Assembly (NCBI RefSeq): GCF_000305775.1
Contig: NC_018866.1
Coordinates: 1,612,001-1,676,000, forward strand
Direction of reading: 5' to 3'
DNA length: 64,000 nucleotides
Origin: Dehalobacter sp. DCA
Lineage (GTDB): Bacteria; Bacillota; Desulfitobacteriia; Desulfitobacteriales; Syntrophobotulaceae
This document shows positions 1 through 64,000 of the stretch, one piece after another. Within the stretch, counting starts at the first letter, position 1. Each line of letters starts with the position of its first letter. The notes under the pieces are model-generated. The model was not told the origin of the DNA and made no database searches. It worked only from the letters and a program-made list of their open reading frames with translations. Both the position numbers and the translations under genes were made by a program.

Positions 1-57
1 ACATAAATTATTTTCTCAATAAAGCTGGAAGATCTTAAAAATTAACTATTTTATGTC

Positions 58-2523
58 TTAGAAAAATAGATTCAAGTTTGATTCCTCAGACTTGGCAAGC
101 ATTGTGGCAACGCCACCGATTTCTACGCCATCAATCAGTTCTTCCTTTTTGATTCCCATCACATCCATCGACATGGAGCAGGCTACGATCTTAATACCCA
201 TTTTCATCGCATTATGCAGCAGTTCTTCCAAACTATCAACATTTTTCTTTTTCATGACGTACTTGATCATTCTAGCACCCATGCCACCCATATTCATATT
301 GGAGATAGGCAGTTTTCTTGGTCCGCGGGGCATCATGATGCCAAAGGCTTTCTCCAGAGAATCCTTGCTTACCTTAGGTGCGTCATATTTCTTAAGAATA
401 TTCAGCCCCCAGAATGTGAAGAACATCGTTACTTCTTTACCCATGGATGCCGCGCCGGTCGCAATGATAAATGAGGCAAGGGCCTTATCCATATTCTGCT
501 CGAATACAATCAGCGTCGCGCCCTTGGGTTTTTCCTCCACCGCAACGTTTACGTTTACCTGCGGCTGGTCGGTAGGCTTCATGCTTCCTTTGCGCAGATA
601 GGCTTTCAGATAATCCCCGTTTAATTCTGTTTTAAGCAGCGTATTGCCGGTCTTACTGCACCAGGCCTCAATATCCCTCGCAAAGCCGGGATCCGTAACC
701 AAGATTTCCAGGACCTGGCCTTCTTCTAGGATTTTCATATTTTCAAATACCTGTTTGATCGGTCCGGGACACTGTAGACCACAGCAGTCGATCACTTTAT
801 TCGCTCTGATTTTGGCTTCCGGGGATTCGGTAAAAGCTTTTCCGGTATCATCAACTTTTACCGCTCCTTTATCCTTCTTTTCAACCGCCCAGTAAACACT
901 GGCATACGTCCGGAAACCTCCGTCAAGGTTGATCGGGTCATAACCATGCTGTTGAAGGATTCTAGCCGCAATATATCCCCTGAGGCCAATCTGGCACGTC
1001 AGGTAAACCGGCTTATCTTTCGGCAACTCCCCAAGCCTCTTTCTGAGCTCCGGAAGCGGGATATTGATTGACTCATTGATCTTGCCCAGTTCTACTTCTT
1101 CAGGCTGCCTGACGTCAACCAAAATATTTCCAGCAGCGACAATATTGTCGATTTCATGGTATTGAACAGTCTTGACCATATGATCCAGCAAATTGGCCGC
1201 AGCATACCCAATCATATTGACCGGGTCTTTCCCGGAGGAATATGGCGGTGCATAGGCCAGTTCCAGATCCTGCAGGTCATAAACCGTTAAATTGCCTTTG
1301 ATAGCCGTCGCGATCACATCAATTCTCTTTTCTGCACCCTTGCGCCCGACGGCCTGCGCACCAAGTATTTTGCCGTTTTCAGTAAAGACCATCTTCATAT
1401 CGAGCACTGTCGAACCCGGATAGTATCCGGCATGGGAATTCGGGTGAATATGAATGACCCTATACGGTATTCCCATTTTAGCTGCTGTTTTTTCATTGAT
1501 ACCTGTAGAAGCGGCCGTCAAATCAAATACTTTGGCAACTGAAGTTCCTAAAGTCCCGCGGTAAGGCTTACGGCTGCCATACAAATTATCGGCTAGAAGC
1601 CTACCCTGCCTGTTTGCCGGCCACGCCAGCGGTATATTTGTCGGAAGACCTGTAACATAGTTTTTGACTTCAATTGCATCACCGATTGCATAAATATTTT
1701 CATCACTGGTCTGCAGATATTCATTAACCCGGATAGCTCCTCTTTCGCCGATTTCCAGACCGGCCTGAACGGCGAGCATGCTTTCCGGACGAACGCCGAT
1801 AGCCATTACGATTAGATCTGCTTCAATCTCCTGGCTGCTCTGAAGATAGACCTTTGATCTTTCCAGCTTCACGACACTGTCCTTCAGAATCAGCCTGACA
1901 CCTTTTTCGCGGAGATGCGTGTGCAGAAGGCTCGCCATTTCATAATCCAGTGAGGGTTGCACCTGATCAGTGGCTTCAACCAGATAGACATCAAGGTTAC
2001 GTTCTTTCAGATTTTCGGCCATTTCAAGGCCTATAAATCCGCCGCCTATAACGACCGCTGTTTTAGCCTGGTTTTGATCAATATAACTGTCAATGGCTTC
2101 GGCATCGGGAATTGTTCGAAGCGAGAATACCCTCGGGTTGTCGGTGATGCCCTCAATCCCTGGAACGATAGGACTTGCTCCGGGCGAAAGAATGAGTAGA
2201 TCATAGCTTTCCTCATAGACGACACCTGTGTCGAGGTTTTTTACCTGAATCTTTTTATCCTGCCGGTTAATCGCGGTTACTTCTGATTTTATCCGGATGT
2301 CCAGATTGAATCTGTTGGTCATTCCTTTAACGGTCTGGACAAGAAGTTTATCCCGTCCTTTGATCGCGCCTCCAATATAATAGGGCAGTCCGCAATTCGC
2401 AAAAGAAATATGTTCGCCTCTTTCGAATATAACGATTTCCGATTCTTCATCAAGTCTTCTTAATCTTGCAGCAGTGGTTGCTCCTCCAGCGACCCCACCG
2501 ACAATCACAATTCTTTTATGCAT
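58..2523 (-). CDS. cdr: CoA-disulfide reductase-like fusion (FAD reductase + rhodanese + TusA + DsrE-like)
   Basis: An 821-residue cytoplasmic sulfur-handling flavoprotein. Residues 1-450 are a pyridine nucleotide-disulfide reductase: FAD-binding GGVAGG near residue 9, the single active-site Cys of the CoA-disulfide reductase family at about residue 44 (SFANCGLPYY), a second Rossmann motif (VIGGGFIGLE) near 160 and YAIGDA near 280. A rhodanese domain follows (about 455-555, catalytic Cys in LTCQIGLRG), then a TusA domain (about 580-655, DCCGLQCPGP), then a DsrE/DsrF-like domain with a conserved Cys (IVACSMSMD). Known single-domain relatives reduce CoA disulfide or CoA persulfide and pass sulfane sulfur between cysteines; having all four in one chain suggests a sulfur relay (inference). 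The start has a GAGGAGG site. It lies 80 bp downstream of an ArsR gene on the same strand, probably in one operon. Family assignment is secure, substrate is not. Confidence 0.9.
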   Translation of the reverse strand: MHKRIVIVGGVAGGATTAARLRRLDEESEIVIFERGEHISFANCGLPYYIGGAIKGRDKLLVQTVKGMTNRFNLDIRIKSEVTAINRQDKKIQVKNLDTGVVYEESYDLLILSPGASPIVPGIEGITDNPRVFSLRTIPDAEAIDSYIDQNQAKTAVVIGGGFIGLEMAENLKERNLDVYLVEATDQVQPSLDYEMASLLHTHLREKGVRLILKDSVVKLERSKVYLQSSQEIEADLIVMAIGVRPESMLAVQAGLEIGERGAIRVNEYLQTSDENIYAIGDAIEVKNYVTGLPTNIPLAWPANRQGRLLADNLYGSRKPYRGTLGTSVAKVFDLTAASTGINEKTAAKMGIPYRVIHIHPNSHAGYYPGSTVLDMKMVFTENGKILGAQAVGRKGAEKRIDVIATAIKGNLTVYDLQDLELAYAPPYSSGKDPVNMIGYAAANLLDHMVKTVQYHEIDNIVAAGNILVDVRQPEEVELGKINESINIPLPELRKRLGELPKDKPVYLTCQIGLRGYIAARILQQHGYDPINLDGGFRTYASVYWAVEKKDKGAVKVDDTGKAFTESPEAKIRANKVIDCCGLQCPGPIKQVFENMKILEEGQVLEILVTDPGFARDIEAWCSKTGNTLLKTELNGDYLKAYLRKGSMKPTDQPQVNVNVAVEEKPKGATLIVFEQNMDKALASFIIATGAASMGKEVTMFFTFWGLNILKKYDAPKVSKDSLEKAFGIMMPRGPRKLPISNMNMGGMGARMIKYVMKKKNVDSLEELLHNAMKMGIKIVACSMSMDVMGIKKEELIDGVEIGGVATMLAKSEESNLNLFF

Positions 2524-2603
2524 TAGATACCAACCTCCTCGACCCTATATTATTATTGTTTATTTTTTTAGTTTTATTGCTTAATAATTCAAATTCAAAA
2601 TAT

Positions 2604-2900
2604 TTAGTATTGTTCGGAAAACATCAGGTGGATCAACTTTTTCACTAATGGATTCTGAACCGAGTAAAAGACCTCGAGTCCTTCGCGTCTACCCCTTATA
2701 ATTCCCTTATTTCTCAGCGCAGATAAGTGCTGAGAAATTGTCGACTGCGGAATACTCAGACAATTCTGCATGCCCATTACATTGCTTTCCCCATTTTCCA
2801 TCAGGCCTTTGACAATGCAAAGCCGGACAGGGTGGGAAAGTACTTTTAATATATCCGCCTTTTCTTCGAAATAAACCGGATTATCCTTATAAGTCAACAA
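2604..2900 (-). CDS. ArsR/SmtB-family repressor of the sulfur-enzyme operon
   Basis: A 98-residue winged-helix repressor. The recognition helix region reads IPQSTISQHLSALRNKGI and the wing GRREGLEVFYSV, both typical of ArsR. An upstream ATG at 2915 is in frame, but the ribosome site GGAGGGG lies inside that extension. A TTG at 2900 sits 6 bases after it, so I chose TTG; the ATG also lies inside the operator. Two internal cysteines (VRLCIVKG and MQNCLSIP) could sense persulfide, as in the BigR/SqrR branch of ArsR proteins, but their spacing was not matched to a known sensor. Its position directly ahead of the CoA-disulfide reductase fusion argues for control of that gene and of itself. Confidence 0.85.
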   Translation of the reverse strand: MLTYKDNPVYFEEKADILKVLSHPVRLCIVKGLMENGESNVMGMQNCLSIPQSTISQHLSALRNKGIIRGRREGLEVFYSVQNPLVKKLIHLMFSEQY

Positions 2901-2913
2901 GCAAATCCCCTCC

Positions 2914-2958
2914 ATATCCTTATATTTGTATATTAGGATATATAAATATATTTGTCAA
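2914..2958 (-). promoter_or_regulatory. Promoter and 12-4-12 inverted-repeat operator of the arsR-cdr operon
   Basis: Read leftward, TTGACA (2958-2953) and TAATAT (2935-2930) are separated by 17 bp. The inverted repeat ATATCCTTATAT (2914-2925) / ATATTAGGATAT (2930-2941), 11 of 12 positions paired, covers the -10 box and the expected transcription start. That is the geometry of an ArsR-type autorepressing operator. Confidence 0.75.
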
Positions 2959-3081
2959 TTCTATCATTGCCGTTATTCATTCTTTTCTTTCCTCTATCCG
3001 TAAATTCTATTTTTGACATGCTAAAAGACCACACCTCCTACTGAAGATGCGGGGCGAATCATCATAAACGGGTCTGTTTCC

Positions 3082-3921
3082 CTATCCGAAACAGCTTATT
3101 CCTATGCAGCCTGCGCCAGCGTGGGTTCCAATCACAGGGCCCAGCGAAAATACCACAATTTCTTTTGGCGCATATTCTTTGAGAATGATCTGTTTAAATT
3201 CCTCCAGACTCTCAGGTGCTGCAGCCTGCGCAATACAAATTCTCTTATTATTTAAATCCACATGGTTGTTTTTTAGGTTCTCCAGAATCCAAAAGAAGGC
3301 TTTCTTTCTTCCTCTGGCTTTTCCTACGACAATGACCGCTCCGTCTTTAATAGAAATAATTGGCTTAATACCCAGGATACTGCCGGCAAATGCACTGGTC
3401 GCTGATAGTCTTCCGCCTTTTTTCAGATTCTCTAGATTGTCAATAACGCCATAGAATTGAACCTGATCTTTCAGAATCTCAATTGTTCTAACAATATCCT
3501 CCGCACTTTTACCTGCAGCAGCCATCTCGGCTGCCTCAACGACCAATAGTCCAAGTCCGAAAGTAGCGCTATTAGAGTCGATTACATAGATTCTGCCCTT
3601 ATTCATGATCTCCCTGGCCATTACAGCGGAATTATACGTTCCGCTCAGCTTGGAAGAAATAAAAATACCGATGATTTCATCGCCTTGGTCTACATGTTTG
3701 GTAAATTCCTCGACAAACTCACCCGGATTCACCTGGGCTGTCGTCGGCAATTCTTTATGCCTTGCCATTTTGGCATAAAACTCTTCGTTGGTAATATCAA
3801 CGCCGTCTCTATATTCCTCCTCCCCAAACAGGACTTTCAACGACACGACAGTAATGTTATATTTCTCTATCAAATAGCCGGGGAGATCACTTGTACTGTC
3901 CGTAATAATCCTAACTGACAT
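3082..3921 (-). CDS. DegV family fatty-acid-binding protein
   Basis: About 279 residues, matching the DegV family, whose members bind a fatty acid and present it to a fatty acid kinase for phospholipid synthesis. Hallmarks are the N-terminal RIITDSTSDLP, the SSKLSGTYNSA motif in the ligand-binding loop and the C-terminal GPVIGTHAGAG. A TTG nine bases upstream is in frame, but the ATG at 3921 follows GGGAGG at the right spacing. The initiation region is duplicated in tandem just upstream (3915-3964). The neighbouring broken gene resembles FabT, the fatty-acid regulator, so a lipid theme is plausible here (inference). Confidence 0.9.
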   Translation of the reverse strand: MSVRIITDSTSDLPGYLIEKYNITVVSLKVLFGEEEYRDGVDITNEEFYAKMARHKELPTTAQVNPGEFVEEFTKHVDQGDEIIGIFISSKLSGTYNSAVMAREIMNKGRIYVIDSNSATFGLGLLVVEAAEMAAAGKSAEDIVRTIEILKDQVQFYGVIDNLENLKKGGRLSATSAFAGSILGIKPIISIKDGAVIVVGKARGRKKAFFWILENLKNNHVDLNNKRICIAQAAAPESLEEFKQIILKEYAPKEIVVFSLGPVIGTHAGAGCIGISCFG

Positions 3922-3964
3922 TCTTTCCAACCTCCCGTAACTGACATTCTTTCCAACCTCACGT
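3915..3964. repeat. 26-bp tandem duplication of the degV initiation region
   Basis: The unit starting CTGACATTCTTTCC occurs at 3915-3940 and again from 3941, with one mismatch (CCTCCC against CCTCAC). On the minus strand each copy carries a purine-rich stretch followed by ATGTCAG. The outer copy opens a short reading frame out of phase with degV because 26 is not a multiple of three. Confidence 0.85.
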
Positions 3965-3983
3965 GTCTGTGCAGCTTGCTCTG

Positions 3984-4443
3984 TTATTTTTCTCTTCTTT
4001 TCAAATTGTACTTGACCTTAAAATACCCGTTAATATTTTCGAGAGCCGAGACAAGTACTTCCATTTCCTCATCCGAAAGTCGGGAAATGGTTGTTTGGAT
4101 CATTTCATCATGAAACCCGGCATGATGCTTATAAGCCTGTACACCTTTGTCGGTAAGAGAAACTAGCACAATCCGTCGGTCATCATCACTTCTGATCCGG
4201 TTTACATAGCCTTTCTGCACAAGGTTGTTAGCCGAAAAGGTCAGAGTCCCAATCGTAATGTCCAAATCTCTGGCTACAGAAGACATGTTGGCGCTTAGTG
4301 AGGCCAATTGCTTCAATCACATGTATTTCTGTGATAGAGAGGTCGCTGAATTCATTCTCCTTAAGGGACAGTTCTTCGATTTGGAGAATGTCGTTGAATA
4401 GTTTTACCAGGAGTTCATTTAAAGTCCCATAAAGATTATTCAT
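3984..4443 (-). pseudogene. Broken FabT-like MarR-family regulator (frameshift, promoter lost to IS)
   Basis: Two overlapping frames together spell one MarR protein. The first (ATG at 4443; MNNLYGTLNELLVKLFND through ITEIHVIEAIGLTKR) covers the N-terminal helices. The second (from NMSSVARDLDITIGTL to the C-terminus at 3984) holds the DNA-binding helix and the wing (RSDDDRRIVLVSLTDKG). The switch needs one base skipped near 4280, so the gene carries a +1 or -2 frameshift. In addition, an insertion sequence sits directly against the ATG: ATGAAT is its target duplication, so the original ribosome site and promoter are now 1.66 kb away. The N-terminus and the operators beyond the element resemble FabT, the MarR-type repressor of fatty acid synthesis genes; that assignment is inference. 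A sequencing error could explain the frameshift but not the insertion. Confidence 0.8.
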
Positions 4444-6104
4444 CTGAAGTTTCGCACCCCTCAAAACCCTTGTATCTCTAATTTAAAGGTATCCTAATGC
4501 CAGTGGTTCCTTCTGATTATTACCGATTAACTGGCATTTTTAAGGGCTATAAGCTGATTACTAAGAAAAGAATTCTCAAATAGTTCTTTCAAATGTTCAT
4601 ATTCACTGGAATTCCTAAATTCCAAAATGTCCACTAAACCAGACTTGGCGATGCTGGTGATCACCACTTGCAGCAAATCATCAAATAATTCCCAGAGCCG
4701 CTCCGCTACATTCTTCTCTATGAGTTCGTCCTTGATTTCCGCAAATAATCCTTCTAAGGATTCGTAGGCGTTTACTCGTCGAAAATAGGCTAGGAGTGTA
4801 TAGAGGAGATAGCAGGTCGTGATATGGGCAATCTGCGCATCGAAATCCCTCGATTGACAAGTCCCGAGCTTCAAATGCTGCTTGGCTTCCTTAAAAAAGA
4901 CTTCGATGGTCCAACGGATACTGTAAATCTCCAACATACTCAATAAACTAAGAGATATATCCGTCGAGAGGAACAGTCTAAATTTCTTTTGATAGGGAAA
5001 CCGGCAAAAATACAGTTTGATTTGTCCGATTCCTTCATAATCAACAAGGACTTCGAAATAACGGATATTCCGTTTCCTACAGCGTTTTTCGTTTCCCTCA
5101 CTTTTGAGGACCGATTTTAATTGGCTGGCATTAAGGGAAGTCTCTTTGTAGCGATACTTCCTCGTATCTTGCCGAACACCACAGACCAAATGCATCGATT
5201 TTTTGTCTAATCCTCGAATCGTTTGAATGAACTCGTAACTGCTGAACCAGCTGTCAACCAGGACATATTTAGCCTTAAACCCCTGTTTTACCGCCCGTTT
5301 TATCATATCCAGACCGTTCGAAATTTTGCTAACATGGCATTCTCTGATCCGTTTAGCCCCAGCAGATTTGGGGTCTCGTTGCTTTTTGAACCGTTCTTTA
5401 CGGTGCCTTGCCTTTTTTAAGGGCTTTTCCACTTGTAAAGTGAAGTCTATAGGCGTGAGGCTTTTACCATCGAAGAAACCAAGGGTTAAATTTTTAAAGC
5501 CTAATTTGCTACCTTTCTTCCCTGCAACATGGTCAAACACCTGGGTCATTTGTTCAATTCTTCGACCTGTCTTAGCAAGAGTTGTATCATCTAGAATGAA
5601 AGCGGACTTTTCATCCACTTCGTTCGTAGGATTAACCAATCGTTGAAACTGTTTGGATATACCGATCAGCAATGCTCTCCAAGGCATTTTTTCATTGTTC
5701 TTCAGTCGATATATGGAATCTTTCTTCATAGTAGTAACCTTTTGGAAATCGCTTTTATATAACGCGTGGACACTTTTCAGTAACATTAGGGGCAACATCA
5801 ACATTAGTGAGAGGATTTCCGCGGAACTGTAACCATCCTGTTTCAGAAAACCAACTTTGCGGCAAAGCGTTTTAAGCTTGAACGTCTTCATAACTTCACA
5901 TATAATATTGTTAATCGAATAGCCGTGATTTTGGAGTACGTTTTCAATTTCTTTGACAGGTTTCCGCATGATAACACCTCATTTTTGGTTGATTTGGAGT
6001 AGCATCTTATTATACCAAAAACCTAGTGTTCATGCGGATTTTTATCGTTTTTTCGTCTTATTCTAAGCCGAATTTTCGGCTGTTTTATGGGTGCGAAACT
6101 TCAG
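4444..6104 (-). mobile_element. Complete IS4-superfamily insertion sequence, 1661 bp
   Basis: The ends are perfect 16-bp inverted repeats, CTGAAGTTTCGCACCC at 4444-4459 and its reverse complement at 6089-6104. They are flanked by a 6-bp direct repeat ATTCAT (4438-4443 and 6105-6110), the target duplication. One transposase gene fills the element. A GCCGAA/TTCGGC hairpin (6068-6081) just inside the right end could block read-through into the transposase. The intact ends and intact gene suggest a recent insertion. Confidence 0.93.
4527..5969 (-). CDS. IS4-family DDE transposase
   Basis: 480 residues with a DDE (RNase H-like) core: the first Asp in FILDDTTLAKTGR (about 128), the second in YVLVDSWFSSYE (about 237), and the Glu in the Y-(2)-R-(3)-E-(6)-K signature (YSIRWTIEVFFKEAKQHL, about 350-365). 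The N-terminal part is a helical DNA-binding region rich in Lys and Arg. The start follows GAGGTG. It catalyses cut-and-paste movement of the element around it. It appears full length and uninterrupted, so probably active. Confidence 0.93.
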   Translation of the reverse strand: MRKPVKEIENVLQNHGYSINNIICEVMKTFKLKTLCRKVGFLKQDGYSSAEILSLMLMLPLMLLKSVHALYKSDFQKVTTMKKDSIYRLKNNEKMPWRALLIGISKQFQRLVNPTNEVDEKSAFILDDTTLAKTGRRIEQMTQVFDHVAGKKGSKLGFKNLTLGFFDGKSLTPIDFTLQVEKPLKKARHRKERFKKQRDPKSAGAKRIRECHVSKISNGLDMIKRAVKQGFKAKYVLVDSWFSSYEFIQTIRGLDKKSMHLVCGVRQDTRKYRYKETSLNASQLKSVLKSEGNEKRCRKRNIRYFEVLVDYEGIGQIKLYFCRFPYQKKFRLFLSTDISLSLLSMLEIYSIRWTIEVFFKEAKQHLKLGTCQSRDFDAQIAHITTCYLLYTLLAYFRRVNAYESLEGLFAEIKDELIEKNVAERLWELFDDLLQVVITSIAKSGLVDILEFRNSSEYEHLKELFENSFLSNQLIALKNAS

Positions 6105-6138
6105 ATTCATAAAGCACCACTTACCATCATACTTCTTT

Positions 6139-6194
6139 GTTTGACGCTCAAACTAAATTAGTTTTACTATATGTCAGGCCAATGTTTTTGTCAA
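6139..6194 (-). promoter_or_regulatory. Orphaned promoter with two overlapping MarR/FabT-like palindromes
   Basis: Leftward promoter TTGACA (6194-6189), 17-bp spacer, TATAGT (6171-6166). Immediately downstream lie two overlapping palindromes, AAACTAAATTAGTTT (6150-6164) and GTTTGACGCTCAAAC (6139-6153). The second resembles the published FabT site pattern (TTTGA-N3-TCAAA). It once drove the MarR-type gene, whose native start would have been about 30 bp beyond; transcription now runs into the insertion element. Confidence 0.75.
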
Positions 6195-6330
6195 TTCGAA
6201 ATATATTTTTTAGGAAGAATTTTTAGAAAAATACCATAAAACCCCTTGGATCATGAACATACCTCAGACAAGCCGAATAATATAAAAAGACAAGTCGATG
6301 CTGTGACACAAGAAGAAAGGGGACCATACA

Positions 6331-6528
6331 ATGCTTCAACAGGTTATCCGTACGCAGGAAGTAGATTCGTCAGAGTCTTTCCCTGTCCTCAGATTGATCG
6401 GCGCAATTGCTGCCGCTGGTCTGGGGTTATTTTTAGTTGCTTGGCCTTCAATCGTTAACCCAATCGCGATTCTGGCTGGTCTGATCTTGCTGCTTCTCGG
6501 AGTCGTCATTTTCCGTTTGAGTTTCTAA
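6331..6528 (+). CDS. Small two-helix membrane protein
   Basis: 65 residues. After a short polar N-terminus come two hydrophobic segments (about 22-41 and 44-63), separated by a short NP turn, ending in RLSF. A strong AAAGGGGA ribosome site lies 7-12 bases before the ATG. A second, out-of-phase frame over the same bases has no such site, so this is the real one. An 11-bp direct repeat, AGACAAG(C/T)CGA at 6266-6276 and 6288-6298, one DNA face apart (22 bp), lies upstream. I do not recognise the family. An imperfect hairpin follows at 6543-6573. It sits just before another tiny membrane protein, perhaps as a pair. Confidence 0.65.
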   Translation: MLQQVIRTQEVDSSESFPVLRLIGAIAAAGLGLFLVAWPSIVNPIAILAGLILLLLGVVIFRLSF

Positions 6529-6636
6529 AGGGATATGCAGTTTGGGGCTGTCCAAATATTTTTGGGGCAGCCCATGTTCCTCTTATCTTATTAAAGCCCT
6601 TTGGGCCTAATCTTCATCTTAAGAGGAGGAATTTCA

Positions 6637-6921
6637 ATGTCATTGCTTTTCGATCAACGGTTGGGCGGCTGTTGCTGTAATCGTTACCCATTCCCCCCTG
6701 GACCACCTGTGCCCCCTATTCCGCCTGTTCCACCACATCCACCTGTTCCACCGATTCCGCCAGTCCCCCCACCGCCTGTTATTGGTTTTATCCCGGGATT
6801 GATAGCCGGAGTTGTTTTAGCAAGTTTATTCCTTATTATTAACTTTTTTATCTTTTCTCCGGTATTAATCATCGCCTTTGTCATCTTGCTTATTGCATTG
6901 ATCATTTTAGCCCTCAGATAA
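6637..6921 (+). CDS. Proline-rich small membrane protein
   Basis: 94 residues in three parts: a short head with three adjacent cysteines (GGCCCNR), a tract of about 27 residues built from PPxPP units (PPVPPIPPVPPHPP and so on), and two hydrophobic helices (about 53-72 and 75-94) that end the protein. The ATG at 6637 follows GAGGAGGA at good spacing; an upstream in-frame start at 6601 has none. The tract would form a stiff polyproline helix between the Cys cluster and the membrane. I know no function for it. A strong terminator follows. Confidence 0.65.
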   Translation: MSLLFDQRLGGCCCNRYPFPPGPPVPPIPPVPPHPPVPPIPPVPPPPVIGFIPGLIAGVVLASLFLIINFFIFSPVLIIAFVILLIALIILALR

Positions 6922-6966
6922 GCGTAGTTTCGAATAGGGAACACAAACAGCAGCGTCTGGTCTTAC

Positions 6967-6999
6967 GGAGGATTCCTTGCCAGGAACCCTCCTCTTTTA
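6967..6999 (+). terminator. Rho-independent terminator after the proline-rich gene
   Basis: GGAGGATTCCT / AGGAACCCTCC stem (one mismatched pair) with a TGCC loop, followed by TCTTTTA. Confidence 0.8.
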
Positions 7000-7087
7000 A
7001 TATACACAAACCATGCCAAAGAAAGGACATTTCAAAAGCGCCGGATTTGCAAGCAATTCAATAAATGCCGGTCCATTCGTGGCCGTC

Positions 7088-7128
7088 AAAAAACTCTGGT
7101 ATGTACGTCAGGTACAAAACCAGAGTTT
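7088..7128 (-). terminator. Terminator of the trypsin-like protease gene
   Basis: Leftward stem AAACTCTGGT / ACCAGAGTTT (7128-7119 with 7100-7091), continuing into a run of T. An inner GTAC/GTAC pair adds to the structure. It lies just past the stop of the protease gene and faces the plus-strand small genes. Confidence 0.75.
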
Positions 7129-7139
7129 GAATAACTGCA

Positions 7140-8225
7140 CTAGAACTTTACTTGAAGTGTTTCGAGAACCTGATTGATCGGATTAATAATTGTACTTTGA
7201 TTTGAGCCGGCAAATAGCAGACCTACAGCCCTGTTTCTGAAATCTACAACCAAGGATCCGCTGTCGCCCGGTTCAGACATTTTGGAAGCAATGATCTGTT
7301 TTTCAAATAACAGAATTCTACCTTCTCCATAATTGACTTTTACTGTTGAATTAATTGCTCTGATTTTGCCAATCGTTAGTCCTGTAGTTCTCCCTGATTT
7401 TTTTACCGTCATGCCGGGTGCGGCCTCAGTCACACCCGTAACTTTACCGATCTCCAATATTTCTGGGCTCACAGCAGCGGCACTTACCGGTTTGGCGACA
7501 GCGCAGTCCACGCAATTCGGATTAGGGTAAACATTTAATGCCGCATACCTTGCAAGATAACCGATAGCTTCATTTGAACCATCTATTCCTGCCGGTTGAG
7601 TAATTAGATCGTTGATCGAGGCCCGGGCATTGCTCATCATCGATGTATTCGCCAAGACATGATTATTGGATAAGATCAGGGGCTGGCTGCTTTTTTTATC
7701 ATAGACTAACGCTCCAAAGGTTCCGGCTCCCCCCTGATAATGACCAATACTGACACCCGGGACTGCAGGTCTGACCAAAGAAATCCTGCTGACCGCCGAA
7801 GAACCTCCCCGTTCTTTAATTAGCCATCTCCATAGACTCAGGAAGTCACCAGCATTTATTCTTTCTTTGGTTGTAGCTTTTGCATTAAAATTGAACGTCA
7901 GGTTTTTGTGCAGGGTTTTGGGGAAATTTTTCGCGGGATTCCCCACGAGGTTTCGAAGGAAAACAACGAACCCTTGTGCTGCTGCGCGCCTGCCACTGGC
8001 TTCATTGTGAGCAAAAATTTCCCCAATTTCGATTACATCGGTGAGTATATTATTAATCAGATTTGGTACACATTCATTGTCCCCGAGTTCCGAGCGGGGA
8101 ATCTTTTTCTCGACAAAAACAAGTAATGCTTCCGTTCCCGTCGGATGACCATTGGTTTCTTTAATCCCGTTACCAAAGCCTATAACTCCGGGCATTGCCA
8201 ACATTTCTTGCAGCTGATCGTTCAT
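7140..8225 (-). CDS. Cytoplasmic trypsin-like (S1-fold) serine protease
   Basis: 361 residues. The chymotrypsin-fold triad can be read: His in LSNNHVLANT (about 195), Asp in NCVDCAVAKP (about 240) and Ser in EPGDSGSLVVD (about 325). The first 90 residues form a separate domain (GVIGFGNGIKETNG, LLVFVEKK) that I have seen attached to bacterial proteases of this type. There is no signal peptide or membrane helix, unlike HtrA/DegP, and no PDZ domain, so it should act inside the cell. The ATG at 8225 follows AAAGGAAAGG; a longer upstream start lacks a site. Substrate unknown. It lies 62 bp after the NYN gene, so co-transcription is possible. Confidence 0.75.
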   Translation of the reverse strand: MNDQLQEMLAMPGVIGFGNGIKETNGHPTGTEALLVFVEKKIPRSELGDNECVPNLINNILTDVIEIGEIFAHNEASGRRAAAQGFVVFLRNLVGNPAKNFPKTLHKNLTFNFNAKATTKERINAGDFLSLWRWLIKERGGSSAVSRISLVRPAVPGVSIGHYQGGAGTFGALVYDKKSSQPLILSNNHVLANTSMMSNARASINDLITQPAGIDGSNEAIGYLARYAALNVYPNPNCVDCAVAKPVSAAAVSPEILEIGKVTGVTEAAPGMTVKKSGRTTGLTIGKIRAINSTVKVNYGEGRILLFEKQIIASKMSEPGDSGSLVVDFRNRAVGLLFAGSNQSTIINPINQVLETLQVKF

Positions 8226-8287
8226 TGGACACCTTTCCTTTTTTCCATATCCTATGAGAAAAAAGGACAATCGGTGACAGGCTTCCG

Positions 8288-9124
8288 TTACTTCTCAACA
8301 ATCTCTGAACTCAATCTTGCGTAACGGGCTGCAAGCTGTTCTGTCAGATTACTGCCCAGGATTTCTGTGATCAATGGGTTGACCAGGTTTAACAAATAGA
8401 TCTTGGTCTTTTTGATGACAAGGTTTGGATCACGGAATTCTTTTTCTATCAGGCAGTTCTCCGTCAAAAGGTACTGGATAAAATCTTTGACTTCAGAGGC
8501 CGCTCTTCCTAGCTTGGTACTTAAATACGACCGAGCCCTGGTGGAAGCAACATAGGGCAATCTCATCTGCATCTCAGCAATCAATTCGATTCCTGTCGGA
8601 AAATCATCAACCGGCATATACTTGGCAGAATCCTTATTGAGAAGATTAAAGAAAACATCCAGACTTTCACAGTAAGGAATCAGCAAGTGATTGATTTTGT
8701 CTTTGACACCGATGATTCGGACTTCTTTCCCCCAGGCACGGATTCTTCGGATAATAGGCAGAAAATCGCCATCACTTGTAAATAAAAGAAACAGTTCTGC
8801 GGCTTTCGGTCTGGTCACCAGAATTTCCTGAACCTCCAGCATCAGTTCCGTATCCGCCGCATTTGCACGGATTTCGGTGTTCACATAGTTATTTTTCCCA
8901 TAGACATGACGCGTGAAGATGTTTTTCTTTTCAAAGGCAGTTTGGGTCCTCCAGAATTCTTCCTTGTCAAAATTTGCATACAAATAGACGGCTTTTAGAT
9001 CCACTCCAATATGATCCGCATAGTCCTCCAGGAGCTGAATAAACTCCTCGGGCATCAGCCTATAGCCGTATTCGTGAAGGCCTTCCCAGATATTTTCGTA
9101 ATCAACAAATGCTATTGCCTTCAA
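8288..9124 (-). CDS. NYN-domain (PIN-like) RNase family protein
   Basis: 278 residues. The N-terminal half is a NYN domain: FVDYENI at residues 6-12, AADTELMLEV near 90 and FTSDGDFLPIIRRIR near 115, giving the acidic cluster expected of a metal-dependent nuclease (LabA/DUF88-like). The C-terminal 80 residues (YLSTKLGRAASEVKDFIQYLL) look like a winged-helix or OST-HTH/LOTUS RNA-binding domain. Members of the family cut or bind RNA; the target here is unknown. The start follows AAAGGGG. Confidence 0.8.
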   Translation of the reverse strand: MKAIAFVDYENIWEGLHEYGYRLMPEEFIQLLEDYADHIGVDLKAVYLYANFDKEEFWRTQTAFEKKNIFTRHVYGKNNYVNTEIRANAADTELMLEVQEILVTRPKAAELFLLFTSDGDFLPIIRRIRAWGKEVRIIGVKDKINHLLIPYCESLDVFFNLLNKDSAKYMPVDDFPTGIELIAEMQMRLPYVASTRARSYLSTKLGRAASEVKDFIQYLLTENCLIEKEFRDPNLVIKKTKIYLLNLVNPLITEILGSNLTEQLAARYARLSSEIVEK

Positions 9125-9237
9125 TGAAGATACCCCTTTTGCTCATTGTTCCTCTATCAATATATGTCTGCCTCGGACAAGGAGTGACAGGCTTATGTTT
9201 ATCAAAAGTCTATGGTTTTCTTTCTACAAAAAATAAG

Positions 9238-9276
9238 GTCTTCCCTCAGATTTAAACTCTGAAGGAAGACTTTTTT
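9238..9276. terminator. Bidirectional terminator below fdhA
   Basis: GTCTTCC-C-TCAGA / TCTGA-A-GGAAGAC stem with a 7-base loop. The plus side is followed by six T; the minus side continues CTTATTTTTT. It ends the leftward formate dehydrogenase transcript. A 62-codon minus-strand frame over it has no ribosome site and is not a gene. Confidence 0.85.
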
Positions 9277-9367
9277 AGTTGGTGACAAATTTTTGTATTT
9301 TTTGCCTTTCATGCATATTCTTAAATTTACCTTGATGATGCAATAATTAGCAACTGCCCATATTGTT

Positions 9368-12043
9368 TTACTTCGAAATTCTAACTGCACACACCTTGTA
9401 TTCGTACGTACCCGAGACCTTATCGCAAGCTGCGTTCGTCAAAACATTGACCGGGGAGTCCACATAGTGGAACGTCATGAAGATCATTCCAGGCGGAACT
9501 TTGTCCGTTACCCTGACCTTTGTATCCACTTCGCCCCGGCGTGAGGAGACCCTGACCTTCTCACCGTCACAGACATTTAGGTTCCTGGCATCTTCAGGGT
9601 TGACCTCGGCAAATTCTTCTGCCGAATAAGCACTTAACACGTCTGAATAGCGCGTCGAGATGTTATAGTGGCTAAGTTTGCGTCCGGTGCTGAGCAGGAA
9701 AGGATAATTCTTATCCGGCAGCTCATCCGAAACTCTGGCTTCAATTGGCATAAACAGCCCATTGCCCCGCGTGCAGCCATCCATATGCAGGATCGGGGTA
9801 CCCGGATGGGTTTCACAGGTAACCGGCCACTGCAGGCCATGCGTTCCGAGACGTTCGTGCGAAATACCCGCGTATTGCGGTGCCAGTGAAGAGACTTCAT
9901 TCATGATGTCTGCCGTTGAATGATAGTTGAAATCAGAGCCCATTCTGTTGGCAATGGCACTGATAATCTGCCAGTCTGGTTTGGCGCCTTCAGCAGGCTC
10001 AACCGCTTTGTTGACCATTTGCACGCGACGTTCGGTATTCGTAAATGTTCCGGTTTTTTCCGCGTAGCTCACGCCGGGAAGCACGACATCGGCCAGTTTG
10101 GCTGTCTCGGTAAGGAAGATATCCTGGACAACCAGAAAGTCAAGTGCCTGTAGTCCCTTGCGTACATGGTGGGCATCTGCATCCGTTGAAACCGGGTCCT
10201 CTCCCATGATATACATTGCTTTCAGCTTCCCTTTAAGAGAGGCTTCAAACATATCCGGGATCATGTACCCTTTGTTCGGGTTTAAAGGTACTCCCCAGAC
10301 CTTTTCAAATTTGTCTCTTGCTTTTTCGTCTTCCACTTTCTGATATCCCGGGAAGAAGTTCGGCAGCGCGCCCATATCACAGGCTCCCTGGACATTGTTT
10401 TGTCCCCGCAGCGGATTGACGCCGGAATTTTCTTTGCCAAGATTGCCGGTCAGCATGGCCAGGTTGGCCAGGGACATCACATTGTCCGTACCGGTGATAT
10501 GCTCGGTAATGCCCAGTGTATAGAAGATCTGGGCACTTTCGGCTGTAGCATAGATCTCCGCAGCCTGATAAAGGAGTTCCTCCTGAACCCCGGTAACCCT
10601 GCTGACATACTCGGGCGTATATTTAGGAAGGATCACCTTCAGTCCTTCATATCCTTCCGTTCTTTTTTCAATAAAGGAACGATCTTCCCATCCCTGATTC
10701 AGAATGATATGCATCAGCCCGTTGACCAGCGTGATGTCTGTCCCGGGCCGCAGCCGCATCCAGACTTCGGCAAACCCGGTCAGCTCGATTCCCCTCGGAT
10801 CGGCCACAATCAGTCTGCAGCCGTTGAGTACTGCCTGCTTGATCTTGCCGCCGATGACGGGATGAGCTTCAGTCGTATTGGAACCGATCACTAAAATAAC
10901 CTTAGAATGCGGTATTTCACCAATTGAGTTCGTCATAGCTCCCGAACCAAATGAAGTGGCCAGACCGGCCACAGAGGGAGCGTGTCAGGTCCGGGCGCAA
11001 TGATCGATGTTATTGGTTCCGATCACTGCGCGCATCAGTTTTTGCATCAGGTAATTGTCTTCATTGATACAGCGTGCTGAGCTTAAAGCACCTAGCGAAT
11101 CAGGACCATTTTCGGCCTTGATTGCCGTGAATTTCTCTGCGATAAGATCAATGGCTTCGTCCCAGTTCGCTTCGACCAGTTCACCGTCTTTTCTGATCAA
11201 CGGAGCTTGCAGGCGGTTCGGACTGTGAATCGTATCATATCCAAATCGTCCTTTCACACACAGTGCCCTGCCATTAACCGGTGCATCGGAATTGGAGGTT
11301 ACTCCGATCACTTTGCCGTCCTTGACGTTCAGGTCAAAATTGCAGCCTGTTCCGCAGTAAGGACACGTGGTCCGAACCTTTTTGATTTCCCAGGGACGTC
11401 CTTTGCCGATCATTTGTTTTTCAGTCAGTGCGCCAACCGGACAAACGGCCAGACATGAGCCGCAGAATACACAATCCGAGTCACCGTACGGCAGGTCAAA
11501 AGCAGGCCCAACCTGGGTTTCAAAACCGCGTTTGGAATAATCCAGAACATTATTGACCTGAATCTCGGCACAAGCCCTCACGCATTTGCCGCATAAAATG
11601 CATTTATTCATATCCCGAAAAATGAACGGATTGCTGTCATCCGGGTCAGAGCAGCGTTTCTCTCCCTGAAAAGTATTTCCTTTGACCTGATATTCATAGG
11701 CATAACGGGAAAGATCGCAGTCTCCCATCTTTTCGCAGGTTAGGCAGTCAATATCATGGTTCGCTAAAATCAATTCCAGGATAGTTCTGCGGGCTTCCCT
11801 AATTTCCGATGTTGAAGTCCTTACGACCATCCCCTGTTGTACTTCCATCGTACATGCTGTAGCCAGGTTTCGCATGCCTTCTACTTCGACCATGCACAAC
11901 CTGCAAGCGCCCCAGTTGGTCAGTTCGGGAGCATGGCACAGTGTCGGAACAGAAATCCCGTTTTTCCGGCAAGCTTCCAAAATCGTAGATTTTGCTGAGG
12001 CCAATACAGTTTTTCCGTCAATTTGGAGTTGAACCTTTTCCAC
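9368..12043 (-). CDS. fdhA: Selenocysteine-containing formate dehydrogenase catalytic subunit
   Basis: One 891-residue protein read through an in-frame UGA at 10987-10985 (residue 353). It oxidises formate, or reduces CO2, at a molybdenum or tungsten bis-pterin cofactor. N-terminus: [2Fe-2S] site (CHAPELTNWGACRLC), His-Cys [4Fe-4S] site (HDIDCLTCEKMGDC), two ferredoxin clusters (CILCGKCVRAC, CVFCGSCLAVCPVG). Then the catalytic domain with its own cluster (CPYCGTGC) and pterin-binding segments to the end. The UGA falls in NIDHCART-U-HAPSVAG, exactly where family members carry selenocysteine, and a SECIS hairpin follows. GTG start with AAAGGAGTGAG. Last gene of an operon with NuoE- and NuoF-like subunits, so NAD is the likely partner, with ferredoxin possible (inference). 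An automatic caller would split it in two. Confidence 0.95.
10938..10987 (-). promoter_or_regulatory. UGA selenocysteine codon and bacterial SECIS hairpin in fdhA
   Basis: The UGA is at 10987-10985. Twelve bases later comes a perfect stem GTGGCC / GGCCAC (10972-10967 with 10961-10956) closing the loop GGTCT, the apical GGUCU known from E. coli fdhF. An outer GCTCCC / GGGAGC pairing (10981-10976 with 10943-10938) extends it. It should bind SelB and direct selenocysteine insertion. Confidence 0.92.
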
Positions 12044-12158
12044 ACTCTCACTCCTTTTTCACTTTTCATCCAAGCAAACAATACAAATCACTCGACATTC
12101 AAATAAACGAATACCTGATCAGCCATTCCTAAGCTTATCTGGATAACCATTTGAAATA

Positions 12159-14105
12159 CTAAGCTAAGCTGATTGCATTAAATTTGCATTTTTTCAGACA
12201 AGCCCCGCATTTAATGCATTTCTGCGTATCGATCACATAGGGTGTCTCTTTATCCCCGGTGATGCAGCCGACCGGACAGACTTTGGAACATTGCCCGCAG
12301 CGCTTGCATTTTTCATTGTCGACCGTATATTCCATCAGCGCGGTACAGGCATGTGCCGGACATCGTTTCTCAAAGATATGGGCTTCATATTCGTGACGGA
12401 AATAGCGCAGTGTAGCGAGCAGCGGATTCGGGGCTGTCTGACCAAGACCACACAGTGATGTCCGTTTGATAACCTTGGCCAGATTTTCCAACGTATTCAG
12501 GTCCTCAGCTTGCCCCTCACCCTTGGTGATCCGGACCAGGATTTCCAGAAGCCGCTTCGTTCCTTCCCGGCAGGGTGTACACTTGCCGCAGGATTCCTTT
12601 TGGGTAAAGCTTAAGAAAAAACGCGCAATATCGACCATACATGTCGTATTATCAAGGATAACCAGTCCGCCTGAGCCAACCATTGCTCCTGCGGCGGTCA
12701 GATTATCATAATCGACTTCAATATCCAGCATTTCCTCGGGCAGACAGCCTCCGGAGGGCCCCCCGATCTGAACAGCCTTAAATTGGTTCCCGTCCTTGAT
12801 CCCGCCGCCGATATCAAAGATGATGTCCCTCAGCGTGATCCCCATCGGCACTTCCACCAGGCCGGTGTTATTGACCTTGCCGGTCAGAGCAAATATCTTG
12901 GTGCCTTTGCTTTTTTCAGTGCCGAATTGCGTATACCAGTCTGTGCCATTCCGTAAAATATACGGTACATTGGCCCAAGTCTCGACGTTGTTAATATTGG
13001 TCGGTTTCCCCCAGAGACCTTTGACGGCAGGGTAGGGAGGCCTGACCGTCGGCATCCCGCGCTTGCCTTCAATGGAAGCAATCAGGGCCGTCTCCTCGCC
13101 GCAGACAAAAGCGCCTGCACCGGCTTTGATCTTTAGTTTGAAGTTAAATCCGGAATTCAGGATGTTATTGCCCAGTAATCCGTTTTCCTCAGCCTGGGCA
13201 ATCGCGGTTTTAAGCCTGTCGATCGCGAGCGGATACTCGGCCCGGCAGTAGATATAACCCTCGTCAGCGCCAATCGCGTAAGCTCCGATCAGCATTCCTT
13301 CAATCACCGCATGCGGGTCTCCTTCAAGAACGCCCCTGTCCATGAACGCACCGGGATCTCCCTCATCTGCGTTGCAGATCACATATTTTTTGGTGCCCTC
13401 TGACTGGCGGCATAGACTCCATTTAAGTCCTGTCGGAAAGCCTGCACCTCCGCGGCCTCTCAAGCCTGATTTTTTGACTTCCTCCACAACCTTGTCCGGG
13501 CTCATGGTTTGAATCGCTTTGGCCAAACCCTTGTAGCCGTCTTTAGCGAGATAATGGCTGATTTCCTCTGGGTCGATCTTGCCGCAGTTATCAAGGATGA
13601 TCCGTTTCTGTTTGGCAAATAAATTCACGGTCTCAAAATTTGCCGCGAGTTTCCCCGATACCGGATCCTCGTAAAGAAGTCTTTCGACTTTTTCATCACG
13701 TATAATATCTTTTTCGATGATTTCGGAGATGTCCTCCGCTTTAACCTTCGTATAGAAAGTCTTGTCCGGTTCAATGATCACGGTCGGCCCTTGTTCGCAA
13801 AAACCATGACAGCCCGTAGAGCGGACGTCAGCCGTATGGATGCCTCTTTCAGCCAATCCTTCCCTGAGTAGATCGATTAATGTCTGGGAACCCGAAGAAA
13901 AGCAGCCTGTTCCATTGCAGACCAGAACCTGCTTATTTTTTCTGTCTGGTTCCAGGATCAAAGACATCAGTTTCTGCCTCTGCTGTTTGCAGGAAACATC
14001 GTCATGGCATAACGGCCCTTCCGTCCTGCATTGAACATAATCGGAACAGGGAGTGGATGTTGTATGATGACATTTTTCACAACACGGGTTCGCTAAAACC
14101 TTCAT
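12159..14105 (-). CDS. NuoF/HydB-like NADH-binding diaphorase subunit of formate dehydrogenase
   Basis: 648 residues. Parts in order: an unusual N-terminal tail with seven cysteines in the first 39 residues; a thioredoxin-like [2Fe-2S] domain (VCNGTGCFSSG, STGCHGFCEQGP); the FMN/NADH core (GRGGAGFPTGLKWS, NADEGDPGAFMDRG); the NuoF cluster site (ESCGKCTPCREGTKR); and a C-terminal pair of ferredoxin clusters (CKRCGQCSKVCPVG, CIKCGACLKKC). This full-length layout is that of electron-bifurcating HydB/HylB subunits. It passes electrons between FdhA and NAD(H), and perhaps ferredoxin. Start follows AAGGGAGGGG; the gene begins 13 bp after the NuoE-like stop. Confidence 0.92.
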   Translation of the reverse strand: MKVLANPCCEKCHHTTSTPCSDYVQCRTEGPLCHDDVSCKQQRQKLMSLILEPDRKNKQVLVCNGTGCFSSGSQTLIDLLREGLAERGIHTADVRSTGCHGFCEQGPTVIIEPDKTFYTKVKAEDISEIIEKDIIRDEKVERLLYEDPVSGKLAANFETVNLFAKQKRIILDNCGKIDPEEISHYLAKDGYKGLAKAIQTMSPDKVVEEVKKSGLRGRGGAGFPTGLKWSLCRQSEGTKKYVICNADEGDPGAFMDRGVLEGDPHAVIEGMLIGAYAIGADEGYIYCRAEYPLAIDRLKTAIAQAEENGLLGNNILNSGFNFKLKIKAGAGAFVCGEETALIASIEGKRGMPTVRPPYPAVKGLWGKPTNINNVETWANVPYILRNGTDWYTQFGTEKSKGTKIFALTGKVNNTGLVEVPMGITLRDIIFDIGGGIKDGNQFKAVQIGGPSGGCLPEEMLDIEVDYDNLTAAGAMVGSGGLVILDNTTCMVDIARFFLSFTQKESCGKCTPCREGTKRLLEILVRITKGEGQAEDLNTLENLAKVIKRTSLCGLGQTAPNPLLATLRYFRHEYEAHIFEKRCPAHACTALMEYTVDNEKCKRCGQCSKVCPVGCITGDKETPYVIDTQKCIKCGACLKKCKFNAISLA

Positions 14106-14118
14106 CGTTTCCCCTCCC

Positions 14119-14616
14119 TTATTTAAATCTTTTCAGAATATCCGGCACCAGGCCGGAATTCATATTCCCAAAAACCTGACCGTTGATGGTCATGACAGGA
14201 GCCAGGCCACAGGCTCCAATACAAGCAACGGTTTCCAACGTGAATCTTTGATCAGCGGTAGTCTCTCCGGCAACAATTGCGAGTTCACGTTCAATCTCAA
14301 AAAGTACTTTCTGAGCGCCCCTGACGTGACAGGCCGTTCCCATACAAACCCGGATCAAATTACGGCCTGTTGGTTTCAGTCTGAACTGAGCATAGAAAGT
14401 AACGACGCCAAATACTTTTGCCTCAGGAATCTTCAGTCCTTCGGCAATGGCCCGCATGACGGCCTCAGGAAGATAACCATACACTTCCTGAGCTTCCTGG
14501 AGAACCGGAATAAGAGCACCATCATGACCCTGATAAGCAGAGAGGATCTCATTCAGCCTGTGTTGGTTGGAATCAGCAAATACTGCCTCTTGTTTGGAGT
14601 CACAACACTTACACAT
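14119..14616 (-). CDS. NuoE/HydC-like [2Fe-2S] subunit of formate dehydrogenase
   Basis: 165 residues, the 24-kDa-type subunit that carries one [2Fe-2S] cluster and pairs with NuoF. The four ligands are in CMGTACHVRGA and ACIGACGLAPV. Helical N-terminal part (PVLQEAQEVYGYLPEAVM, VFGVVTFYAQF) is typical. I chose the ATG at 14616, preceded by AAGGAGAGTG, over an in-frame start 51 bases upstream. The protein opens MCKCCDS, adding three cysteines that are not part of the family core and echo the Cys-rich tail of its NuoF-like partner. Confidence 0.92.
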   Translation of the reverse strand: MCKCCDSKQEAVFADSNQHRLNEILSAYQGHDGALIPVLQEAQEVYGYLPEAVMRAIAEGLKIPEAKVFGVVTFYAQFRLKPTGRNLIRVCMGTACHVRGAQKVLFEIERELAIVAGETTADQRFTLETVACIGACGLAPVMTINGQVFGNMNSGLVPDILKRFK

Positions 14617-14656
14617 ATTCACTCTCCTTAAATTGTCATAATCTTCGCAAATATGA

Positions 14657-15232
14657 TTATGGAACATAGATTACACCATTTTCTGTAAGCAGTAAAGACA
14701 TTTTAAAATCGTGATCCTCTGCTGCAATTTTTTCAACCAGCTGACAATCGTACGCCAAACCGACGATGCAGACGTCTTTCCTTAATTGAGGCAGAAAACG
14801 GTCATAAAAGCCTTTGCCAAAACCAATCCTTTCGCCTTGCCTGTCGAATACGACACCCGGAACTAGAATCAGATCAATTTCTTCTGGGGATACCGGATGC
14901 AAGCGGTCGGAACGCGGCTCTCTGATTCCAAAAGTCCCTGACTGCACATCATCTTTAACATTTCTGATCTCACACGGAATGATAGTTTCCCCCTGACATA
15001 ACGGAATGATCAGCTTTTTTCGTGCTTTGAGCGTTTCTTCGGCAACCCCGGTAGTTTCTGCTTCATCCCAATAATTTAAGTACATCATAATTATCTCAGC
15101 GTTCTGATAATCTGGCAAAGACATTATATTCCTCTGAATCCGATCATTTTTTTGCCTACGTTCATCAGCTGTCATGACCCTCCTGATTTGAAGAACTTTT
15201 TTTCGAAATAAATCTTTTTCTTTTTCGTTCAC
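14657..15232 (-). CDS. 5-formyltetrahydrofolate cyclo-ligase
   Basis: 191 residues. It converts 5-formyl-THF to 5,10-methenyl-THF with ATP, returning stored formyl groups to the folate C1 pool. Signatures: the basic N-terminal helix with VLQIRRVMTADERRQK, IMMYLNYWDEAETTG, and the C-terminal LILVPGVVFDRQGERIGFGKGFYDR. The GTG at 15232 follows AGGAGGAAG; an ATG 21 bases further up overlaps that site. It heads the leftward formate dehydrogenase group (41 bp to the NuoE-like gene), which fits a shared C1 role (formate, folate). Confidence 0.9.
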   Translation of the reverse strand: MNEKEKDLFRKKVLQIRRVMTADERRQKNDRIQRNIMSLPDYQNAEIIMMYLNYWDEAETTGVAEETLKARKKLIIPLCQGETIIPCEIRNVKDDVQSGTFGIREPRSDRLHPVSPEEIDLILVPGVVFDRQGERIGFGKGFYDRFLPQLRKDVCIVGLAYDCQLVEKIAAEDHDFKMSLLLTENGVIYVP

Positions 15233-15577
15233 GTTCTGCTTCCTCCTGGTCATATGTCTGCATTATAGAGCAAAATTAATCAAATTTTCGACATTAATCA
15301 CTTCTAAAATTGCAATTTCCTAACAATGATGTTCGTTTAGCATTTTTCCCCTAAGAAATTATCCCCATCCGCAGTAGCCAAAGAACAAGTTTTTTCATGG
15401 TTTATCCACATTATCCACAATCGTTGTGGATAAATATTGCATCCTATGTTTTTCTTATACCTATTCTTTTTTGTCGATTTTTTTACCATAATAAATAAAA
15501 AATATAAAGTTTTTGATAATTTTGATAATTATTAATGAATAATTGAATATAAACTGATGTAACTGCGTCCTCCAATT
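15233..15577. other. Gene-free AT-rich stretch with DnaA-box cluster
   Basis: 345 bp without a credible gene. It holds a near-consensus DnaA box TTATCCCCA (15359-15367), two perfect tandem boxes TTATCCACA (15402-15410 and 15411-15419) and an inverted perfect box TGTGGATAA (15425-15433). About 120 bp of almost pure A/T follow, up to the tsaD stop. A TATAAT-like -10 for the leftward cyclo-ligase gene lies near 15266. Confidence 0.8.
15402..15433. promoter_or_regulatory. Cluster of three perfect DnaA boxes
   Basis: TTATCCACA twice in direct contact, then TGTGGATAA five bases further on the other strand. All three equal the strict consensus. No replication-initiation gene is near, so it is a DnaA-binding site of unknown purpose: titration, reactivation or local gene control. 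Confidence 0.8.
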
Positions 15578-16597
15578 TTACAGATTTAAGCCAGGAACTG
15601 CATTTAACTTCCATGAAGCATAATCATCATTCATAAAGCGATAATAACCGGCCAGTGCAATCATCGCACCATTGTCGGTACAGTATACCGGTGAAGGGTA
15701 AACAAAAGAGATCCCGCGGTGATCCAGTTCCTGCTGCAGCGCTTGCCGCAAATTGCTGTTTGCTGCAACCCCGCCGGCCAGGGCCAAGGTCTTAACCGGA
15801 TATTTTTCCAAGGCCCGGAGGGTTTTCTGCACAAGCACCTCCACAACGGCAGCCAGGAAAGAAGCTGCCAGGTCGGCAGTATTCAAAACTTCGCCCTTCA
15901 TCCGGGCACTGTTTAAGGTATTAAGTACCGAGGACTTTAACCCGCTGAAACTAAAATCAAAGCTCCCGGTCTCCAGCATCGCTCTGGGAAAATCAAAAGC
16001 TGCTGCGTTTCCTTCGAAAGCAGCTTTCTGGATATTCGGACCGCCCGGATATCCAAATCCGAGCGCCCGGGCTACTTTGTCAAAGGCTTCCCCGGCAGCA
16101 TCATCCCTAGTTCTGCCGATCACTTCATAGTCTAGATGCCCCCTAAAAATAATCAGATTGGTATGTCCGCCGGATGCCAAAAGCGCCAGCAGCGGGAAAT
16201 GTAAGTCCGGATGCTCCAAGAAATTGGCATAAACATGCCCCTCCAGATGGTTGACTCCGATTAAAGGAATGTCTGCTGCATAGGCCATGGCTTTGGCAGC
16301 AGATACTCCCACCAGCAGAGACCCTACCAGCCCCGGGCCGTACGTCACTGCAACCGCAGAAAGATCTTTAAATCCCATACCTGCTTGTCCGAGGGCCTCT
16401 GCAACTACCTGGCTGATATGCAGACAGTGTTCCCGTGATGCTATTTCCGGGACAACGCCGCCATACTTTTGATGGGTACCAATCTGAGATGAGATGATGT
16501 GGCTTTTTAAATCCGTGCCATTGGCTAGGACTGCCGCCGACGTCTCATCACAACTCGTTTCAATACCTAAAATTATTACATTCTTGTTATTGTCCAC
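15578..16597 (-). CDS. tsaD: tRNA N6-adenosine threonylcarbamoyltransferase TsaD
   Basis: 339 residues, the usual TsaD length. It transfers threonylcarbamoyl to A37 of ANN-decoding tRNAs, working with TsaB and TsaE. ASKHA-fold signatures: GIETSCDETSAAV at the N-terminus, the metal-binding HLEGHVYAN, LLASGGHTNLI, and the C-terminal LALAGGVAANSNLR and CTDNGAMIA. The GTG at 16597 follows GGAGGAG; an in-frame extension of 22 codons upstream lacks a site and family support. Other t6A genes lie upstream on the same strand. Confidence 0.96.
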   Translation of the reverse strand: MDNNKNVIILGIETSCDETSAAVLANGTDLKSHIISSQIGTHQKYGGVVPEIASREHCLHISQVVAEALGQAGMGFKDLSAVAVTYGPGLVGSLLVGVSAAKAMAYAADIPLIGVNHLEGHVYANFLEHPDLHFPLLALLASGGHTNLIIFRGHLDYEVIGRTRDDAAGEAFDKVARALGFGYPGGPNIQKAAFEGNAAAFDFPRAMLETGSFDFSFSGLKSSVLNTLNSARMKGEVLNTADLAASFLAAVVEVLVQKTLRALEKYPVKTLALAGGVAANSNLRQALQQELDHRGISFVYPSPVYCTDNGAMIALAGYYRFMNDDYASWKLNAVPGLNL

Positions 16598-16810
16598 AAT
16601 ACTCCTCCAACGAGACCAGTTAAGTACCCGTAAATCCTTAATTTTTAATTCTAAGGTTAACAAATCTAGTACAGCAATTTCTAAATAACATTAGTAGCTT
16701 GCACTAGCTGCAGACTAAGTCTCCGGAATGGATGGTCAACGCCAAGCGGAGCACGATACGAAGTGCGGCTTTTTGACGGCAAAGGATAACGTAATTTACT
16801 AATCGATCTA

Positions 16811-17296
16811 CTAGAGACTGGCCCACATAATCAGTGCATCCTCCTGGTTGTCGGAATAGTACCCTTTGCGTACTCCGGCGGCCTTAAAACCTAATTTCTC
16901 ATACAGATTCCGCGCCGCCTGATTAGATACCCGGACTTCCAGTGTAAACCGCAGCACGCCTTTGGCAATCATCTGATAAATCACGTTTTTCATCAGGTAT
17001 TCACCCCAGCCCTTACCGCGGCATCCCGGCCAGATTGCAACATTTGTAATATGGCCCTCTCCCATGACGATCCAAAGCCCTATATAGCCAATAACCTTGT
17101 GATCCAGCTCTAGGCAAAAATAATTGGCTAAAACATTATTTTTCAGTTCTGATGTAAAGGACTCCGTTGTCCATGGCGTGGCAAACGATACTTCCTCAAT
17201 CGCCACAATGGATGGGATATCCTCAAGCTGCATAGGACGAACGATAGCCTCCGCCTCAGGTTCCCTATTCTGTTCGGCCTGACCTCTTTTTAACAT
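16811..17296 (-). CDS. rimI: Ribosomal protein alanine N-acetyltransferase RimI
   Basis: 161 residues of GNAT fold. The acetyl-CoA loop reads WPGCRGKGWGEYLM (about 95-108); VRPMQLEDIPSIVAIEEVSF and NLYEKLGFKAAGVRKGYY are typical of RimI, which acetylates the N-terminus of ribosomal protein S18. The ATG at 17296 follows AGGTG at 7 bases; a GTG nine bases upstream would start inside that site. It sits between tsaB and tsaD, a common arrangement in Firmicutes. A 213-bp spacer separates it from tsaD. Confidence 0.92.
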   Translation of the reverse strand: MLKRGQAEQNREPEAEAIVRPMQLEDIPSIVAIEEVSFATPWTTESFTSELKNNVLANYFCLELDHKVIGYIGLWIVMGEGHITNVAIWPGCRGKGWGEYLMKNVIYQMIAKGVLRFTLEVRVSNQAARNLYEKLGFKAAGVRKGYYSDNQEDALIMWASL

Positions 17297-17369
17297 TTTT
17301 ATCACCTGAATATCAGTATTCTTTTTAATGATGTTTCAGAATTATAGTATGTTGAGAATACCAATATGA

Positions 17370-18080
17370 CTACTGCATTGTACCTTGTTTCTTAAGATAA
17401 TTGGTTTCAGCTTCTGAGAGACGAATATAAATGGGTTCCAGGGCCTGAAAATTCCCGTCAAAGCATCTTGCCTTCCACTGTTCCCAAACCTCACATGCTG
17501 CATAGGCTCCTCTGGGCAGGTACTGGTATTCGGACAGCAGAACGGCCTGGCTGCCGAGTTGTTCCTCCAGAAATTTTCTGGCTCCGGTAACCGCATCCCC
17601 AACAAAAAAACAAGGTTTTTGAAGTTCCTTCAACTTCGCTGTGAGCGCCTCCGGCGTAACAGCCTTCGGCCCGTCCAGGCACTCTCTGCCTTCCCGCCAA
17701 ATATAGCGGGCATAATACCATTCATTTTTACGGGCGTCAAGGATCACAACAGTTTCTTCCGGCCTGCCCTTTCCGGCCCAGGCTAGCGTATCCAGCGAAG
17801 TAATTCCGACCAAAGGGATATTGAGGACCTGTGCAAGTCCCTGGGCTGTGGCAATTCCGATCCTGATGCCGGTAAACGACCCCGGACCCCGGACTGCGCC
17901 GATAAAATCAAGATCCACGGGTTTCCAGTCGGCAGCATTCAGCAGCTGATCCAGCATCGGGATCAGTCTTTCAGAATGGGTTTTTCCAGTGTTCAGAAAT
18001 CCCTCTCCGACCAGCCTGCCATCCTGACCCAGGGCCAGCGCAGTCATCTTTGTCGTTGTATCGATTGTCAGATATTTCAT
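17370..18080 (-). CDS. tsaB: t6A biosynthesis protein TsaB
   Basis: 236 residues. TsaB is the inactive ASKHA partner that holds TsaD and TsaE together in t6A synthesis. Visible: the N-terminal LTIDTTTKMTALALG, and GPGSFTGIRIGIATAQGLA near 70-90, the family's best signature. The ATG at 18080 follows GTGAGG; an alternative start lies three codons upstream. Confidence 0.95.
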   Translation of the reverse strand: MKYLTIDTTTKMTALALGQDGRLVGEGFLNTGKTHSERLIPMLDQLLNAADWKPVDLDFIGAVRGPGSFTGIRIGIATAQGLAQVLNIPLVGITSLDTLAWAGKGRPEETVVILDARKNEWYYARYIWREGRECLDGPKAVTPEALTAKLKELQKPCFFVGDAVTGARKFLEEQLGSQAVLLSEYQYLPRGAYAACEVWEQWKARCFDGNFQALEPIYIRLSEAETNYLKKQGTMQ

Positions 18081-18152
18081 AAGCCTCACTGCTCTTAATT
18101 ATTTTTTCTTAGGACCACAGATTTATTCTAAAGCTTTTTAGCAAGTATGATG

Positions 18153-18578
18153 TCAAAAATTGAGCATAATTAAACGTGTTTGATCACCACTTCCCTGAAT
18201 TCTGATTTCGAACCTGTCTTCCGGCAGTAAATCCACGATGATTTCCGGCCATTCCAGCAGACAGACACAGTCATCCCGGAAATAATCGGCAACACCAATG
18301 ATTTCTGCTTCTTCCGGGTAGCGGAGCCTGTATAAATCCATATGAATCAGTTTCAGTCCATCAATTTTGGTACTGTATTCCTGAATCAGGGTAAATGTCG
18401 GACTTGTCATGGTGTCTGTAACCCCGAGTCCTTCACCGAGCCCTTTGGCCAGGACGGTTTTGCCCGAGCCCAAATCTCCATAAAGACAGATGACCGTGCC
18501 TTCCCGGATACTTTGTCCGAGCTGTTTCCCGAGAAGAAAAGTCTCCTCAGAACTTCTCGATTCAATCAGCCGTTCCAT
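18153..18578 (-). CDS. tsaE: t6A biosynthesis ATPase TsaE
   Basis: 141 residues. ATPase that drives turnover of the TsaBD complex. Walker A reads GDLGSGKT (about 35), followed by TSPTFTLIQEY and the Walker B-like HMDLYRL, then LLEWPE near the C-terminus, all typical. The ATG at 18578 follows GGGAGCGTG. Its start lies 17 bp after the stop of the amidohydrolase gene, so the two probably share a transcript. Confidence 0.95.
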   Translation of the reverse strand: MERLIESRSSEETFLLGKQLGQSIREGTVICLYGDLGSGKTVLAKGLGEGLGVTDTMTSPTFTLIQEYSTKIDGLKLIHMDLYRLRYPEEAEIIGVADYFRDDCVCLLEWPEIIVDLLPEDRFEIRIQGSGDQTRLIMLNF

Positions 18579-18595
18579 ATTTTCACGCTCCCGTC

Positions 18596-19822
18596 TCACT
18601 CGGGCTTTACGATCAAACCGTTGATCAATACTGTATGGGGCGTGGCCTCAAAACTGAGCGGCTTGCCCTCCCATACGACAATATCAGCATCTTTTCCTAC
18701 TTCCAAAGATCCGACTCTGTCAGCTACCCCGAGTATTTCAGCCGGCCAGATCGTGATTGCTTTCAGTGCGTCTTCTTCCTCAAGTCCGTTGCGGACAGCC
18801 ATCGCTGCACACAGCGGCAGATGCTCGATAGGGGTAACGGAATGATCAGTGATGATCGCTATTTTAAGTCCTGCTTTGTTCAATACTCCCGGTGTGCTGA
18901 ATGTTTTATCTTTAAGCTCTACTTTAGCCCTGTTTGTGAAAGAAGGACCTACAGCCGCTGGATAGCCATACCGCTGAAGAACATCGGCAATTTTATGTCC
19001 TTCAGTACAGTGATCCAGAACAAGATCCACGTCAAACTCGCGGGCTATGCGGATAGCAGTCATGATATCATCTGTCCTGTGGGCATGCGCTCTGAGCGGT
19101 ATTTTTTTGTCCAGTACAAGATTGATGGTTTCGAGTCCGAGGTCCCGTTCAGGAAGTTTGTCCAAATCCTTTTGGCCTTGTTCCAGTTTCTCCCGATAAT
19201 TTTGAGCATCTACCAACGCCTGCCGGAGCAAGGCTGCGGTTCCCATCCGCGTCATCGGCATTTTTTTCTGTTCTCCGTATACAGATTTTGGGTTTTCACC
19301 GAACGCAATTTTGAGTCCTGCAGGATCTCTCAGAATCATTTCTTCGACCACACGGCCCGCCGTTTTGACAACAACACCTGTACCCCCAATGACATTTGCG
19401 CTTCCGGGGCAGGTAAATGCAGCGGTGACTCCTCCGAGCCGTGCATCCCTGAAGCCTTCATCTTCAGGATGGATTCCGTCAATCGCGCGAAGTTCGGGGG
19501 TTAGTGGATCCGTCATTTCATTCAGGTCGTCACCTTCATGCTGATAGATTTCTTCTCCAATCCCGACGTGGCAGTGCGCATCAATGAAACCAGGCAAAAC
19601 CCATTTTCCCCTGGCAGACACAATATGTACCGGCTCCTCTTCTGTACTTAGGCCGAACATTTCTCTGAACGCACTTTCTTCGTCTTCATCTGTCTCCGCA
19701 ACCGAATGCTTCCTAATTTTTTCAATTTTACCGTCTTTAACCAAAATGCTCCCTGTAAATTCAGGCTCTCCGGTCATCGGCTTGATATTTCCGCCGGCAA
19801 TAATGATCTGTTGATTGCTCAT
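18596..19822 (-). CDS. Metal-dependent amidohydrolase
   Basis: 408 residues. Composite-domain amidohydrolase: N-terminal small beta domain, the metal motif GFIDAHCHVG (about 75-84), later metal-ligand regions RAHAHRTDDI and LVLDHCTEGH, the catalytic IITDHSVTPIEHLP, and the C-terminal LGVADRVGSLEVGKDADIVVWEG. It resembles imidazolonepropionase-like and dihydroorotase-like hydrolases, with no clear substrate. Start follows GTGAGGAAA. It leads the tsaEB-rimI-tsaD group on the minus strand. Confidence 0.85.
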   Translation of the reverse strand: MSNQQIIIAGGNIKPMTGEPEFTGSILVKDGKIEKIRKHSVAETDEDEESAFREMFGLSTEEEPVHIVSARGKWVLPGFIDAHCHVGIGEEIYQHEGDDLNEMTDPLTPELRAIDGIHPEDEGFRDARLGGVTAAFTCPGSANVIGGTGVVVKTAGRVVEEMILRDPAGLKIAFGENPKSVYGEQKKMPMTRMGTAALLRQALVDAQNYREKLEQGQKDLDKLPERDLGLETINLVLDKKIPLRAHAHRTDDIMTAIRIAREFDVDLVLDHCTEGHKIADVLQRYGYPAAVGPSFTNRAKVELKDKTFSTPGVLNKAGLKIAIITDHSVTPIEHLPLCAAMAVRNGLEEEDALKAITIWPAEILGVADRVGSLEVGKDADIVVWEGKPLSFEATPHTVLINGLIVKPE

Positions 19823-20024
19823 ATGAAATATTTCCTCACTTTAAGGTATTATCGTACAAATACATTTATAATGGCTATTCAAACGCCTTCACGCTTCCTG
19901 TGCCGTCGTCCATGCTGCGCTCACCGCGAAACTGTGGCCCCCAGACTGATTTATAGAGTTTTTTTCAGAAGATCTGCATGCCTGAATGTTACTCTTTGTA
20001 TGAAGTTATTTCAAGAATGATTTA

Positions 20025-22163
20025 TTAAATATCCTTCATCGAGAGGCTGACTCGACCTCTGGCGTGATCGATACCGAGGACTCTCACCTTCACGATATCG
20101 CCGACCGAGATAACTTCCATCGGATGTCTGACATAACTGTTGCTGAGTTCCGAGATATGAACCAATCCGTCATTCTTGACGCCAATATCGACGAATGCGC
20201 CAAAGTCAACAATGTTCCTGACCGTCCCTTCCAGACTTATTCCTACCTGCAGGTCCTCCAATTTGGTGATATCCTGACGCAGCAGTGGGCGCGGCAGGTC
20301 CTCACGCGGATCCCTCCCCGGTCTCAGCAAAGCCTCGAGAATATCTTTAACGGTCGGTAAGCCTGCCTGAAGTTCCGCAGCCAATCCCTCAGCGCTGAAA
20401 CCTCCCAGCGCAGCGCGCACCTGCTCCGGATTCGTTTTGAGGTCCATCGCTGTCAAATTGGCTTTCTTCAGGATTGCCGAGGCGACATCATAAGACTCTG
20501 GATGAACCGGTGTGTTTTCCAGACAATTATTTCCATCCGGCAGCCGGATAAAACCGGCACATTGAATATAGGTCTGTTCCCCGAGCCGGGATACCTTCTT
20601 CAGTTCTTCCCTGCAACGAAATTTGCCGTTCTTCTCCCTGTAGGAAACAATATTTTTGGCGACTGTATAATTCAATCCGGAGACAAATTTCAGAATAGAC
20701 GGAGAAGCCGTATTCAAGTTGACTCCGACTGTATTGACGCAGGATTCGACGACACCGCCCAGAGAGCTTTCCAAAACCTTAGGCTGGATATCGTGCTGGT
20801 ACTGACCAACACCGATTGCTTTCGGTTCAATCTTGACAAGCTCAGCCAAAGGATCCTGCAGTCTGCGGGCGATGGATACCGCGCTTCTCAGCGAAAGATC
20901 AAAATCCGGGAATTCCTCTTTGGCCAGTGGCGAAGCCGAATAAACCGAAGCCCCTGCCTCGCTGACAATAATATATTCCAACGGACGTCCGCTTTCCCGG
21001 ATGAATTCGGTGACGAGCTCCTCCGTTTCGCGGGAAGCTGTTCCATTGCCGATTGCAATAATCTGGACGCCGTACTGCTCCACCACTTTGGCAATGAGCT
21101 TTTTGGCTTCTTGCTTTTTATTCTGTGGAGGGTTTGGATAGATCACCCCTACCTCTCCAAGTTTTCCTGTATCATCGATCAGCGCCCACTTGCAGCCCGT
21201 CCTGTAACCGGGATCGAGCCCCATGATCACTTTATCTCTTACCGGCGGCTGCAGCAGAAGCTGCCGCAAGTTGGCGGAAAACACCTTGACAGCTTGTTCT
21301 CCTGCCCTGCTGGTAATCTCGGCCCGGATCTCCCTTTCGATCGATGGGTAGATCAGCCGCTTATAGCTATCCCGCAAGGCCTCTTTCATCAACTCCTGAC
21401 AAGGGCCTCCCTTCAGGTATTTCTTTTCCAGTAATTGCAGAATCTTATCCGCTTCAATCTCAAGCCCTACGGAAAGGAATTCCTCCTTTTCTCCTCTGTT
21501 CAAAGCCAGAACCCGGTGCGGCGGGATTTTACGGACAGGTTCCTTATATTCATAGTACATCTCATACGGCGAACGCTCTTCTTTTTTCGCCTTGGCTGTA
21601 ATTTCTGCCCATTCATAGATCCTGGTCCGAACTAGTTTTCTTGTTTCCGCATCATCGGAAACGTTCTCGGCAATTATATCCCGGGCTCCGCTCAAGGCCT
21701 CAGCAGCATTATGAACACTCAAATCGGGATTAAGATACTTAGCGGCCTCTTCCTGCAGGCTTCCTTTGGCAGGCTGGTTGAATAACCAATCCGCCAGAGG
21801 CTCCAAGCCCTTTTCTCTGGCTATCGAGGCTCTGGTTCTTTTTTTCTGCTTGTAGGGCCGGTACAAGTCTTCGACTTCCTGCAGTTTGACGGCAGCTTTT
21901 ATTTTGGATCTTAAACCGTCATCTAGCTTGCCCTGTTCGTTAATCAAGCGAATGACTTCCTCTTTTCTGAGCTCCAGGTTCCGGATATATTCCAGCCGAT
22001 CTGCCATGGTTCTGAGTACAGTTTCATCCAATTCTCCGGTTGCTTCTTTGCGGTAGCGTGCAATAAACGGAATGGTATTCCCCTGGTCCAGGAGCTTTAC
22101 CGTTTCCCCGACCTGCCAGGTTTTCAATCCTAACTCCCTCGAAATGACGCTAATAAAGTCCAT
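20025..22163 (-). CDS. tex: Tex family RNA-binding transcription accessory protein
   Basis: 712 residues. Tex binds RNA and acts with the transcription and decay machinery. Domain order: N-terminal helical Tex region (LDQGNTIPFIARYRKEATGELDE), a YqgF/RuvC-like domain (IMGLDPGYRTGCKWALID), helix-hairpin-helix repeats (LNTASPSILKFVSGL, CREELKKVSRLG) and a C-terminal S1 domain (GTVRNIVDFGAFVDIGVKNDGLVHISELS). The ATG at 22163 follows GGAGG at good spacing; seven upstream codons in frame are discounted. A 52-bp perfect palindrome lies 27 bp upstream of the start. Confidence 0.95.
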   Translation of the reverse strand: MDFISVISRELGLKTWQVGETVKLLDQGNTIPFIARYRKEATGELDETVLRTMADRLEYIRNLELRKEEVIRLINEQGKLDDGLRSKIKAAVKLQEVEDLYRPYKQKKRTRASIAREKGLEPLADWLFNQPAKGSLQEEAAKYLNPDLSVHNAAEALSGARDIIAENVSDDAETRKLVRTRIYEWAEITAKAKKEERSPYEMYYEYKEPVRKIPPHRVLALNRGEKEEFLSVGLEIEADKILQLLEKKYLKGGPCQELMKEALRDSYKRLIYPSIEREIRAEITSRAGEQAVKVFSANLRQLLLQPPVRDKVIMGLDPGYRTGCKWALIDDTGKLGEVGVIYPNPPQNKKQEAKKLIAKVVEQYGVQIIAIGNGTASRETEELVTEFIRESGRPLEYIIVSEAGASVYSASPLAKEEFPDFDLSLRSAVSIARRLQDPLAELVKIEPKAIGVGQYQHDIQPKVLESSLGGVVESCVNTVGVNLNTASPSILKFVSGLNYTVAKNIVSYREKNGKFRCREELKKVSRLGEQTYIQCAGFIRLPDGNNCLENTPVHPESYDVASAILKKANLTAMDLKTNPEQVRAALGGFSAEGLAAELQAGLPTVKDILEALLRPGRDPREDLPRPLLRQDITKLEDLQVGISLEGTVRNIVDFGAFVDIGVKNDGLVHISELSNSYVRHPMEVISVGDIVKVRVLGIDHARGRVSLSMKDI

Positions 22164-22189
22164 TATGTTTTTTCCTCCAATCATGGGAA

Positions 22190-22241
22190 CATGGGGACGT
22201 TTCTTTTATCCCCTCGAGGGGATAAAAGAAACGTCCCCATG
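22190..22241. repeat. 52-bp perfect palindrome (REP-like)
   Basis: Each arm is 26 bases with no loop. The left arm begins CATGGGGACGTTTC and ends ATCCCCTC; the right arm is its exact reverse complement. The GGGGACGTTTCTTTT core resembles the ends of REP-like elements moved by IS200-type (RAYT) transposases in related Firmicutes (recollection, not a search). It lies between tex and the mazEF terminator. Confidence 0.9.
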
Positions 22242-22253
22242 TCTCCCCTCCGT

Positions 22254-22291
22254 ATAAAAAACAGCGTCAGGTGTTAGAAGCCTGTACGCTG
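22254..22291 (-). terminator. Terminator after mazF
   Basis: Leftward stem CAGCGT (22291-22286) / ACGCTG (22267-22262), with an inner CC/GG pairing, followed by TTTTTTAT. Confidence 0.75.
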
Positions 22292-22335
22292 CGTTATTCC
22301 GTACTATGTAATTTGGCCTCATCCATTGAAATCCT

Positions 22336-22686
22336 TCAGATCTCCGTCAGCCCAAGGCTTATTTCAATAGCTTCATCAACCCTGAGCATTACTTCCTCGT
22401 CGAGCACTGCGACTTTTTCCTTCAAACGGCTCTTATCGATCGTTCTGATTTGTTCAGTCAAAATAACAGAATCTCTTTCCAAACCACTTCGTTTCGCTTT
22501 GACTTCCACATGGGTCGGCAGTTTGGCTTTTGAAATCTGGGATGTAATTGCTGCGATAATTGTTGTCGGGCTATACTGGTTTCCAATATCATTCTGAATA
22601 ACCAAGACCGGCCTGGTGCCGCCTTGTTCAGAACCTACAACGGGGTTTAGTTCCGCATAAAAAATCTCCCCGCGTTTAATACTCAT
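22336..22686 (-). CDS. ndoA: MazF/EndoA-type mRNA interferase toxin
   Basis: 116 residues. Sequence-specific endoribonuclease of the PemK/MazF fold: [20 protein letters not shown] at the N-terminus, RPVLVIQND, and the conserved [15 protein letters not shown] that holds the catalytic Thr/Arg region. Very close in layout to EndoA of Bacillus. The ATG at 22686 follows GGAGTG; it overlaps the antitoxin stop by 11 bases, the usual translational coupling of these pairs. Confidence 0.93.
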
Positions 22687-22963
22687 ACCCGACACTCCAA
22701 GCTAGTTTCCCTTCATAACGCATGGTTGCCTCTTCTTCAGCCTGGCATAAATCTACTGCCATCGACAGGTTGATTTGAGCCATTTCAACATATCCCTGCC
22801 GCATCTGCTCTCGTATTCCTGCTTTTCGCCGTTCAATCAATACACTGTAAACAGCTTCTTTGATAAAATCACTCCGGTTTAACTTCTCTGACGATACGAT
22901 TTCGTCTACTTCCTCAATAATGCTTTCCGGCAAACATACAACAATACGCCTAGTCTCTGCCAA
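22676..22963 (-). CDS. ndoAI: EndoAI-type ribbon-helix-helix antitoxin
   Basis: About 95 residues. The N-terminal ribbon-helix-helix ([31 protein letters not shown]) binds DNA; the C-terminal part ([18 protein letters not shown]) matches the toxin-binding region of Bacillus EndoAI. I place the start at TTG 22963 after AAGGGGG; an ATG 18 bases further up, and another at 22999, are in frame but have no ribosome site. It should repress its own promoter together with the toxin. Confidence 0.88.
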
Positions 22964-23015
22964 GCAAGGCACCCCCTTCATGGCCACGGAAGGCCCCATT
23001 AAGCAATCCTATTTT

Positions 23016-23045
23016 ATTATAGCGACTCACCCTCTAAAGTGTCAA
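23016..23045 (-). promoter_or_regulatory. Consensus sigma-A promoter of ndoAI-ndoA
   Basis: TTGACA (23045-23040), 18-bp spacer, TATAAT (23021-23016), both hexamers perfect, about 50 bp ahead of the antitoxin start. Confidence 0.85.
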
Positions 23046-23122
23046 CGAAGACACGGCCGGGTACAAGCAATATTCAATAATTCTTCCTGGTTTTAATCAT
23101 GTAATTTTTTCCTGTTTTGATC

Positions 23123-23923
23123 CTATTTGGGTCCTGCCCTGAATCCTGCCGTAAGAAAACGCTCAATAACCGCATGATGCGCTGCTTTTTCCAGAGAATC
23201 TTCCAGGATTTCCAGATGATAAGCCGGATTCTTTCTTTTTGTCGCCAGTCTCAGCAGCAGGTCGGTAATATGGGGATTTTTCGGCAGCAACGGTCCATGA
23301 AGATAAGTCCCGAAAACATTTTTATACCATACACCCTCCTGTAAATCCTCTCCGTTATTGCCATAACCCCTCAGCGCTCTTCCCAAGGAATTCAGCTCTG
23401 ATCCAAGATAGGTCTTCCCAGAATGGTTCTCAAATCCGACCATGGTATTGAACACCTCAACGCCATCGGTCTGCCGGAGAATATTTCCCGACACGGAACT
23501 CAGAAGTTCAGGTGCCATTTCAACAATGACATTGCCAATCAGTCGTTTGTTTCCGGCGATGGTATAGAAGTCCAGGATGCCCAGGCCCGGAATTTTTTTC
23601 CCGTCTCCGGTCTGATAATACAGCCCCAAAAGCTGGTAACCGCCGCAAATGGTCAGCATGACAAGTCCATCGTCGATCGCCGCTTTAAGTTCTGAGGATC
23701 TGGTGCTTAAATCCTGAACCAAAAGGCTTTGCTCCCGGTCTGAACCGCCCCCCAGAAAAAGAATATCCGCCTCGGAGAAATCCATTTCTTCCCCCAAAGA
23801 TATTCTGCGTATCTCGACATCAATGCCGCGCCACCTGCATCTGGCAGCCAGCGCCAGAACATTTCCCCTGTCGCCGTATAAATCAAGCAAATCCGGATAA
23901 AGATGAAAAATGGTGAGCTTCAT
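23123..23923 (-). CDS. gatD: Lipid II isoglutaminyl synthase, glutaminase subunit GatD
   Basis: 266 residues. CobB/CobQ-like glutamine amidotransferase that feeds ammonia to MurT for amidation of the stem-peptide D-glutamate in peptidoglycan. Nucleophile Cys in LTICGGYQLLG (about 94), His in FGTYLHGPLLPKNP (about 190), and LYPDLLDLYGDRGN at the N-terminus. The ATG overlaps the murT stop by 4 bases (ATGA). Together the pair forms the usual MurT/GatD complex. Confidence 0.94.
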   Translation of the reverse strand: MKLTIFHLYPDLLDLYGDRGNVLALAARCRWRGIDVEIRRISLGEEMDFSEADILFLGGGSDREQSLLVQDLSTRSSELKAAIDDGLVMLTICGGYQLLGLYYQTGDGKKIPGLGILDFYTIAGNKRLIGNVIVEMAPELLSSVSGNILRQTDGVEVFNTMVGFENHSGKTYLGSELNSLGRALRGYGNNGEDLQEGVWYKNVFGTYLHGPLLPKNPHITDLLLRLATKRKNPAYHLEILEDSLEKAAHHAVIERFLTAGFRAGPK

Positions 23924-25347
23924 ATATTTACCGCCTTACGCTGTTTTTCTCCGGTTTTTCTTCTCACCAGAATATCCCGCATCGGGAAAAGGGCAGTGTA
24001 GGTTGGCAAAATAAATACGGCTTCTCCATCTGCTATGCTTGCAGCCGCCTCAACCGCTGACACCGTGTTGGCGCTTGGCTGTTCCAGCATCTCCACCGCT
24101 TTTTCCAGAGAATGTTCCATTGTAATTCTGTCTTCCTTAATTCCAGCATACTTTAGCCGCAAAGCCATGTCCTCAGCTCTTAAACCGGAGCATATGATTT
24201 GTTTCACGTCATCCTGACGCGAAGCCAAAATTTCAAAGTCGACATCCCATAACCAAGATATATCCCGGCCATCGGCCGCCAGATCGTTAATCGCAATCAG
24301 CAAGCGGACAGACCGAGGCAGTTCTGCAATGGTATGGATGACCTGATTAAAACCTGTTGGATTTTTCACCAGGGTCAACGTTGCCTCACATCCGGGAAGC
24401 GAAAACTGTTCCATTCGCCCGGCATCGGAAACATACCGGTTCAGTCCGGCACCAATATCCTCTCTGGATATCTGCAGACGGTCCGCAGCACAGAAAGCTG
24501 CCAGCGCATTATACAGATTATAATACCCTTGCAAAGGTACCTGATAGACGCGGTCGTCATGGTCATCATCTATCCTGAACGAGATCTCCCTGCTTTCCAC
24601 TTTGACTTCTTTCGCTTCAATATAAGGATCAGGCCGGCTGAAACCGCAGCCGGGACACCTATAGTACCCTAACTGACCATAATGAAACAGCGTGTAAGAC
24701 AATTCCTGACCGCAGTGCGAACAGTATCGTCCTTCCCGCGTTTCCGTGCTGTCGGCAGAGCTTGTGGGCAGTGTGCTTACCCCAAAGTAAAATACACCTT
24801 TCCGGCCGGTTCCGATCTGAGCAACTAGCGGATCATCCGCATTCAGCACCAGTTCTGTTGCGGCAGGCAGCGACTCTTTTACCAGCTTGATCGTCGTATC
24901 CAATTCGCCATACCTATCCAACTGATCCCGAAAGAAATTCGTAATCACAGCAAGCCGTGGAGTCAGCTGCCTGCATAGCCCCGGCAGTGTAGCTTCATCC
25001 ACTTCGAGCAGCAGGACAGAAGCTTGCGGCATACCGGCAAATGTAGTATTCTGCAGCAATGCTCCTGTAATCCCCGTAAGCATATTGGCCCCTTCCCGGT
25101 TAAAAGCAATCTTTTTTCCGGCTGTCTTCAGGATAGAAGCGAGTAGGTTGTTCGTTGTCGTTTTGCCATTGGTTCCCGTAATAATCACTGCGCCTTCCGG
25201 AAAACTGGAAGCCAGGAGGCCAATCATATTGGGGCAAATCTTAAGCGCAATAAATCCAGGGAAGGTTGTGCCTTTCTTCCGCAAAAGCCGCATCAATATC
25301 AATACGATTTTTCCTGTCCAAAGCGCCAGGTAGAAACGGATTTTCAT
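23920..25347 (-). CDS. murT: Lipid II isoglutaminyl synthase, ligase subunit MurT
   Basis: 475 residues. Mur ligase fold: ATP loop ITGTNGKTTTNNLLA (about 57-71), central domain with AFNREGANMLTGI, and the C-terminal DUF1727 domain (LVKNPTGFNQVIHTI). A four-Cys zinc ribbon, CSHCGQEL and CPGCGFS, is inserted near 210-240, as in characterised MurT. It activates the alpha-carboxylate of D-Glu for amidation with GatD ammonia. Start ATG 25347 follows AAGGAG; an in-frame start 13 codons upstream is less well supported. Confidence 0.94.
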   Translation of the reverse strand: MKIRFYLALWTGKIVLILMRLLRKKGTTFPGFIALKICPNMIGLLASSFPEGAVIITGTNGKTTTNNLLASILKTAGKKIAFNREGANMLTGITGALLQNTTFAGMPQASVLLLEVDEATLPGLCRQLTPRLAVITNFFRDQLDRYGELDTTIKLVKESLPAATELVLNADDPLVAQIGTGRKGVFYFGVSTLPTSSADSTETREGRYCSHCGQELSYTLFHYGQLGYYRCPGCGFSRPDPYIEAKEVKVESREISFRIDDDHDDRVYQVPLQGYYNLYNALAAFCAADRLQISREDIGAGLNRYVSDAGRMEQFSLPGCEATLTLVKNPTGFNQVIHTIAELPRSVRLLIAINDLAADGRDISWLWDVDFEILASRQDDVKQIICSGLRAEDMALRLKYAGIKEDRITMEHSLEKAVEMLEQPSANTVSAVEAAASIADGEAVFILPTYTALFPMRDILVRRKTGEKQRKAVNI

Positions 25348-25598
25348 CAGGAGCTGCTCCTTATTTTTTAGTTGTTGTAACAACATACTTCTTTGTTATT
25401 TCCAAACATTCTTAAACATCCCTATTAATATAACCTAACTTACACCTAAAATAAACAGCAACTTAAGGGTTTGTTGTTATTTAAGAAAACGTGGCTTCTG
25501 CCAAGCCTTTTGTTGGCAGGCCTTTTATACTTCTCGACAAAGGCCGTTCTGAAATCTATAATATTTTTAAAGCCAAAAAGCAAGGAGCAACCATTCTT

Positions 25599-26147
25599 AT
25601 GATCATTCCCTATCAAGACGTTAAACCTTCGGTCTCAGAAACTGTCTATATGGCGGAAGGCGCAAAAATCATTGGCAGAGTAACCATTGGAGACTACGCA
25701 AGTATCTGGTACAATTGTGTTTTACGCGGAGATATTGCCCCAATTGCCATCGGTAAAAGAACAAACATCCAGGACTTAAGTGTTATCCATGTGAATACTG
25801 ATCTGCCGACGCTTGTAGAAGATGAGGTTACTGTCGGCCATGGGTGTATCCTCCATAGCTGTACAATTCGTAAAGGCTGCCTGATTGGGATGGGCTCCAT
25901 CATCATGAACGAATCTGTCATTGGCGAAAATTCGATCGTGGGCGCAGGCTCCCTGGTCCCGGAAAGAAAGATATTTCCTCCAAATTCACTGATTCTTGGT
26001 TCTCCCGCGAAGGTAATCAGAGAAATTACGCCGGAAGAGTTGGCCTCCATTCGCCAAATGACAGAGAGGTACGTCGCCAAAGGCCAGGAATATCTTGTTC
26101 AAGGATACCCGATATCATCACTGTCTTTTCCCTCTGAATTTTGGTGA
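25599..26147 (+). CDS. Gamma-class carbonic anhydrase-like protein
   Basis: 182 residues of left-handed beta-helix (hexapeptide) fold, cytoplasmic. Metal-ligand histidines appear in LSVIHVNTD (about 67), VGHGCILHSCTI (about 85 and 90). GDYASIWYNCVLRGD matches the gamma-CA/YrdA group. Relatives hydrate CO2 or have unassigned transferase roles. I start at ATG 25599 after AAGGAG; an in-frame 36-codon extension upstream has neither site nor homology. The gene diverges from murT; a strong terminator follows it. Confidence 0.9.
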   Translation: MIIPYQDVKPSVSETVYMAEGAKIIGRVTIGDYASIWYNCVLRGDIAPIAIGKRTNIQDLSVIHVNTDLPTLVEDEVTVGHGCILHSCTIRKGCLIGMGSIIMNESVIGENSIVGAGSLVPERKIFPPNSLILGSPAKVIREITPEELASIRQMTERYVAKGQEYLVQGYPISSLSFPSEFW

Positions 26148-26152
26148 TTTAA

Positions 26153-26187
26153 AAAAGATAGTTGAAATACTTTATCAACTATCTTTT
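26153..26187. terminator. Bidirectional terminator between the carbonic anhydrase and MOSC genes
   Basis: AAAAGATAGTTGA (26153-26165) and its exact complement TCAACTATCTTTT (26175-26187) around a 9-base loop. The stem supplies T-runs for both converging transcripts. Confidence 0.88.
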
Positions 26188-26214
26188 CCATTTAGTTTGT
26201 TTGTAAGATATGGT

Positions 26215-26655
26215 TTACTGTTCCACGATCTCAATGCTGTCCCCCGGTTTAATCCATCCCGGAGACAGGACTTTGGTAAAAATCCCCTCACGCGGCATCA
26301 CGCAGTCCCCGGCAAGCCGTTTAATGGCGCATCCGCTGTTATGGCATTGTTTGCCGATCTGGGTCACTTCCATCAGCGTCTCACCGATTTTAAGCTTTGT
26401 ACCAATGGGAAGCTCATACAGAATAATGCCTTCGGTCGTGAGGTTTTCCGCAAATCTACCGTTATCCAGCCCGGTGAGTCCGGCCTGTTTTAATTTTTCA
26501 ACACTTTCAGTTCCGAGCCAACTGACCTGTCTGTGCCAGTTGGCGGCATGCGCATCCCCTACTAAACCATGATCTACTTGAAAATAGCCCTTTTCAATTT
26601 CTTGTTTCGGAACCCCTTTTGTTTCACTGATATTGACAGCAATTACTTTCGGCAT
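26215..26655 (-). CDS. MOSC-domain protein
   Basis: 146 residues, a stand-alone MOSC (molybdenum cofactor sulfurase C-terminal) domain. Features: VDHGLVGDAHAANWHRQVSWL near 30-50, GRFAENLTTEGI, the likely reactive Cys in IGKQCHNSGC, and SPGWIKPGDSIEIV at the end. MOSC proteins bind pterin cofactors or handle sulfur for them. It is the last gene of the molybdenum cofactor operon, which fits cofactor delivery or sulfuration, perhaps for FdhA (inference). Confidence 0.88.
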   Translation of the reverse strand: MPKVIAVNISETKGVPKQEIEKGYFQVDHGLVGDAHAANWHRQVSWLGTESVEKLKQAGLTGLDNGRFAENLTTEGIILYELPIGTKLKIGETLMEVTQIGKQCHNSGCAIKRLAGDCVMPREGIFTKVLSPGWIKPGDSIEIVEQ

Positions 26656-26696
26656 ATTGGATACCCCTTCCTTTAGGTTTATTAAACATTGAATTC

Positions 26697-27206
26697 TTAT
26701 TTTATGCTGCTAAACAGATACTTTTCAATGATAAGATCCGCGACACCCTGAAAATCATTAATATCGATCACCGGAACCGAAACAGCAAGATCATTGACAT
26801 CTGTGATAACGCCGATTAAGTTCTCCAACGGAGAAACGATGTCGGTGCCGAGCTCTCTTCTTACAACTTCAAATCTTGGTCTTTGGGACATTTTGAACCC
26901 TTCGACCAGGATGATATCGACGCCTTCAATCATTGCAATCACATCTTCAATATCTTTCTTCATCTCGGTTTTCTGAATGACAGCATATTGGTCGGGCCCG
27001 ATAATTGCCGTAGATCTTGCACCGGCCTCAGCAAATCGCCAGCTGTCTTTACCTGGTTTATCAATATTGAAACGGTGGGCGTCACTCTTGATCACGCCGA
27101 CCCTAAAACCGCGTTCCGTCATTTCCCTGATTAGTTTTTCCAAGAAAGTTGTCTTTCCGGTGCCTGATTTCGCGGCAACGAAACATATGACTGGAACATC
27201 ATTCAC
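26697..27206 (-). CDS. mobB: Molybdopterin-guanine dinucleotide biosynthesis protein MobB
   Basis: 169 residues. P-loop GTPase: Walker A AAKSGTGKTTFLEKL at about 8-22, then GVIKSDAHRFNIDKPGKDSWRFAEAGA and the switch-like ILVEGFK. MobB helps make the bis-MGD form of the cofactor used by formate dehydrogenases. The GTG at 27206 follows GGGAGGAG. Located within the cofactor operon, 25 bp after the mog-type gene; no mobA is in the window. Confidence 0.92.
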   Translation of the reverse strand: MNDVPVICFVAAKSGTGKTTFLEKLIREMTERGFRVGVIKSDAHRFNIDKPGKDSWRFAEAGARSTAIIGPDQYAVIQKTEMKKDIEDVIAMIEGVDIILVEGFKMSQRPRFEVVRRELGTDIVSPLENLIGVITDVNDLAVSVPVIDINDFQGVADLIIEKYLFSSIK

Positions 27207-27231
27207 AGTGTTCTCCTCCCTGTCGTTTTTG

Positions 27232-27726
27232 TTAAAATGGCTGCGCACACTCTCCGGCAGTCCCCTTTAAAATTTCTATGCCGTGCTCCAACGACTGCAG
27301 AACAACTGTCAGACATTCTTTAACACCTTTCGGGCTTCCCGGTAAATTGATAATCACAGTTTTGCCTCTGATTCCAGCGGCTGCTCTGGAAAGCATCGCT
27401 CTGGGTGTAACCTTTAGGCTCTCTAGTCTCATCGCCTCGGGAATTCCCGGAGTAAGCCTTTCGACGACAGCCAGCGTAGCTTCCGGGGTCACATCCCTCG
27501 GTGAGAACCCGGTTCCTCCGGTCGTCAATATCACATCAACTTTATGTTCATCGGCATATTCAATTAACTTGGCTTCAATGATCTTCTGTTCATCCGGAAC
27601 AATTTCCAGAATTCTAACTTCCCAGCCGATCTCTTCGACCATATTTTTAATGACCTGTCCGCTTAAGTCCTCGCGTTCTCCTCTGGACCCTTTGTCACTG
27701 GCTGTGATAACGCCTACAGTGATCAT
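27232..27726 (-). CDS. mog: Molybdopterin adenylyltransferase MogA/MoaB type
   Basis: 164 residues. It adenylates molybdopterin before metal insertion by MoeA. Motifs: GVITASDKGSRGEREDLSG at the N-terminus, LTTGGTGFSPRDVTPEAT (about 67-84) and the C-terminal VINLPGSPKGVKECL, which bind the pterin. Start ATG follows GAGGTG. Operon member. Confidence 0.93.
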   Translation of the reverse strand: MITVGVITASDKGSRGEREDLSGQVIKNMVEEIGWEVRILEIVPDEQKIIEAKLIEYADEHKVDVILTTGGTGFSPRDVTPEATLAVVERLTPGIPEAMRLESLKVTPRAMLSRAAAGIRGKTVIINLPGSPKGVKECLTVVLQSLEHGIEILKGTAGECAQPF

Positions 27727-27838
27727 CGTTCTTCACCTCTCCGAAGAGTTTTTTTGAATAGTACGTCCGTCATTTTTGTTCTGGATATCTTGTTCATTTC
27801 TTGTTCGTAATTTGTTATTTATGAGTCCCTCGGATATT

Positions 27839-28327
27839 TTATTTTGTTTTATCCGCTCGGATATAATTGCCGCTTTTGCCGCCGGATTTGCTAATCAGAC
27901 AGATATCCCCGATCACCATATCCTTTTCTGCGGCCTTGCACATGTCATAGATGGTAAGCGCTGCGACAGAAACTCCCGTAAGTGCTTCCATTTCGACGCC
28001 GGTCTGGCCGGAGTTATTAACTGTTACCTGAATTTCAATCTTGCTTTCCTGGTCGTTGATTTTAAAAGAAACATCTATTCCCGACAACAGCAGCGGGTGG
28101 CACATCGGAATAATATCAGAAGTTTTTTTGGCACCCATGATACCTGCAACCTGTGACACCGCCAGCACATCCCCTTTAGCCATGAGTCCCTCCTTGACTA
28201 GCGTCAGGGTTTCAGGCTTCATCCGGATCTCGCCGCGTGCTACCGCCACACGAGTGGTTTCAGCCTTCCCGCTTACGTCAACCATTCTGGCCCGTCCCTC
28301 TTCATTGAAATGTGTCAGTTCACTCAT
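27839..28327 (-). CDS. moaC: Cyclic pyranopterin monophosphate synthase MoaC
   Basis: 162 residues. Second enzyme of cofactor synthesis, acting on the MoaA product. Signatures: LTHFNEEGRARMVDVSGK, the catalytic PMCHPLLLSGID (about 75), and GVEMEALTGVSVAALTIYDMCKA. A GTG at 28339 also starts in frame, overlapping the moaA stop as GTGA, while ATG 28327 gives the family's usual MSELTHF start; coupling to moaA is likely either way. Confidence 0.95.
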   Translation of the reverse strand: MSELTHFNEEGRARMVDVSGKAETTRVAVARGEIRMKPETLTLVKEGLMAKGDVLAVSQVAGIMGAKKTSDIIPMCHPLLLSGIDVSFKINDQESKIEIQVTVNNSGQTGVEMEALTGVSVAALTIYDMCKAAEKDMVIGDICLISKSGGKSGNYIRADKTK

Positions 28328-28335
28328 GTTATTTT

Positions 28336-29298
28336 TCACCCGCCTATTTCATGCATATTTCTTATTACCGGCTCAAAGTCACTGTTCTGGATACAATGAC
28401 GGGTGGGTTTTGCCATGATTCCATCTATCAGAAACTTCTCAAGTCCGTTTTCACCGTAATTCCGGATATCGATCTCGATATTGGAATGAAGACATGGTTT
28501 CAGTTTGCCGTCGGGCGTAATCCTGATCCGGTTACAATAATTACAGAAATGACTGCTTAACGAGCTGATCAGACCAACGTTGCCTTTGCTATTCGGAAGT
28601 TTGTAGAGACGTGCGACGCTGCCATGTCCTTTAAATGGCATCGGGATCAACGTCGGCACTCTTTTCAGTATTTCTTCGTTGGACAAGAAATGCTCCCGGC
28701 CCCATGCTCCAGCTTCTCCAATCGGCATAAGCTCAATAAAACGCACTTCGATATCATCATCCATCGTCATCGCGACAAAATCTTCGATTTCATTGTCATT
28801 GAATCCGCCAATAAGAACGACATTGATCTTTAATGGGAATAGTTTTGCTTCTTTTGCCGCCCTGACCCCTTCCAGAACATCCTGAACATTACCGCAGCGG
28901 GTAATTTCCTTATATTTGGCCGGATCCATGCTGTCAATACTAATATTTACCCGCGTCAGCCCAGCTTTTTTCAGGTCATCCGCATATTTTTTCAGAAGCA
29001 GCCCGTTGGTCGTGAGTCCTAGTTCCTTGAGTCCTTTGTTTTTCAGCAAGGCAATATTTTGGACCAAATCCAGGATCCCTCTCCTTACCAACGGCTCTCC
29101 GCCAGTGAGCCTGATCTTGGTGATCCCGAGTTCAACGGCTGTCTCGGCAATCTTTTCCATAGTTTCCAGGCTTAAGATATCGCAGCGTTCTTTTTTCTCA
29201 ATACCTTTTTCCGGCATACAGTACGTACATTTTAAATTGCATAAATCCGTTACAGATATTCTTAAATAATTGATATCCCTGCCATATGCATCGATCAT
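28336..29298 (-). CDS. moaA: GTP 3',8-cyclase MoaA
   Basis: 320 residues, radical SAM enzyme that starts molybdopterin synthesis from GTP. N-terminal SAM cluster CNLKCTYC (about 18-25), GGEPLVRRGI, and the C-terminal second cluster in CNRIRITPDGKLKPCL. The last residues GG, needed in MoaA for activity, are present (MHEIGG). Start follows GGGGAG. Confidence 0.96.
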   Translation of the reverse strand: MIDAYGRDINYLRISVTDLCNLKCTYCMPEKGIEKKERCDILSLETMEKIAETAVELGITKIRLTGGEPLVRRGILDLVQNIALLKNKGLKELGLTTNGLLLKKYADDLKKAGLTRVNISIDSMDPAKYKEITRCGNVQDVLEGVRAAKEAKLFPLKINVVLIGGFNDNEIEDFVAMTMDDDIEVRFIELMPIGEAGAWGREHFLSNEEILKRVPTLIPMPFKGHGSVARLYKLPNSKGNVGLISSLSSHFCNYCNRIRITPDGKLKPCLHSNIEIDIRNYGENGLEKFLIDGIMAKPTRHCIQNSDFEPVIRNMHEIGG

Positions 29299-29349
29299 TG
29301 TCCCAACTCCCCACTTACACTCGTATACCCGTAAACTGAATGAAAATTC

Positions 29350-30369
29350 TTATCTGCAGAAATAGCAGTTTGGATATTGACACATCTGGCAGTTTAAACA
29401 TAAACCGCCTTCCCCCATGCGGATAAAATCATTTTTGTTCAGTGTCTCTCCAGCAAAGATCTTCGGGAGTACCGCATCCAAGACAGTGGTCTTGTAATAG
29501 GCGGCCGCTCCGGGTACGCCTAAGATAGGTATCCCATTCAGATAAGCCAGCATAAACATATTGCCGGGCTGAACAGGAACACCATATGTTACAACATCTG
29601 CACCGGTACTCCTGATCGCCCCAGGAGTAAGATCATCGGGATCTACGGACATCCCCCCGGTCATAATAATCATGTCGGCTTTTTGCTCCATATAACCTGT
29701 GATCTTCGCTTGAATCAATTCCAATTCATCAGGGCAATATTCCTGACCGATGATTTCCACGCCAAAATACTCAAGTTTTTTCCTGATCACAGGCCCAAAT
29801 TTATCTTTGATCCTTCCCTTATACACTTCGCTTCCGGTAATTACAATCCCAACCCTGAGCTTTATATACGGCTCAACATGAAATACCGGACCATAAAGGG
29901 TGCATAATTCTTCTACTTTGCAAATATTTTCTTCTTTGGTAACAAGCGGTATAATCCTGGTTGCTGCAACTTTCTGATTAACTTCAACCTTGAAATTATT
30001 CGGTAGGGACGGTATCGTAACATGTTCGATCGAATTGATTTCGTGCAGCAATGAGCTTTTGATCCTCAGCAAACCTTTTTGAGTCGAAATCAACGTAGTT
30101 TTACCTTCCTGAGGTTCCGAAAAACTGATGTTCTGACCCATGACAGCTTGTGCCATTCTGATCGCCGCATCGTCTTCATGGATTTCATCGGCATTTTCTT
30201 CCCAGACGTAGATGTGCTCTTTACCAAGACTCAACAGTTCCTCGATATCTTCCTGTTTGATCACATGATTTCTTTTAAAAGCGGGGCCTTTAAATTCCCC
30301 AGGAATCACTTTCGTTATATCGTGGCAAAGGGTCATGCCGACTGCATCCTGGACTGCTATTTTTTTCAC
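29350..30369 (-). CDS. Molybdopterin-binding protein with Cys-rich tail
   Basis: 339 residues. The second half is a MoCF-biosynthesis fold like MoeA and MogA (GIVITGSEVYKGRIKDKFGP, MTGGMSVDPDDLTPGA, LGVPGAAAYYK). The first half matches MoeA-like members used in anaerobes. The last 17 residues form a compact cysteine cluster, CLNCQMCQYPNCYFC, with the spacing CxxCxxCxxxxCxxC, suited to an Fe-S or zinc site. Role in molybdenum or tungsten cofactor maturation is inferred from the fold and the operon. GTG start after AAGGAGATG. Confidence 0.85.
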   Translation of the reverse strand: MKKIAVQDAVGMTLCHDITKVIPGEFKGPAFKRNHVIKQEDIEELLSLGKEHIYVWEENADEIHEDDAAIRMAQAVMGQNISFSEPQEGKTTLISTQKGLLRIKSSLLHEINSIEHVTIPSLPNNFKVEVNQKVAATRIIPLVTKEENICKVEELCTLYGPVFHVEPYIKLRVGIVITGSEVYKGRIKDKFGPVIRKKLEYFGVEIIGQEYCPDELELIQAKITGYMEQKADMIIMTGGMSVDPDDLTPGAIRSTGADVVTYGVPVQPGNMFMLAYLNGIPILGVPGAAAYYKTTVLDAVLPKIFAGETLNKNDFIRMGEGGLCLNCQMCQYPNCYFCR

Positions 30370-30458
30370 TTTTATTCATCTCCTTAGGCCATAAAATCCT
30401 ATAACAGCTTCTTATTTGATTCCCATTCTTATTGAATTCCAACTTTTTCATTTTGCTT

Positions 30459-31676
30459 CTATTCAATGATATAAGCGGTTAATTTTTCACCGGCTTTGAC
30501 TGGTCCGCTCTTTTCCGGAATTTCCGCTAGGATATCACAGCCGAGCATGGAGCGCAGCACACCATTGCCTTGTTCTCCGGTCGATTCCATGATGACCATA
30601 CCATTCTCGTAAAGCATTCTGCCACGTAAAAATCTTCGACGAGGACTTGATTTTCGGAAATCCTTCTTCAGGGTCACTTCAATCTTTCGATAACAATAAT
30701 CCTTTCTGCCAGTCATTTTTTTAATGTAGGGGACAGCCATCAGCTGAAAAGTTACCATTGCTGCGGCCGGATTGCCTGACAGGCCGATCAGCATCTTCCC
30801 GTCCTTCACTGCGGCTAGACACGGTGAGCCCGGTTTAATCTCAATTTTCCAGAAAAGTGTTTTGGCGCCAAGATAATCGGCTGCATGCCGGATCACGTCA
30901 TAGTCTCCCACCGATACGCCTCCGGTCGTCAGTACCAATTCGGCCTGCTTCCAAGCCTCTTCAACCAGGGCTGCAACATCTTCTTTTTTGTCTTTGCAGA
31001 TCCCCATCACGACAGGCTCTACACCAAGTGAACGGAGATAGCCTTGGAGTGTATAGCTGTTGCTGTTTCGGATCTTACCGGGAGCTAAAGGCTCCGTTAC
31101 ATCACGCAGTTCATCTCCAGTAGAGATAATCGCAATTTTTGGACGTTTATAAACCAGTACTTCCGCAATACCGAGGGAGGCCATCAGCCCCATCAGCGGT
31201 GCCGTAACAACGTTTCCCTCAGCCGCTATCAGATCACCTACGGCAATATCTTCACCCGCAGGCACGATATCTTCACCGTGCATGAAGGCCTTTGAAACAG
31301 ATATCTTGCTACCCTGAACTTCTACCTCTTCAAATTTGACAACTGCATCCGCGCCTTCAGGGATCGGAGCTCCTGTCAAAATTTTAATTGCCTGACCCTT
31401 GCTGACAGCGTTTTGGGCCGTATAACCTGCCGGCACTTCTTCAATCACCTCAAAGGTGACCGGATTAGCTTCGCTGGCTCCCGCAGTATCTTCGGCCCTG
31501 AAAACAAAACCGTCATAAGGTGAACGCGAAAACGGCGGAATGTTTTCCCTGGCAACAATATCCTCTGCCAGCACTCTACCAAGGGTATCCGCTAAATGAT
31601 TATTCTCCTTTTCGGTCAAAGGACAATAATCAAATATCAAACTTTGGGCTTCTTCCAACGAAATATTTTTTTGCAT
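30459..31676 (-). CDS. moeA: Molybdopterin molybdenumtransferase MoeA
   Basis: 405 residues. It inserts metal into adenylated molybdopterin. Domain layout: PPFSRSPYDGFVFRAED near 43 (family PxxxxSxMDGY-like, with Tyr in place of the usual Met), GVSVGDYDVIRHA near 252, GLSGNPAAAMVTFQL near 293, and a C-terminal beta domain to the end. It is the first gene of the cofactor operon and lies directly behind a structured leader with a terminator. Start follows AAGGAGG at 6 bases. Confidence 0.95.
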   Translation of the reverse strand: MQKNISLEEAQSLIFDYCPLTEKENNHLADTLGRVLAEDIVARENIPPFSRSPYDGFVFRAEDTAGASEANPVTFEVIEEVPAGYTAQNAVSKGQAIKILTGAPIPEGADAVVKFEEVEVQGSKISVSKAFMHGEDIVPAGEDIAVGDLIAAEGNVVTAPLMGLMASLGIAEVLVYKRPKIAIISTGDELRDVTEPLAPGKIRNSNSYTLQGYLRSLGVEPVVMGICKDKKEDVAALVEEAWKQAELVLTTGGVSVGDYDVIRHAADYLGAKTLFWKIEIKPGSPCLAAVKDGKMLIGLSGNPAAAMVTFQLMAVPYIKKMTGRKDYCYRKIEVTLKKDFRKSSPRRRFLRGRMLYENGMVIMESTGEQGNGVLRSMLGCDILAEIPEKSGPVKAGEKLTAYIIE

Positions 31677-31696
31677 GCATATCCTCCTTATTAATC

Positions 31697-31872
31697 ACAA
31701 AAATCCTGCACGGACATGCAGGATAAAGATTTTTGGCTCGGCAAACAAACCAATTCTTTTCACATCTCCTTCGCAATACAGCAAGTAACAGAATTTCTTC
31801 TACTACTCCGTGGACTTTGTCCAGACCTTGCATCCATAGCAGCATTGCAACTTTAGGATCCAAGGCTCGGAG
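31697..31872 (-). promoter_or_regulatory. Structured moeA leader, probable molybdenum/tungsten cofactor riboswitch with terminator
   Basis: Read leftward from 31872: CTCCG pairs with CGGAG (31872-31868 with 31810-31806), enclosing stem CCTTGGATCC / GGATGCAAGG (31865-31856 with 31835-31826) and hairpin GGAC-AAA-GTCC (31822-31812). Conserved-looking GCGAAGGAGATGTGAAA follows. The leader ends in a terminator, TCCTGCA-TGTCCG-TGCAGGA then TTTTTG (31723-31697), 10 bp before the moeA ribosome site. The position before moeA and the layout recall the Moco RNA motif; I have not matched it to the covariance model. Confidence 0.6.
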
Positions 31873-32375
31873 AAAAATATTCTAATGTTGTGATCCGCCG
31901 ACTCCTTTGCTTATATTCGCTTCAGCAATTGAAGGGGGTACCCTACTAGGTGAACACTCCTAGTAGGGTTATATAAAGGGAAGGAACACACCCAACGGTA
32001 ATGGCATGGTAGGATAAGATTATACTTATCTTACTCGTTCCTTATTCAATAATCAATGCTAAATATGTGCCCGTTTCAAATTTACTTCGTTTAACAGCGT
32101 TAATAACCCTGCAAGCCTTGAGAAATGCCCATCATGTTATCACCAAGCATTTTTTCGTTTTGTTAAGCAATGATATCATTTGTTAAAAATTGAGTCATAA
32201 AAGTTTTCAAAACAGGAATTTGTTGTTCATCTATTGCCTCCAGATTTAGAAATTAGCTGGAATAGACAGATTATCCAGCAATTCTCAGACTAAAAAATTA
32301 TCGGTTCCCATCCCGAGACTTCGAAATTATGATATACTATACTGCGTATTATTCAATTTTGAGGTGAAACTGTCG
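31873..32375. other. Intergenic region between moeA leader and rex
   Basis: About 500 bp with no credible gene. Besides the 31940-31969 repeat it holds an AT-rich stretch with an AATGATATCATT palindrome near 32170 between two TTGTTAA half-sites, and TATACT-like -10 boxes near 32335 that could start rex. Confidence 0.6.
31940..31969. repeat. 11-bp perfect inverted repeat upstream of the moeA leader
   Basis: ACCCTACTAGG (31940-31950) and CCTAGTAGGGT (31959-31969) around 8 bases, with no T-run, so an operator is more likely than a terminator. It lies about 70 bp upstream of the moeA leader on the minus strand. Confidence 0.7.
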
Positions 32376-33035
32376 ATGGACGAAAAGAAACTATCCAGTC
32401 AGGTTGTAAAACGTTTGCCCAGATATTACCGGTATCTTTCAACACTGCTGCAATTGGGAATCAGCAGGATTTCCTCTAAAGATTTGGGCAACCGAATGGG
32501 TCTGACCTCTTCTCAGGTAAGACAGGACTTTTTCTGTTTTGGCGGCAACGGCTTACAGGGATATGGTTATGATGTTGGTTTTCTGCATCAGGAAATACAC
32601 AAACTGCTTGGACTACAGCATTCTCATACCATGATCATTATAGGGGCCGGAAGTTTGGGTCATGCTTTGGCCAAACACGCGAATTTTGAAAAAAGCGGGT
32701 TTAAACTTGCCGGGATCTTTGATGTCAAGCCTGAACTGATCGGCGAAAAAATCAGAAACGTTGAGGTCCAGCCCGTGGATAACCTGCCAGATTTTTTGAG
32801 CAAAAACCCTGTGGATATTGCGGTTTTGACCGTGCCGGAAAATTGTGCCGGTGAGGTCGCCAGGTTGGTTACTGATTTAGGCGTTAAAGCCTTATGGAAT
32901 TTCTCTCCGGTCGAACTGATGATGCCGGAAGATATCATTGTGGAAAATACCCATATGATTGACTGTCTGATGGTGCTCGGGTACAACCTTCAGGAAAAGT
33001 CGCTGAGGGAAGAGTCTCTGAAAGAAAAACCATAA
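32376..33035 (+). CDS. rex: Redox-sensing repressor Rex
   Basis: 219 residues. N-terminal winged helix (VVKRLPRYYRYLSTLLQLG, ISSKDLGNRMGLTSSQVRQDF) and C-terminal Rossmann domain with the NADH site GAGSLGHALA (about 91-100), plus the domain-swapped C-terminal helix (MIDCLMVLGYNLQ). Rex leaves its TTGTTAA-N4-TTAACAA operators when NADH is high. The ATG at 32376 follows GAGGTGA. A matching operator lies 150 bp past its stop, before hydCBA. Confidence 0.95.
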   Translation: MDEKKLSSQVVKRLPRYYRYLSTLLQLGISRISSKDLGNRMGLTSSQVRQDFFCFGGNGLQGYGYDVGFLHQEIHKLLGLQHSHTMIIIGAGSLGHALAKHANFEKSGFKLAGIFDVKPELIGEKIRNVEVQPVDNLPDFLSKNPVDIAVLTVPENCAGEVARLVTDLGVKALWNFSPVELMMPEDIIVENTHMIDCLMVLGYNLQEKSLREESLKEKP

Positions 33036-33182
33036 ACAGCAATTATTGTTGAATAGATCATAAAGCAATCAACAATTAGGCGAACAAATAGGCATATATA
33101 AATAGAATAATCAATTCAAGAAAAACAACAAATAGCCCTGATAATCTCCCTGTTAAAACTGAACCGGAAGATTTCTTATTTA

Positions 33183-33200
33183 TTGTTAAATAATTAACAG
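33183..33200. promoter_or_regulatory. Rex operator upstream of hydCBA
   Basis: TTGTTAA-ATAA-TTAACAG differs from the clostridial Rex consensus TTGTTAA-N4-TTAACAA at only the last base. A further half-site TTGTTAA lies at 33203-33209. The rest of the 33036-33372 gap is AT-rich and has no gene. Confidence 0.75.
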
Positions 33201-33372
33201 CATTGTTAAATATATTTATAACTTTGCTAGCAATGTCTATTATTTTGCATTGTTATTCTGTTATTTTGTCAAATAAATAACTATTCTTGATTTACATTTT
33301 GCCCCATATTACACTGAAGCAAGCACAGGTAAACTTTCCTTCAGAAAGGTTACAGAAAGGCAGTGTGATCAA

Positions 33373-33852
33373 ATGACGGCAATCAAAGAAGTTGTCAACT
33401 GGTTTGGGAAAAAAGAAGCCTTGTTGCTTCAAGTAATTTTAGCCGTTCAGGATGCCGACCCCCAGAATCATCTGAGTGAAGAAGCCGTAAATGAAATTTC
33501 CCGGGAAATGAATATCTCCCGAAGCAGAGTTTATTCTACGGCATCTTTCTATAGTGAGATCTCCCTGAAACCACGGGGCATACACATTATCCGGATATGT
33601 ACGAACGCGCCCTGTGAAAATGCTAACAAAGCTTCCATCCTCGCTGCAATTAAACAGGAACTCGGTATTAAGATCGGACAGACAACAGCAGACGGGCTTT
33701 TTTCTCTGGAAAGCGTCAATTGCCTTGGTGCCTGCTATATGTCTCCGGCCATCAAAATTGATGATGCGGTCTATGGTGACCTGACTCCGGAAGCTGCGGT
33801 CGCCATTATCCGTGACTTAAGAAAGGAATATCAGGATGAACAAAATGCTTGA
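33373..33852 (+). CDS. hydC: NuoE-like [2Fe-2S] subunit of NAD-linked [FeFe]-hydrogenase
   Basis: 159 residues. Ligand motifs CTNAPCENANKAS and NCLGACYMSPA carry the [2Fe-2S] cluster. Its place at the head of a hydCBA operon, with a 17-base overlap into hydB, assigns it to the hydrogenase. It is less like the formate dehydrogenase NuoE subunit than the shared motifs suggest, lacking the Cys-rich start. Ribosome site GAAAGGCAGTG. Confidence 0.92.
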   Translation: MTAIKEVVNWFGKKEALLLQVILAVQDADPQNHLSEEAVNEISREMNISRSRVYSTASFYSEISLKPRGIHIIRICTNAPCENANKASILAAIKQELGIKIGQTTADGLFSLESVNCLGACYMSPAIKIDDAVYGDLTPEAAVAIIRDLRKEYQDEQNA

Positions 33853-35122
33853 TGACGATCAGATTTTTAATATTTCTCCGGGCAGGCATGTCGACTTGGA
33901 CCATCATTGTCAAAACGGTGGATATTCCGCGTTAGCCAAAGCCCTGGCCCAGGGTCCTGAAACTTCCCTGAAAGAAATATTGGATGCCGGACTGCGCGGC
34001 AGGGGCGGAGCTGCTTTCCCTACTGCTGAAAAAATAAAAATGCTTCGAGCCAACACGGAAAAACTGCGTTATATCATTTGCAATGCCGACGAAGGTGAAC
34101 CAGGCACCTTTAAGGACCGGTTCATTATGACCCATATCCCTTTCCAACTGTTGGAAGGCATCACCATCGCGGCGTTTATGGCCGGAGCTTCCGAAGGTTA
34201 TATCTACGTGCGGCACGAGTATCCTGAAGCACAGAAAATCCTGCACGAAAGCATTGAAGAAGCCGAGCGCCGCGGGTTCCTTGGAGACAATATTCTTGGC
34301 AGCGGTTTCAGCTTGTCTTTAAAGCTATTTTCCGGTGCCGGAAGCTATCTTTGCGGTGAGGAAACCGCGTTAATTTCCTCCATCGAGGGCAAAAAAGGCC
34401 GTCCGCGTCTGAAACCCCCTTACCCGACCCAAGCCGGTCTCTGGCAAAAACCCACGTTGATCAACAATGTTGAAACGCTTGCAAATATCCCTAAAATCAT
34501 TGAAAAAAGTGCATCCTGGTACCGTTCTTTTGGTACACCGGACAGTCCCGGAACCAAGTTGATCTCGCTTTCCGGCGATGTCCAAAACCGTGGTTTATTT
34601 GAAGTACCATTCGGAATGACCTTCGCTCAAATTATCAACGAATATGGCGGCGGAGCAAAGACCGGAAAAGCCATAAAAGCGGTAAACATTGGCGGCGCTT
34701 CCGGCGTTCTGATACCGCCGGAAATGCTTTTTACCCCGCTGGAATATCTGGCCTGTGCCAAAACCGGGATTACGATCGGATCAGGGGCTATCTTTGTTTT
34801 GGACGACACCCGTTCGATCTTGTCAAACGTTCAAAACCGGCTGCGCTTCTTTCTGCATGAAAGTTGCGGTAAATGCACGCCCTGCCGGGAAGGTCTGCGT
34901 CAGGCCAATCTGATCCTTGACAGGCTGCTCGCCGGAGAAGCCGTGCGTCAGGATGTTAGCACGCTGGAGCGGTATACCCGGGCGATTCAGGAAGCTTCCT
35001 TCTGCGGTCTCGGCCAAGCAGCCGGCAACAGCCTTCGTTCCTCCCTGGCCTATTACCGGGATGAATATCTTGCTTCCTGCCGTGATAACAAACCATCATT
35101 CATTGAGGAGGAGACCGCCTGA
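33836..35122 (+). CDS. hydB: NuoF-like NADH-binding subunit of [FeFe]-hydrogenase
   Basis: 428 residues: only the FMN/NADH core (GRGGAAFPTAEK, NADEGEPGTFKDR) and the NuoF cluster (ESCGKCTPCREGLRQ). It lacks both the N-terminal thioredoxin-like [2Fe-2S] domain and the C-terminal two-cluster ferredoxin domain found in the formate dehydrogenase NuoF subunit at 12159-14105. Short HydB of this kind occurs in the Syntrophomonas Hyd1ABC, reported to run on NADH without ferredoxin; whether that holds here is inference. It ends TGATG, overlapping the hydA start. Confidence 0.93.
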   Translation: MNKMLDDDQIFNISPGRHVDLDHHCQNGGYSALAKALAQGPETSLKEILDAGLRGRGGAAFPTAEKIKMLRANTEKLRYIICNADEGEPGTFKDRFIMTHIPFQLLEGITIAAFMAGASEGYIYVRHEYPEAQKILHESIEEAERRGFLGDNILGSGFSLSLKLFSGAGSYLCGEETALISSIEGKKGRPRLKPPYPTQAGLWQKPTLINNVETLANIPKIIEKSASWYRSFGTPDSPGTKLISLSGDVQNRGLFEVPFGMTFAQIINEYGGGAKTGKAIKAVNIGGASGVLIPPEMLFTPLEYLACAKTGITIGSGAIFVLDDTRSILSNVQNRLRFFLHESCGKCTPCREGLRQANLILDRLLAGEAVRQDVSTLERYTRAIQEASFCGLGQAAGNSLRSSLAYYRDEYLASCRDNKPSFIEEETA

Positions 35123-36840
35123 TGCAAACCATCAATATTACGCTAAACGGTAAGGTAACGGCAGTTGCACCTGAAATCACTATTTTAGAGGCAGCCAGAC
35201 AACAGGGCATTGATCTTCCAACCCTTTGCCATCATCCTGATCAGCGCGTCAAGGCAAATTGCCGGATTTGTGTGGTCGAGATAGAAGGCGTAAAAAACCT
35301 TGTGCCTTCCTGTTCCACTAGGGTAACAGCCGGAATGAACATCACGACGAATTCTCCGAGAGTCAGAGAGACCGTCCGCACGATTCTGGAATTAATTTTT
35401 GCTGACCATCCGCAGGAATGTCTGACCTGTATCCGCAACGGCAACTGTGAGCTCAGACAAATCGCCGCCAAATTCGGAGTCAGGGATATCCAAGGAGAAA
35501 AAAGAAAACACAGTTTCTCTCAGGATTTCTCAACTCCCTCGCTGGTCAGAAATCCGGATAAATGCATCAAATGTGGCCGATGCGCGGAAGCCTGCCACTA
35601 TATTCAGAACGTTGGAATCCTCTATAGTCATAACCGCAGTACGGAAATCAGCATTTCACCGGAATACGGCAAACAGTTGGCTGATGTCGCCTGTGTGCTG
35701 TGCGGACAGTGTGCTTTGGTTTGTCCGGTAGGTGCAATTCATGAAAGAGATGATACAGACCGCGTCTGGGAAGCTCTCGCCGATCCCCAAAAACATGTCG
35801 TCGTTCAGGTCGCTCCGGCCGTCCGGGTATCCCTAGCCGAGGAATTTGGATTCCCATCAGGCGAAATCGCGACAGGAAAACTCGTTTCTGCTTTGCGCAG
35901 TCTGGGATTTGACCGGGTTTTTGATACAGACTTCTCAGCAGATCTGACCATCATGGAAGAAGGCCATGAATTACTGGACCGGATAGCAAACGGCGGTGTC
36001 CTGCCGATGATTACTTCCTGCAGTCCCGGCTGGATCAAATATATGGAACATTACTATCCGGAATTAATTCCGCATCTGTCGACCTGCAAATCTCCCCAGC
36101 AAATGTTTGGGGCCCTGGCCAAAACGTACTATGCTCAGACCAGCGGCCTTGAAGCCAAGGATATCATTGTCGTTTCCGTAATGCCCTGTACCGCTAAAAA
36201 ATTTGAAGCCGAGCGCCCGGAAATGAATGCAAGCGGCAGCCAGGATGTAGATATCGTCCTCACGACCCGCGAACTTGGCAGAATGCTGCAGCACGAGGGA
36301 ATTGATTTCCGGATGCTCCCTGAAGCTGAATTTGATTCGCCCCTCGGCATATCAACAGGTGCAGCCGCTATTTTCGGAGCAACCGGCGGGGTTATGGAAG
36401 CAGCCCTGCGTACCGTATATGAAGTTGTTACAGGTAGAACCCTGACTGACTTAAACTTTACAGCCGTGCGCGGAATGGTCGGCGTAAAAGAAGCTTCGGT
36501 TGATCTTGCCGGAACGGAAGTAAAAGCGGGGATTGCCCACGGACTTGCCAACGCCAAAAGAATCCTGGAAATGATCAAAGCCGGCCAGGCCGATTATACA
36601 TTCATCGAGGTCATGTGCTGTCCCGGAGGGTGTATCGGCGGCGGAGGCCAGCCTTACGGCACGACCAATGAGATCAGAGCCAGACGGATCGAAGCCCTGT
36701 ACCAGGTCGATGAAAATATGCCGCTACGCAAGTCACATGAAAATCCGGCAGTACAGGAACTATATCAGGACTTTCTGCTTGATCCCCTCGGAGAATTATC
36801 CCACAGGCTTTTGCACACCCAATATTGCAACCGCAGTTAA
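35122..36840 (+). CDS. hydA: [FeFe]-hydrogenase catalytic subunit
   Basis: 572 residues. N-terminus: [2Fe-2S] domain (CHHPDQRVKANCRIC), His-Cys cluster (HPQECLTCIRNGNC), two [4Fe-4S] clusters (CIKCGRCAEACHY, CVLCGQCALVCPVG). H-cluster motifs L1 TSCSPGWIKY, L2 MPCTAKKFEAERPE and L3 EVMCCPGGCIGGGGQP are all intact (L1 has Ser where many have Cys). There is no extra C-terminal [2Fe-2S] domain. Cytoplasmic, no signal peptide. It makes or uses H2 with electrons from the HydBC module. Confidence 0.96.
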   Translation: MQTINITLNGKVTAVAPEITILEAARQQGIDLPTLCHHPDQRVKANCRICVVEIEGVKNLVPSCSTRVTAGMNITTNSPRVRETVRTILELIFADHPQECLTCIRNGNCELRQIAAKFGVRDIQGEKRKHSFSQDFSTPSLVRNPDKCIKCGRCAEACHYIQNVGILYSHNRSTEISISPEYGKQLADVACVLCGQCALVCPVGAIHERDDTDRVWEALADPQKHVVVQVAPAVRVSLAEEFGFPSGEIATGKLVSALRSLGFDRVFDTDFSADLTIMEEGHELLDRIANGGVLPMITSCSPGWIKYMEHYYPELIPHLSTCKSPQQMFGALAKTYYAQTSGLEAKDIIVVSVMPCTAKKFEAERPEMNASGSQDVDIVLTTRELGRMLQHEGIDFRMLPEAEFDSPLGISTGAAAIFGATGGVMEAALRTVYEVVTGRTLTDLNFTAVRGMVGVKEASVDLAGTEVKAGIAHGLANAKRILEMIKAGQADYTFIEVMCCPGGCIGGGGQPYGTTNEIRARRIEALYQVDENMPLRKSHENPAVQELYQDFLLDPLGELSHRLLHTQYCNRS

Positions 36841-36873
36841 AAAAGCGATGTCGAAGCAAAAGCACCCCGTCCA

Positions 36874-36950
36874 TGAACACCCTTTTCTGGAATATACTTT
36901 CCCTTGAACACTCCTTCCAATGAACACTCTTTATCTGAATATACCTTCTC
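36874..36950. repeat. Imperfect 30-bp direct repeats after hydA
   Basis: TGAACACCCTTTTCTGGAAT (from 36874) and TGAACACTCTTTATCTGAAT (from 36921) are diverged copies 47 bp apart, with a further TGAACAC at 36905 and TGAATACACC at 36951. Pyrimidine-rich, no gene seen. Confidence 0.6.
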
Positions 36951-36984
36951 TGAATACACCCTCCCTTGAATTACCTATTCAAAT

Positions 36985-37038
36985 ATAATGCGAAGGAACC
37001 GTGGATGTTATTAAATACCCGCGGTTCCTTCGCATTAT
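36985..37038. terminator. Terminator between hydA and rpoN
   Basis: A perfect 17-bp stem, ATAATGCGAAGGAACCG (36985-37001) and its complement (37022-37038), with a 20-base loop. It separates converging transcripts; the T-run is weak on both sides. Confidence 0.75.
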
Positions 37039-37130
37039 ATTGATTAATCTTCCACCCAAATATAGTTCAAAATCATCAATGCCACTTGAATCTCGTGCCC
37101 CGTAAGTTTAGGCGATAATGCTTTGGACAA

Positions 37131-38516
37131 TTAATATCTTTTACGGTGTAAATTTGTAGGTATCCCCATACTCTGACGGTACTTGTTGACAGTTCTCCGG
37201 GAGATCCTCATCCCTTTGTTCACAAGCATCATCATAATATCCTGGTCGCTCAGTGGTTGGTTCGGGTCTTCTTTATTAATGATATCCTGGATCAAGTGTT
37301 TGACACTTTTGGAACTTATTTTGTCGCAGTCATAAGAACCCACACCGGAGTTAAAGAAATACTTCAAAGCAAACAGTCCGCGCGGCGTCTGAACGTATTT
37401 GTTGCAGGTGACCCGGCTTACCGTAGATTCATGGATGCCGACCAGGTCCGCAACCTGACTCATGGTCAAGGGCTTCAGATATTCAATGCCATTGTCAAAA
37501 AATTCTCTTTGAATATCAACAATACTTTGCACAACTTTGTAAATGTTCAGTCTTCTTTGTTCAATTCCGCGGATGAGTCCCAAAGCGGAATCAAACTTTT
37601 CTTCAAGATATTTTCTTACATCATCAGATAACGCATTCGAATTACGGAGAATATCCACATACGTCTGATTGATTCTCAAATAGTTAAAATCAAAGTCGTT
37701 TACAATAACCATATAATCGTTCTGGTCTCTCATAATCGTAACATCAGGCCAGATAAAAGGATTTCTTTCAGCGCCAAACTGCAGTCCGGGTTTGGGATCA
37801 AGCGTCCTGATAAGATCATAGACTTCTTGGACCTGCTTCGTAGACACGGAGAGGGTATTGGCTATTTTCATTATTTTTTTGTCGGCAAGCTCCTGGAAGT
37901 AGTTTTGAATAACCTGTTCCGCAAGCTCACTGTCCTTGCCGTTTGCTCTCATTTGCAGAAGCAGGCATTCCTGAAGATTTCGGGCACCTACGCCGGTAGG
38001 ATAGAAAGTATGAATGACCTTTAGGACCTCTTCCACTCTCTCAACGGCAACATTCAATTTTTGGCTGACATATTCCAGTTCTGTTGTAAAATAGCCGTTC
38101 CGATCAATACTTCCTATCAGAAAGTTTCCAATGATAATATCCGCAGGATTTTTGATCTCTAAATTCAACTGTAATTCAAGCTGCTCCTGTAAACTTGGCC
38201 GATCAGACAGATATTGTTCGTATCCGGTGTTATTTTCATTCTTCTCATTCCAGATATGACCCATATTGCTGTCGCTGCTGAAATGTTCAATCAGGTCGTC
38301 CATATTAACCCGGATTGCAGTCTTGCTGACAACCTCATTGTTTTCAGCAACGGGTTCATCTTCGTCCAGAAAAGGATTCTCTTCTATTTTTTTTGTGATA
38401 TACTCGCTTAGTTCCAGAGTCGACATCTGCAATACAGAAATTGCCTGACGCAGTTCAGTGGTCATGAACAATCTCTGTTGCTGTTCAAGAAATATATCTT
38501 GGCGTATCTGCCTCAT
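37131..38516 (-). CDS. rpoN: RNA polymerase sigma-54 factor
   Basis: 461 residues, full length. Region I is Gln-rich (LEQQQRLFMTTELRQAISVLQ), followed by an acidic region II, a core-binding part, the helix-turn-helix (TMSQVADLVGIHESTVSRV) and the RpoN box, here SRRTVNKYRQSMGIP. It recognises -24/-12 promoters and needs an enhancer-binding activator. I found no activator or convincing TGGCAC-N5-TTGC promoter in the window. Confidence 0.96.
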   Translation of the reverse strand: MRQIRQDIFLEQQQRLFMTTELRQAISVLQMSTLELSEYITKKIEENPFLDEDEPVAENNEVVSKTAIRVNMDDLIEHFSSDSNMGHIWNEKNENNTGYEQYLSDRPSLQEQLELQLNLEIKNPADIIIGNFLIGSIDRNGYFTTELEYVSQKLNVAVERVEEVLKVIHTFYPTGVGARNLQECLLLQMRANGKDSELAEQVIQNYFQELADKKIMKIANTLSVSTKQVQEVYDLIRTLDPKPGLQFGAERNPFIWPDVTIMRDQNDYMVIVNDFDFNYLRINQTYVDILRNSNALSDDVRKYLEEKFDSALGLIRGIEQRRLNIYKVVQSIVDIQREFFDNGIEYLKPLTMSQVADLVGIHESTVSRVTCNKYVQTPRGLFALKYFFNSGVGSYDCDKISSKSVKHLIQDIINKEDPNQPLSDQDIMMMLVNKGMRISRRTVNKYRQSMGIPTNLHRKRY

Positions 38517-38798
38517 ATTTTCCTTCCACCTTCTGAATCAAACTAAAATACTATACAGATTCCCGGACAGACGGCATTTTCATTTTCTTTTCACATTAAA
38601 AACCGGGATTTACTCGGGTATGATACATCAACTTGACCCTTACGGCAAGATTCATGCCAAACGATACCTACGTTCAAGTATACAACTTATTTAAAATACT
38701 TTCTATTATTGCTTTTTAATTTTTTTATGTAAATTATTCTTCATTTTCCAGCCAATTTCAACGCTTTGCAGATTCGTTCCAAGGATTATTTATTTCGA

Positions 38799-39467
38799 TT
38801 ATTTATTTCCTGTTACTTCTTCCACTAAAGTCTTGAAAAATGACTCCATAAATCTGACCCTTTTTCTGGCGATTGCTTTCGCTTCTTCCGTATACAGCCT
38901 ATCCGGTATTTTTCTTAATTTAAGCTCAAATTCCAGGTTGGTCGTATGTTTAGAAGCATCTTTAATCCTGCCGTTCTCACCGATATTTTCCTTCAGATAT
39001 TCTTCGACAGAAACTTCATGATATAGTCTTTCCCCGTGCTGGCCAGCAAGCATGAAAGAGCGGGCAATCCCAGTTGCTCCGATGATATCAAGTTTGTCGG
39101 CATCAAAGAGGATTTTGGCTTCGATGCTCTCCGGCTGATGTCCTGTTCTGAACCGGTGCGCTAAAATACAGTGTGTGATCTCCTGTCTCAAATCCGGATC
39201 ATAATTTAGGTCTTGAAGGATCTTCTCAGCCATTTCCGCACCCAATACGGCATGGTCGATCTCTCCGGAATTATCTTCATCCTCTTTGGCTCTGGCAATA
39301 TCATGAAGCAGGACAGCCGGGATCAATACTTCCGTATCGACATCATCCCGCTGCCCGGCCAGAATCAAACAAAGATGATAGACCCGCATAACATGATCCA
39401 GATCGTGGGCCGCATAAGACAGCTCTTTCTCTACAATATCCTGCAGAACCCGATACCGTTTTTCCAT
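38799..39467 (-). CDS. HD-domain phosphohydrolase
   Basis: 222 residues. Metal-binding histidines and aspartates in HDLDHVMRVYHL (about 20), LLHDIARAKE (about 54), a distal LAHRF (about 98) and FDADKLDIIGATGIAR (about 117). Such HD proteins hydrolyse nucleotides or phosphate esters; substrate unknown. The 280-bp gap upstream to rpoN holds no gene. Confidence 0.85.
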   Translation of the reverse strand: MEKRYRVLQDIVEKELSYAAHDLDHVMRVYHLCLILAGQRDDVDTEVLIPAVLLHDIARAKEDEDNSGEIDHAVLGAEMAEKILQDLNYDPDLRQEITHCILAHRFRTGHQPESIEAKILFDADKLDIIGATGIARSFMLAGQHGERLYHEVSVEEYLKENIGENGRIKDASKHTTNLEFELKLRKIPDRLYTEEAKAIARKRVRFMESFFKTLVEEVTGNK

Positions 39468-39603
39468 CGATATATTCTATGCCTCCCTGTCCTTGCAATA
39501 AACGCTTTTAAATGAAGGCGTAAAAGTCTTCATATCATTATAACATAGAGAAATGCCAGTCTTCAGAAGCGTTTCTTTTATAACCACTTAGAAAACAGTT
39601 TAT

Positions 39604-39632
39604 TTGACTTAATTACTTAAGTATTTTATAAT
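39604..39632 (+). promoter_or_regulatory. Promoter with ArsR-type operator before the second arsR
   Basis: TTGACT (39604-39609), 17-bp spacer, TATAAT (39627-39632). The spacer contains the palindrome TACTTAAGTA (39614-39623); TTAGTTAAGTAGTTAG follows downstream. It is well placed for autorepression. Confidence 0.75.
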
Positions 39633-39673
39633 TTAGTTAAGTAGTTAGTTAATTAAAAATACCCGGAGGATAT

Positions 39674-40042
39674 ATGGAGCAAATTGTGCAGGTATTCAAA
39701 GCGCTTTCTGACGAAACAAGACTGCAGATCCTGCTAATCCTGTCCAGAAGAAGCATCTGTGCTAAAGGAATTGCGAGACATCTTCAAATTTCCGAAGCAG
39801 CCGTGTCCCAACATATTAAAATTTTAAAGGAAGCCGGCCTTCTGATTGGCGAGAAAACAGGCTACTTCGTACAATACAATTTGCAGCAATCTGTTTTTGT
39901 AGATATGATCGGATTCATTGAGCAGATATCAGGCACCCACACCTCGGGTCACTATAAAGATGTTTTCAGCGTCCCATTCAATTGTCAATATGCTTGCAAG
40001 GCCCAGCGTGAAAAGTGCTGTGAGCGTTCAAGCAATGAATAA
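39674..40042 (+). CDS. ArsR-family regulator with Cys-rich C-terminus
   Basis: 122 residues. Winged helix: ALSDETRLQILLILSRRSI, then ISEAAVSQHIKILKEAGL and the wing GEKTGYFVQYNL. The tail contains FNCQYACKAQREKCCE, four cysteines suited to metal or redox sensing, which is outside the usual ArsR core. Start after CGGAGG. It lies 22 bp ahead of a NifX-like metal-cofactor protein, so the two may form a metal-responsive unit. Confidence 0.85.
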   Translation: MEQIVQVFKALSDETRLQILLILSRRSICAKGIARHLQISEAAVSQHIKILKEAGLLIGEKTGYFVQYNLQQSVFVDMIGFIEQISGTHTSGHYKDVFSVPFNCQYACKAQREKCCERSSNE

Positions 40043-40064
40043 ACCGCAGAAAAGGAGCTTAAAC

Positions 40065-40430
40065 ATGAAAATTTGTATCCCTGTAAAAGAAGACAAAGGA
40101 CTTGAGAGTATCCCCTATGATCATTTTGGCTCAGCCCCATTTTTTCTGATCTACGACCTGGATAAAGAAGAGATGAAAGTCATCGGCAACGGAGACTCTC
40201 ATCATGAGCACGGGATGTGCCAGCCTTTGAAGGCATTGGGTGGAGAACAGGTGGACGCGATATTGGTCGGCGGAATCGGTGCAGGCGCCCTAATGAAACT
40301 CAATGCGCAAGGGGTGCGTGCTTTACGGGTTGATAATACCACCGTTTCGGATAACATCCAGCTCTTCCTGGATAACCAGCTTCCGGAATTCTCTGCCATG
40401 AACAGCTGCAACCATCACGGATGCCACTAA
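40065..40430 (+). CDS. NifX/NafY-like (dinitrogenase iron-molybdenum cofactor family) protein
   Basis: 121 residues of the RNase H-like Nif cofactor-binding fold: MKICIPVKEDKGLESIPYDHFGSAPFFLIYD and LVGGIGAGALMKLNAQGVRAL. Two His/Cys-rich patches stand out: SHHEHGMCQP in the middle and CNHHGCH at the very end. No nif structural genes are near, so it likely carries or senses a metal or Fe-S species for another purpose. Start after AAAAGGAGC. A terminator follows. Confidence 0.85.
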   Translation: MKICIPVKEDKGLESIPYDHFGSAPFFLIYDLDKEEMKVIGNGDSHHEHGMCQPLKALGGEQVDAILVGGIGAGALMKLNAQGVRALRVDNTTVSDNIQLFLDNQLPEFSAMNSCNHHGCH

Positions 40431-40447
40431 CCTTGATAGATTTTTCT

Positions 40448-40487
40448 GCCCTAAGGGGAAAAAATAACCCCGAAGGGCTACTTTTTT
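40448..40487 (+). terminator. Terminator after the NifX-like gene
   Basis: GCCCTAAGGGG / CCCCGAAGGGC stem (AA against GA mismatch) around AAAAAATAA, then TACTTTTTT. Confidence 0.85.
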
Positions 40488-40507
40488 ATCTTGTCAGCCA
40501 TCAAATT

Positions 40508-43114
40508 CTATTTAAAGAAACATATCGCTTTTTGTTTCCCGACATCAGCAATAATCTCCAGGGCTTTATGCATTCCTTTATTGACATCATATACTTTAAT
40601 GATTTCTCCAAGGGAGGCGCTCAGTGGTAGCAGCTCAGGAAGCAAATTTTGAAAATGGTTTAATAGTTTTGTCTGAAGGACTCCTCCCCTGCCTTCCGGA
40701 AAAAGCGCCACATAAAAGATATCACTTTCAATGAGATCCTGAAAGAAATGGGTTCCGTAAGATATCTCCGGGGTGAACCCGCCCTCTTTAACTGCAATTT
40801 CACCAAGGACAGTGATATTATTAATTTCGGAAAAATAAACAGGCACGCCGAGCGAAGGCGTACTGGTACCCCATCGTCCAGGGCCGAGCAGCAGCACGGT
40901 CATGTTTTCTTTCTCAATCTGGCTGTTCAATTTGCCGATACATCTGGCTACCCTGTATTTTTCGAGGTCACTTAGCCTGCTGTAGGTTTCAGGCTCGACA
41001 TAAATGATTCGCTGAATACCATAATGGATATTCCCACCCATGAAAGTATTATGGCTTTGAAAGAATGTTTTTTGGAAATCAATATGTTTCGGGAACACCA
41101 CCTTACTTTTGAGACCTTTTGCGGGCAACGGCCTGCACTGCAGGAGATTGATCTGATAATGATCCAAATCTTTAAAATTAACGGTAAATTCAATGTCCAC
41201 CGGATATGCGTAGAATTTTTCCAGGCATTTAAGCATTTTTTGAATGACCCCGACAAAAGTGGAATCGGACAGAAATTGATCAAAATTAATAATCCAGGCC
41301 TGCCGGTCTTGTTGGCCTATTTCTTTCATCATTTTTTCTGCAGTATAGTCTCTCTGCGCGAAATAATGCAGTTTGGGATCGTCAATTTCGTTTAAAAGAT
41401 CGCTAAACGCGATACCAATCATGCTGTTTTTGGTTACCATCAGCGCATCAATGTTTCTTTGGGCATATTGCCTGTAATCATCAAAATCCGTTAAAGGTGA
41501 TGACAAAGGTTCATCAATCGCAATAATTCTGGCATAGTCACCTGCCGTACGGTTTACAGCCCGAGTGCCTAGACCTACAACTACCCGCAGCATGCCCGCT
41601 TTCGGAGACATTTTCTCATCCCAGACATAGATATTGTTTGAGTAGCCGACCCCAGCAAGATCCGGGAAAAAATATTCCTTACGATAAGAACCCGATACGC
41701 GTTGAACAAGCAAAGCCATTTGCTCATCCTGGTCGGCTATTCCTCGTTTCAAACGGTACATCAGCGCGTCGTCGCTCATCGTGCTGGCAAAGACTTGTTT
41801 CACAGCGTTTTCAAATTCAAGATAGCGATGTTCGAGCGTACCTTGGTTCGTACAAAAAACACTTTCATATTTTCCAGCAAAAGAATTACCAAATCCATCT
41901 TCCAAAAGGCTGCTGGAGCGGACAATGATCGGTGATTGTCCAAAGTACTCCAGGACCCGCAAAAAATGGTTTTTGACATTCTCCGGAAAAACACCGCTGA
42001 GTATTTTGCTTTTAATGACTCTGGCCAGAGAAAAATATTTTTCAGGTTTTCTCTGCTCCATTCTAAGTTTCCAGAGACCATTTTTAACAAGATAAGTGTA
42101 AAAGACATCAGAACCAATGTAGAACGAATCATGGGGTTCCAGAATTTTTTTATAATCAAAATTTTCATCTTCAAGCAAAATTTTTCTGGCCAGAAGCATT
42201 CCGACCGCTTTACCGCCGATAAATCCCGATCCAATTAAACTTGACTTGATCTGAAGCAAATCTTCCAGAGTAAAGACCTTCGTCAGCAACTCAAGGAATC
42301 TTTCATCGCGACTTAAAACCATCCGGCAGAGCTTTTCTACCAGGTTTTTTCCCTCAGCAGACGGCATACGACTGAATTTTACCTTTTCATAGGTGTCTGA
42401 CGCTTTCAAAAACATCCGGTCCCAATAATCCAAATGCCTTCGCGGAGCATCAAACACATTCAGGGACATATCTGCAAACAGCTTTGAAGCATCGCTGCTG
42501 CTTGTTAACGGAATAAAATCCTGCGCCTGTTTGATATGCGGCAGAAACATCGTCGGTGAATACCTGTCGATCACTTTGACCGGATGGATATAGGTCTGTC
42601 CCCTGACATTATAGATATTCATCAATACCTGGGTCGTTTCCCGAATTGCGGAAATCGTTTCATACGAATTCATATTTTTATAAATTGCAAAGAAAGCCAC
42701 CGTTTTCAGTTCATATAAATACGGACAGGTGATCTGAAAAAAGTTGCCGATCATAAGATCCGTTGCCCAGGTGTACAAAAGATCGGACAGACAATCAAAA
42801 ACGTAAAAAGCCTCTTCTCCCTCAGCTGCAATAATCTGGTGAACCTGCGTGGAAAAAGCTTCAAAACCGTGTTCGGCGTCAATATGATACACTTTAACAT
42901 TTTCATTGTCGTCAATAATTGGAGAATGACGCGCAAACCGCATATAAATCACTTTTCTGCCCTCGTCCAGACTCGTTCTGACAAAAGGCAGCACAAAGGA
43001 TTCATAATCTGCGATATTGTCAACCTGCAGAACAACATTATCGCCAATCCTGAGATGGTCGATGATCTCATCGAGCCCCGGCAGGCCGGATCTTATTTTC
43101 TTACGCTGATCCAT
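40508..43114 (-). CDS. PEP-synthase-like protein with degenerate RecA/KaiC N-domain
   Basis: 868 residues. The first 215 resemble a KaiC/RecA ATPase (GLPGLDEIIDHLRIGDNVVL) but the P-loop Gly-Lys-Thr is missing (QVDNIADY in its place). Residues about 290-680 are the nucleotide-binding domain of pyruvate phosphate dikinase/PEP synthase (GFIGGKAVGMLLARK, VRSSSLLEDGFGNSFAGKY). The rest (GPGRWGTSTPSLGVPV) ends without the swivelling phospho-His domain or the PEP-binding barrel. So it may bind ATP or a phosphorylated ligand but cannot run the full synthase cycle. Start follows AAGGAATG. Function unknown. Confidence 0.8.
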   Translation of the reverse strand: MDQRKKIRSGLPGLDEIIDHLRIGDNVVLQVDNIADYESFVLPFVRTSLDEGRKVIYMRFARHSPIIDDNENVKVYHIDAEHGFEAFSTQVHQIIAAEGEEAFYVFDCLSDLLYTWATDLMIGNFFQITCPYLYELKTVAFFAIYKNMNSYETISAIRETTQVLMNIYNVRGQTYIHPVKVIDRYSPTMFLPHIKQAQDFIPLTSSSDASKLFADMSLNVFDAPRRHLDYWDRMFLKASDTYEKVKFSRMPSAEGKNLVEKLCRMVLSRDERFLELLTKVFTLEDLLQIKSSLIGSGFIGGKAVGMLLARKILLEDENFDYKKILEPHDSFYIGSDVFYTYLVKNGLWKLRMEQRKPEKYFSLARVIKSKILSGVFPENVKNHFLRVLEYFGQSPIIVRSSSLLEDGFGNSFAGKYESVFCTNQGTLEHRYLEFENAVKQVFASTMSDDALMYRLKRGIADQDEQMALLVQRVSGSYRKEYFFPDLAGVGYSNNIYVWDEKMSPKAGMLRVVVGLGTRAVNRTAGDYARIIAIDEPLSSPLTDFDDYRQYAQRNIDALMVTKNSMIGIAFSDLLNEIDDPKLHYFAQRDYTAEKMMKEIGQQDRQAWIINFDQFLSDSTFVGVIQKMLKCLEKFYAYPVDIEFTVNFKDLDHYQINLLQCRPLPAKGLKSKVVFPKHIDFQKTFFQSHNTFMGGNIHYGIQRIIYVEPETYSRLSDLEKYRVARCIGKLNSQIEKENMTVLLLGPGRWGTSTPSLGVPVYFSEINNITVLGEIAVKEGGFTPEISYGTHFFQDLIESDIFYVALFPEGRGGVLQTKLLNHFQNLLPELLPLSASLGEIIKVYDVNKGMHKALEIIADVGKQKAICFFK

Positions 43115-43171
43115 TACACATCATTCCTTACACCAATTTAGCTATCATTTTATTCTTAAAAAATTAATAGT

Positions 43172-43188
43172 TGTTAACATTGTTAACA
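43172..43188. promoter_or_regulatory. TGTTAAC-N3-GTTAACA inverted repeat
   Basis: A perfect 7-3-7 inverted repeat, 58 bp ahead of the PEP-synthase-like start. It resembles Rex half-sites (TTGTTAA / TTAACAC) but with a 5-base centre in that alignment, so another regulator is possible. Confidence 0.5.
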
Positions 43189-43280
43189 CTCAAATCTATA
43201 CATGCAAACAGCCAATAACAGATACGCAAAAACCAAGCAATGGATCTGGCATCTATCCATTACTTGGCTTTACTATGCGG

Positions 43281-43359
43281 TATGATAAAGCATAACGGTA
43301 GATGCCGTGTAATATCATGTTATCACATCCGGCATGAACATTACACTCTGTTTATCATA
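43281..43359. repeat. 79-bp nested hairpin between gltD and the PEP-synthase-like gene
   Basis: Outer arms TATGATAAA / TTTATCATA (43281-43289 and 43351-43359) enclose GTGTAAT / ATTACAC (43307-43313 and 43340-43346) and TCATG / CATGA. A separate hairpin CCAAG-C-AATGGAT / ATCCATT-A-CTTGG lies just before (about 43232-43266). It may end gltD transcription or be a small mobile remnant. Confidence 0.6.
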
Positions 43360-43367
43360 ACAAGTGG

Positions 43368-44852
43368 CTAGATAATTATACTTTTTCCCATCAAATATTT
43401 GTCCACTTCTCTAGCTGCCAGCTTTCCTTCCTGGAAAGCCCAGACAACCAGACTCTGACCTCTGCGCATGTCGCCAGCAGCAAAAACTCTGTCAACATTC
43501 GTCTCAAAAAACGCATATTCCGCTTTGACATTGCTGCGAGCATCCCGCTCGAGCTTAAGCTCTGTGGGGATATTGTCTTCAGGCCCTAAAAAGCCCATGG
43601 CCAGCATGATCAGGTCCGCTTCCCATACCTTTTCACTTCCTGGAGTCACCTGTGGAACCATTCTGCCGGCAGCATCTTTTACCCAGGTAAGGTTGACTGT
43701 ATGAACTTCCTTGACCTCACCGTTCTCATTGCCCACAATCTTTGTGGTGGAAATGCAATAATTCCTCGGATCCTTGCCATAAAGACAGATTGCTTCTTCC
43801 TGTCCGTAATCCACTTTCAGTTTTTTCGGCCATTCCGGCCAGGGGTTCGTAGCTTCAATACGATGGGCAGGCGGCTCTGGCAGAATCTCAAACTGGAAAA
43901 CGCTCTTACAGCCATGCCGTATTGCCGTAGCCACACAGTCCGTCCCGGTATCCCCGCCGCCAATGATGATGACATTCTTACCCTTGGCACTGATAAAACT
44001 CTCATCCTTTAAGTTGGAATTCAACAGGCTTTTGGTGGTCGCTTTGAGGAAGTCTACAGCAAAATAGACCCCTTTCAGATCTTTGCCTTTCACATCCAGC
44101 CCCCGGGGCTTGGTAGCCCCTGTGCACAGCACAACGGCATCATAGTTGTCTACGAGCTCCTGGGCCTTCATATATTTGCCGACTTCGGTATTCAGAACAA
44201 ATTCTATCCCGGATGTCTTCAGTACATCAAGCCGCCTTTCAATAAATCGTTTATCAAGCTTCATGTTGGGGATCCCGTACATCAAAAGTCCCCCGGCCCG
44301 GTCATCTCGCTCATATACCGTAACCTCATGGCCGACGGCATTCAGATAATAGGCCGCAGACAATCCGGACGGGCCCGAACCGACAACAGCGACTTTCTTG
44401 CCGGTGGCTTTGGCCTTCTTAGGGGTTACCCATCCTTCGGCAAACGCTTTCTCGATAATCTCATATTCAATGCTGTTAATAGTCACAGCGTCCATGATAT
44501 AGCCTTCGGTACAAGCCCCTTCACAAGGTGCAGGGCAAACCCTTGAGGTGAATTCCGGGAACGGCGTCGTTCTGGTCAGCCGCTTGTATGCTTCCCGCCA
44601 CTGTCCCTTATAGACGAGCTCATTCCATTCTGGAATCAAATTGTGCAGCGGGCAACCTGAAGCGGCGCCGTTCAAGAGCACACCGCCGTGGCAGAAAGGT
44701 ACACCGCAGTCCATGCAGCGCGCGCCCTGCGTTCGGACAATCTCAGGATCCTGGGGAATCTTGACTTCATTGTAGTCTTTGATCCGCTCTTCAGGCTTTC
44801 TTTTCTTCGGATCGATTCTGTTATACTCTAAAAATCCTGTTGCTTTTCCCAT
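43368..44852 (-). CDS. gltD: Glutamate synthase small subunit
   Basis: 494 residues. N-terminal cluster region: CMDCGVPFCH and GCPLHNLIP, then CPAPCEGACT. FAD and NADPH Rossmann motifs VAVVGSGPSGLSAAYYL (about 150) and VIIIGGGDTGTDCVA (about 290). It supplies electrons from NAD(P)H to GltB. It starts 2 bp after the gltB stop, with its ribosome site in the gltB end. Confidence 0.96.
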   Translation of the reverse strand: MGKATGFLEYNRIDPKKRKPEERIKDYNEVKIPQDPEIVRTQGARCMDCGVPFCHGGVLLNGAASGCPLHNLIPEWNELVYKGQWREAYKRLTRTTPFPEFTSRVCPAPCEGACTEGYIMDAVTINSIEYEIIEKAFAEGWVTPKKAKATGKKVAVVGSGPSGLSAAYYLNAVGHEVTVYERDDRAGGLLMYGIPNMKLDKRFIERRLDVLKTSGIEFVLNTEVGKYMKAQELVDNYDAVVLCTGATKPRGLDVKGKDLKGVYFAVDFLKATTKSLLNSNLKDESFISAKGKNVIIIGGGDTGTDCVATAIRHGCKSVFQFEILPEPPAHRIEATNPWPEWPKKLKVDYGQEEAICLYGKDPRNYCISTTKIVGNENGEVKEVHTVNLTWVKDAAGRMVPQVTPGSEKVWEADLIMLAMGFLGPEDNIPTELKLERDARSNVKAEYAFFETNVDRVFAAGDMRRGQSLVVWAFQEGKLAAREVDKYLMGKSIII

Positions 44853-44854
44853 GA

Positions 44855-47800
44855 TCAGACCTTCCCTTCAAAGGCAGCCGTCAGGGCTTCTTCACCGCTT
44901 AAGCCAGCCTTATGAGCTCTATCGATATTTTCCATCATCTTTTTATAATCTTTGGGTATGATCTTCGTAAATCTTGGCGCGTAATTCACCCAATCATCCA
45001 GTACTTTCCGGCCTAGGGGGCTTCCCGTGTGCGCTACATGTTTACGGATCATTTCCCTGATTTCTTTCAGTTCCTTTTCCGAAGTGATTTTTTCCATAAG
45101 GATCAGGGACTTGTTGCAGTATATTTCCTCAAAATCAAGGATATAGGCAACACCACCGGACATGCCCGCAGCAAAGTTCCGTCCTGTCTTACCCAGGATC
45201 ACAACTTTTCCTCCGGTCATATATTCACAGCCATGGTCGCCGACACCTTCAACAACCGCATTGACGCCGCTGTTTCGGACACAGAATCTTTCACCGGCGA
45301 TTCCGTTGATATAGGCTTCACCCGAAGTTGCGCCGTAGAAGGCGACATTGCCGATTAGGATATTTTCCGCTGGTTCAAAATCCGAAGTTTTTGGCGGATA
45401 GACCATAATTTTACCACCCGAAAGGCCTTTGCCAATATAGTCATTAGCATCACCCTCAAGTTCCAAGGACATGCCCTTGGGTGCGAACGCACCAAAGCTT
45501 TGACCAGCAGAACCAACAAAAGTCAGCTTAATGGTATCCTCCGGAAGCCCCTCTTCCCCGAAACGCTTGGTTATTTCACTGCCGACAATGGTTCCAACCA
45601 CACGATCCACATTGTTGATCTTCAGTTTGGCCCGGATTGATTTTTTGTGTTCCAGGGCCGGTTTGCACATTCTTAAAAGCTTGCGCATATCCAGGGATTC
45701 TTCCAGTCCATGGTTTTGCTGCTGTGACTTAAATCTGCCGACATCTGCACCGGCATAGGGCTGATACAGAACCTGAGAAAGATCAACCTTAGCTGCTTTC
45801 CAATTCTTAATATTTTCTTTGTGTTTGAGCCTGTCTGTACGTCCAACCATTTCATTAATGGTCCTGAAGCCGAGTTTCGCCATAATCTCCCGCATTTCCT
45901 GTGCAACAAACAACATAAAATTCTCAACATGCTCAGGCTTGCCGGCAAAATTCTTACGGAGCTCTTCATTCTGGGTTGCAATACCTACAGGGCATGTGTT
46001 CAGATTGCAGACGCGCATCATCACACAGCCCATGGAAATGAGTGGGGTGGTGGCAAATCCATATTCCTCAGCGCCTAAAAGTGCAGCGATGACAACATCT
46101 CTGCCTGACAGAAGCTTACCGTCTGTTTCCAGGACGACTCTGTCTCTTAAGCGATTAAGCACAAGGGTCTGATGGGTTTCGGCAAGTCCCAATTCCCACG
46201 GCAATCCTGTATTTTTAATACTTGTTCGCGGTGAAGCACCTGTGCCGCCATCATAGCCGCTGATCAGAATAACGTCGGCCTTGCCCTTGGCCACACCGGC
46301 TGCAATCGTACCGACACCCACTTCAGAAACAAGCTTAACATTGATCCGAGCATCACGGTTGGCATTTTTAAGGTCATGGATCAGTTCCGCCAAATCTTCG
46401 ATTGAATAGATATCATGGTGCGGCGGGGGTGAAATTAGTTCGACACCTGGTGTCGAGTGTCTGACTTTGGCAATCGCCGGAAAAACCTTCCGGCCTGGAA
46501 GCTGCCCGCCTTCTCCAGGCTTGGCTCCTTGTGCCATTTTGATCTGTATTTCTGAGGCATTTACCAGGAAGCTGCTGGTAACACCGAAGCGACCTGAAGC
46601 AACCTGCTTGATGGCACTGATCAGACTGTCGCCATTAGGCAACTTTTTGAATCTTTCAGGATCCTCGCCGCCTTCACCGCTGTTACTTTTGCCGCCCAAA
46701 CGGTTCATGGCAATCGCCATACATTCGTGAGCTTCCTTGCTGATCGAGCCATAGGACATTGCCCCGGTCTTAAATCTTTTGACGATAGACTCGACCGGTT
46801 CGACTTCTTCGATTGGAATCGTATCTCCGGCGCTTATTTTGAAATCCAGCAGCTGCCTGAGTGTATAGATCTCCTCGTCATTAATTTTTCTGGAGTAATC
46901 TTTGAAAAGATGGTAATTGCCTTCCCGGCAGGCGCGCTGGAGCAAGTAAATTGTTTCCGGATTATAGAGATGAATCTCCCCACTATCTTTACATTGGTAG
47001 AAACCGCCGATTTCCAGTGTATCTGTGTAGAGTGCATTCTCATCAAAAGCGCTTTCATGCCGCATTTGATTTTCCATCGTAATCTCTTCCAGACCGATTC
47101 CTTCCAAGCGGGATGGCGTCTGAGTAAAGTAGCGGTCAATCAGATCTCTTTTCAGTCCGACAGCTTCAAATATCTGGGCACCATGGTAGCTGCGCATCGT
47201 CGAAATACCCATTTTCGTAAGCACCTTTAAGATGCCTTTGATCGAGGCTTTAATATAGTTCTTTTTGGCCTCCCGATAACTTAGGCCATTCGTCATTCCT
47301 TTGGCCGCTAGGTCTCTGATCGTTTCGTAAGCAATATAGGGGTTGATCGCGGTAACACCGTACCCGATCAAGGCACAGAAATGGTGTACCTCCCTGGCTT
47401 CTCCGGTCTCCAGAACAATACCCACACTCGTCCGGATTTCACGGCGTATCAAATGGTGATGCAGCCCTGAAGATGCCAGAAGAGCGGGGATAGCAGCAAA
47501 TTCTTTATTAACGCCCCTATCCGAAAGAACAAGAATATTTGCGCCATCAGCGATTGCTTTATCTGCTTCCCGGGATATTTTGTCTAGAGCTCTTTCCATT
47601 GCTCTAAGGCCGCCAGTTACCTTGTAAAGAATGGAAATCCTGGCTGTCTTGAACTTCCCGTTATTTAATTTCATAATGGTATCCAACTGATTATTGGTGA
47701 GGATCGGTGACTCCAGATATACTGCGGAACTATGCGTCCGGTCAGGATCCAGAAGGTTTCCCGCATTCCCCAGGAGCATTGTGCTGGAGGTAATGATCTC

Positions 47801-49411
47801 CTCACGGATGCCATCAATCGGGGGATTCGTCACCTGGGCAAAAAGCTGCTTGAAATAATGGTACAGCATTTGAGGTTTGTCTGAAAGTACTGCCAGCGGT
47901 GAATCCATGCCCATCGATCCAACAGGGTCAAGGCCATCAGTCGCCATCGGCAGAATCATTTTATTGATATCCTCATGGGTATAGCCAAATGCTTTCTGCT
48001 GGGAGATAATATCTTCCAGCATTGGTGCTTCCAATTCGTCGTCAGCAGGGAGATCACTTAAATAGACAATATGCTTCTTATTCCACTCTTCATACGGATG
48101 CATCAGGGAAACATTCTTTTTGATTTCCTCATCAGAAATGATCCTTTGTGCTTCCGTATCGATCAGGAGCATTTTACCCGGTTCCAAACGGCCTTTATAC
48201 TTGACATTTTCAGGTTTGATGTCGAGAACCCCCACCTCGGAGGCGAGGATGACTTTATCATCTTTGGTGACATAATAACGTGATGGTCTGAGTCCGTTCC
48301 TGTCCAGTACGCCACCGATAACTGTTCCGTCCGTAAAGCCCATGGCAGCTGGTCCGTCCCAGGGCTCCATGATAAAATTATTAAACTCATAAAAGTCCTT
48401 TTTTTCTTTGGACATCAGATCATTCTTTTCCCATGGCTCAGGAATCATCATCATGACAGCATGAGGAAGCGATCTGCCGGTAAGATGGATAAACTCAAGA
48501 CTGTTGTCAAACATGGCCGAATCACTGCCTGACTCGTCAACAATCGGATATACCTTGGAAATATCATTAAACAACGGTGAATCAATGCATTTTTGCCTGG
48601 CCTTCATCCAGTTCACGTTTCCTCTGATGGTATTGATTTCTCCATTATGGACAATATACCGGTTCGGGTGCGCCCGCTCCCAGCTCGGAAAGGTATTGGT
48701 GCTGAACCTGGAATGAACCATGGCCAGTGCTGAAACAAAATCGAGATCGGAAAGATCCAGATAAAAGTTTCTGAGCTGTTCGGCTGTAAGCATACCTTTA
48801 TAGACAATGGTTTTGCTGGAAAGGCTGGCAACATAGAAGGAGCCGCCCTTGTCTTCACACATTGGGATGATCAGTTTTTCTGCTCTTTTCCGAATGACAT
48901 AGAGCTTTCTTTCAAAATCCATATCATCGGTCAGATCAGGGCTTCTTCCGATAAAAACCTGTATAAACCGGGGCATAACAGCTTTTGCACTATGGCCGAC
49001 CGTCGATTTGTCGATCGGGACTTCCCGCCACCCAAGAATCTTCTGTCCTTCCTCACGAACAATCTTTTCAAAAGAGTCCATCTGGGTAACCCGAAAATCT
49101 TCATATTTGTGCGCAAAAATCATTCCTACACCATATTTGCCCTTTTCCGGCAAATTAAAGCCGAGAACATCACATTCCCGTTTAAAGAAGTCATGGGGTA
49201 TTTGCACCAGAATGCCAGCGCCGTCACCCGTATTCTCATCCGCACCACTGGCGCCTCTGTGGTTTAAGTTTTCCAGAACGGTTAAAGCTTCCTCGACAAT
49301 GTCGTGTGATTTTTCACCTTTGATATTCACGACAAATCCCATACCGCAGGCATCATGCTCAAAGGCCGGATCGTAAAGACCCTGTTTTTTTGGCAATTGA
49401 TTGTATTTCAT
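44855..49411 (-). CDS. gltB: Glutamate synthase large subunit
   Basis: 1518 residues. Glutamine amidotransferase class II N-terminus: the catalytic Cys in [11 protein letters not shown] (about residue 22) becomes N-terminal after propeptide removal. Central and FMN-binding synthase domains follow ([19 protein letters not shown]), the [3Fe-4S] ligands in [15 protein letters not shown], and the C-terminal beta-helix domain ([11 protein letters not shown]). It makes two glutamates from glutamine and 2-oxoglutarate. ATG 49411 follows AAAGGGTGTG; three upstream codons are in frame. Confidence 0.97.
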
Positions 49412-51057
<1,646 letters not shown>

Positions 51058-51126
51058 GCCAGAGCTGCCTAATCCGATTCGTGATTCCATTGATACTCAC
51101 GATATAGTCTTGATACCACTAAAATT

Positions 51127-51186
51127 AAAAAGACCTCTTGGAGACTGAGTATGTTCAGAACAGCTCGCATCCAAAAGGTCTTTTTT
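51127..51186. terminator. Terminator between gdhA and alr
   Basis: AAAAAGACCT-C-TTGG pairs with CCAA-AAGGTCTTTTTT across a 30-base loop. It serves both converging genes; the T-run is best on the gdhA side. Confidence 0.8.
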
Positions 51187-51204
51187 ATTAATGTTTTCCA
51201 AATA

Positions 51205-52323
51205 CTATTTGCTCTCAACCATCACCCTTGGTACTCTCTTGGAAATACCGCACAGGATCTCATAGCTAATCGTTCCGCATTGTTCAGCAATCCGATCTGC
51301 GGAAATAAACAGGTCACCGTTTCTGCCGAGCAGAACGGCTTCATCCCCTTCTTGGATCTCTTCAATTTCTGTTACATCAACCATGATCTGATCCATGCAT
51401 ATTTTGCCGATGATCCTGGCTTTCTTTCCCTTCAGCAAGACCTCACCGCCGTTGGACAGAGAACGGCGCAGACCATCGCCGTAACCGATCGGCAGCGTTG
51501 CGACTTTTATGGGCCTGTCGGCAATAAACGTCCTTCCATAGCCAACACTCTCGCCCTTTTCGATGGTCTTCAGCTGGGAAATGCGGGTTTTTAAAGACAT
51601 GACCGGTTCAAAGCCGGCTTCCTGTCCGGCGTGGTCCATTGGTAAAAGTCCGTACAATATGATTCCTGGACGGCAAAGTTCGTAATGACTTTCGGGAATT
51701 TGCATGATTGCAGCAGAGTTTGCGGCATGACGGATCGGAATTTTTATTCCTGCCGCGCATAACTTTTCATATAAGTCATCAAAGATCTTCAGCTGCTGCT
51801 TCGCATAGGACAAATCAGTGCTGTCGGCCGTGGCCAGATGGGTATAAATCCCCTCTAGATAAAGGCCAGGAAGCTTTGCAATTTTTTGAATATTTTCGAG
51901 TGCATTTTCGCGGAACCCTGTCCTACCCATTCCCGTATCCACTTTGATATGGAGTCTCGCTGTTTTATTCAGCTTCAACGCTGCCGCTGAAAGCGCTTCA
52001 GCCTGTTCGATCTGAAATACTTCAGGAATGATCTCTTCTTTGACCAGTATTTCTGAATACTTCGACAATGTAGGTCCAATAACCATAAGGGCAATATCCG
52101 GGAATTCCCTTCTGAGCTCCAAAGCTTCTTCCAGGATAGCGACCCCGAATCTGGTAATCCCTTCTTCCTTTAGAGTCCGAACAACCTCCACTGCACCGTG
52201 TCCGTAGGCATCTGCCTTGACTATGGGCATTATTTCACTGCCGGCGTACTGCTGTATCCTTTTTAAATTGCGTCTTAAAGCCCCCAAATCAACTTCTGCC
52301 CAAACCGGACGAAAAATATTCAT
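51205..52323 (-). CDS. alr: Alanine racemase
   Basis: 372 residues. PLP lysine in MPIVKADAYGHGAVEV (about 40), VDTGMGRTGF, the second catalytic Tyr in VGYGRTFIADRP (about 262), and ICMDQIMVDVT near the end. It makes D-alanine for peptidoglycan. It follows nnr directly; its ribosome site (GGAG) sits in the last codons of nnr. Confidence 0.96.
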   Translation of the reverse strand: MNIFRPVWAEVDLGALRRNLKRIQQYAGSEIMPIVKADAYGHGAVEVVRTLKEEGITRFGVAILEEALELRREFPDIALMVIGPTLSKYSEILVKEEIIPEVFQIEQAEALSAAALKLNKTARLHIKVDTGMGRTGFRENALENIQKIAKLPGLYLEGIYTHLATADSTDLSYAKQQLKIFDDLYEKLCAAGIKIPIRHAANSAAIMQIPESHYELCRPGIILYGLLPMDHAGQEAGFEPVMSLKTRISQLKTIEKGESVGYGRTFIADRPIKVATLPIGYGDGLRRSLSNGGEVLLKGKKARIIGKICMDQIMVDVTEIEEIQEGDEAVLLGRNGDLFISADRIAEQCGTISYEILCGISKRVPRVMVESK

Positions 52324-52324
52324 T

Positions 52325-53902
52325 CTAAAAATCTCCTAACTGCTCTATCTCTTTTCTGACCCTTGGGAGGCAATCAGCTACCTCCGAAGCTGTGAAACCT
52401 GATAAACCAAACTGATCTTTTAAAACATCTCCGGCCTTGCCGTGAAGATAAACCCCCATGCAAGCTGCACCTAACGGAGGGACACCCTGGGCAATCCAGG
52501 ACATAATACTTCCGGTCAGCACATCCCCTGTGCCGCCTGTGCCAAGTCCTGCATTACCTGTCGGATTCAAAAAAACTCTGCCGTCCGGCGAAGCAACGAC
52601 CGAACCTGCGCCTTTCAGGACAACAATGGTACCCCATTCCAGGGCTTTGGCCAGCGCTATCTTCAAGCGGTTTTCCTGAACCTCGTCAATTGAACAGCCG
52701 CATAAGCGGGCCATTTCCCCTGGATGAGGCGTCAGAATAAGATTGCCTCTGCCTTTCCTTAAACTGACAACATCCGGTTCGCGGGAAATCAGATTCAACG
52801 CGTCTGCATCCAGAACTACCGGTACATCGGTCTCTATCAGTATGTTTTTTATGACATTAAGAAATGACTCCGTCTGCCTGAGTCCGGGACCTACTGCACA
52901 AGCGTCAGCTCCTTGTAACCGCTCCTGAATGACCGACCAGGCATTGACGCTTAACATTTCATAATCCTTTGCTGGCCAGACCGTAGCTTCAATGACTCCC
53001 AAATCAACCGTCTCAGCAATCGCTTCAGGGGTAACGATCTGAAGAAGCCCTGCCCCGCAGCGCAGAGCCGACTTTCCTGCCAGGATGACAGCCCCGCTCA
53101 TTCCAAGCGATCCCCCAATCAGAACCGCCCTGCCATGCGTACCTTTATGGCCCAGTATGTGTCTTGCTGGAATCAAAGGCCGGATGACTTCATCCGTCAA
53201 TAGATAGGCAAAGATTTTTTCTTCGCCTATCACTTTTTCGGGAATTGAAATTTGGTCAATGACCAGCCTTCCTGTATAGATTAATCCTTCTCCGAGAAAA
53301 TGTCCAAGCTTTGGCAAGCCAAAGGTAACTGTCACATCTCCCTGGACTGCAATCGTATGTACTTTCCCCGTATCTGCTTCCAGACCGCTGGGAATATCGA
53401 CACAAACCACCGGCAGATCGGCTTTGTTTAAGTCTTCAATGAAACCTGCCAGGGATTCCGGAATTTCTCCTTTAAAGCCTATTCCATACAACGCATCAAC
53501 AGCAACCTGAGACTGCATCAGGGCAAGCTTGAATAGACGAAGCTGTTTTTCGTCTTCGACAGGAATGATCTTTTCTCCCATTTTCTGGAACAATTCGTAA
53601 TTCAGCTTGGCATCCCCTTGAAGCTCAGCAGGATTTGCGAAAAGAAAAACGGTCACTTCCATCCCTAATACACAGAGATGCCTGGCCACTGCCAGACCGT
53701 CACCGCCATTATTGCCTTTTCCGGCAAGAATAACTGCTCTCAAACCGCGAAGCGACTTTTTTTCATCCTTCAGCAGAATAATCTTTATTTCCCTTACTAC
53801 TGCCAACGCTGCATTCTCCATAAGAATTGACCCGGGGATTCCAAAATGATTGATTGCGTTGGAATCAATGCTGCGCATTTGTCCGGCACTTACAATACGC
53901 AT
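52325..53902 (-). CDS. nnr: Bifunctional NAD(P)HX epimerase/dehydratase
   Basis: 525 residues. N-terminal YjeF_N epimerase (GNNGGDGLAVARHL near 66, DALYGIGFKGEIPE) and C-terminal ribokinase-like dehydratase (LTPHPGEMARLCG, GNAGLGTGGTGDVLTG near 470). It repairs hydrated NADH and NADPH. A fused two-domain form is usual in bacteria. Start after GAGGAGGAT. Confidence 0.96.
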   Translation of the reverse strand: MRIVSAGQMRSIDSNAINHFGIPGSILMENAALAVVREIKIILLKDEKKSLRGLRAVILAGKGNNGGDGLAVARHLCVLGMEVTVFLFANPAELQGDAKLNYELFQKMGEKIIPVEDEKQLRLFKLALMQSQVAVDALYGIGFKGEIPESLAGFIEDLNKADLPVVCVDIPSGLEADTGKVHTIAVQGDVTVTFGLPKLGHFLGEGLIYTGRLVIDQISIPEKVIGEEKIFAYLLTDEVIRPLIPARHILGHKGTHGRAVLIGGSLGMSGAVILAGKSALRCGAGLLQIVTPEAIAETVDLGVIEATVWPAKDYEMLSVNAWSVIQERLQGADACAVGPGLRQTESFLNVIKNILIETDVPVVLDADALNLISREPDVVSLRKGRGNLILTPHPGEMARLCGCSIDEVQENRLKIALAKALEWGTIVVLKGAGSVVASPDGRVFLNPTGNAGLGTGGTGDVLTGSIMSWIAQGVPPLGAACMGVYLHGKAGDVLKDQFGLSGFTASEVADCLPRVRKEIEQLGDF

Positions 53903-54038
53903 TTTTTTCTATCCTCCTCGGAAAAAACTTTTCCTACTTATTCATAATGAACACCGCCAAGTACCATGTCAACCCTAAAATGCCCGCCCGTTGCTGTCAC
54001 CGTTCGTTACTGTCTAATATTTTGGATACCAACGATAT

Positions 54039-54395
54039 CTATTCCAGAATAACAGATGCTATGGCCGTATCTTTACTGTGAGAGAGGCTTATTCGGACTC
54101 TCTCTGCTCCTCTCGACCGCGCTGCAGTCTGTGCTCTTTCACTCAAATATACGATTGGTTCTCCCACTTCATTCCGCAGGATCTCAATATCATGCCAACT
54201 TAGACCGCTGAGCCCCGTCCCCAGTGCTTTAAGTACCGCTTCTTTGCCTGCAAACCTGGCAGCCAGAGAAGATATATGTTTTTTTGATAGTTCAGCCAGC
54301 TCCCTGTCGGTAAACAGTCTGGCAACCAGTTTTGAATGTCTCCGGCAGGCCTGTTCAAATCTGGCTATTTCAACAATATCTATACCTGGATACAA
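54039..54395 (-). CDS. acpS: Holo-acyl-carrier-protein synthase
   Basis: 118 residues. It attaches 4'-phosphopantetheine to ACP. The Mg-binding Asp is in GIDIVEIARFE and the Glu in RFAGKEAVLKALGTGL, then WHDIEIL. I start at TTG 54395 after GGGGA; another TTG at 54425 in frame overlaps the LytS stop as TTGA and would give 128 residues. Linked to the other cell-envelope genes nnr and alr. Confidence 0.92.
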   Translation of the reverse strand: MYPGIDIVEIARFEQACRRHSKLVARLFTDRELAELSKKHISSLAARFAGKEAVLKALGTGLSGLSWHDIEILRNEVGEPIVYLSERAQTAARSRGAERVRISLSHSKDTAIASVILE

Positions 54396-54421
54396 ATGAA
54401 GTTCCCCGTTTCTTCGTAAAA

Positions 54422-55774
54422 TCAATTACCATTTCTGGCCCTGGTACTAGACATAGGGTCCTGAATCCAGGGTTCGGCAGAAGGCTGCTGCGGACTGGTC
54501 TGTTTGTATGGAAGCCTCATTTCTACAGTCGTCCCCTCACCTATTTTGCTTTCAATGTTTAATCCGTATTCTGAACCATATAAACCCTTCAGGCGGGCAT
54601 GGACATTGGCGAGCCCTACACCGTTGCCTGAGCCTACACCGGGCAGCAGGACATCTTTCAGCCGATCCTCTTCAATCCCCATTCCGTTATCAATGACTTC
54701 TACAAAAAGTTCGCTTTTACCATCTTCCAGCCCGAGTTCCCTGACCCGGATCGTTACAACACCATTCAGCATGATCATGGGGGTAATCCCATGTTTGACC
54801 GCATTTTCAACTAGAGGCTGAATACTCAGTCTTGGCACCTCGGCATCCATCAGTTCCTTGGGAATTTCCAGCTTAATCTTCAGCTTTTTCCCAAAACGAG
54901 CTTTTTCCAGCACAAAATAATTATTAACGAATTCCATCTCTTCCCGAAGAGAAATGAGTGCACCTTTAGATTTTAAAGACTTACGGAAAAATTCGGCCAG
55001 ATGGATCAGAAGTCTTCTGGCCCGGTTCGGGTTGGTTCGGCTGGTGGCAATAATTGTATTCAGAACATTAAAAAAGAAATGCGGATTGATCTGAGCCTGA
55101 AGAGCATCGAGTCTGGCTTCCATCGTCAGATTGGTCTGATGGTCCAGTTCAGCTACTTCCACCTGAAGGCTTAAAATCTGGCCCATGCCAAGTGCAAGCC
55201 TGATCAGGTCAGGAGAAATCTTTCCGCCCTTCGTTTCATACAGCTTAAATGTTCCGACAACATTTCCTTTGCAGGAAAGCGGAACAATGACTGCCGCAGC
55301 CAAAGGACAGTCACACGTGTCCGACATCGGGCAGTTTAACTCTTCCTGCGTCTGAACAACTTTATATTTTGCAGTCTGTATGACTTCTCTAGTCGCTGCC
55401 GTCAGGATCTTATCACCGGGATGGTGCCTGTCGCAGCCTGCCCCAAGATAGGCGAGCTGTTTCTCACAATCGGTGATCGAGACTGCGGCCACCTGAGCAA
55501 TCCCCTGAATGATTTTGGCAATAGCTTCGGCGTTTTGTTTATTCAGACCGCCGCGCAGGTAAGGAAGTGTTTCGTTAGCGATCTTTACACTCAGGTCTGC
55601 CCTGCTTAACGTATGCAGCGGTACGGCCTTTTTCTCTAAATTTTTCATATACCAGAAGAAATATCCGGCATCAATCACCATAAAAGCGGCCAATAGAAAA
55701 GTATTCTGCAAATAAAGACCCAGAGCGATTTCAAGGGCGATGACCGGAACAAGGATTACATTCATATTTTTCAT
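54422..55774 (-). CDS. LytS-type sensor histidine kinase with Cys-bearing GAF domain
   Basis: 450 residues. Two N-terminal hydrophobic helices (about 3-19 and 25-42), a GAF-like domain (about 65-205), the LytS/YehU His_kinase domain (ALQAQINPHFFFNVLNTI, with the phospho-His) and the ATPase domain (LVENAVKHGI, DNGMGI, GVGLANVHARL). The GAF region contains GAGCDRHHPG and CPMSDTCDCP, a concentration of Cys and His that could bind metal or sense redox. No LytR-type response regulator lies in the window. GGGAGGTG precedes the start. Confidence 0.88.
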   Translation of the reverse strand: MKNMNVILVPVIALEIALGLYLQNTFLLAAFMVIDAGYFFWYMKNLEKKAVPLHTLSRADLSVKIANETLPYLRGGLNKQNAEAIAKIIQGIAQVAAVSITDCEKQLAYLGAGCDRHHPGDKILTAATREVIQTAKYKVVQTQEELNCPMSDTCDCPLAAAVIVPLSCKGNVVGTFKLYETKGGKISPDLIRLALGMGQILSLQVEVAELDHQTNLTMEARLDALQAQINPHFFFNVLNTIIATSRTNPNRARRLLIHLAEFFRKSLKSKGALISLREEMEFVNNYFVLEKARFGKKLKIKLEIPKELMDAEVPRLSIQPLVENAVKHGITPMIMLNGVVTIRVRELGLEDGKSELFVEVIDNGMGIEEDRLKDVLLPGVGSGNGVGLANVHARLKGLYGSEYGLNIESKIGEGTTVEMRLPYKQTSPQQPSAEPWIQDPMSSTRARNGN

Positions 55775-55794
55775 CGTCACACCTCCCTAAGAAA

Positions 55795-56397
55795 TTATTT
55801 CAATAAGCTCCGGACTTTTTTATTGCCATTCTCCGAGCTGACTACGAGAAGAATATCTCCTTCTTCGAGCAGGAAGTCGGCTTCAGGAGAAAAATTCTCA
55901 TTGCCGTTTCTGACAACCCCTACGACTGTTGCTCCAGTTTCTTCTCTGACTTTAAGCTCTCTCAGGGAACAGCCGATTGCGGATGATTCCGGCTGGATTT
56001 TAAGTTCTTCAACGTCATTCCAGCGAGAGATATATCGGTCGGCATAGGTCGAAACTTTCTGAAGCAGCACATCGATTTGCCCGTCAATTTCCTTTCTCTG
56101 CTCCATCAGGCTTTTCAACTCGTCAATAAAAGCTTGAACCTCATTTTTTTGGTCAAAAGACTTTAAAAATTTTTCGGCCTCTATCCTGGAGTTCACAATG
56201 ATGCCAATACCCGGTTTTACTCTGACGACTCCTTCATTTTGCAGAATAGCAATTGCCCGACGGATCGTCTCCGGAGAAACATTGAATCTTCCTGCCAGGG
56301 TCGACCTTCCGTGGATTTTATCCCCTTCACGGAACTCGCCGAGAACGACGGCATGCGCGATCTCATTCGCGATTTCCTGATATTTGGCCTGCTCCAA
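55795..56397 (-). CDS. BusR-like GntR/RCK_C transcription regulator
   Basis: 200 residues. N-terminal GntR winged helix (DKIHGRSTLAGRFNVSPETI, VVRVKPGIGIIV), a coiled-coil linker near 75-115, and a C-terminal TrkA_C/RCK_C domain (GCSLRELKVREETGATVVGVVRN, ADFLLEEGDILLVV). This is the architecture of BusR, the c-di-AMP-binding repressor of osmolyte uptake in streptococci and lactococci; c-di-AMP binding here is inference. TTG start after AAAGGG. It faces glutamate 2,3-aminomutase across a 342-bp gap. Confidence 0.85.
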   Translation of the reverse strand: MEQAKYQEIANEIAHAVVLGEFREGDKIHGRSTLAGRFNVSPETIRRAIAILQNEGVVRVKPGIGIIVNSRIEAEKFLKSFDQKNEVQAFIDELKSLMEQRKEIDGQIDVLLQKVSTYADRYISRWNDVEELKIQPESSAIGCSLRELKVREETGATVVGVVRNGNENFSPEADFLLEEGDILLVVSSENGNKKVRSLLK

Positions 56398-56739
56398 GAT
56401 ATGATCCCTTTCTTTCTTTGCTGATTTCAGATACCTAGTACCATGTCAATCAATCCGTATCTTCTCATGCACGTATCAAATTTTTGCCTTTTACGTAATT
56501 CTACCCTAGGGAGTTGGGGAAGACAATCTTTTCTATAAAAAAAGACCATTTCCAGGCAATATTGGAGCAGCGCCATACCCTCAAATCTTTTCATTATTTG
56601 ACGTGATCGGACATTTTAACCCTCTTGACTCCCGACAACTTACAATGCTATGATTGGTTGGCAGTATAATTTTTAGCGTTGCTATTTTGTATGATATGGA
56701 GGTTTTTTCTGTAATTAGCATTTGAAAGGGGGGCTAAAT
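56398..56739. other. Divergent region between the BusR-like gene and eam
   Basis: 342 bp without a gene. The clearest element is the rightward promoter at 56625-56654. No BusR-type operator could be called by eye. Confidence 0.55.
56625..56654 (+). promoter_or_regulatory. Promoter of glutamate 2,3-aminomutase gene
   Basis: TTGACT (56625-56630), 18-bp spacer, TATGAT (56649-56654), about 85 bp ahead of the ATG. Confidence 0.65.
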
Positions 56740-58002
56740 ATGGCAATCGAGCTATATAGACCGCATCGTGATTATCACTATTTTTCTATTAAACGTGCCG
56801 AAGAATTAAAGCAGCGGATCGAACCCTATCTGCAAAAAGCTAATCAGATACCTGCCGGACTGAATCTGACAGATTTATATTCTGCCCAGAAGGAAAGGAT
56901 CCTCCAATACTTCGGGGCAACCCAGGAAATTTGGGATGACTGGCGTTGGCAAATGAGCCACAGGATCACGGATGTCAACACGCTGGATTCTCTTTTTCCG
57001 TTAACTGATGCTCAAAAAAATGAGATCGCAACAGTCGGCCGGATATACCGCTGGGCTGTATCACCGTATTACCTCAGTTTAATGGATTTTAGCAACCCTG
57101 AAGACCCCATCCTTCTGCAGGGAATACCCAAAATAGAAGAGCTGTTTGATAAAAGCGGAGAAGAAGATCCAATGGGAGAAGCCTTAACCTCTCCCGCTCC
57201 TTGTATCACCAGACGCTATCCGGACCGCTTGATCATTAATGTTACCAACATGTGCGGCATGTACTGCCGTCACTGCCAACGCCGGCGCAATATCGGCGAA
57301 ACAGACGGACACAAGGAAAAAGAAGACCTGAAAGCCGCGCTGAATTATATCCGTGAGAACCCAGAAATCCGGGATGTGCTGATCACAGGCGGGGATGCGT
57401 TTCTTTTAAGTGACCAGACCATCGAATGGCTGCTTGCTGAACTTCATAGTATTCCGCATGTTGAAATCAAACGCCTTGGAACCAGGGTCCCTGTAACCCT
57501 GCCAATGCGGATTACCGATGAACTTCTAGCCATACTTGCCAAATATCCGCCAATCTATATCAATACTCAATTTAATCATCCGAAAGAAGTAACCCTGGAA
57601 GCCAAAAAGGCTGCAGATAGGCTTGTTTCAGCCGGTGTTGTGCTTGGGAATCAGGCCGTACTGCTCAAAGGCATCAATACAGACCCCGATGTCATGAAGA
57701 AAATGAATCAGGAATTACTGAAAATCCGTGTCCGTCCCTACTATATCTTTCACGCCAAAAACGTCAAAGGCACCCGGCATTTTATTCCGTCCATTCAGGA
57801 AGGTCTAGCCGTGATGGAAGCGCTCAGAGGCTTCACCTCCGGTCTGGCCGTTCCAACCTATATTATCAATGCACCAAAAGGAGGCGGCAAAACCCCGCTT
57901 CTCCCCCAATATCTTCTTTCCCTCGATGAACACCGGGCTGTTTTGAAGACGTGGGAAGGGAAAATTGTTTATTATGAGAATCATTACGCTGATGAAGGCT
58001 AA
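56740..58002 (+). CDS. eam: Glutamate 2,3-aminomutase (radical SAM, KamA family)
   Basis: 420 residues. SAM cluster CGMYCRHCQRR (about 160), LITGGDAFLLSD, PLP lysine near the end in GGGKTPLLP. In lysine 2,3-aminomutase two Asp contact the substrate amine; here the matching spots read HAKNVKGT and IINAPKGGGK, i.e. Lys and Asn, the pair reported for glutamate 2,3-aminomutase. So it likely makes beta-glutamate, a compatible solute, from glutamate. ATG 56740 after AAAGGGGGG. No acetyltransferase (ablB) is present. Confidence 0.88.
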   Translation: MAIELYRPHRDYHYFSIKRAEELKQRIEPYLQKANQIPAGLNLTDLYSAQKERILQYFGATQEIWDDWRWQMSHRITDVNTLDSLFPLTDAQKNEIATVGRIYRWAVSPYYLSLMDFSNPEDPILLQGIPKIEELFDKSGEEDPMGEALTSPAPCITRRYPDRLIINVTNMCGMYCRHCQRRRNIGETDGHKEKEDLKAALNYIRENPEIRDVLITGGDAFLLSDQTIEWLLAELHSIPHVEIKRLGTRVPVTLPMRITDELLAILAKYPPIYINTQFNHPKEVTLEAKKAADRLVSAGVVLGNQAVLLKGINTDPDVMKKMNQELLKIRVRPYYIFHAKNVKGTRHFIPSIQEGLAVMEALRGFTSGLAVPTYIINAPKGGGKTPLLPQYLLSLDEHRAVLKTWEGKIVYYENHYADEG

Positions 58003-58055
58003 GTTTGATTGCATGCCTTAGTCATATAGAAGTCAGTAAAATCACTCTCTCAAGT

Positions 58056-58095
58056 AAAATCCCGTTAACCGCATTTACCAGGTTAACGGGATTTT
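58056..58095. terminator. Bidirectional terminator overlapping the yhcC-like stop
   Basis: AAAATCCCGTTAACC (58056-58070) and its exact complement (58081-58095) around GCATTTACCA. The right arm codes the last residues AKIPLTW of the minus-strand gene. Confidence 0.85.
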
Positions 58096-59007
58096 GGCGT
58101 TATAATGAATTCCTTGAAAGCTTCCTCTTCGTTCCATCTCTTGGTCGATGCCGTTTAAGACCTCCCATTTACGTCGGGTCCACATTGGGGCAATGACATC
58201 ATTGAGAGGTCCGTCGCCCATAAGTCTGTGGATGATCATATTGGGAGGAAGAATCTCCAGGATATTGGCTACGAGATCTATATATTGTTCCATTGAAAGC
58301 AGTTGAAGACTCCCCTGGCTGTAGAGATCCGCAAGCGGAGTCCCTCTTAAAATATGAAGCGAATGAATCTTTATACCCTGTATCGGGATTTGACTGATCA
58401 CCTGTGCTGTCCTGAACATTTCCTCCCGGGTTTCACAGGGAAGCCCCATGATGATATGGGTACAGACCTGGATATTCCTTTGTCTGAGCTTATTCACACC
58501 CTCCAGGAAACAGTCAAAATCATGTCCCCTGTTCAGCCAGTCCAGTGTTTTGTTATGAACAGACTGCACACCCAGTTCTACCCATAGATAGGTCTGTTTA
58601 TTCAGGTCTTCCAGAACATCAAGGATCGCTTCGTTCAGACAGTCCGGTCTGGTCGAAACGGATATGCCGACGACATCTTCCAGCGCTAACGCTTCCTGGT
58701 ACAAATTTTCCAGATAATCTTCAGGACCATACGTCGCAGAAAACGATTGAAAATAAGCAATATATTTCGCTTTTGGCCATTTTTTCAAAGTCCTCTCCCG
58801 AACCTGGTTAAACTGTTCGCGAATGGACAGCCCTCTTTGCCCTGCAAAATCTCCGGAACCTTTTTCACTGCAAAATATACAGCCTCCATCACTTATCGTC
58901 CCATCCCGGTTCGGGCAGCTGAGACCTGCATCCAAAGATACTTTGATGACTTTTTCACCAAAAAATCCGCGGAAATGTTCATTTAATGTATAATAGCGTT
59001 TGTTCAT
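58075..59007 (-). CDS. Radical SAM protein of the YhcC/TIGR01212 type
   Basis: 310 residues. The cluster site has the family's stretched form, SCPNRDGTISDGGCIFC. WVELGVQSVHNKTLDWLNRGHD and HIIMGLPCETREEM also match. Function of the family is not established; a tRNA role has been proposed for relatives. I start at ATG 59007, after CGGGGTTG; 61 further codons upstream are in frame but do not look like the family. Confidence 0.85.
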   Translation of the reverse strand: MNKRYYTLNEHFRGFFGEKVIKVSLDAGLSCPNRDGTISDGGCIFCSEKGSGDFAGQRGLSIREQFNQVRERTLKKWPKAKYIAYFQSFSATYGPEDYLENLYQEALALEDVVGISVSTRPDCLNEAILDVLEDLNKQTYLWVELGVQSVHNKTLDWLNRGHDFDCFLEGVNKLRQRNIQVCTHIIMGLPCETREEMFRTAQVISQIPIQGIKIHSLHILRGTPLADLYSQGSLQLLSMEQYIDLVANILEILPPNMIIHRLMGDGPLNDVIAPMWTRRKWEVLNGIDQEMERRGSFQGIHYNAKIPLTW

Positions 59008-59344
59008 GTTCAACCCCGGTTTCAACGTGCAATATCGTATCTCTTTTGCTAGGTCATGTGTTAAATAAGTCTCTGCATCATAGACTTGTCTTGTGTCATA
59101 GATACTTCTTTGTCTTTTCCTGTATCCTATTATAGCTTTAGTTGGTCTGAAACAAAACAACAATGGCGAAGAAACCTGTAATTTCTCCATATAAAGCCAG
59201 AAACCGGAATCAAATGTATTTCCAGCCTAGCGGTGGCATACATCTGGATTCCGGTCTCATTATCTTCATAAGATTACATCTGCATATCATACTTTACTGC
59301 ATATCATACTTTAGGTCTGCACTTATACCGCAATCTTGTTGCTT
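59008..59344. other. Intergenic region between yhcC-like gene and amtB
   Basis: 337 bp, no gene. It has a leftward TATAAT near 59131, an imperfect inverted repeat ACCGGAATC / GGATTCCGGT (about 59202-59253), and a 17-bp tandem repeat TGCATATCATACTTTAC at 59281-59297 and 59298-59314 (last base differs). Confidence 0.6.
59281..59314. repeat. 17-bp tandem repeat
   Basis: Two adjacent copies of TGCATATCATACTTTA plus one variable base, directly after the amtB stop on the minus strand. Confidence 0.85.
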
Positions 59345-60607
59345 CTATAAATTATAGATCGAATTTGCTGTTAATCCTTCAAAATCGGGATAAGCACTTT
59401 CTCCGTGTTGGGTTGTATCAAGACCGCTGACCTGTTCAGCGTCTGTAGCTGTGAGCGGAGTGATTGCTCCGATGACTTTCAGTAGGATAAACGTTACCAG
59501 ACCTGCGTATATATACGTTGCCAGTACTGCGATGAGCTGTATGCCGACTTGATGGAACTCACCAGAGTAGAATAGGCCGTCTTTACCGAGAGGGTTAACT
59601 GCGGTTGTGCAGAAGATGCCTGTCGCCAGAGCTCCCCAGGTTCCGCCGATTCCGTGGATGCCAAAGGCATCCAGCGCGTCGTCATAACCAAGCTTATCTT
59701 TAAGGATTGCAACTGCAAAGTAGCATAATCCGCCGGCTACAAGGCCAATTACCATTGCGGAGGCATTTGTTACATAGGCACAAGCAGGTGTTATGGCTAC
59801 CAGTCCGGCAACAGCTCCGGAAATTGCACCCAGGACAGTGGGCTTTCCACGGTGCAGTTTTTCTGCAACGACCCAGCCCAAAAGCCCTAAGGCAGCTGCA
59901 ATAAATGTGGTCACAAAAGCGATTACTGCAATTCCGTCAGCCGCCAGTTCACTGCCTGCATTAAAGCCAAACCAGCCAAACCATAGCAGGGTTCCGCCCA
60001 GAATCACGTAAGGAATATTATGCGGAATAGTCGGATCTGTAGACTTATTGATGCGTTTTCCGATCACAAGTGCTGCGATCAGACCGGAGAAACCTGAACT
60101 GATATGAACGACAGTACCGCCGGCAAAATCAAGTGCACCTAAATTTCCAAGCCAGCCGCCCCCCCATACCCAGTGCGCGATCGGAACGTACACCAGTAAA
60201 CTCCAGAAACTCATCAACAAAACAAATGCGGGAAAACGCAAGCGTTCGGCTGTTGCCCCAGTCATCAAGGCCGGTGTCAGGATCGCGAACATCATCTGAA
60301 AAACCATAAAAAGCAGATGCGGAATCGTAGCGCCTTCAGTTCGCGGCTCCAGCCCTACGCCATTCAACATCAGATGGTCGAGCCCGCCAATGACTGAACC
60401 GATATCCGGTCCAAAAGCAAGCGAATAACCTAAAACTACCCAGATAAGTGTTACAACACCCATTGCTATAATACTTTGCATCATCATGGATAAAACATGA
60501 CGTTTTTTAACCAGTCCTCCGTAAAAAAAGGCCAGACCGGGTGTCATTAACATAACAAGTGCGGTGGAAATAATCATAAACCCAATATCCCCAGTTGTGT
60601 AATTCAT
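59345..60607 (-). CDS. amtB: Ammonium transporter AmtB
   Basis: 420 residues with about eleven membrane helices. The pore twin histidines appear in VPIAHWVWGGGWLG (about 146) and DAFGIHGIGGTWGALATG (about 318); LMTPGLAFFYGGLVKK near the start is the family signature. No glnK/PII gene is beside it, which is unusual. Start after AAGGAGGAG. Leader holds a terminator and a clear promoter. It supplies ammonium to GdhA and the glutamine/GltBD route. Confidence 0.96.
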   Translation of the reverse strand: MNYTTGDIGFMIISTALVMLMTPGLAFFYGGLVKKRHVLSMMMQSIIAMGVVTLIWVVLGYSLAFGPDIGSVIGGLDHLMLNGVGLEPRTEGATIPHLLFMVFQMMFAILTPALMTGATAERLRFPAFVLLMSFWSLLVYVPIAHWVWGGGWLGNLGALDFAGGTVVHISSGFSGLIAALVIGKRINKSTDPTIPHNIPYVILGGTLLWFGWFGFNAGSELAADGIAVIAFVTTFIAAALGLLGWVVAEKLHRGKPTVLGAISGAVAGLVAITPACAYVTNASAMVIGLVAGGLCYFAVAILKDKLGYDDALDAFGIHGIGGTWGALATGIFCTTAVNPLGKDGLFYSGEFHQVGIQLIAVLATYIYAGLVTFILLKVIGAITPLTATDAEQVSGLDTTQHGESAYPDFEGLTANSIYNL

Positions 60608-60693
60608 TTTCTTCTCCTCCTTAGTTTCTTGATGTTTCTTAGGTTTTATAGATAGTCTGATACAAGTCTTTAGCCACGCGCCGATTGACTAAT

Positions 60694-60731
60694 AAAAAAA
60701 GCCTCAAAAAAGTATTGCACTTTTTTGAGGC
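60694..60731 (-). terminator. Terminator hairpin in the amtB leader (attenuator candidate)
   Basis: Leftward stem GCCTCAAAAAAGT / ACTTTTTTGAGGC (60731-60719 with 60713-60701), loop GCAAT, then seven T. It lies between the amtB promoter and gene, about 37 bases after the start of transcription. Confidence 0.88.
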
Positions 60732-60774
60732 CCCGTTGCCTGATTGACTTGCGTATAACAAACGATCTATCTGT

Positions 60775-60803
60775 ACTATATTACCCGGTAAACAATCTGT
60801 AAA
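60775..60803 (-). promoter_or_regulatory. Promoter of amtB
   Basis: TTTACA (60803-60798), 17-bp spacer, TATAGT (60780-60775). The -35 box ends 17 bp from the edge of the neighbouring insertion sequence. Confidence 0.8.
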
Positions 60804-60819
60804 GAGGTTTTTCGTTTAA

Positions 60820-62851
60820 AGGGGCTGTATCACAACTTAGCCCCAAGCGAAAGACGTCAATTTAAAAAAATGGCGTCTTTTCTTTTTGGGGTAGTGCAGA
60901 CTCGCACAGTCCACCGCTCCCCCGTTCTCGCAGCTAAAAACAGAAACCCTCGCTAACATGCCAAAACCCCGCTGTTTACTGCAAGTTAACCGTTGGCATG
61001 TTTTAACGCTGCGGATTTCTGTTTTTTAACGCTGCTGCCACTAACGTCCGCTTGTGAATCTGTGCAAGTCTGCAATATTTGAAGAAATCAGCAGATATAG
61101 GGAGATATTTTGACGTGAATGTGGTATAATGTCTATGGATATAAATATTGCCATATTTGGAGGTATTTGAATGTCTAAGAAAGGGCAGAAAGTACATACC
61201 AAGAAAGTATTTAAACCTTATGTGCAGGAACAACAAACACTGCCGTTAAGCATCGACAGCCTGATTCCTCAAAACCATGTCGTCCGAGTTGTGAATCGTG
61301 CTATCGATCGCATGAATCTCGAACCCTTGTTTGCCAAATATCCTGGAGGCGGCCGTTCCAGCTTTCACCCTGTCATGATGACCAAGTTATTGGTTTATGC
61401 GTATACGGACAGGGTTTTTTCATGCCGCCGGATAGCAAAAGCGGCCCGTGAAAATATTATGTATATGTGGCTGTGCGGCGGCAATCAGCCGGATTTCATG
61501 TCAGTTAACCGCTTCCGGAGTGAACGGATGAAAGAGGTTATTCTAGAAGTATTTGCTGAAGTTATTGAACTCTTAGTCAAAGAAAAATACATCAAGCTGG
61601 AAAATTATTTTTTAGACGGGACAAAAATTGAGGCCAATGCCAATAAATACAGTTGGGTATGGGGCAAATCCACGAAGCGCTATAAAGAAGCGTTAAGGGA
61701 GAAATGCCGGGAATTATTTAAAGAAATCGATCAGATCAATGAAGAAGAAAATGCGGAATACGGCGACAGTGATTTAGAAGAGCTAGGCAATGGCAAGCCC
61801 ATTGACTCAGAGGCTATTGAAGAAGCCGTAAGGAAAATTGACGAGAGACTGGCTAAGAAATCGGAAGAAGAGACAGTAGATGCTGAAACCAAAAAGTTAA
61901 AGAAAACAAGAAACACCCTTACGAAAGATTATCTGCCAAGAATGCAGAAATATGAACAGCAAGAACTGATCCTGGAAGAAAGAAACAGTTACTCCAAGAC
62001 AGATCACGATGCCACCTTTATGCGAATGAAAGAAGACCATATGAAAAACGGTCAGTTAAAGCCAGGTTACAATGTCCAGATCGGGACGGAGAACCAGTTT
62101 GTGGTCGGTTACAGTGTTCATCAGAGACCGGGCGATACCAGCTGTATGAAGGATCACCTGGAAGAATTAAAAACGCTCCTGCATGGGGAATTACCAAAGA
62201 ATATTATTGCCGATGCCGGCTATGGCAGCGAAGAAAATTACGACTATCTGCAGGAGAAAAAGCTTGTGTCTTATGTCAAATATAATACCTTCCACAAAGA
62301 AGCCAGTAAGAAATGGAAAGAAGACATAACGAAACCACAGAACTTCACCTATGACCATGAAAATGATGAATATATCTGCGGTTATGGGAGAACACTCATT
62401 TTCTTATACGAGCGGCACCAAAAAAGTGACAATGGCTATAGGAGTTTGATCCGAATCTATGAATGCCTGAATTGTTCCGGGTGTCCTCATCGGAACCAGT
62501 GCGTGAAGTCATCCGATCCATACGCTAACAGAAGAATATATGTCAATCGCAAACTGAATGCCTATAAAGAACAGGCCCGCAGGAATTTGTGTTCAGAAGA
62601 AGGTTTGCGCATGAGGAGCTTGAGGCCGGTCGAGGTTGAAAGCGTCTTTGGAGACATTAAAGGGAATCACGGTATGCGAAGATTCCTGTTAAAAGGGCTA
62701 GAAAAGGTTAAAATTGAGTGGGGATTACATTGCATCGCTCATAATATGAGAAAAATGGCGTTGATCACTGGATAGGAAACTAAATTTTAAAAAAATTCAC
62801 CATAAAAAGTGAGGGGGCGCAACCGAAACCTAAAGTTTCGTTACGCCCCCT
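60820..62851 (+). mobile_element. Complete IS1182-family insertion sequence, about 2032 bp
   Basis: Imperfect ends: AGGGGCTGTATCACAACTTAG at the left and, read inward, AGGGGGCGTAACGAAACTTTAG at the right. TTAA flanks both sides (60816-60819 and 62852-62855), a 4-bp palindromic target typical of this family. A hairpin near 60841-60891 (CCCCAA..GAAAGACG / CGTCTTTT..TTGGGG) lies ahead of the transposase. Confidence 0.88.
61171..62775 (+). CDS. IS1182-family transposase
   Basis: 534 residues. DDE core: ENYFLDGTKIEANANK (first Asp, about 152), IIADAGYGSEENY (second Asp, about 350), and the C-terminal Glu in RPVEVESVFGDIKGNHG (about 490). The N-terminal half has the helical DNA-binding DUF772-like region (SRIAKAARENIMYMWLCGG region) and a charged coiled coil in the middle. 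Extended -10 TGGTATAAT at 61122-61130; start after GGAGG. Full length. Confidence 0.94.
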   Translation: MSKKGQKVHTKKVFKPYVQEQQTLPLSIDSLIPQNHVVRVVNRAIDRMNLEPLFAKYPGGGRSSFHPVMMTKLLVYAYTDRVFSCRRIAKAARENIMYMWLCGGNQPDFMSVNRFRSERMKEVILEVFAEVIELLVKEKYIKLENYFLDGTKIEANANKYSWVWGKSTKRYKEALREKCRELFKEIDQINEEENAEYGDSDLEELGNGKPIDSEAIEEAVRKIDERLAKKSEEETVDAETKKLKKTRNTLTKDYLPRMQKYEQQELILEERNSYSKTDHDATFMRMKEDHMKNGQLKPGYNVQIGTENQFVVGYSVHQRPGDTSCMKDHLEELKTLLHGELPKNIIADAGYGSEENYDYLQEKKLVSYVKYNTFHKEASKKWKEDITKPQNFTYDHENDEYICGYGRTLIFLYERHQKSDNGYRSLIRIYECLNCSGCPHRNQCVKSSDPYANRRIYVNRKLNAYKEQARRNLCSEEGLRMRSLRPVEVESVFGDIKGNHGMRRFLLKGLEKVKIEWGLHCIAHNMRKMALITG

Positions 62852-62893
62852 TTAATATTACGCATATCCGGTTAATCCTAAACCTGTCATTGG

Positions 62894-63847
62894 TCATAAG
62901 AGTCCAACTCCCCAAATTTCTTGACCGCATCGGCATTTCCCTTCTGTGGTTTTAACGGTGACCTGCATGTCTCTGGTAATAACCTCCTGACCGCATTGCG
63001 GACAATAGGTTGTGTTGCCTCCTGCCATATTTCCAAGGCACACATACGGTAGGCAATCTTTGGCCAACCCCCATAGTTTCTTCAGCTTCTTTTCATCTGT
63101 TGCCGGTATTTTGCTTTTATGCATTGGATGATATTTGCTCAAATGCCACGCCAGCGGAGTATTTAAGCCGGACAGCCATTTGGCCAGCGCCTCAATTTCC
63201 TGCGGACTGTCATTCAAGTTCGGGATAACAAGCGTTGTGATCTCGGTATGAACGTTTGACACCAGCGTTTCAACTGTTTTTAACACCCACTCCAGTTTCC
63301 CTCCGGTGTATTTCTCGTAGAATTCCGGGGTAAACCCTTTGATATCAATATTGACCGCATCGATGTAAGGGATTAGATATTCGAGGTATTTCTGTTCGAT
63401 GATCCCATTGGATACCAGAACGACCTTTCCTCCCCGTTCTTTGACCAGCGGAGCTGTCTCCATGATCATTTCGTACCAGACCAGAGGCTCCGTATACGTA
63501 AAGCAAATCCCGACGGACTGGTCTTCCCCGGCCATTTCCGTCAGCTGCTTCGGGGAAATTCGGCGGCCCTGCTCATATTTCTGGGAGATCTCATGGTTCT
63601 GGCAGAAGAAGCAGTGCAGGTTGCAGCCATAGCCGCCGACAGAGAATATCCAGCTTCCCGGATAGAAATGATAAAGCGGTTTCTTCTCCACAGGATCAAG
63701 ATGAAACGCAGCGACTTCAGCAAAAGTCAGCGGTATGATTTCACCGTTCCGACACCCTCTGACCTTACAGAATCCGGACTGGCCTTCTTTGAGTTTACAG
63801 TGATGCGGACATAGCGGACATTCAGAAAATCCTGTCATATGCTTCAT
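62894..63847 (-). CDS. AmmeMemoRadiSam system radical SAM enzyme
   Basis: 317 residues. N-terminal CPLCPHHCKLKEGQSGFC, the SAM cluster CNLHCFFCQNHEIS (about 78), and a C-terminal Cys-rich part (CPQCGQEV, CRCGQE). It belongs to the conserved but uncharacterised set AMMECR1 / MEMO1 / radical SAM. The pyruvate formate-lyase activating enzyme-like fold suggests glycyl radical or other radical chemistry, not shown. An AMMECR1 gene follows upstream on the same strand, confirming the system. Confidence 0.92.
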   Translation of the reverse strand: MKHMTGFSECPLCPHHCKLKEGQSGFCKVRGCRNGEIIPLTFAEVAAFHLDPVEKKPLYHFYPGSWIFSVGGYGCNLHCFFCQNHEISQKYEQGRRISPKQLTEMAGEDQSVGICFTYTEPLVWYEMIMETAPLVKERGGKVVLVSNGIIEQKYLEYLIPYIDAVNIDIKGFTPEFYEKYTGGKLEWVLKTVETLVSNVHTEITTLVIPNLNDSPQEIEALAKWLSGLNTPLAWHLSKYHPMHKSKIPATDEKKLKKLWGLAKDCLPYVCLGNMAGGNTTYCPQCGQEVITRDMQVTVKTTEGKCRCGQEIWGVGLL

Positions 63848-63859
63848 CCCTCTTTCCTG

Positions 63860-64000
63860 TTATTCAAAAAAACGTTCGACTTCAAAACGCCAGAGCTCGA
63901 CTTCCTCCTCCGAATCAATACCAGCTTTCTGTTTGGCTATTACGACCTGTTCCTCAACCGTATCAATCCCTTCAAGATGAGGCAGCAACAACCCGACCTT
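63860..64000 (-). CDS. AMMECR1-domain protein (AmmeMemoRadiSam system protein A), partial
   Basis: Only the C-terminal 46 residues lie in the window; the rest continues past 64000. The end reads KVGLLLPHLEGIDTVEEQ and later LWRFEVERFFE, the typical AMMECR1 C-terminus. It stops 12 bp before the radical SAM gene, so the two are surely in one operon. The third partner (MEMO1) may be fused to it or lie outside. Confidence 0.85.
   Translation of the reverse strand, partial: KVGLLLPHLEGIDTVEEQVVIAKQKAGIDSEEEVELWRFEVERFFE

Follow-up and report, generated by a model that had tools for sequence, protein, structure and literature searches.

A PPDK_N protein with a P-loop-less KaiC-like domain: a putative regulator encoded beside genes of ammonium, glutamate and glutamine assimilation

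The window analysed here, a stretch of 64,000 nucleotides from Dehalobacter sp. DCA, contains an open reading frame next to the glutamate synthase genes whose deduced product combines part of a PEP synthase with an ATPase-like domain, and it raises the question of what such a protein can do in the cell. The 868-aa protein, named FAM here, is encoded on the minus strand at 40508..43114 (stop codon 40508-40510). The gene was defined as an open reading frame and judged to be real, since a Shine-Dalgarno-like AAGGA site is located ahead of it at about 43125-43129. FAM is 98-99% identical in three genomes of the same genus and 48-65% identical in other genomes. A first-pass annotation had described the product as the N-domain of PEP synthase joined to a dead KaiC-like ATPase, and this description was borne out by the match to PF01326 and by comparisons with hhalign and Foldseek. 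The sole Pfam match of FAM is PPDK_N (PF01326) at residues 298-668 (E 3.3e-45), and an AF2 model of the full protein, calculated with the window protein and 46 homologues, reached a mean pLDDT of 84.9 and a pTM of 0.82. FAM consists of three domains, the first two of which are joined by a helical linker:

42500..43114, minus strand: residues 1-205, KaiC/RecA-like domain without P-loop (hhalign, Foldseek)
42242..42499, minus strand: residues 206-291, helical linker (AF2 secondary structure)
41111..42223, minus strand: residues 298-668, PPDK_N ATP-grasp domain (PF01326, Foldseek)
40511..41110, minus strand: residues 669-868, C-terminal GRWG/GTHFF domain (AF2, no solved structural relative)

The third domain had been overlooked in the first-pass annotation and is conserved as much as the rest of the protein. 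Across 79 aligned FAM members from many phyla, 140 residues are invariant. The loss of the P-loop and the missing domains might suggest a degenerate PEP synthase without function, but this reading is already contradicted by the number of invariant residues, and also by the conserved gene context described below, so that its probability is practically negligible.

The N-terminal 205 or so residues of FAM aligned with a KaiC domain profile built for comparison (hhalign probability 91.5, E 9e-7), and the Foldseek search of the AF2 model against the PDB yielded a KaiC/FlaH match with an E-value of about 2e-9 and a TM(target) of about 0.7. In the profile alignment, the Walker A motif of KaiC (GxxGxGKT) faces the stretch (GDNVV)LQVDNIADYE of FAM. 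A GK[ST] motif at this position is present in none of the 79 aligned members, and residues G24, D25, N26 and V28 are invariant in all of them. The catalytic glutamate that follows strand 2 of KaiC is replaced by alanine or a variable residue (A/R in FAM) within the motif FA(x)H. These data from Foldseek, hhalign and the 79-member alignment confirm the earlier view that a RecA-like fold persists from which the P-loop is gone. The two positions of interest are:

43004..43045, minus strand: residues 24-37, GDNVVLQVDNIADY, site of Walker A loss (hhalign, 79-member alignment)
42794..42796, minus strand: D107, the Walker B aspartate, still present (VFDCLSDLL) and unvarying among the 79 members

A search of PDB sequences with the N-terminal profile returned matches to RPA32 only (E 0.006), which were judged to be due to chance because fold and profile comparisons both point to KaiC.

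The ATP-grasp domain of the FAM model matched that of rifampin phosphotransferase (RPH) in the Foldseek search against the PDB (E 8e-14), and a match to HpeI was likewise obtained. The following catalytic counterparts were located in this domain:

42209..42211, minus strand: K302 (GGK), counterpart of Lys22 of PPDK/RPH (alignment)
41918..41920, minus strand: R399 (VRSS), counterpart of RPH Arg117 (PDB alignments)
41132..41191, minus strand: E642, Q659 and R661 (DIEF...LLQCRP), Mg/phosphate site (aligned with solved PEPS chains)

Both Lys22 and Arg117 are needed by RPH (PMC4844700). K302, R399, E642, Q659 and R661 are invariant not only in the 79 KaiC-type members but also in the related receiver-type, nucleotidyltransferase-type and short forms introduced below. 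The dikinase-like part had been said to keep its nucleotide-binding signatures, and the invariance of its catalytic and ATP-binding positions agrees with this. Because the counterparts of the catalytic residues of PEP synthase and RPH are invariant, ATP binding by FAM is likely and phosphotransfer possible, as judged from these alignments.

The C-terminal domain of about 200 aa carries the invariant motifs GPGRWG and GTHFF. Modelled alone, residues 669-868 gave a pLDDT of 92.0 and a pTM of 0.90 (AF2). A Foldseek search of this domain against the PDB and the viral models of BFVD produced no match at E<=0.001, and a search of PDB sequences with the domain profile produced no credible match. According to the model, the domain thus seems to have a fold for which no related structure has been solved. 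Two of its residues are candidates for a functional role:

40874..40876, minus strand: R747 of GPGRWG, unchanged across all architectures (alignments)
40748..40750, minus strand: H789 of GTHFF, candidate acceptor or active-site histidine (alignments)

H789 is invariant in the 79 KaiC-type members, and 24 of the 27 members with mixed architecture have it as well.

Pfam detected neither a phospho-His domain nor a PEP domain in FAM, as the first-pass annotation had stated. Since the swivel histidine and the PEP/pyruvate domain are both missing, FAM cannot make PEP, which supports the earlier conclusion on this point. That annotation had also considered that a nearby gene might supply the missing His and PEP domains in relatives, making FAM one half of a split synthase. 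Such a gene was searched for in the own genome, in five other FAM-bearing genomes and in the flanks of about 100 FAM loci, and none was found. In the own genome, PF00391 is confined to two genes that are distant from FAM and encode a PTS enzyme I of 584 aa and a PPDK of 889 aa, and the five other genomes likewise contain it in these two proteins alone. The divergent member L164 has a PTS-EI-like gene as a neighbour, but otherwise the flanks of the approximately 100 loci are devoid of PF00391 genes. The split synthase was therefore rejected, as no swivel-domain gene is located nearby. A looser version, in which the ATP-grasp domain of FAM is served in trans by the swivel histidine of PTS enzyme I or PPDK in the manner of HpeI/HpeH, can draw on the precedent of HpeHI (PMC12167813), on the Foldseek match to HpeI and on the PTS-EI-like gene near one divergent member. 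It is nevertheless highly improbable, given that no dedicated partner was detected in the own genome, the five others or the roughly 100 flanks, and that the genes adjoining FAM are nitrogen genes.

To determine the distribution of the family, contigs of GTDB were searched. The single FAM protein gave no matches as a query, whereas an alignment query succeeded and detected 532 related stretches. Of these 532, the 80 with the highest scores were named; they were located by means of two short peptide patterns, include many MAGs and represent Thermodesulfobacteriota, Myxococcota, Planctomycetota, Omnitrophota, Spirochaetota, Bacillota and other phyla. A relative of FAM is encoded in 35 of 299 genomes of the phylum of the window, and the distribution is patchy even inside a genus. 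The constant module across all architectures is formed by the PPDK_N domain together with the GRWG domain. It is combined with the dead KaiC domain (about 860 aa), with a receiver-like N-terminus (about 1000 aa) or with a C-terminal nucleotidyltransferase (NTase) domain (about 1065 aa), or it stands nearly alone (567-757 aa). The NTase type is represented by L155, L156 and L157 (1061-1068 aa), which carry the motif GSTNNGxAGPGSDIDLL and are encoded directly beside GDH; L155 and L156 match PF01909, and the three proteins are possibly GlnD/GlnE-like regulators fused to the PPDK_N and GRWG module. Receiver-like N-termini precede the module in L022-L024 and L158-L160 (about 1000 aa), and L159 adjoins GDH. 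The short stand-alone forms L145-L154 and L161-L163 (567-757 aa) occur in other genomes of the phylum of the window outside a nitrogen context, and three of the short forms (L150, L151 and L162) lack the histidine of GTHFF.

In the window, GdhA is followed by the order GltB-GltD-FAM, which is repeated in all genomes of the same genus examined, and an ammonium transporter gene is located 16 kb away. The core of this region comprises:

43368..44852, minus strand: GltD, glutamate synthase small subunit, neighbour of FAM (Pfam; adjacent in all same-genus genomes)
44855..49420, minus strand: GltB, glutamate synthase large subunit (Pfam GATase_2, Glu_synthase, GXGXG)
49723..51057, plus strand: GdhA, glutamate dehydrogenase (Pfam ELFV_dehydrog)
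43226..43268, minus strand: hairpin with T run that resembles a terminator, located between gltD and FAM (fold -22.9 kcal/mol, z -6.3)

The hairpin was seen by folding and is not listed by the promoter/terminator scan, for which its loop is too long. Because it separates FAM from gltD, co-transcription of FAM with gltBD is doubtful in the window. Beyond the hairpin, a palindrome GTTAAC-AAT-GTTAAC lies upstream of FAM at window position 43140-43240 and is a possible operator. No Rfam match was found around the FAM gene. On the other side, an ArsR-type regulator gene and a small NifX/NifB-like ORF (39674-40430, plus strand) are convergent with FAM. Elsewhere in the window, a formate-dehydrogenase-like alpha subunit (9368-12043, minus strand) contains one in-frame TGA at codon 353 (ARTUHAPSVAG) that reads as a selenocysteine codon, and two ORFs (4527-5969, minus strand, and 61171-62775, plus strand) resemble transposases of insertion sequences.

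Other lineages present FAM in a variety of nitrogen gene clusters. The order is GlnA-GltB-GltD-FAM-PyrG/CarA-CarB in Omnitrophota and GDH-FAM in Sedimentisphaerales; in Syntrophales and relatives FAM is convergent with GDH and NrpR or follows CarA-CarB, and in Desulfosporosinus it is adjoined by GlnA and an ANTAR regulator. One genome of the same genus encodes two FAM paralogues, one after GltB-GltD and the other after CarA-CarB. A core nitrogen gene is present in the stretch at 66 of 79 loci and within two genes of FAM at 63 of them. After addition of further genomes to this earlier set, with ORF-based gene calls in the flanks, GDH, GOGAT, GS, CPS, Amt or NrpR was found at most four genes from FAM at 77 of 96 loci from at least nine phyla, compared with 7 of 180 random genes in 20 arbitrary control regions taken from genomes of the phylum of the window only; the remaining 19 of the 96 loci have no core nitrogen partner within four genes. 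On a FastTree tree, at least 25 changes in the partner class of FAM were counted, and inheritance of a single cluster therefore does not explain the association. Additionally, 33 neighbours on the same strand are located at most 60 bp from FAM, including overlaps with GltD, CarA, CarB and PyrG. Co-transcription with gltBD is likely only in lineages other than that of the window. GDH also adjoins NTase-type relatives and one receiver-type relative, and the short relatives without KaiC domain have no nitrogen context. One FAM member (L189:5905-11354) is oriented divergently to two P-II genes, and genes resembling those of ABC transporter permeases lie nearby. The link of FAM to nitrogen assimilation is thus strongly supported. 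The assumption of the first-pass annotation that the protein acts in an undescribed pathway is not supported, since the gene context points to the known assimilation of ammonium, glutamate and glutamine; its proposal of an ATP sensor or a regulatory phosphotransferase is still plausible, because the ATP-grasp domain is invariant at its positions for catalysis and ATP binding.

Because its gene adjoins genes for building glutamate and glutamine across many phyla, FAM probably controls nitrogen assimilation, and on balance we favour, with modest confidence, an ATP-dependent regulatory protein of ammonium, glutamate and glutamine assimilation that is probably a phosphotransferase. We infer its regulatory role, the phosphotransfer and the acceptor in the following form. 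The PPDK_N domain would bind Mg-ATP and pass on a phosphate, and the dead KaiC domain would serve as a sensing or assembly module. The GRWG/GTHFF domain would take the place of the swivel domain and provide an acceptor or a second active site with H789 and R747. As its output, FAM would alter how active the neighbouring enzymes GDH, GOGAT, GS and CPS are or how strongly they are expressed. The phosphotransfer stays putative, because PPDK, PEPS, RPH, VadK and HpeHI all use a swivel histidine, which is missing in FAM.

The gene context alone fits a regulator and an enzyme alike, and the partners are mixed (GDH, GOGAT, CPS, PyrG, GuaA). FAM could be a metabolic enzyme in which the ATP-grasp domain activates ammonia or a substrate derived from glutamate or glutamine and the C-terminal domain finishes the reaction, comparable to RPH and PigC. 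PPDK_N enzymes with unusual acceptors are known, such as RPH (PMC4844700), FAM is weakly matched by PigC/RedH models and is encoded in operons with biosynthetic genes, and the invariant R747 and H789 resemble an active site. However, no single pathway step covers GDH, GOGAT, GS, CPS, PyrG, Amt and NrpR as partners, the receiver and NTase architectures look like signalling proteins, and the distribution is patchy inside a genus, so that we regard an enzyme as rather unlikely. A P-II-like sensor of ATP/ADP (energy charge) or of 2-oxoglutarate that acts as a scaffold for neighbouring enzymes and transfers no phosphate would accord with the missing swivel domain, the lost P-loop and the one member encoded beside P-II genes. 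This reading is unlikely as well, as no architecture shows variation at E642, Q659 or R661, not all of which are required for mere binding.

Taking the regulatory phosphotransferase further, we tentatively suggest, as a possibility short of an even chance, that FAM represents a widespread and so far undescribed class of nitrogen regulators apart from P-II/GlnD/GlnE and NrpR, consisting of an ATP-grasp kinase, a new C-terminal fold that replaces the swivel domain and a P-loop-less KaiC sensor, and controlling GDH, GOGAT, GS and carbamoyl-phosphate synthase in many phyla. A description of the FAM architecture or of its link to nitrogen was not found in the open-access papers searched. If the proposal is true, a common protein controls how nitrogen enters metabolism in at least nine phyla with many uncultured members, the PPDK ATP-grasp domain has been converted to a metabolic regulator a second time, in addition to VadK and with another acceptor domain, and a function can be assigned to genes that are recognised by family models only as incomplete PEP synthases.

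A comparison with known systems places the parts of FAM in different protein families. KaiC, FlaH and RadA-type ATPases share with FAM the fold, the STGxxGLDxxLxxG start and the Walker B aspartate, whereas their own Walker A motif and catalytic glutamate are replaced throughout the FAM family; MEDS and Elp4 (PAXNEB), RecA-like cousins without P-loop, are weakly matched in Pfam by some FAM members. PEP synthase and PPDK have the PPDK_N domain and its catalytic residues in common with FAM, but carry on the same chain PF00391 and the PEP/pyruvate barrel that FAM lacks. RPH provides the best fold match for the ATP-grasp domain, with the counterparts of Lys22 and Arg117 kept; its rifampin-binding domain and C-terminal swivel His domain are both absent from FAM according to Pfam and the unmatched C-terminal model. 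HpeHI, a two-component dikinase, demonstrates that split dikinases exist (PMC12167813). Like FAM, HpeI is an ATP-grasp polypeptide that has no swivel domain of its own, but this domain is supplied to it by the HpeH partner gene, of which no equivalent was found for FAM, and HpeI lacks the additional N- and C-terminal domains of FAM. GlnD/GlnE-type regulators possess an NTase domain that is absent from FAM and present in its GDH-adjacent relatives L155 and L156. PspR of Haloferax, a PEP-synthase-like repressor (PMC10948481), is like FAM, as proposed here, a PEP-synthase-like protein turned regulator, but has kept the His domain and contains a DNA-binding domain, unlike FAM. VadK (Rv1127c) is a truncated mycobacterial PPDK that autophosphorylates on a histidine and tunes the flux of enzymes encoded nearby (PMC13400623). 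FAM and VadK both contain a PPDK-type ATP-grasp domain, lack the PEP/pyruvate domain, cannot have PPDK activity and are encoded beside metabolic genes. VadK, which targets the methylcitrate cycle, has no KaiC-like or GRWG domain and has kept the swivel domain with its phospho-His (His422), whereas FAM has no PF00391 match and falls outside the VadK type because this domain is absent. The missing swivel domain would be no argument against a VadK-like action through another acceptor, and FAM may work like VadK, a PPDK-derived histidine kinase beside the enzymes that it tunes, but with other sensor and acceptor domains.

Follow-up and report, generated by a model that had tools for sequence, protein, structure and literature searches.

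A candidate single-hairpin ANTAR attenuator before amtB of Dehalobacter sp. DCA and the replacement of an upstream palindrome by an IS1182-family element

ANTAR antiterminators recognize hairpins with a loop of six bases in which the first base is A and the fourth is G (A1/G4), and in the dual-hairpin RNAs of the eut, nas and ami genes the second of these hairpins overlaps a terminator; ammonium transporters are among the further targets predicted in the sections of that work on which we draw (Ramesh et al. 2012, PMC3369931). According to excerpts of this and a later study, both hairpins are needed in EutV systems (PMC3369931, PMC8934654). In the EutV-RNA structure the contacts are limited to one hexaloop, proposed as the minimal binding unit; the excerpted text of this 2022 paper keeps the two-hairpin antitermination model, expects single sites where the transcribing polymerase imposes no time limit, and calls for bioinformatic work on single hexaloops (PMC8934654). 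As to mobile elements, IS1272 is described in the portions cited as transposing by the replacement of stem-loops or inverted repeats (PMC5678879, PMC4923244).

In this work, we analyzed the leader of the ammonium transporter gene amtB in a 64,000-nucleotide stretch of the Dehalobacter sp. DCA genome (the window), corresponding to positions 1612001-1676000 of its single contig of 3,069,953 bases. The amtB gene lies on the minus strand (59345-60607; 420 aa; Pfam PF00909, E 2.8e-130; NCBIfam TIGR00836 above cut-off). From right to left, the order is amrS, for an AmmeMemoRadiSam enzyme (62894-63847, minus), an IS1182 element with its transposase on the plus strand, amtB, and a tRNA-modification radical SAM gene (58075-59190, minus). 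Judging from comparative sequence analysis, we consider it probable that the amtB leader is a single-hairpin attenuator controlled by an ANTAR protein and that an upstream site has been lost specifically in this strain.

The amtB leader and its conservation

The amtB promoter (60775-60803, minus) has a -35 box TTTACA (60798-60803) and a -10 box TATAGT (60775-60780) separated by a 17-nt spacer, matches the consensus at 10 of 12 positions, is also found in relatives, and predicts a transcription start at about 60772 (minus). An intrinsic terminator with its U run (60694-60732, minus) lies about 38 nt downstream of that start; the site scan places its 17-pair stem, which carries the G-C pairs mostly at the base, at 60698-60734. 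The initial annotation had claimed a complete promoter and a terminator about 37 nt after the start, both of which we recovered, and had named the lack of a conserved leader terminator in relatives as the observation that would speak against it; the terminator is conserved there, which favors an attenuator. Comparison across the phylum points to an ANTAR-type hairpin, AGGC[AACGGG]GCCU (60728-60741, minus), with a hexaloop carrying A1 and G4, a C-G closing pair and at least 3 bp in its stem; the 3' arm doubles as the 5' side of the terminator base, and by this overlap and the predicted alternative fold the two structures would exclude each other. The ribosome-binding site AAGGAGGAGAAG (60611-60622, minus) precedes the start codon at 60607.

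Promoter-like and terminator-like sites in the region were no more numerous than in shuffled sequences (11 against a mean of 10.5, and 7 against a mean of 5.6), so that conservation had to decide: promoter and terminator are credible because they are conserved, together with the hairpin, before amtB in relatives, and not by counts. The leader as a whole folds better than its shuffles (z -3.6), about half of the energy being that of the terminator. The predicted free energy of the terminator stretch is -20.4 kcal/mol when free and -12.4 kcal/mol when the ANTAR-type hairpin is forced, since the terminator then retains only its A-U-rich upper stem; forcing the hairpin costs a predicted 2.7 to 13.9 kcal/mol in 15 other elements of the family. 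With a stem of 3-4 bp, the hairpin is far weaker than the terminator, which counts against ANTAR control, and an ANTAR protein would have to pay the energy difference or act while the RNA emerges.

The family set comprised 25 genomes, of which 9 match the leader DNA and 17 encode AmtB; the close set comprised 19 amtB genes of at least 69% identity from 11 genomes, with both paralogues of the window's genome. Comparison shows that GGC[AANGNN]GCC precedes amtB in all 19. A terminator starting in the hairpin was found by script at 15 family loci and not at L183 and L184, where a stem and U run are yet visible; the script covered neither L164 (element identical to that of L022) nor L182. The best -10 box ends 29-39 nt upstream of the hairpin in 8 of the 19 leaders (33 nt in the window) and only 5-7 nt upstream in another 8; the latter are of the paralogue type, and their predicted start falls at the hairpin itself. 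For L170, L172 and L186 the promoter scan gave none or more distant ones. An RNA model of the element, built from an alignment that leaves out L164 and L165 (both with the element of L022), L180, L182, L184 and L023, was searched against the window's genome, scoring 150 of 2181 first-look candidates. The two strong matches were the two amtB leaders (E 4.6e-11 and 4.4e-5), the window leader being itself part of the model; the others at E up to 0.5 were the counterpart of the first on the opposite strand (0.03) and a weak match elsewhere (0.32). The pattern GGCAANGNNGCC matched 39 times genome-wide, against 31 for the reversed control, and of the 30 of these 39 matches viewed by eye, those in the two amtB leaders are the only ones followed by a terminator. 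At least 80 distant amtB loci stand outside the family counts.

ANTAR proteins and hexaloop hairpins across the phylum

AmtB was searched in 159 genomes of the phylum and matched in 67, the window's genome included. We took an upstream stretch of 450 bases for 100 of the 101 amtB genes outside the window's genome, leaving out an interrupted one (G071 C1 485659), sought ANTAR proteins in the 66 other AmtB genomes, 56 of which have one, and scanned for any hairpin with a six-base loop overlapping a terminator. Of the 88 leaders from ANTAR-bearing genomes, 40 carry an A1/G4 hexaloop on a terminator, as opposed to none of the 12 from ANTAR-less ones, a small sample from 10 genomes; Fisher's test gives p 0.0013 by leader and 0.0004 by genome (33/56 against 0/10), values which overstate independence because the genomes are related. 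In 20 rounds of dinucleotide shuffling, the A1/G4 count among the 88 averaged 0.35 and never exceeded 1. Among the 58 hexaloop matches of the ANTAR-bearing genomes, 45 are A..G and 8 are G..G, and the single match in ANTAR-less genomes is G..G; the closing pair is C-G in 38 of the 40 A1/G4 leaders. The remaining 48 leaders of ANTAR-bearing genomes gave no A1/G4 match, some of them having no terminator in range. Loops of six bases were found in 47 of the 88 leaders, as compared with 4, 4, 6 and 16 for sizes 3, 5, 7 and 9 and 27, 26 and 20 for sizes 4, 8 and 10; in ANTAR-less genomes the other sizes occur in 0 to 2 of 12. Loops of 4 and 8 bases may represent the hexaloop hairpins themselves, with the stem taken as one pair longer or shorter. 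The dominance of A and G is confined to size 6.

The window's genome encodes one ANTAR protein (L021, 1111-1677; 188 aa; PF03861 above cut-off), whose relatives of known structure include EutV (6wsh/6ww6; E 3e-9) and the putative antiterminator 1s8n (E 8e-11). Against the nine RNA-contact residues named in the cited part of PMC8934654, read by hand from the EutV alignment, six positions are kept (R142, K143, Y164, R168, M172 and R175) and three changed (K147, N173 and R177), so that the protein has an EutV-type ANTAR domain with aromatic and basic contact residues. The initial annotation had suggested an ANTAR protein as one candidate antiterminator and a search for such proteins; this protein, together with the A1/G4 hexaloop on the terminator, is in agreement with that suggestion. 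The neighbors of its gene, viewed within 3.1 kb, appear by eye unrelated to nitrogen, which counts against this reading.

The EutV phosphoacceptor Asp aligns with Gly in this protein, and the receiver Lys with Ala. Each of the 11 genomes of the close amtB set contributes one orthologue; the acceptor position is Gly in 10 of these and Ser in 1, and no Lys stands before the conserved Pro. The receiver thus seems to lack the phosphoacceptor Asp, some doubt being left by an acidic residue two places past that position (Asp in 10 of 11 orthologues, Glu in 1), so that the evidence for the loss is the ungapped alignment together with the absence of the Lys. A receiver of this kind would make a kinase signal unlikely and a partner or ligand more likely as the switch.

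IS1182 replacement and the lost palindrome

The IS1182-family element (60821-62850, plus; transposase 61171-62775) is present in five full copies in the window's genome, and its transposase scores 449 bits with NF033551, against a cut-off of 270. It begins 17 bp from the amtB -35 box, as the initial annotation had stated. That annotation described the leader as trimmed by an insertion element and any activator site further upstream as lost; comparison with IS-free relatives upholds the element and the loss of an upstream site, and shows that the event was not a simple insertion, since 26 bp were replaced. In the IS-free genome G003 (L026), a perfect palindrome, TTAAATAATGTATACA-ttcc-TGTATACATTATTTAA, occupies this place; its core, including both TGTATACA sites, is absent from the window, and five bases of each arm persist at the ends of the element (TTAAA at 60816-60820 on the left and TTTAA at 62851-62855 on the right). 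At L003, L004 and L005, too, the element stands where relatives have a palindrome, which makes inverted-repeat replacement evident in all four resolvable copies; for the fifth (L002) no clean empty site was found in the 4 genomes searched. The palindrome replaced at L005 follows a tRNA-like sequence. The flanks alone show an inverted run of 5 in only 2 of the 5 copies and are not decisive; it is the empty sites in relatives that settle the replacement. The mechanism as such is already known; the present case extends it to an inverted repeat next to a promoter. Outward promoter-like sites in the element reach 9 of 12 matches, no more than in shuffles, and a substitute TGTATACA site sought in the 80 bases before the -35 box, at the end of the element, gave a best match of 5/8.

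The palindrome with paired TGTATACA sites is present, whole or in part, in four relatives of the same genus. A GTATAC core lies upstream in 18 of the 19 family leaders, that of the window being the sole exception; it is centered 24 bp before the -35 box in 13, 17-18 bp before it in 3 more, and elsewhere in L185 and L186. Within the genus, the pair stands at 24 and 36 bp in G003, G004 and G005 and at 24 and 45 bp in G006. The amtB paralogue of the window's genome retains a pair at 24 and 43 bp, and the regulator of the palindrome, perhaps of the GntR type, may therefore still act there. This paralogue is preceded by the one place genome-wide with paired TGTATACA sites (spacer up to 30; listed on both strands), although the reversed control gives an equal count (1 and 1). 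The window contains no TGTATACA (0.39 expected); across the phylum it occurs in 9 of 100 leaders, against 0.96 in mononucleotide shuffles, which are a mild control. The positions of the palindrome suit an activator, with a repressor as the alternative. In this strain the IS1182 element has taken the place of the TGTATACA-type palindromes and left promoter and attenuator, so that one layer of control should be gone.

Proposed regulation, alternatives and known systems

In the regulation that we propose, the nascent RNA would by default fold into the terminator and transcription would stop. The one ANTAR protein of the genome, probably switched by a partner or ligand and not by a histidine kinase, would bind the hexaloop of AGGC[AACGGG]GCCU, and the bound hairpin would sequester the 5' side of the G-C-rich terminator base; only a weaker, A-U-rich stem could then form, and transcription would continue into amtB. 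It counts against this reading that two hairpins are required in the known EutV systems (PMC3369931, PMC8934654, as excerpted). A scan for first hairpins with a stem of at least 4 including a G-C pair, A1 or G1 with G4, and a linker of 3-16 found one in 9 of the 18 distant-type amtB leaders, as compared with 3 of the 27 closer ones (p 0.006), and one of those three comes from an ANTAR-less genome. In the window, the 5' part of the leader (60742-60772, minus) yielded no second A1/G4 or G1/G4 hexaloop hairpin within a short linker even at a stem of at least 3, and a first hairpin (P1) was rejected there. It is unlikely that the leader is nevertheless a canonical dual-hairpin target whose first hairpin is degenerate, or belongs to a longer transcript that begins further upstream: once a G-C pair is required, none of the 19 family leaders has a first hairpin of at least 3 pairs (p 0.0004 against 9/18), and in 8 of the 19 only 5-7 nt separate the predicted -10 box from the hairpin. 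Without the G-C condition, L171 does show an A1/G4 hairpin, built of A-U pairs only and followed by a 10-nt linker, a feature not common to the other family leaders. The amtB leader thus seems to bear one ANTAR recognition hairpin and not the usual two.

Two further explanations dispense with the ANTAR protein. A plain terminator, insulating amtB from upstream transcription or producing a short terminated RNA, with a constant fraction of transcripts reading through, would account for the energy of the element, which the terminator dominates, and short terminated RNAs would indeed arise. We regard this as improbable, as the terminator sits downstream of a promoter found in relatives, precedes both amtB paralogues despite their different upstream genes and occurs in L172 as two tandem copies of hairpin plus terminator, and as neither the hexaloop signature nor its co-occurrence with ANTAR proteins would be expected. 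Use of the conserved AGGCAANGRRGCC element by a small riboswitch or another RNA-binding protein could explain why its sequence is more conserved within the family than A1/G4 alone demands. Across the phylum, however, A1 and G4 are constant, whereas the remaining loop bases and the stems vary, and no Rfam riboswitch or leader family matched the amtB leader at gathering score, in keeping with the little room for a classic riboswitch noted by the initial annotation; this explanation appears very improbable.

Returning to ANTAR control through a single hairpin, these leaders look like natural single-hexaloop attenuators, able to test single-hexaloop antitermination directly, and the clean removal of a conserved promoter-proximal palindrome in one strain is a natural experiment on the role of that site. 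The chances seem evenly balanced that amtB is controlled across the phylum by widespread single-hexaloop ANTAR attenuators, for which a lone hairpin close to the beginning of the nascent RNA, or right there, suffices for antitermination, the reader in the window's family having a phosphorylation-dead receiver and the EutV recruitment hairpin being dispensable, and that IS1182-type elements are, because they replace palindromes, selective erasers of dimer-type operators and terminators.

We found no report of single-hexaloop ANTAR leaders on terminators in the limited collection of literature searched, and the single-hairpin amtB leaders fit the gap left by the EutV structure work. With the dual-hairpin ANTAR RNAs, as far as excerpted from PMC3369931, they share the A1/G4 hexaloop, the overlap with a terminator and the nitrogen-gene context, whereas only one hairpin was found in them, which 8 of the 19 family leaders have right at their predicted 5' end. 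They resemble the minimal ANTAR motif of the cited part of PMC8934654 in their one hexaloop, but the single site lies in a nascent leader, on a terminator, contrary to the expectation stated there. The IS1182 element belongs by NCBIfam to the same family as IS1272 and likewise replaced inverted repeats; unlike the IS1272 cases in the portions cited of PMC5678879 and PMC4923244, it did so in another host group, and the repeat replaced in the window was a conserved palindrome just upstream of a promoter.

Variant leaders and a possibly wider regulon in relatives

The hairpin-terminator element, in which a hexaloop hairpin predicted to be an ANTAR target overlaps an intrinsic terminator, varies in number among the amtB leaders of relatives: one leader in genome G021 (L172) carries two such units in tandem. 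As judged by eye, hexaloop hairpins also occur at more distant amtB genes (L188 and L189), those at L189 being in the dual form, with two hairpins. Two further elements of the amtB-leader kind were found in the relative G020 (L322 and L323), where the downstream genes seem, again by eye, to encode a protein with an EAL domain and the substrate-binding component of an ABC transporter; the G020 regulon may extend beyond amtB.

RNA families and leader fold in the window

Across the whole window, the single Rfam match at gathering score was a Moco (molybdenum/tungsten) riboswitch (31750-31884, minus strand, 71.5 bits).

In the predicted fold of the window amtB leader (60607-60772, minus strand), the 5' part possibly pairs long-range with bases 3' of the terminator, a feature noted for this one leader alone.

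A regulator-like gene near amtB

About 3 kb past amtB, a minus-strand gene (55795-56397) encodes a protein whose N-terminus weakly matches GntR-type regulators and whose C-terminus weakly matches TrkA-like proteins. This protein might conceivably read the TGTATACA site found upstream of amtB in relatives.
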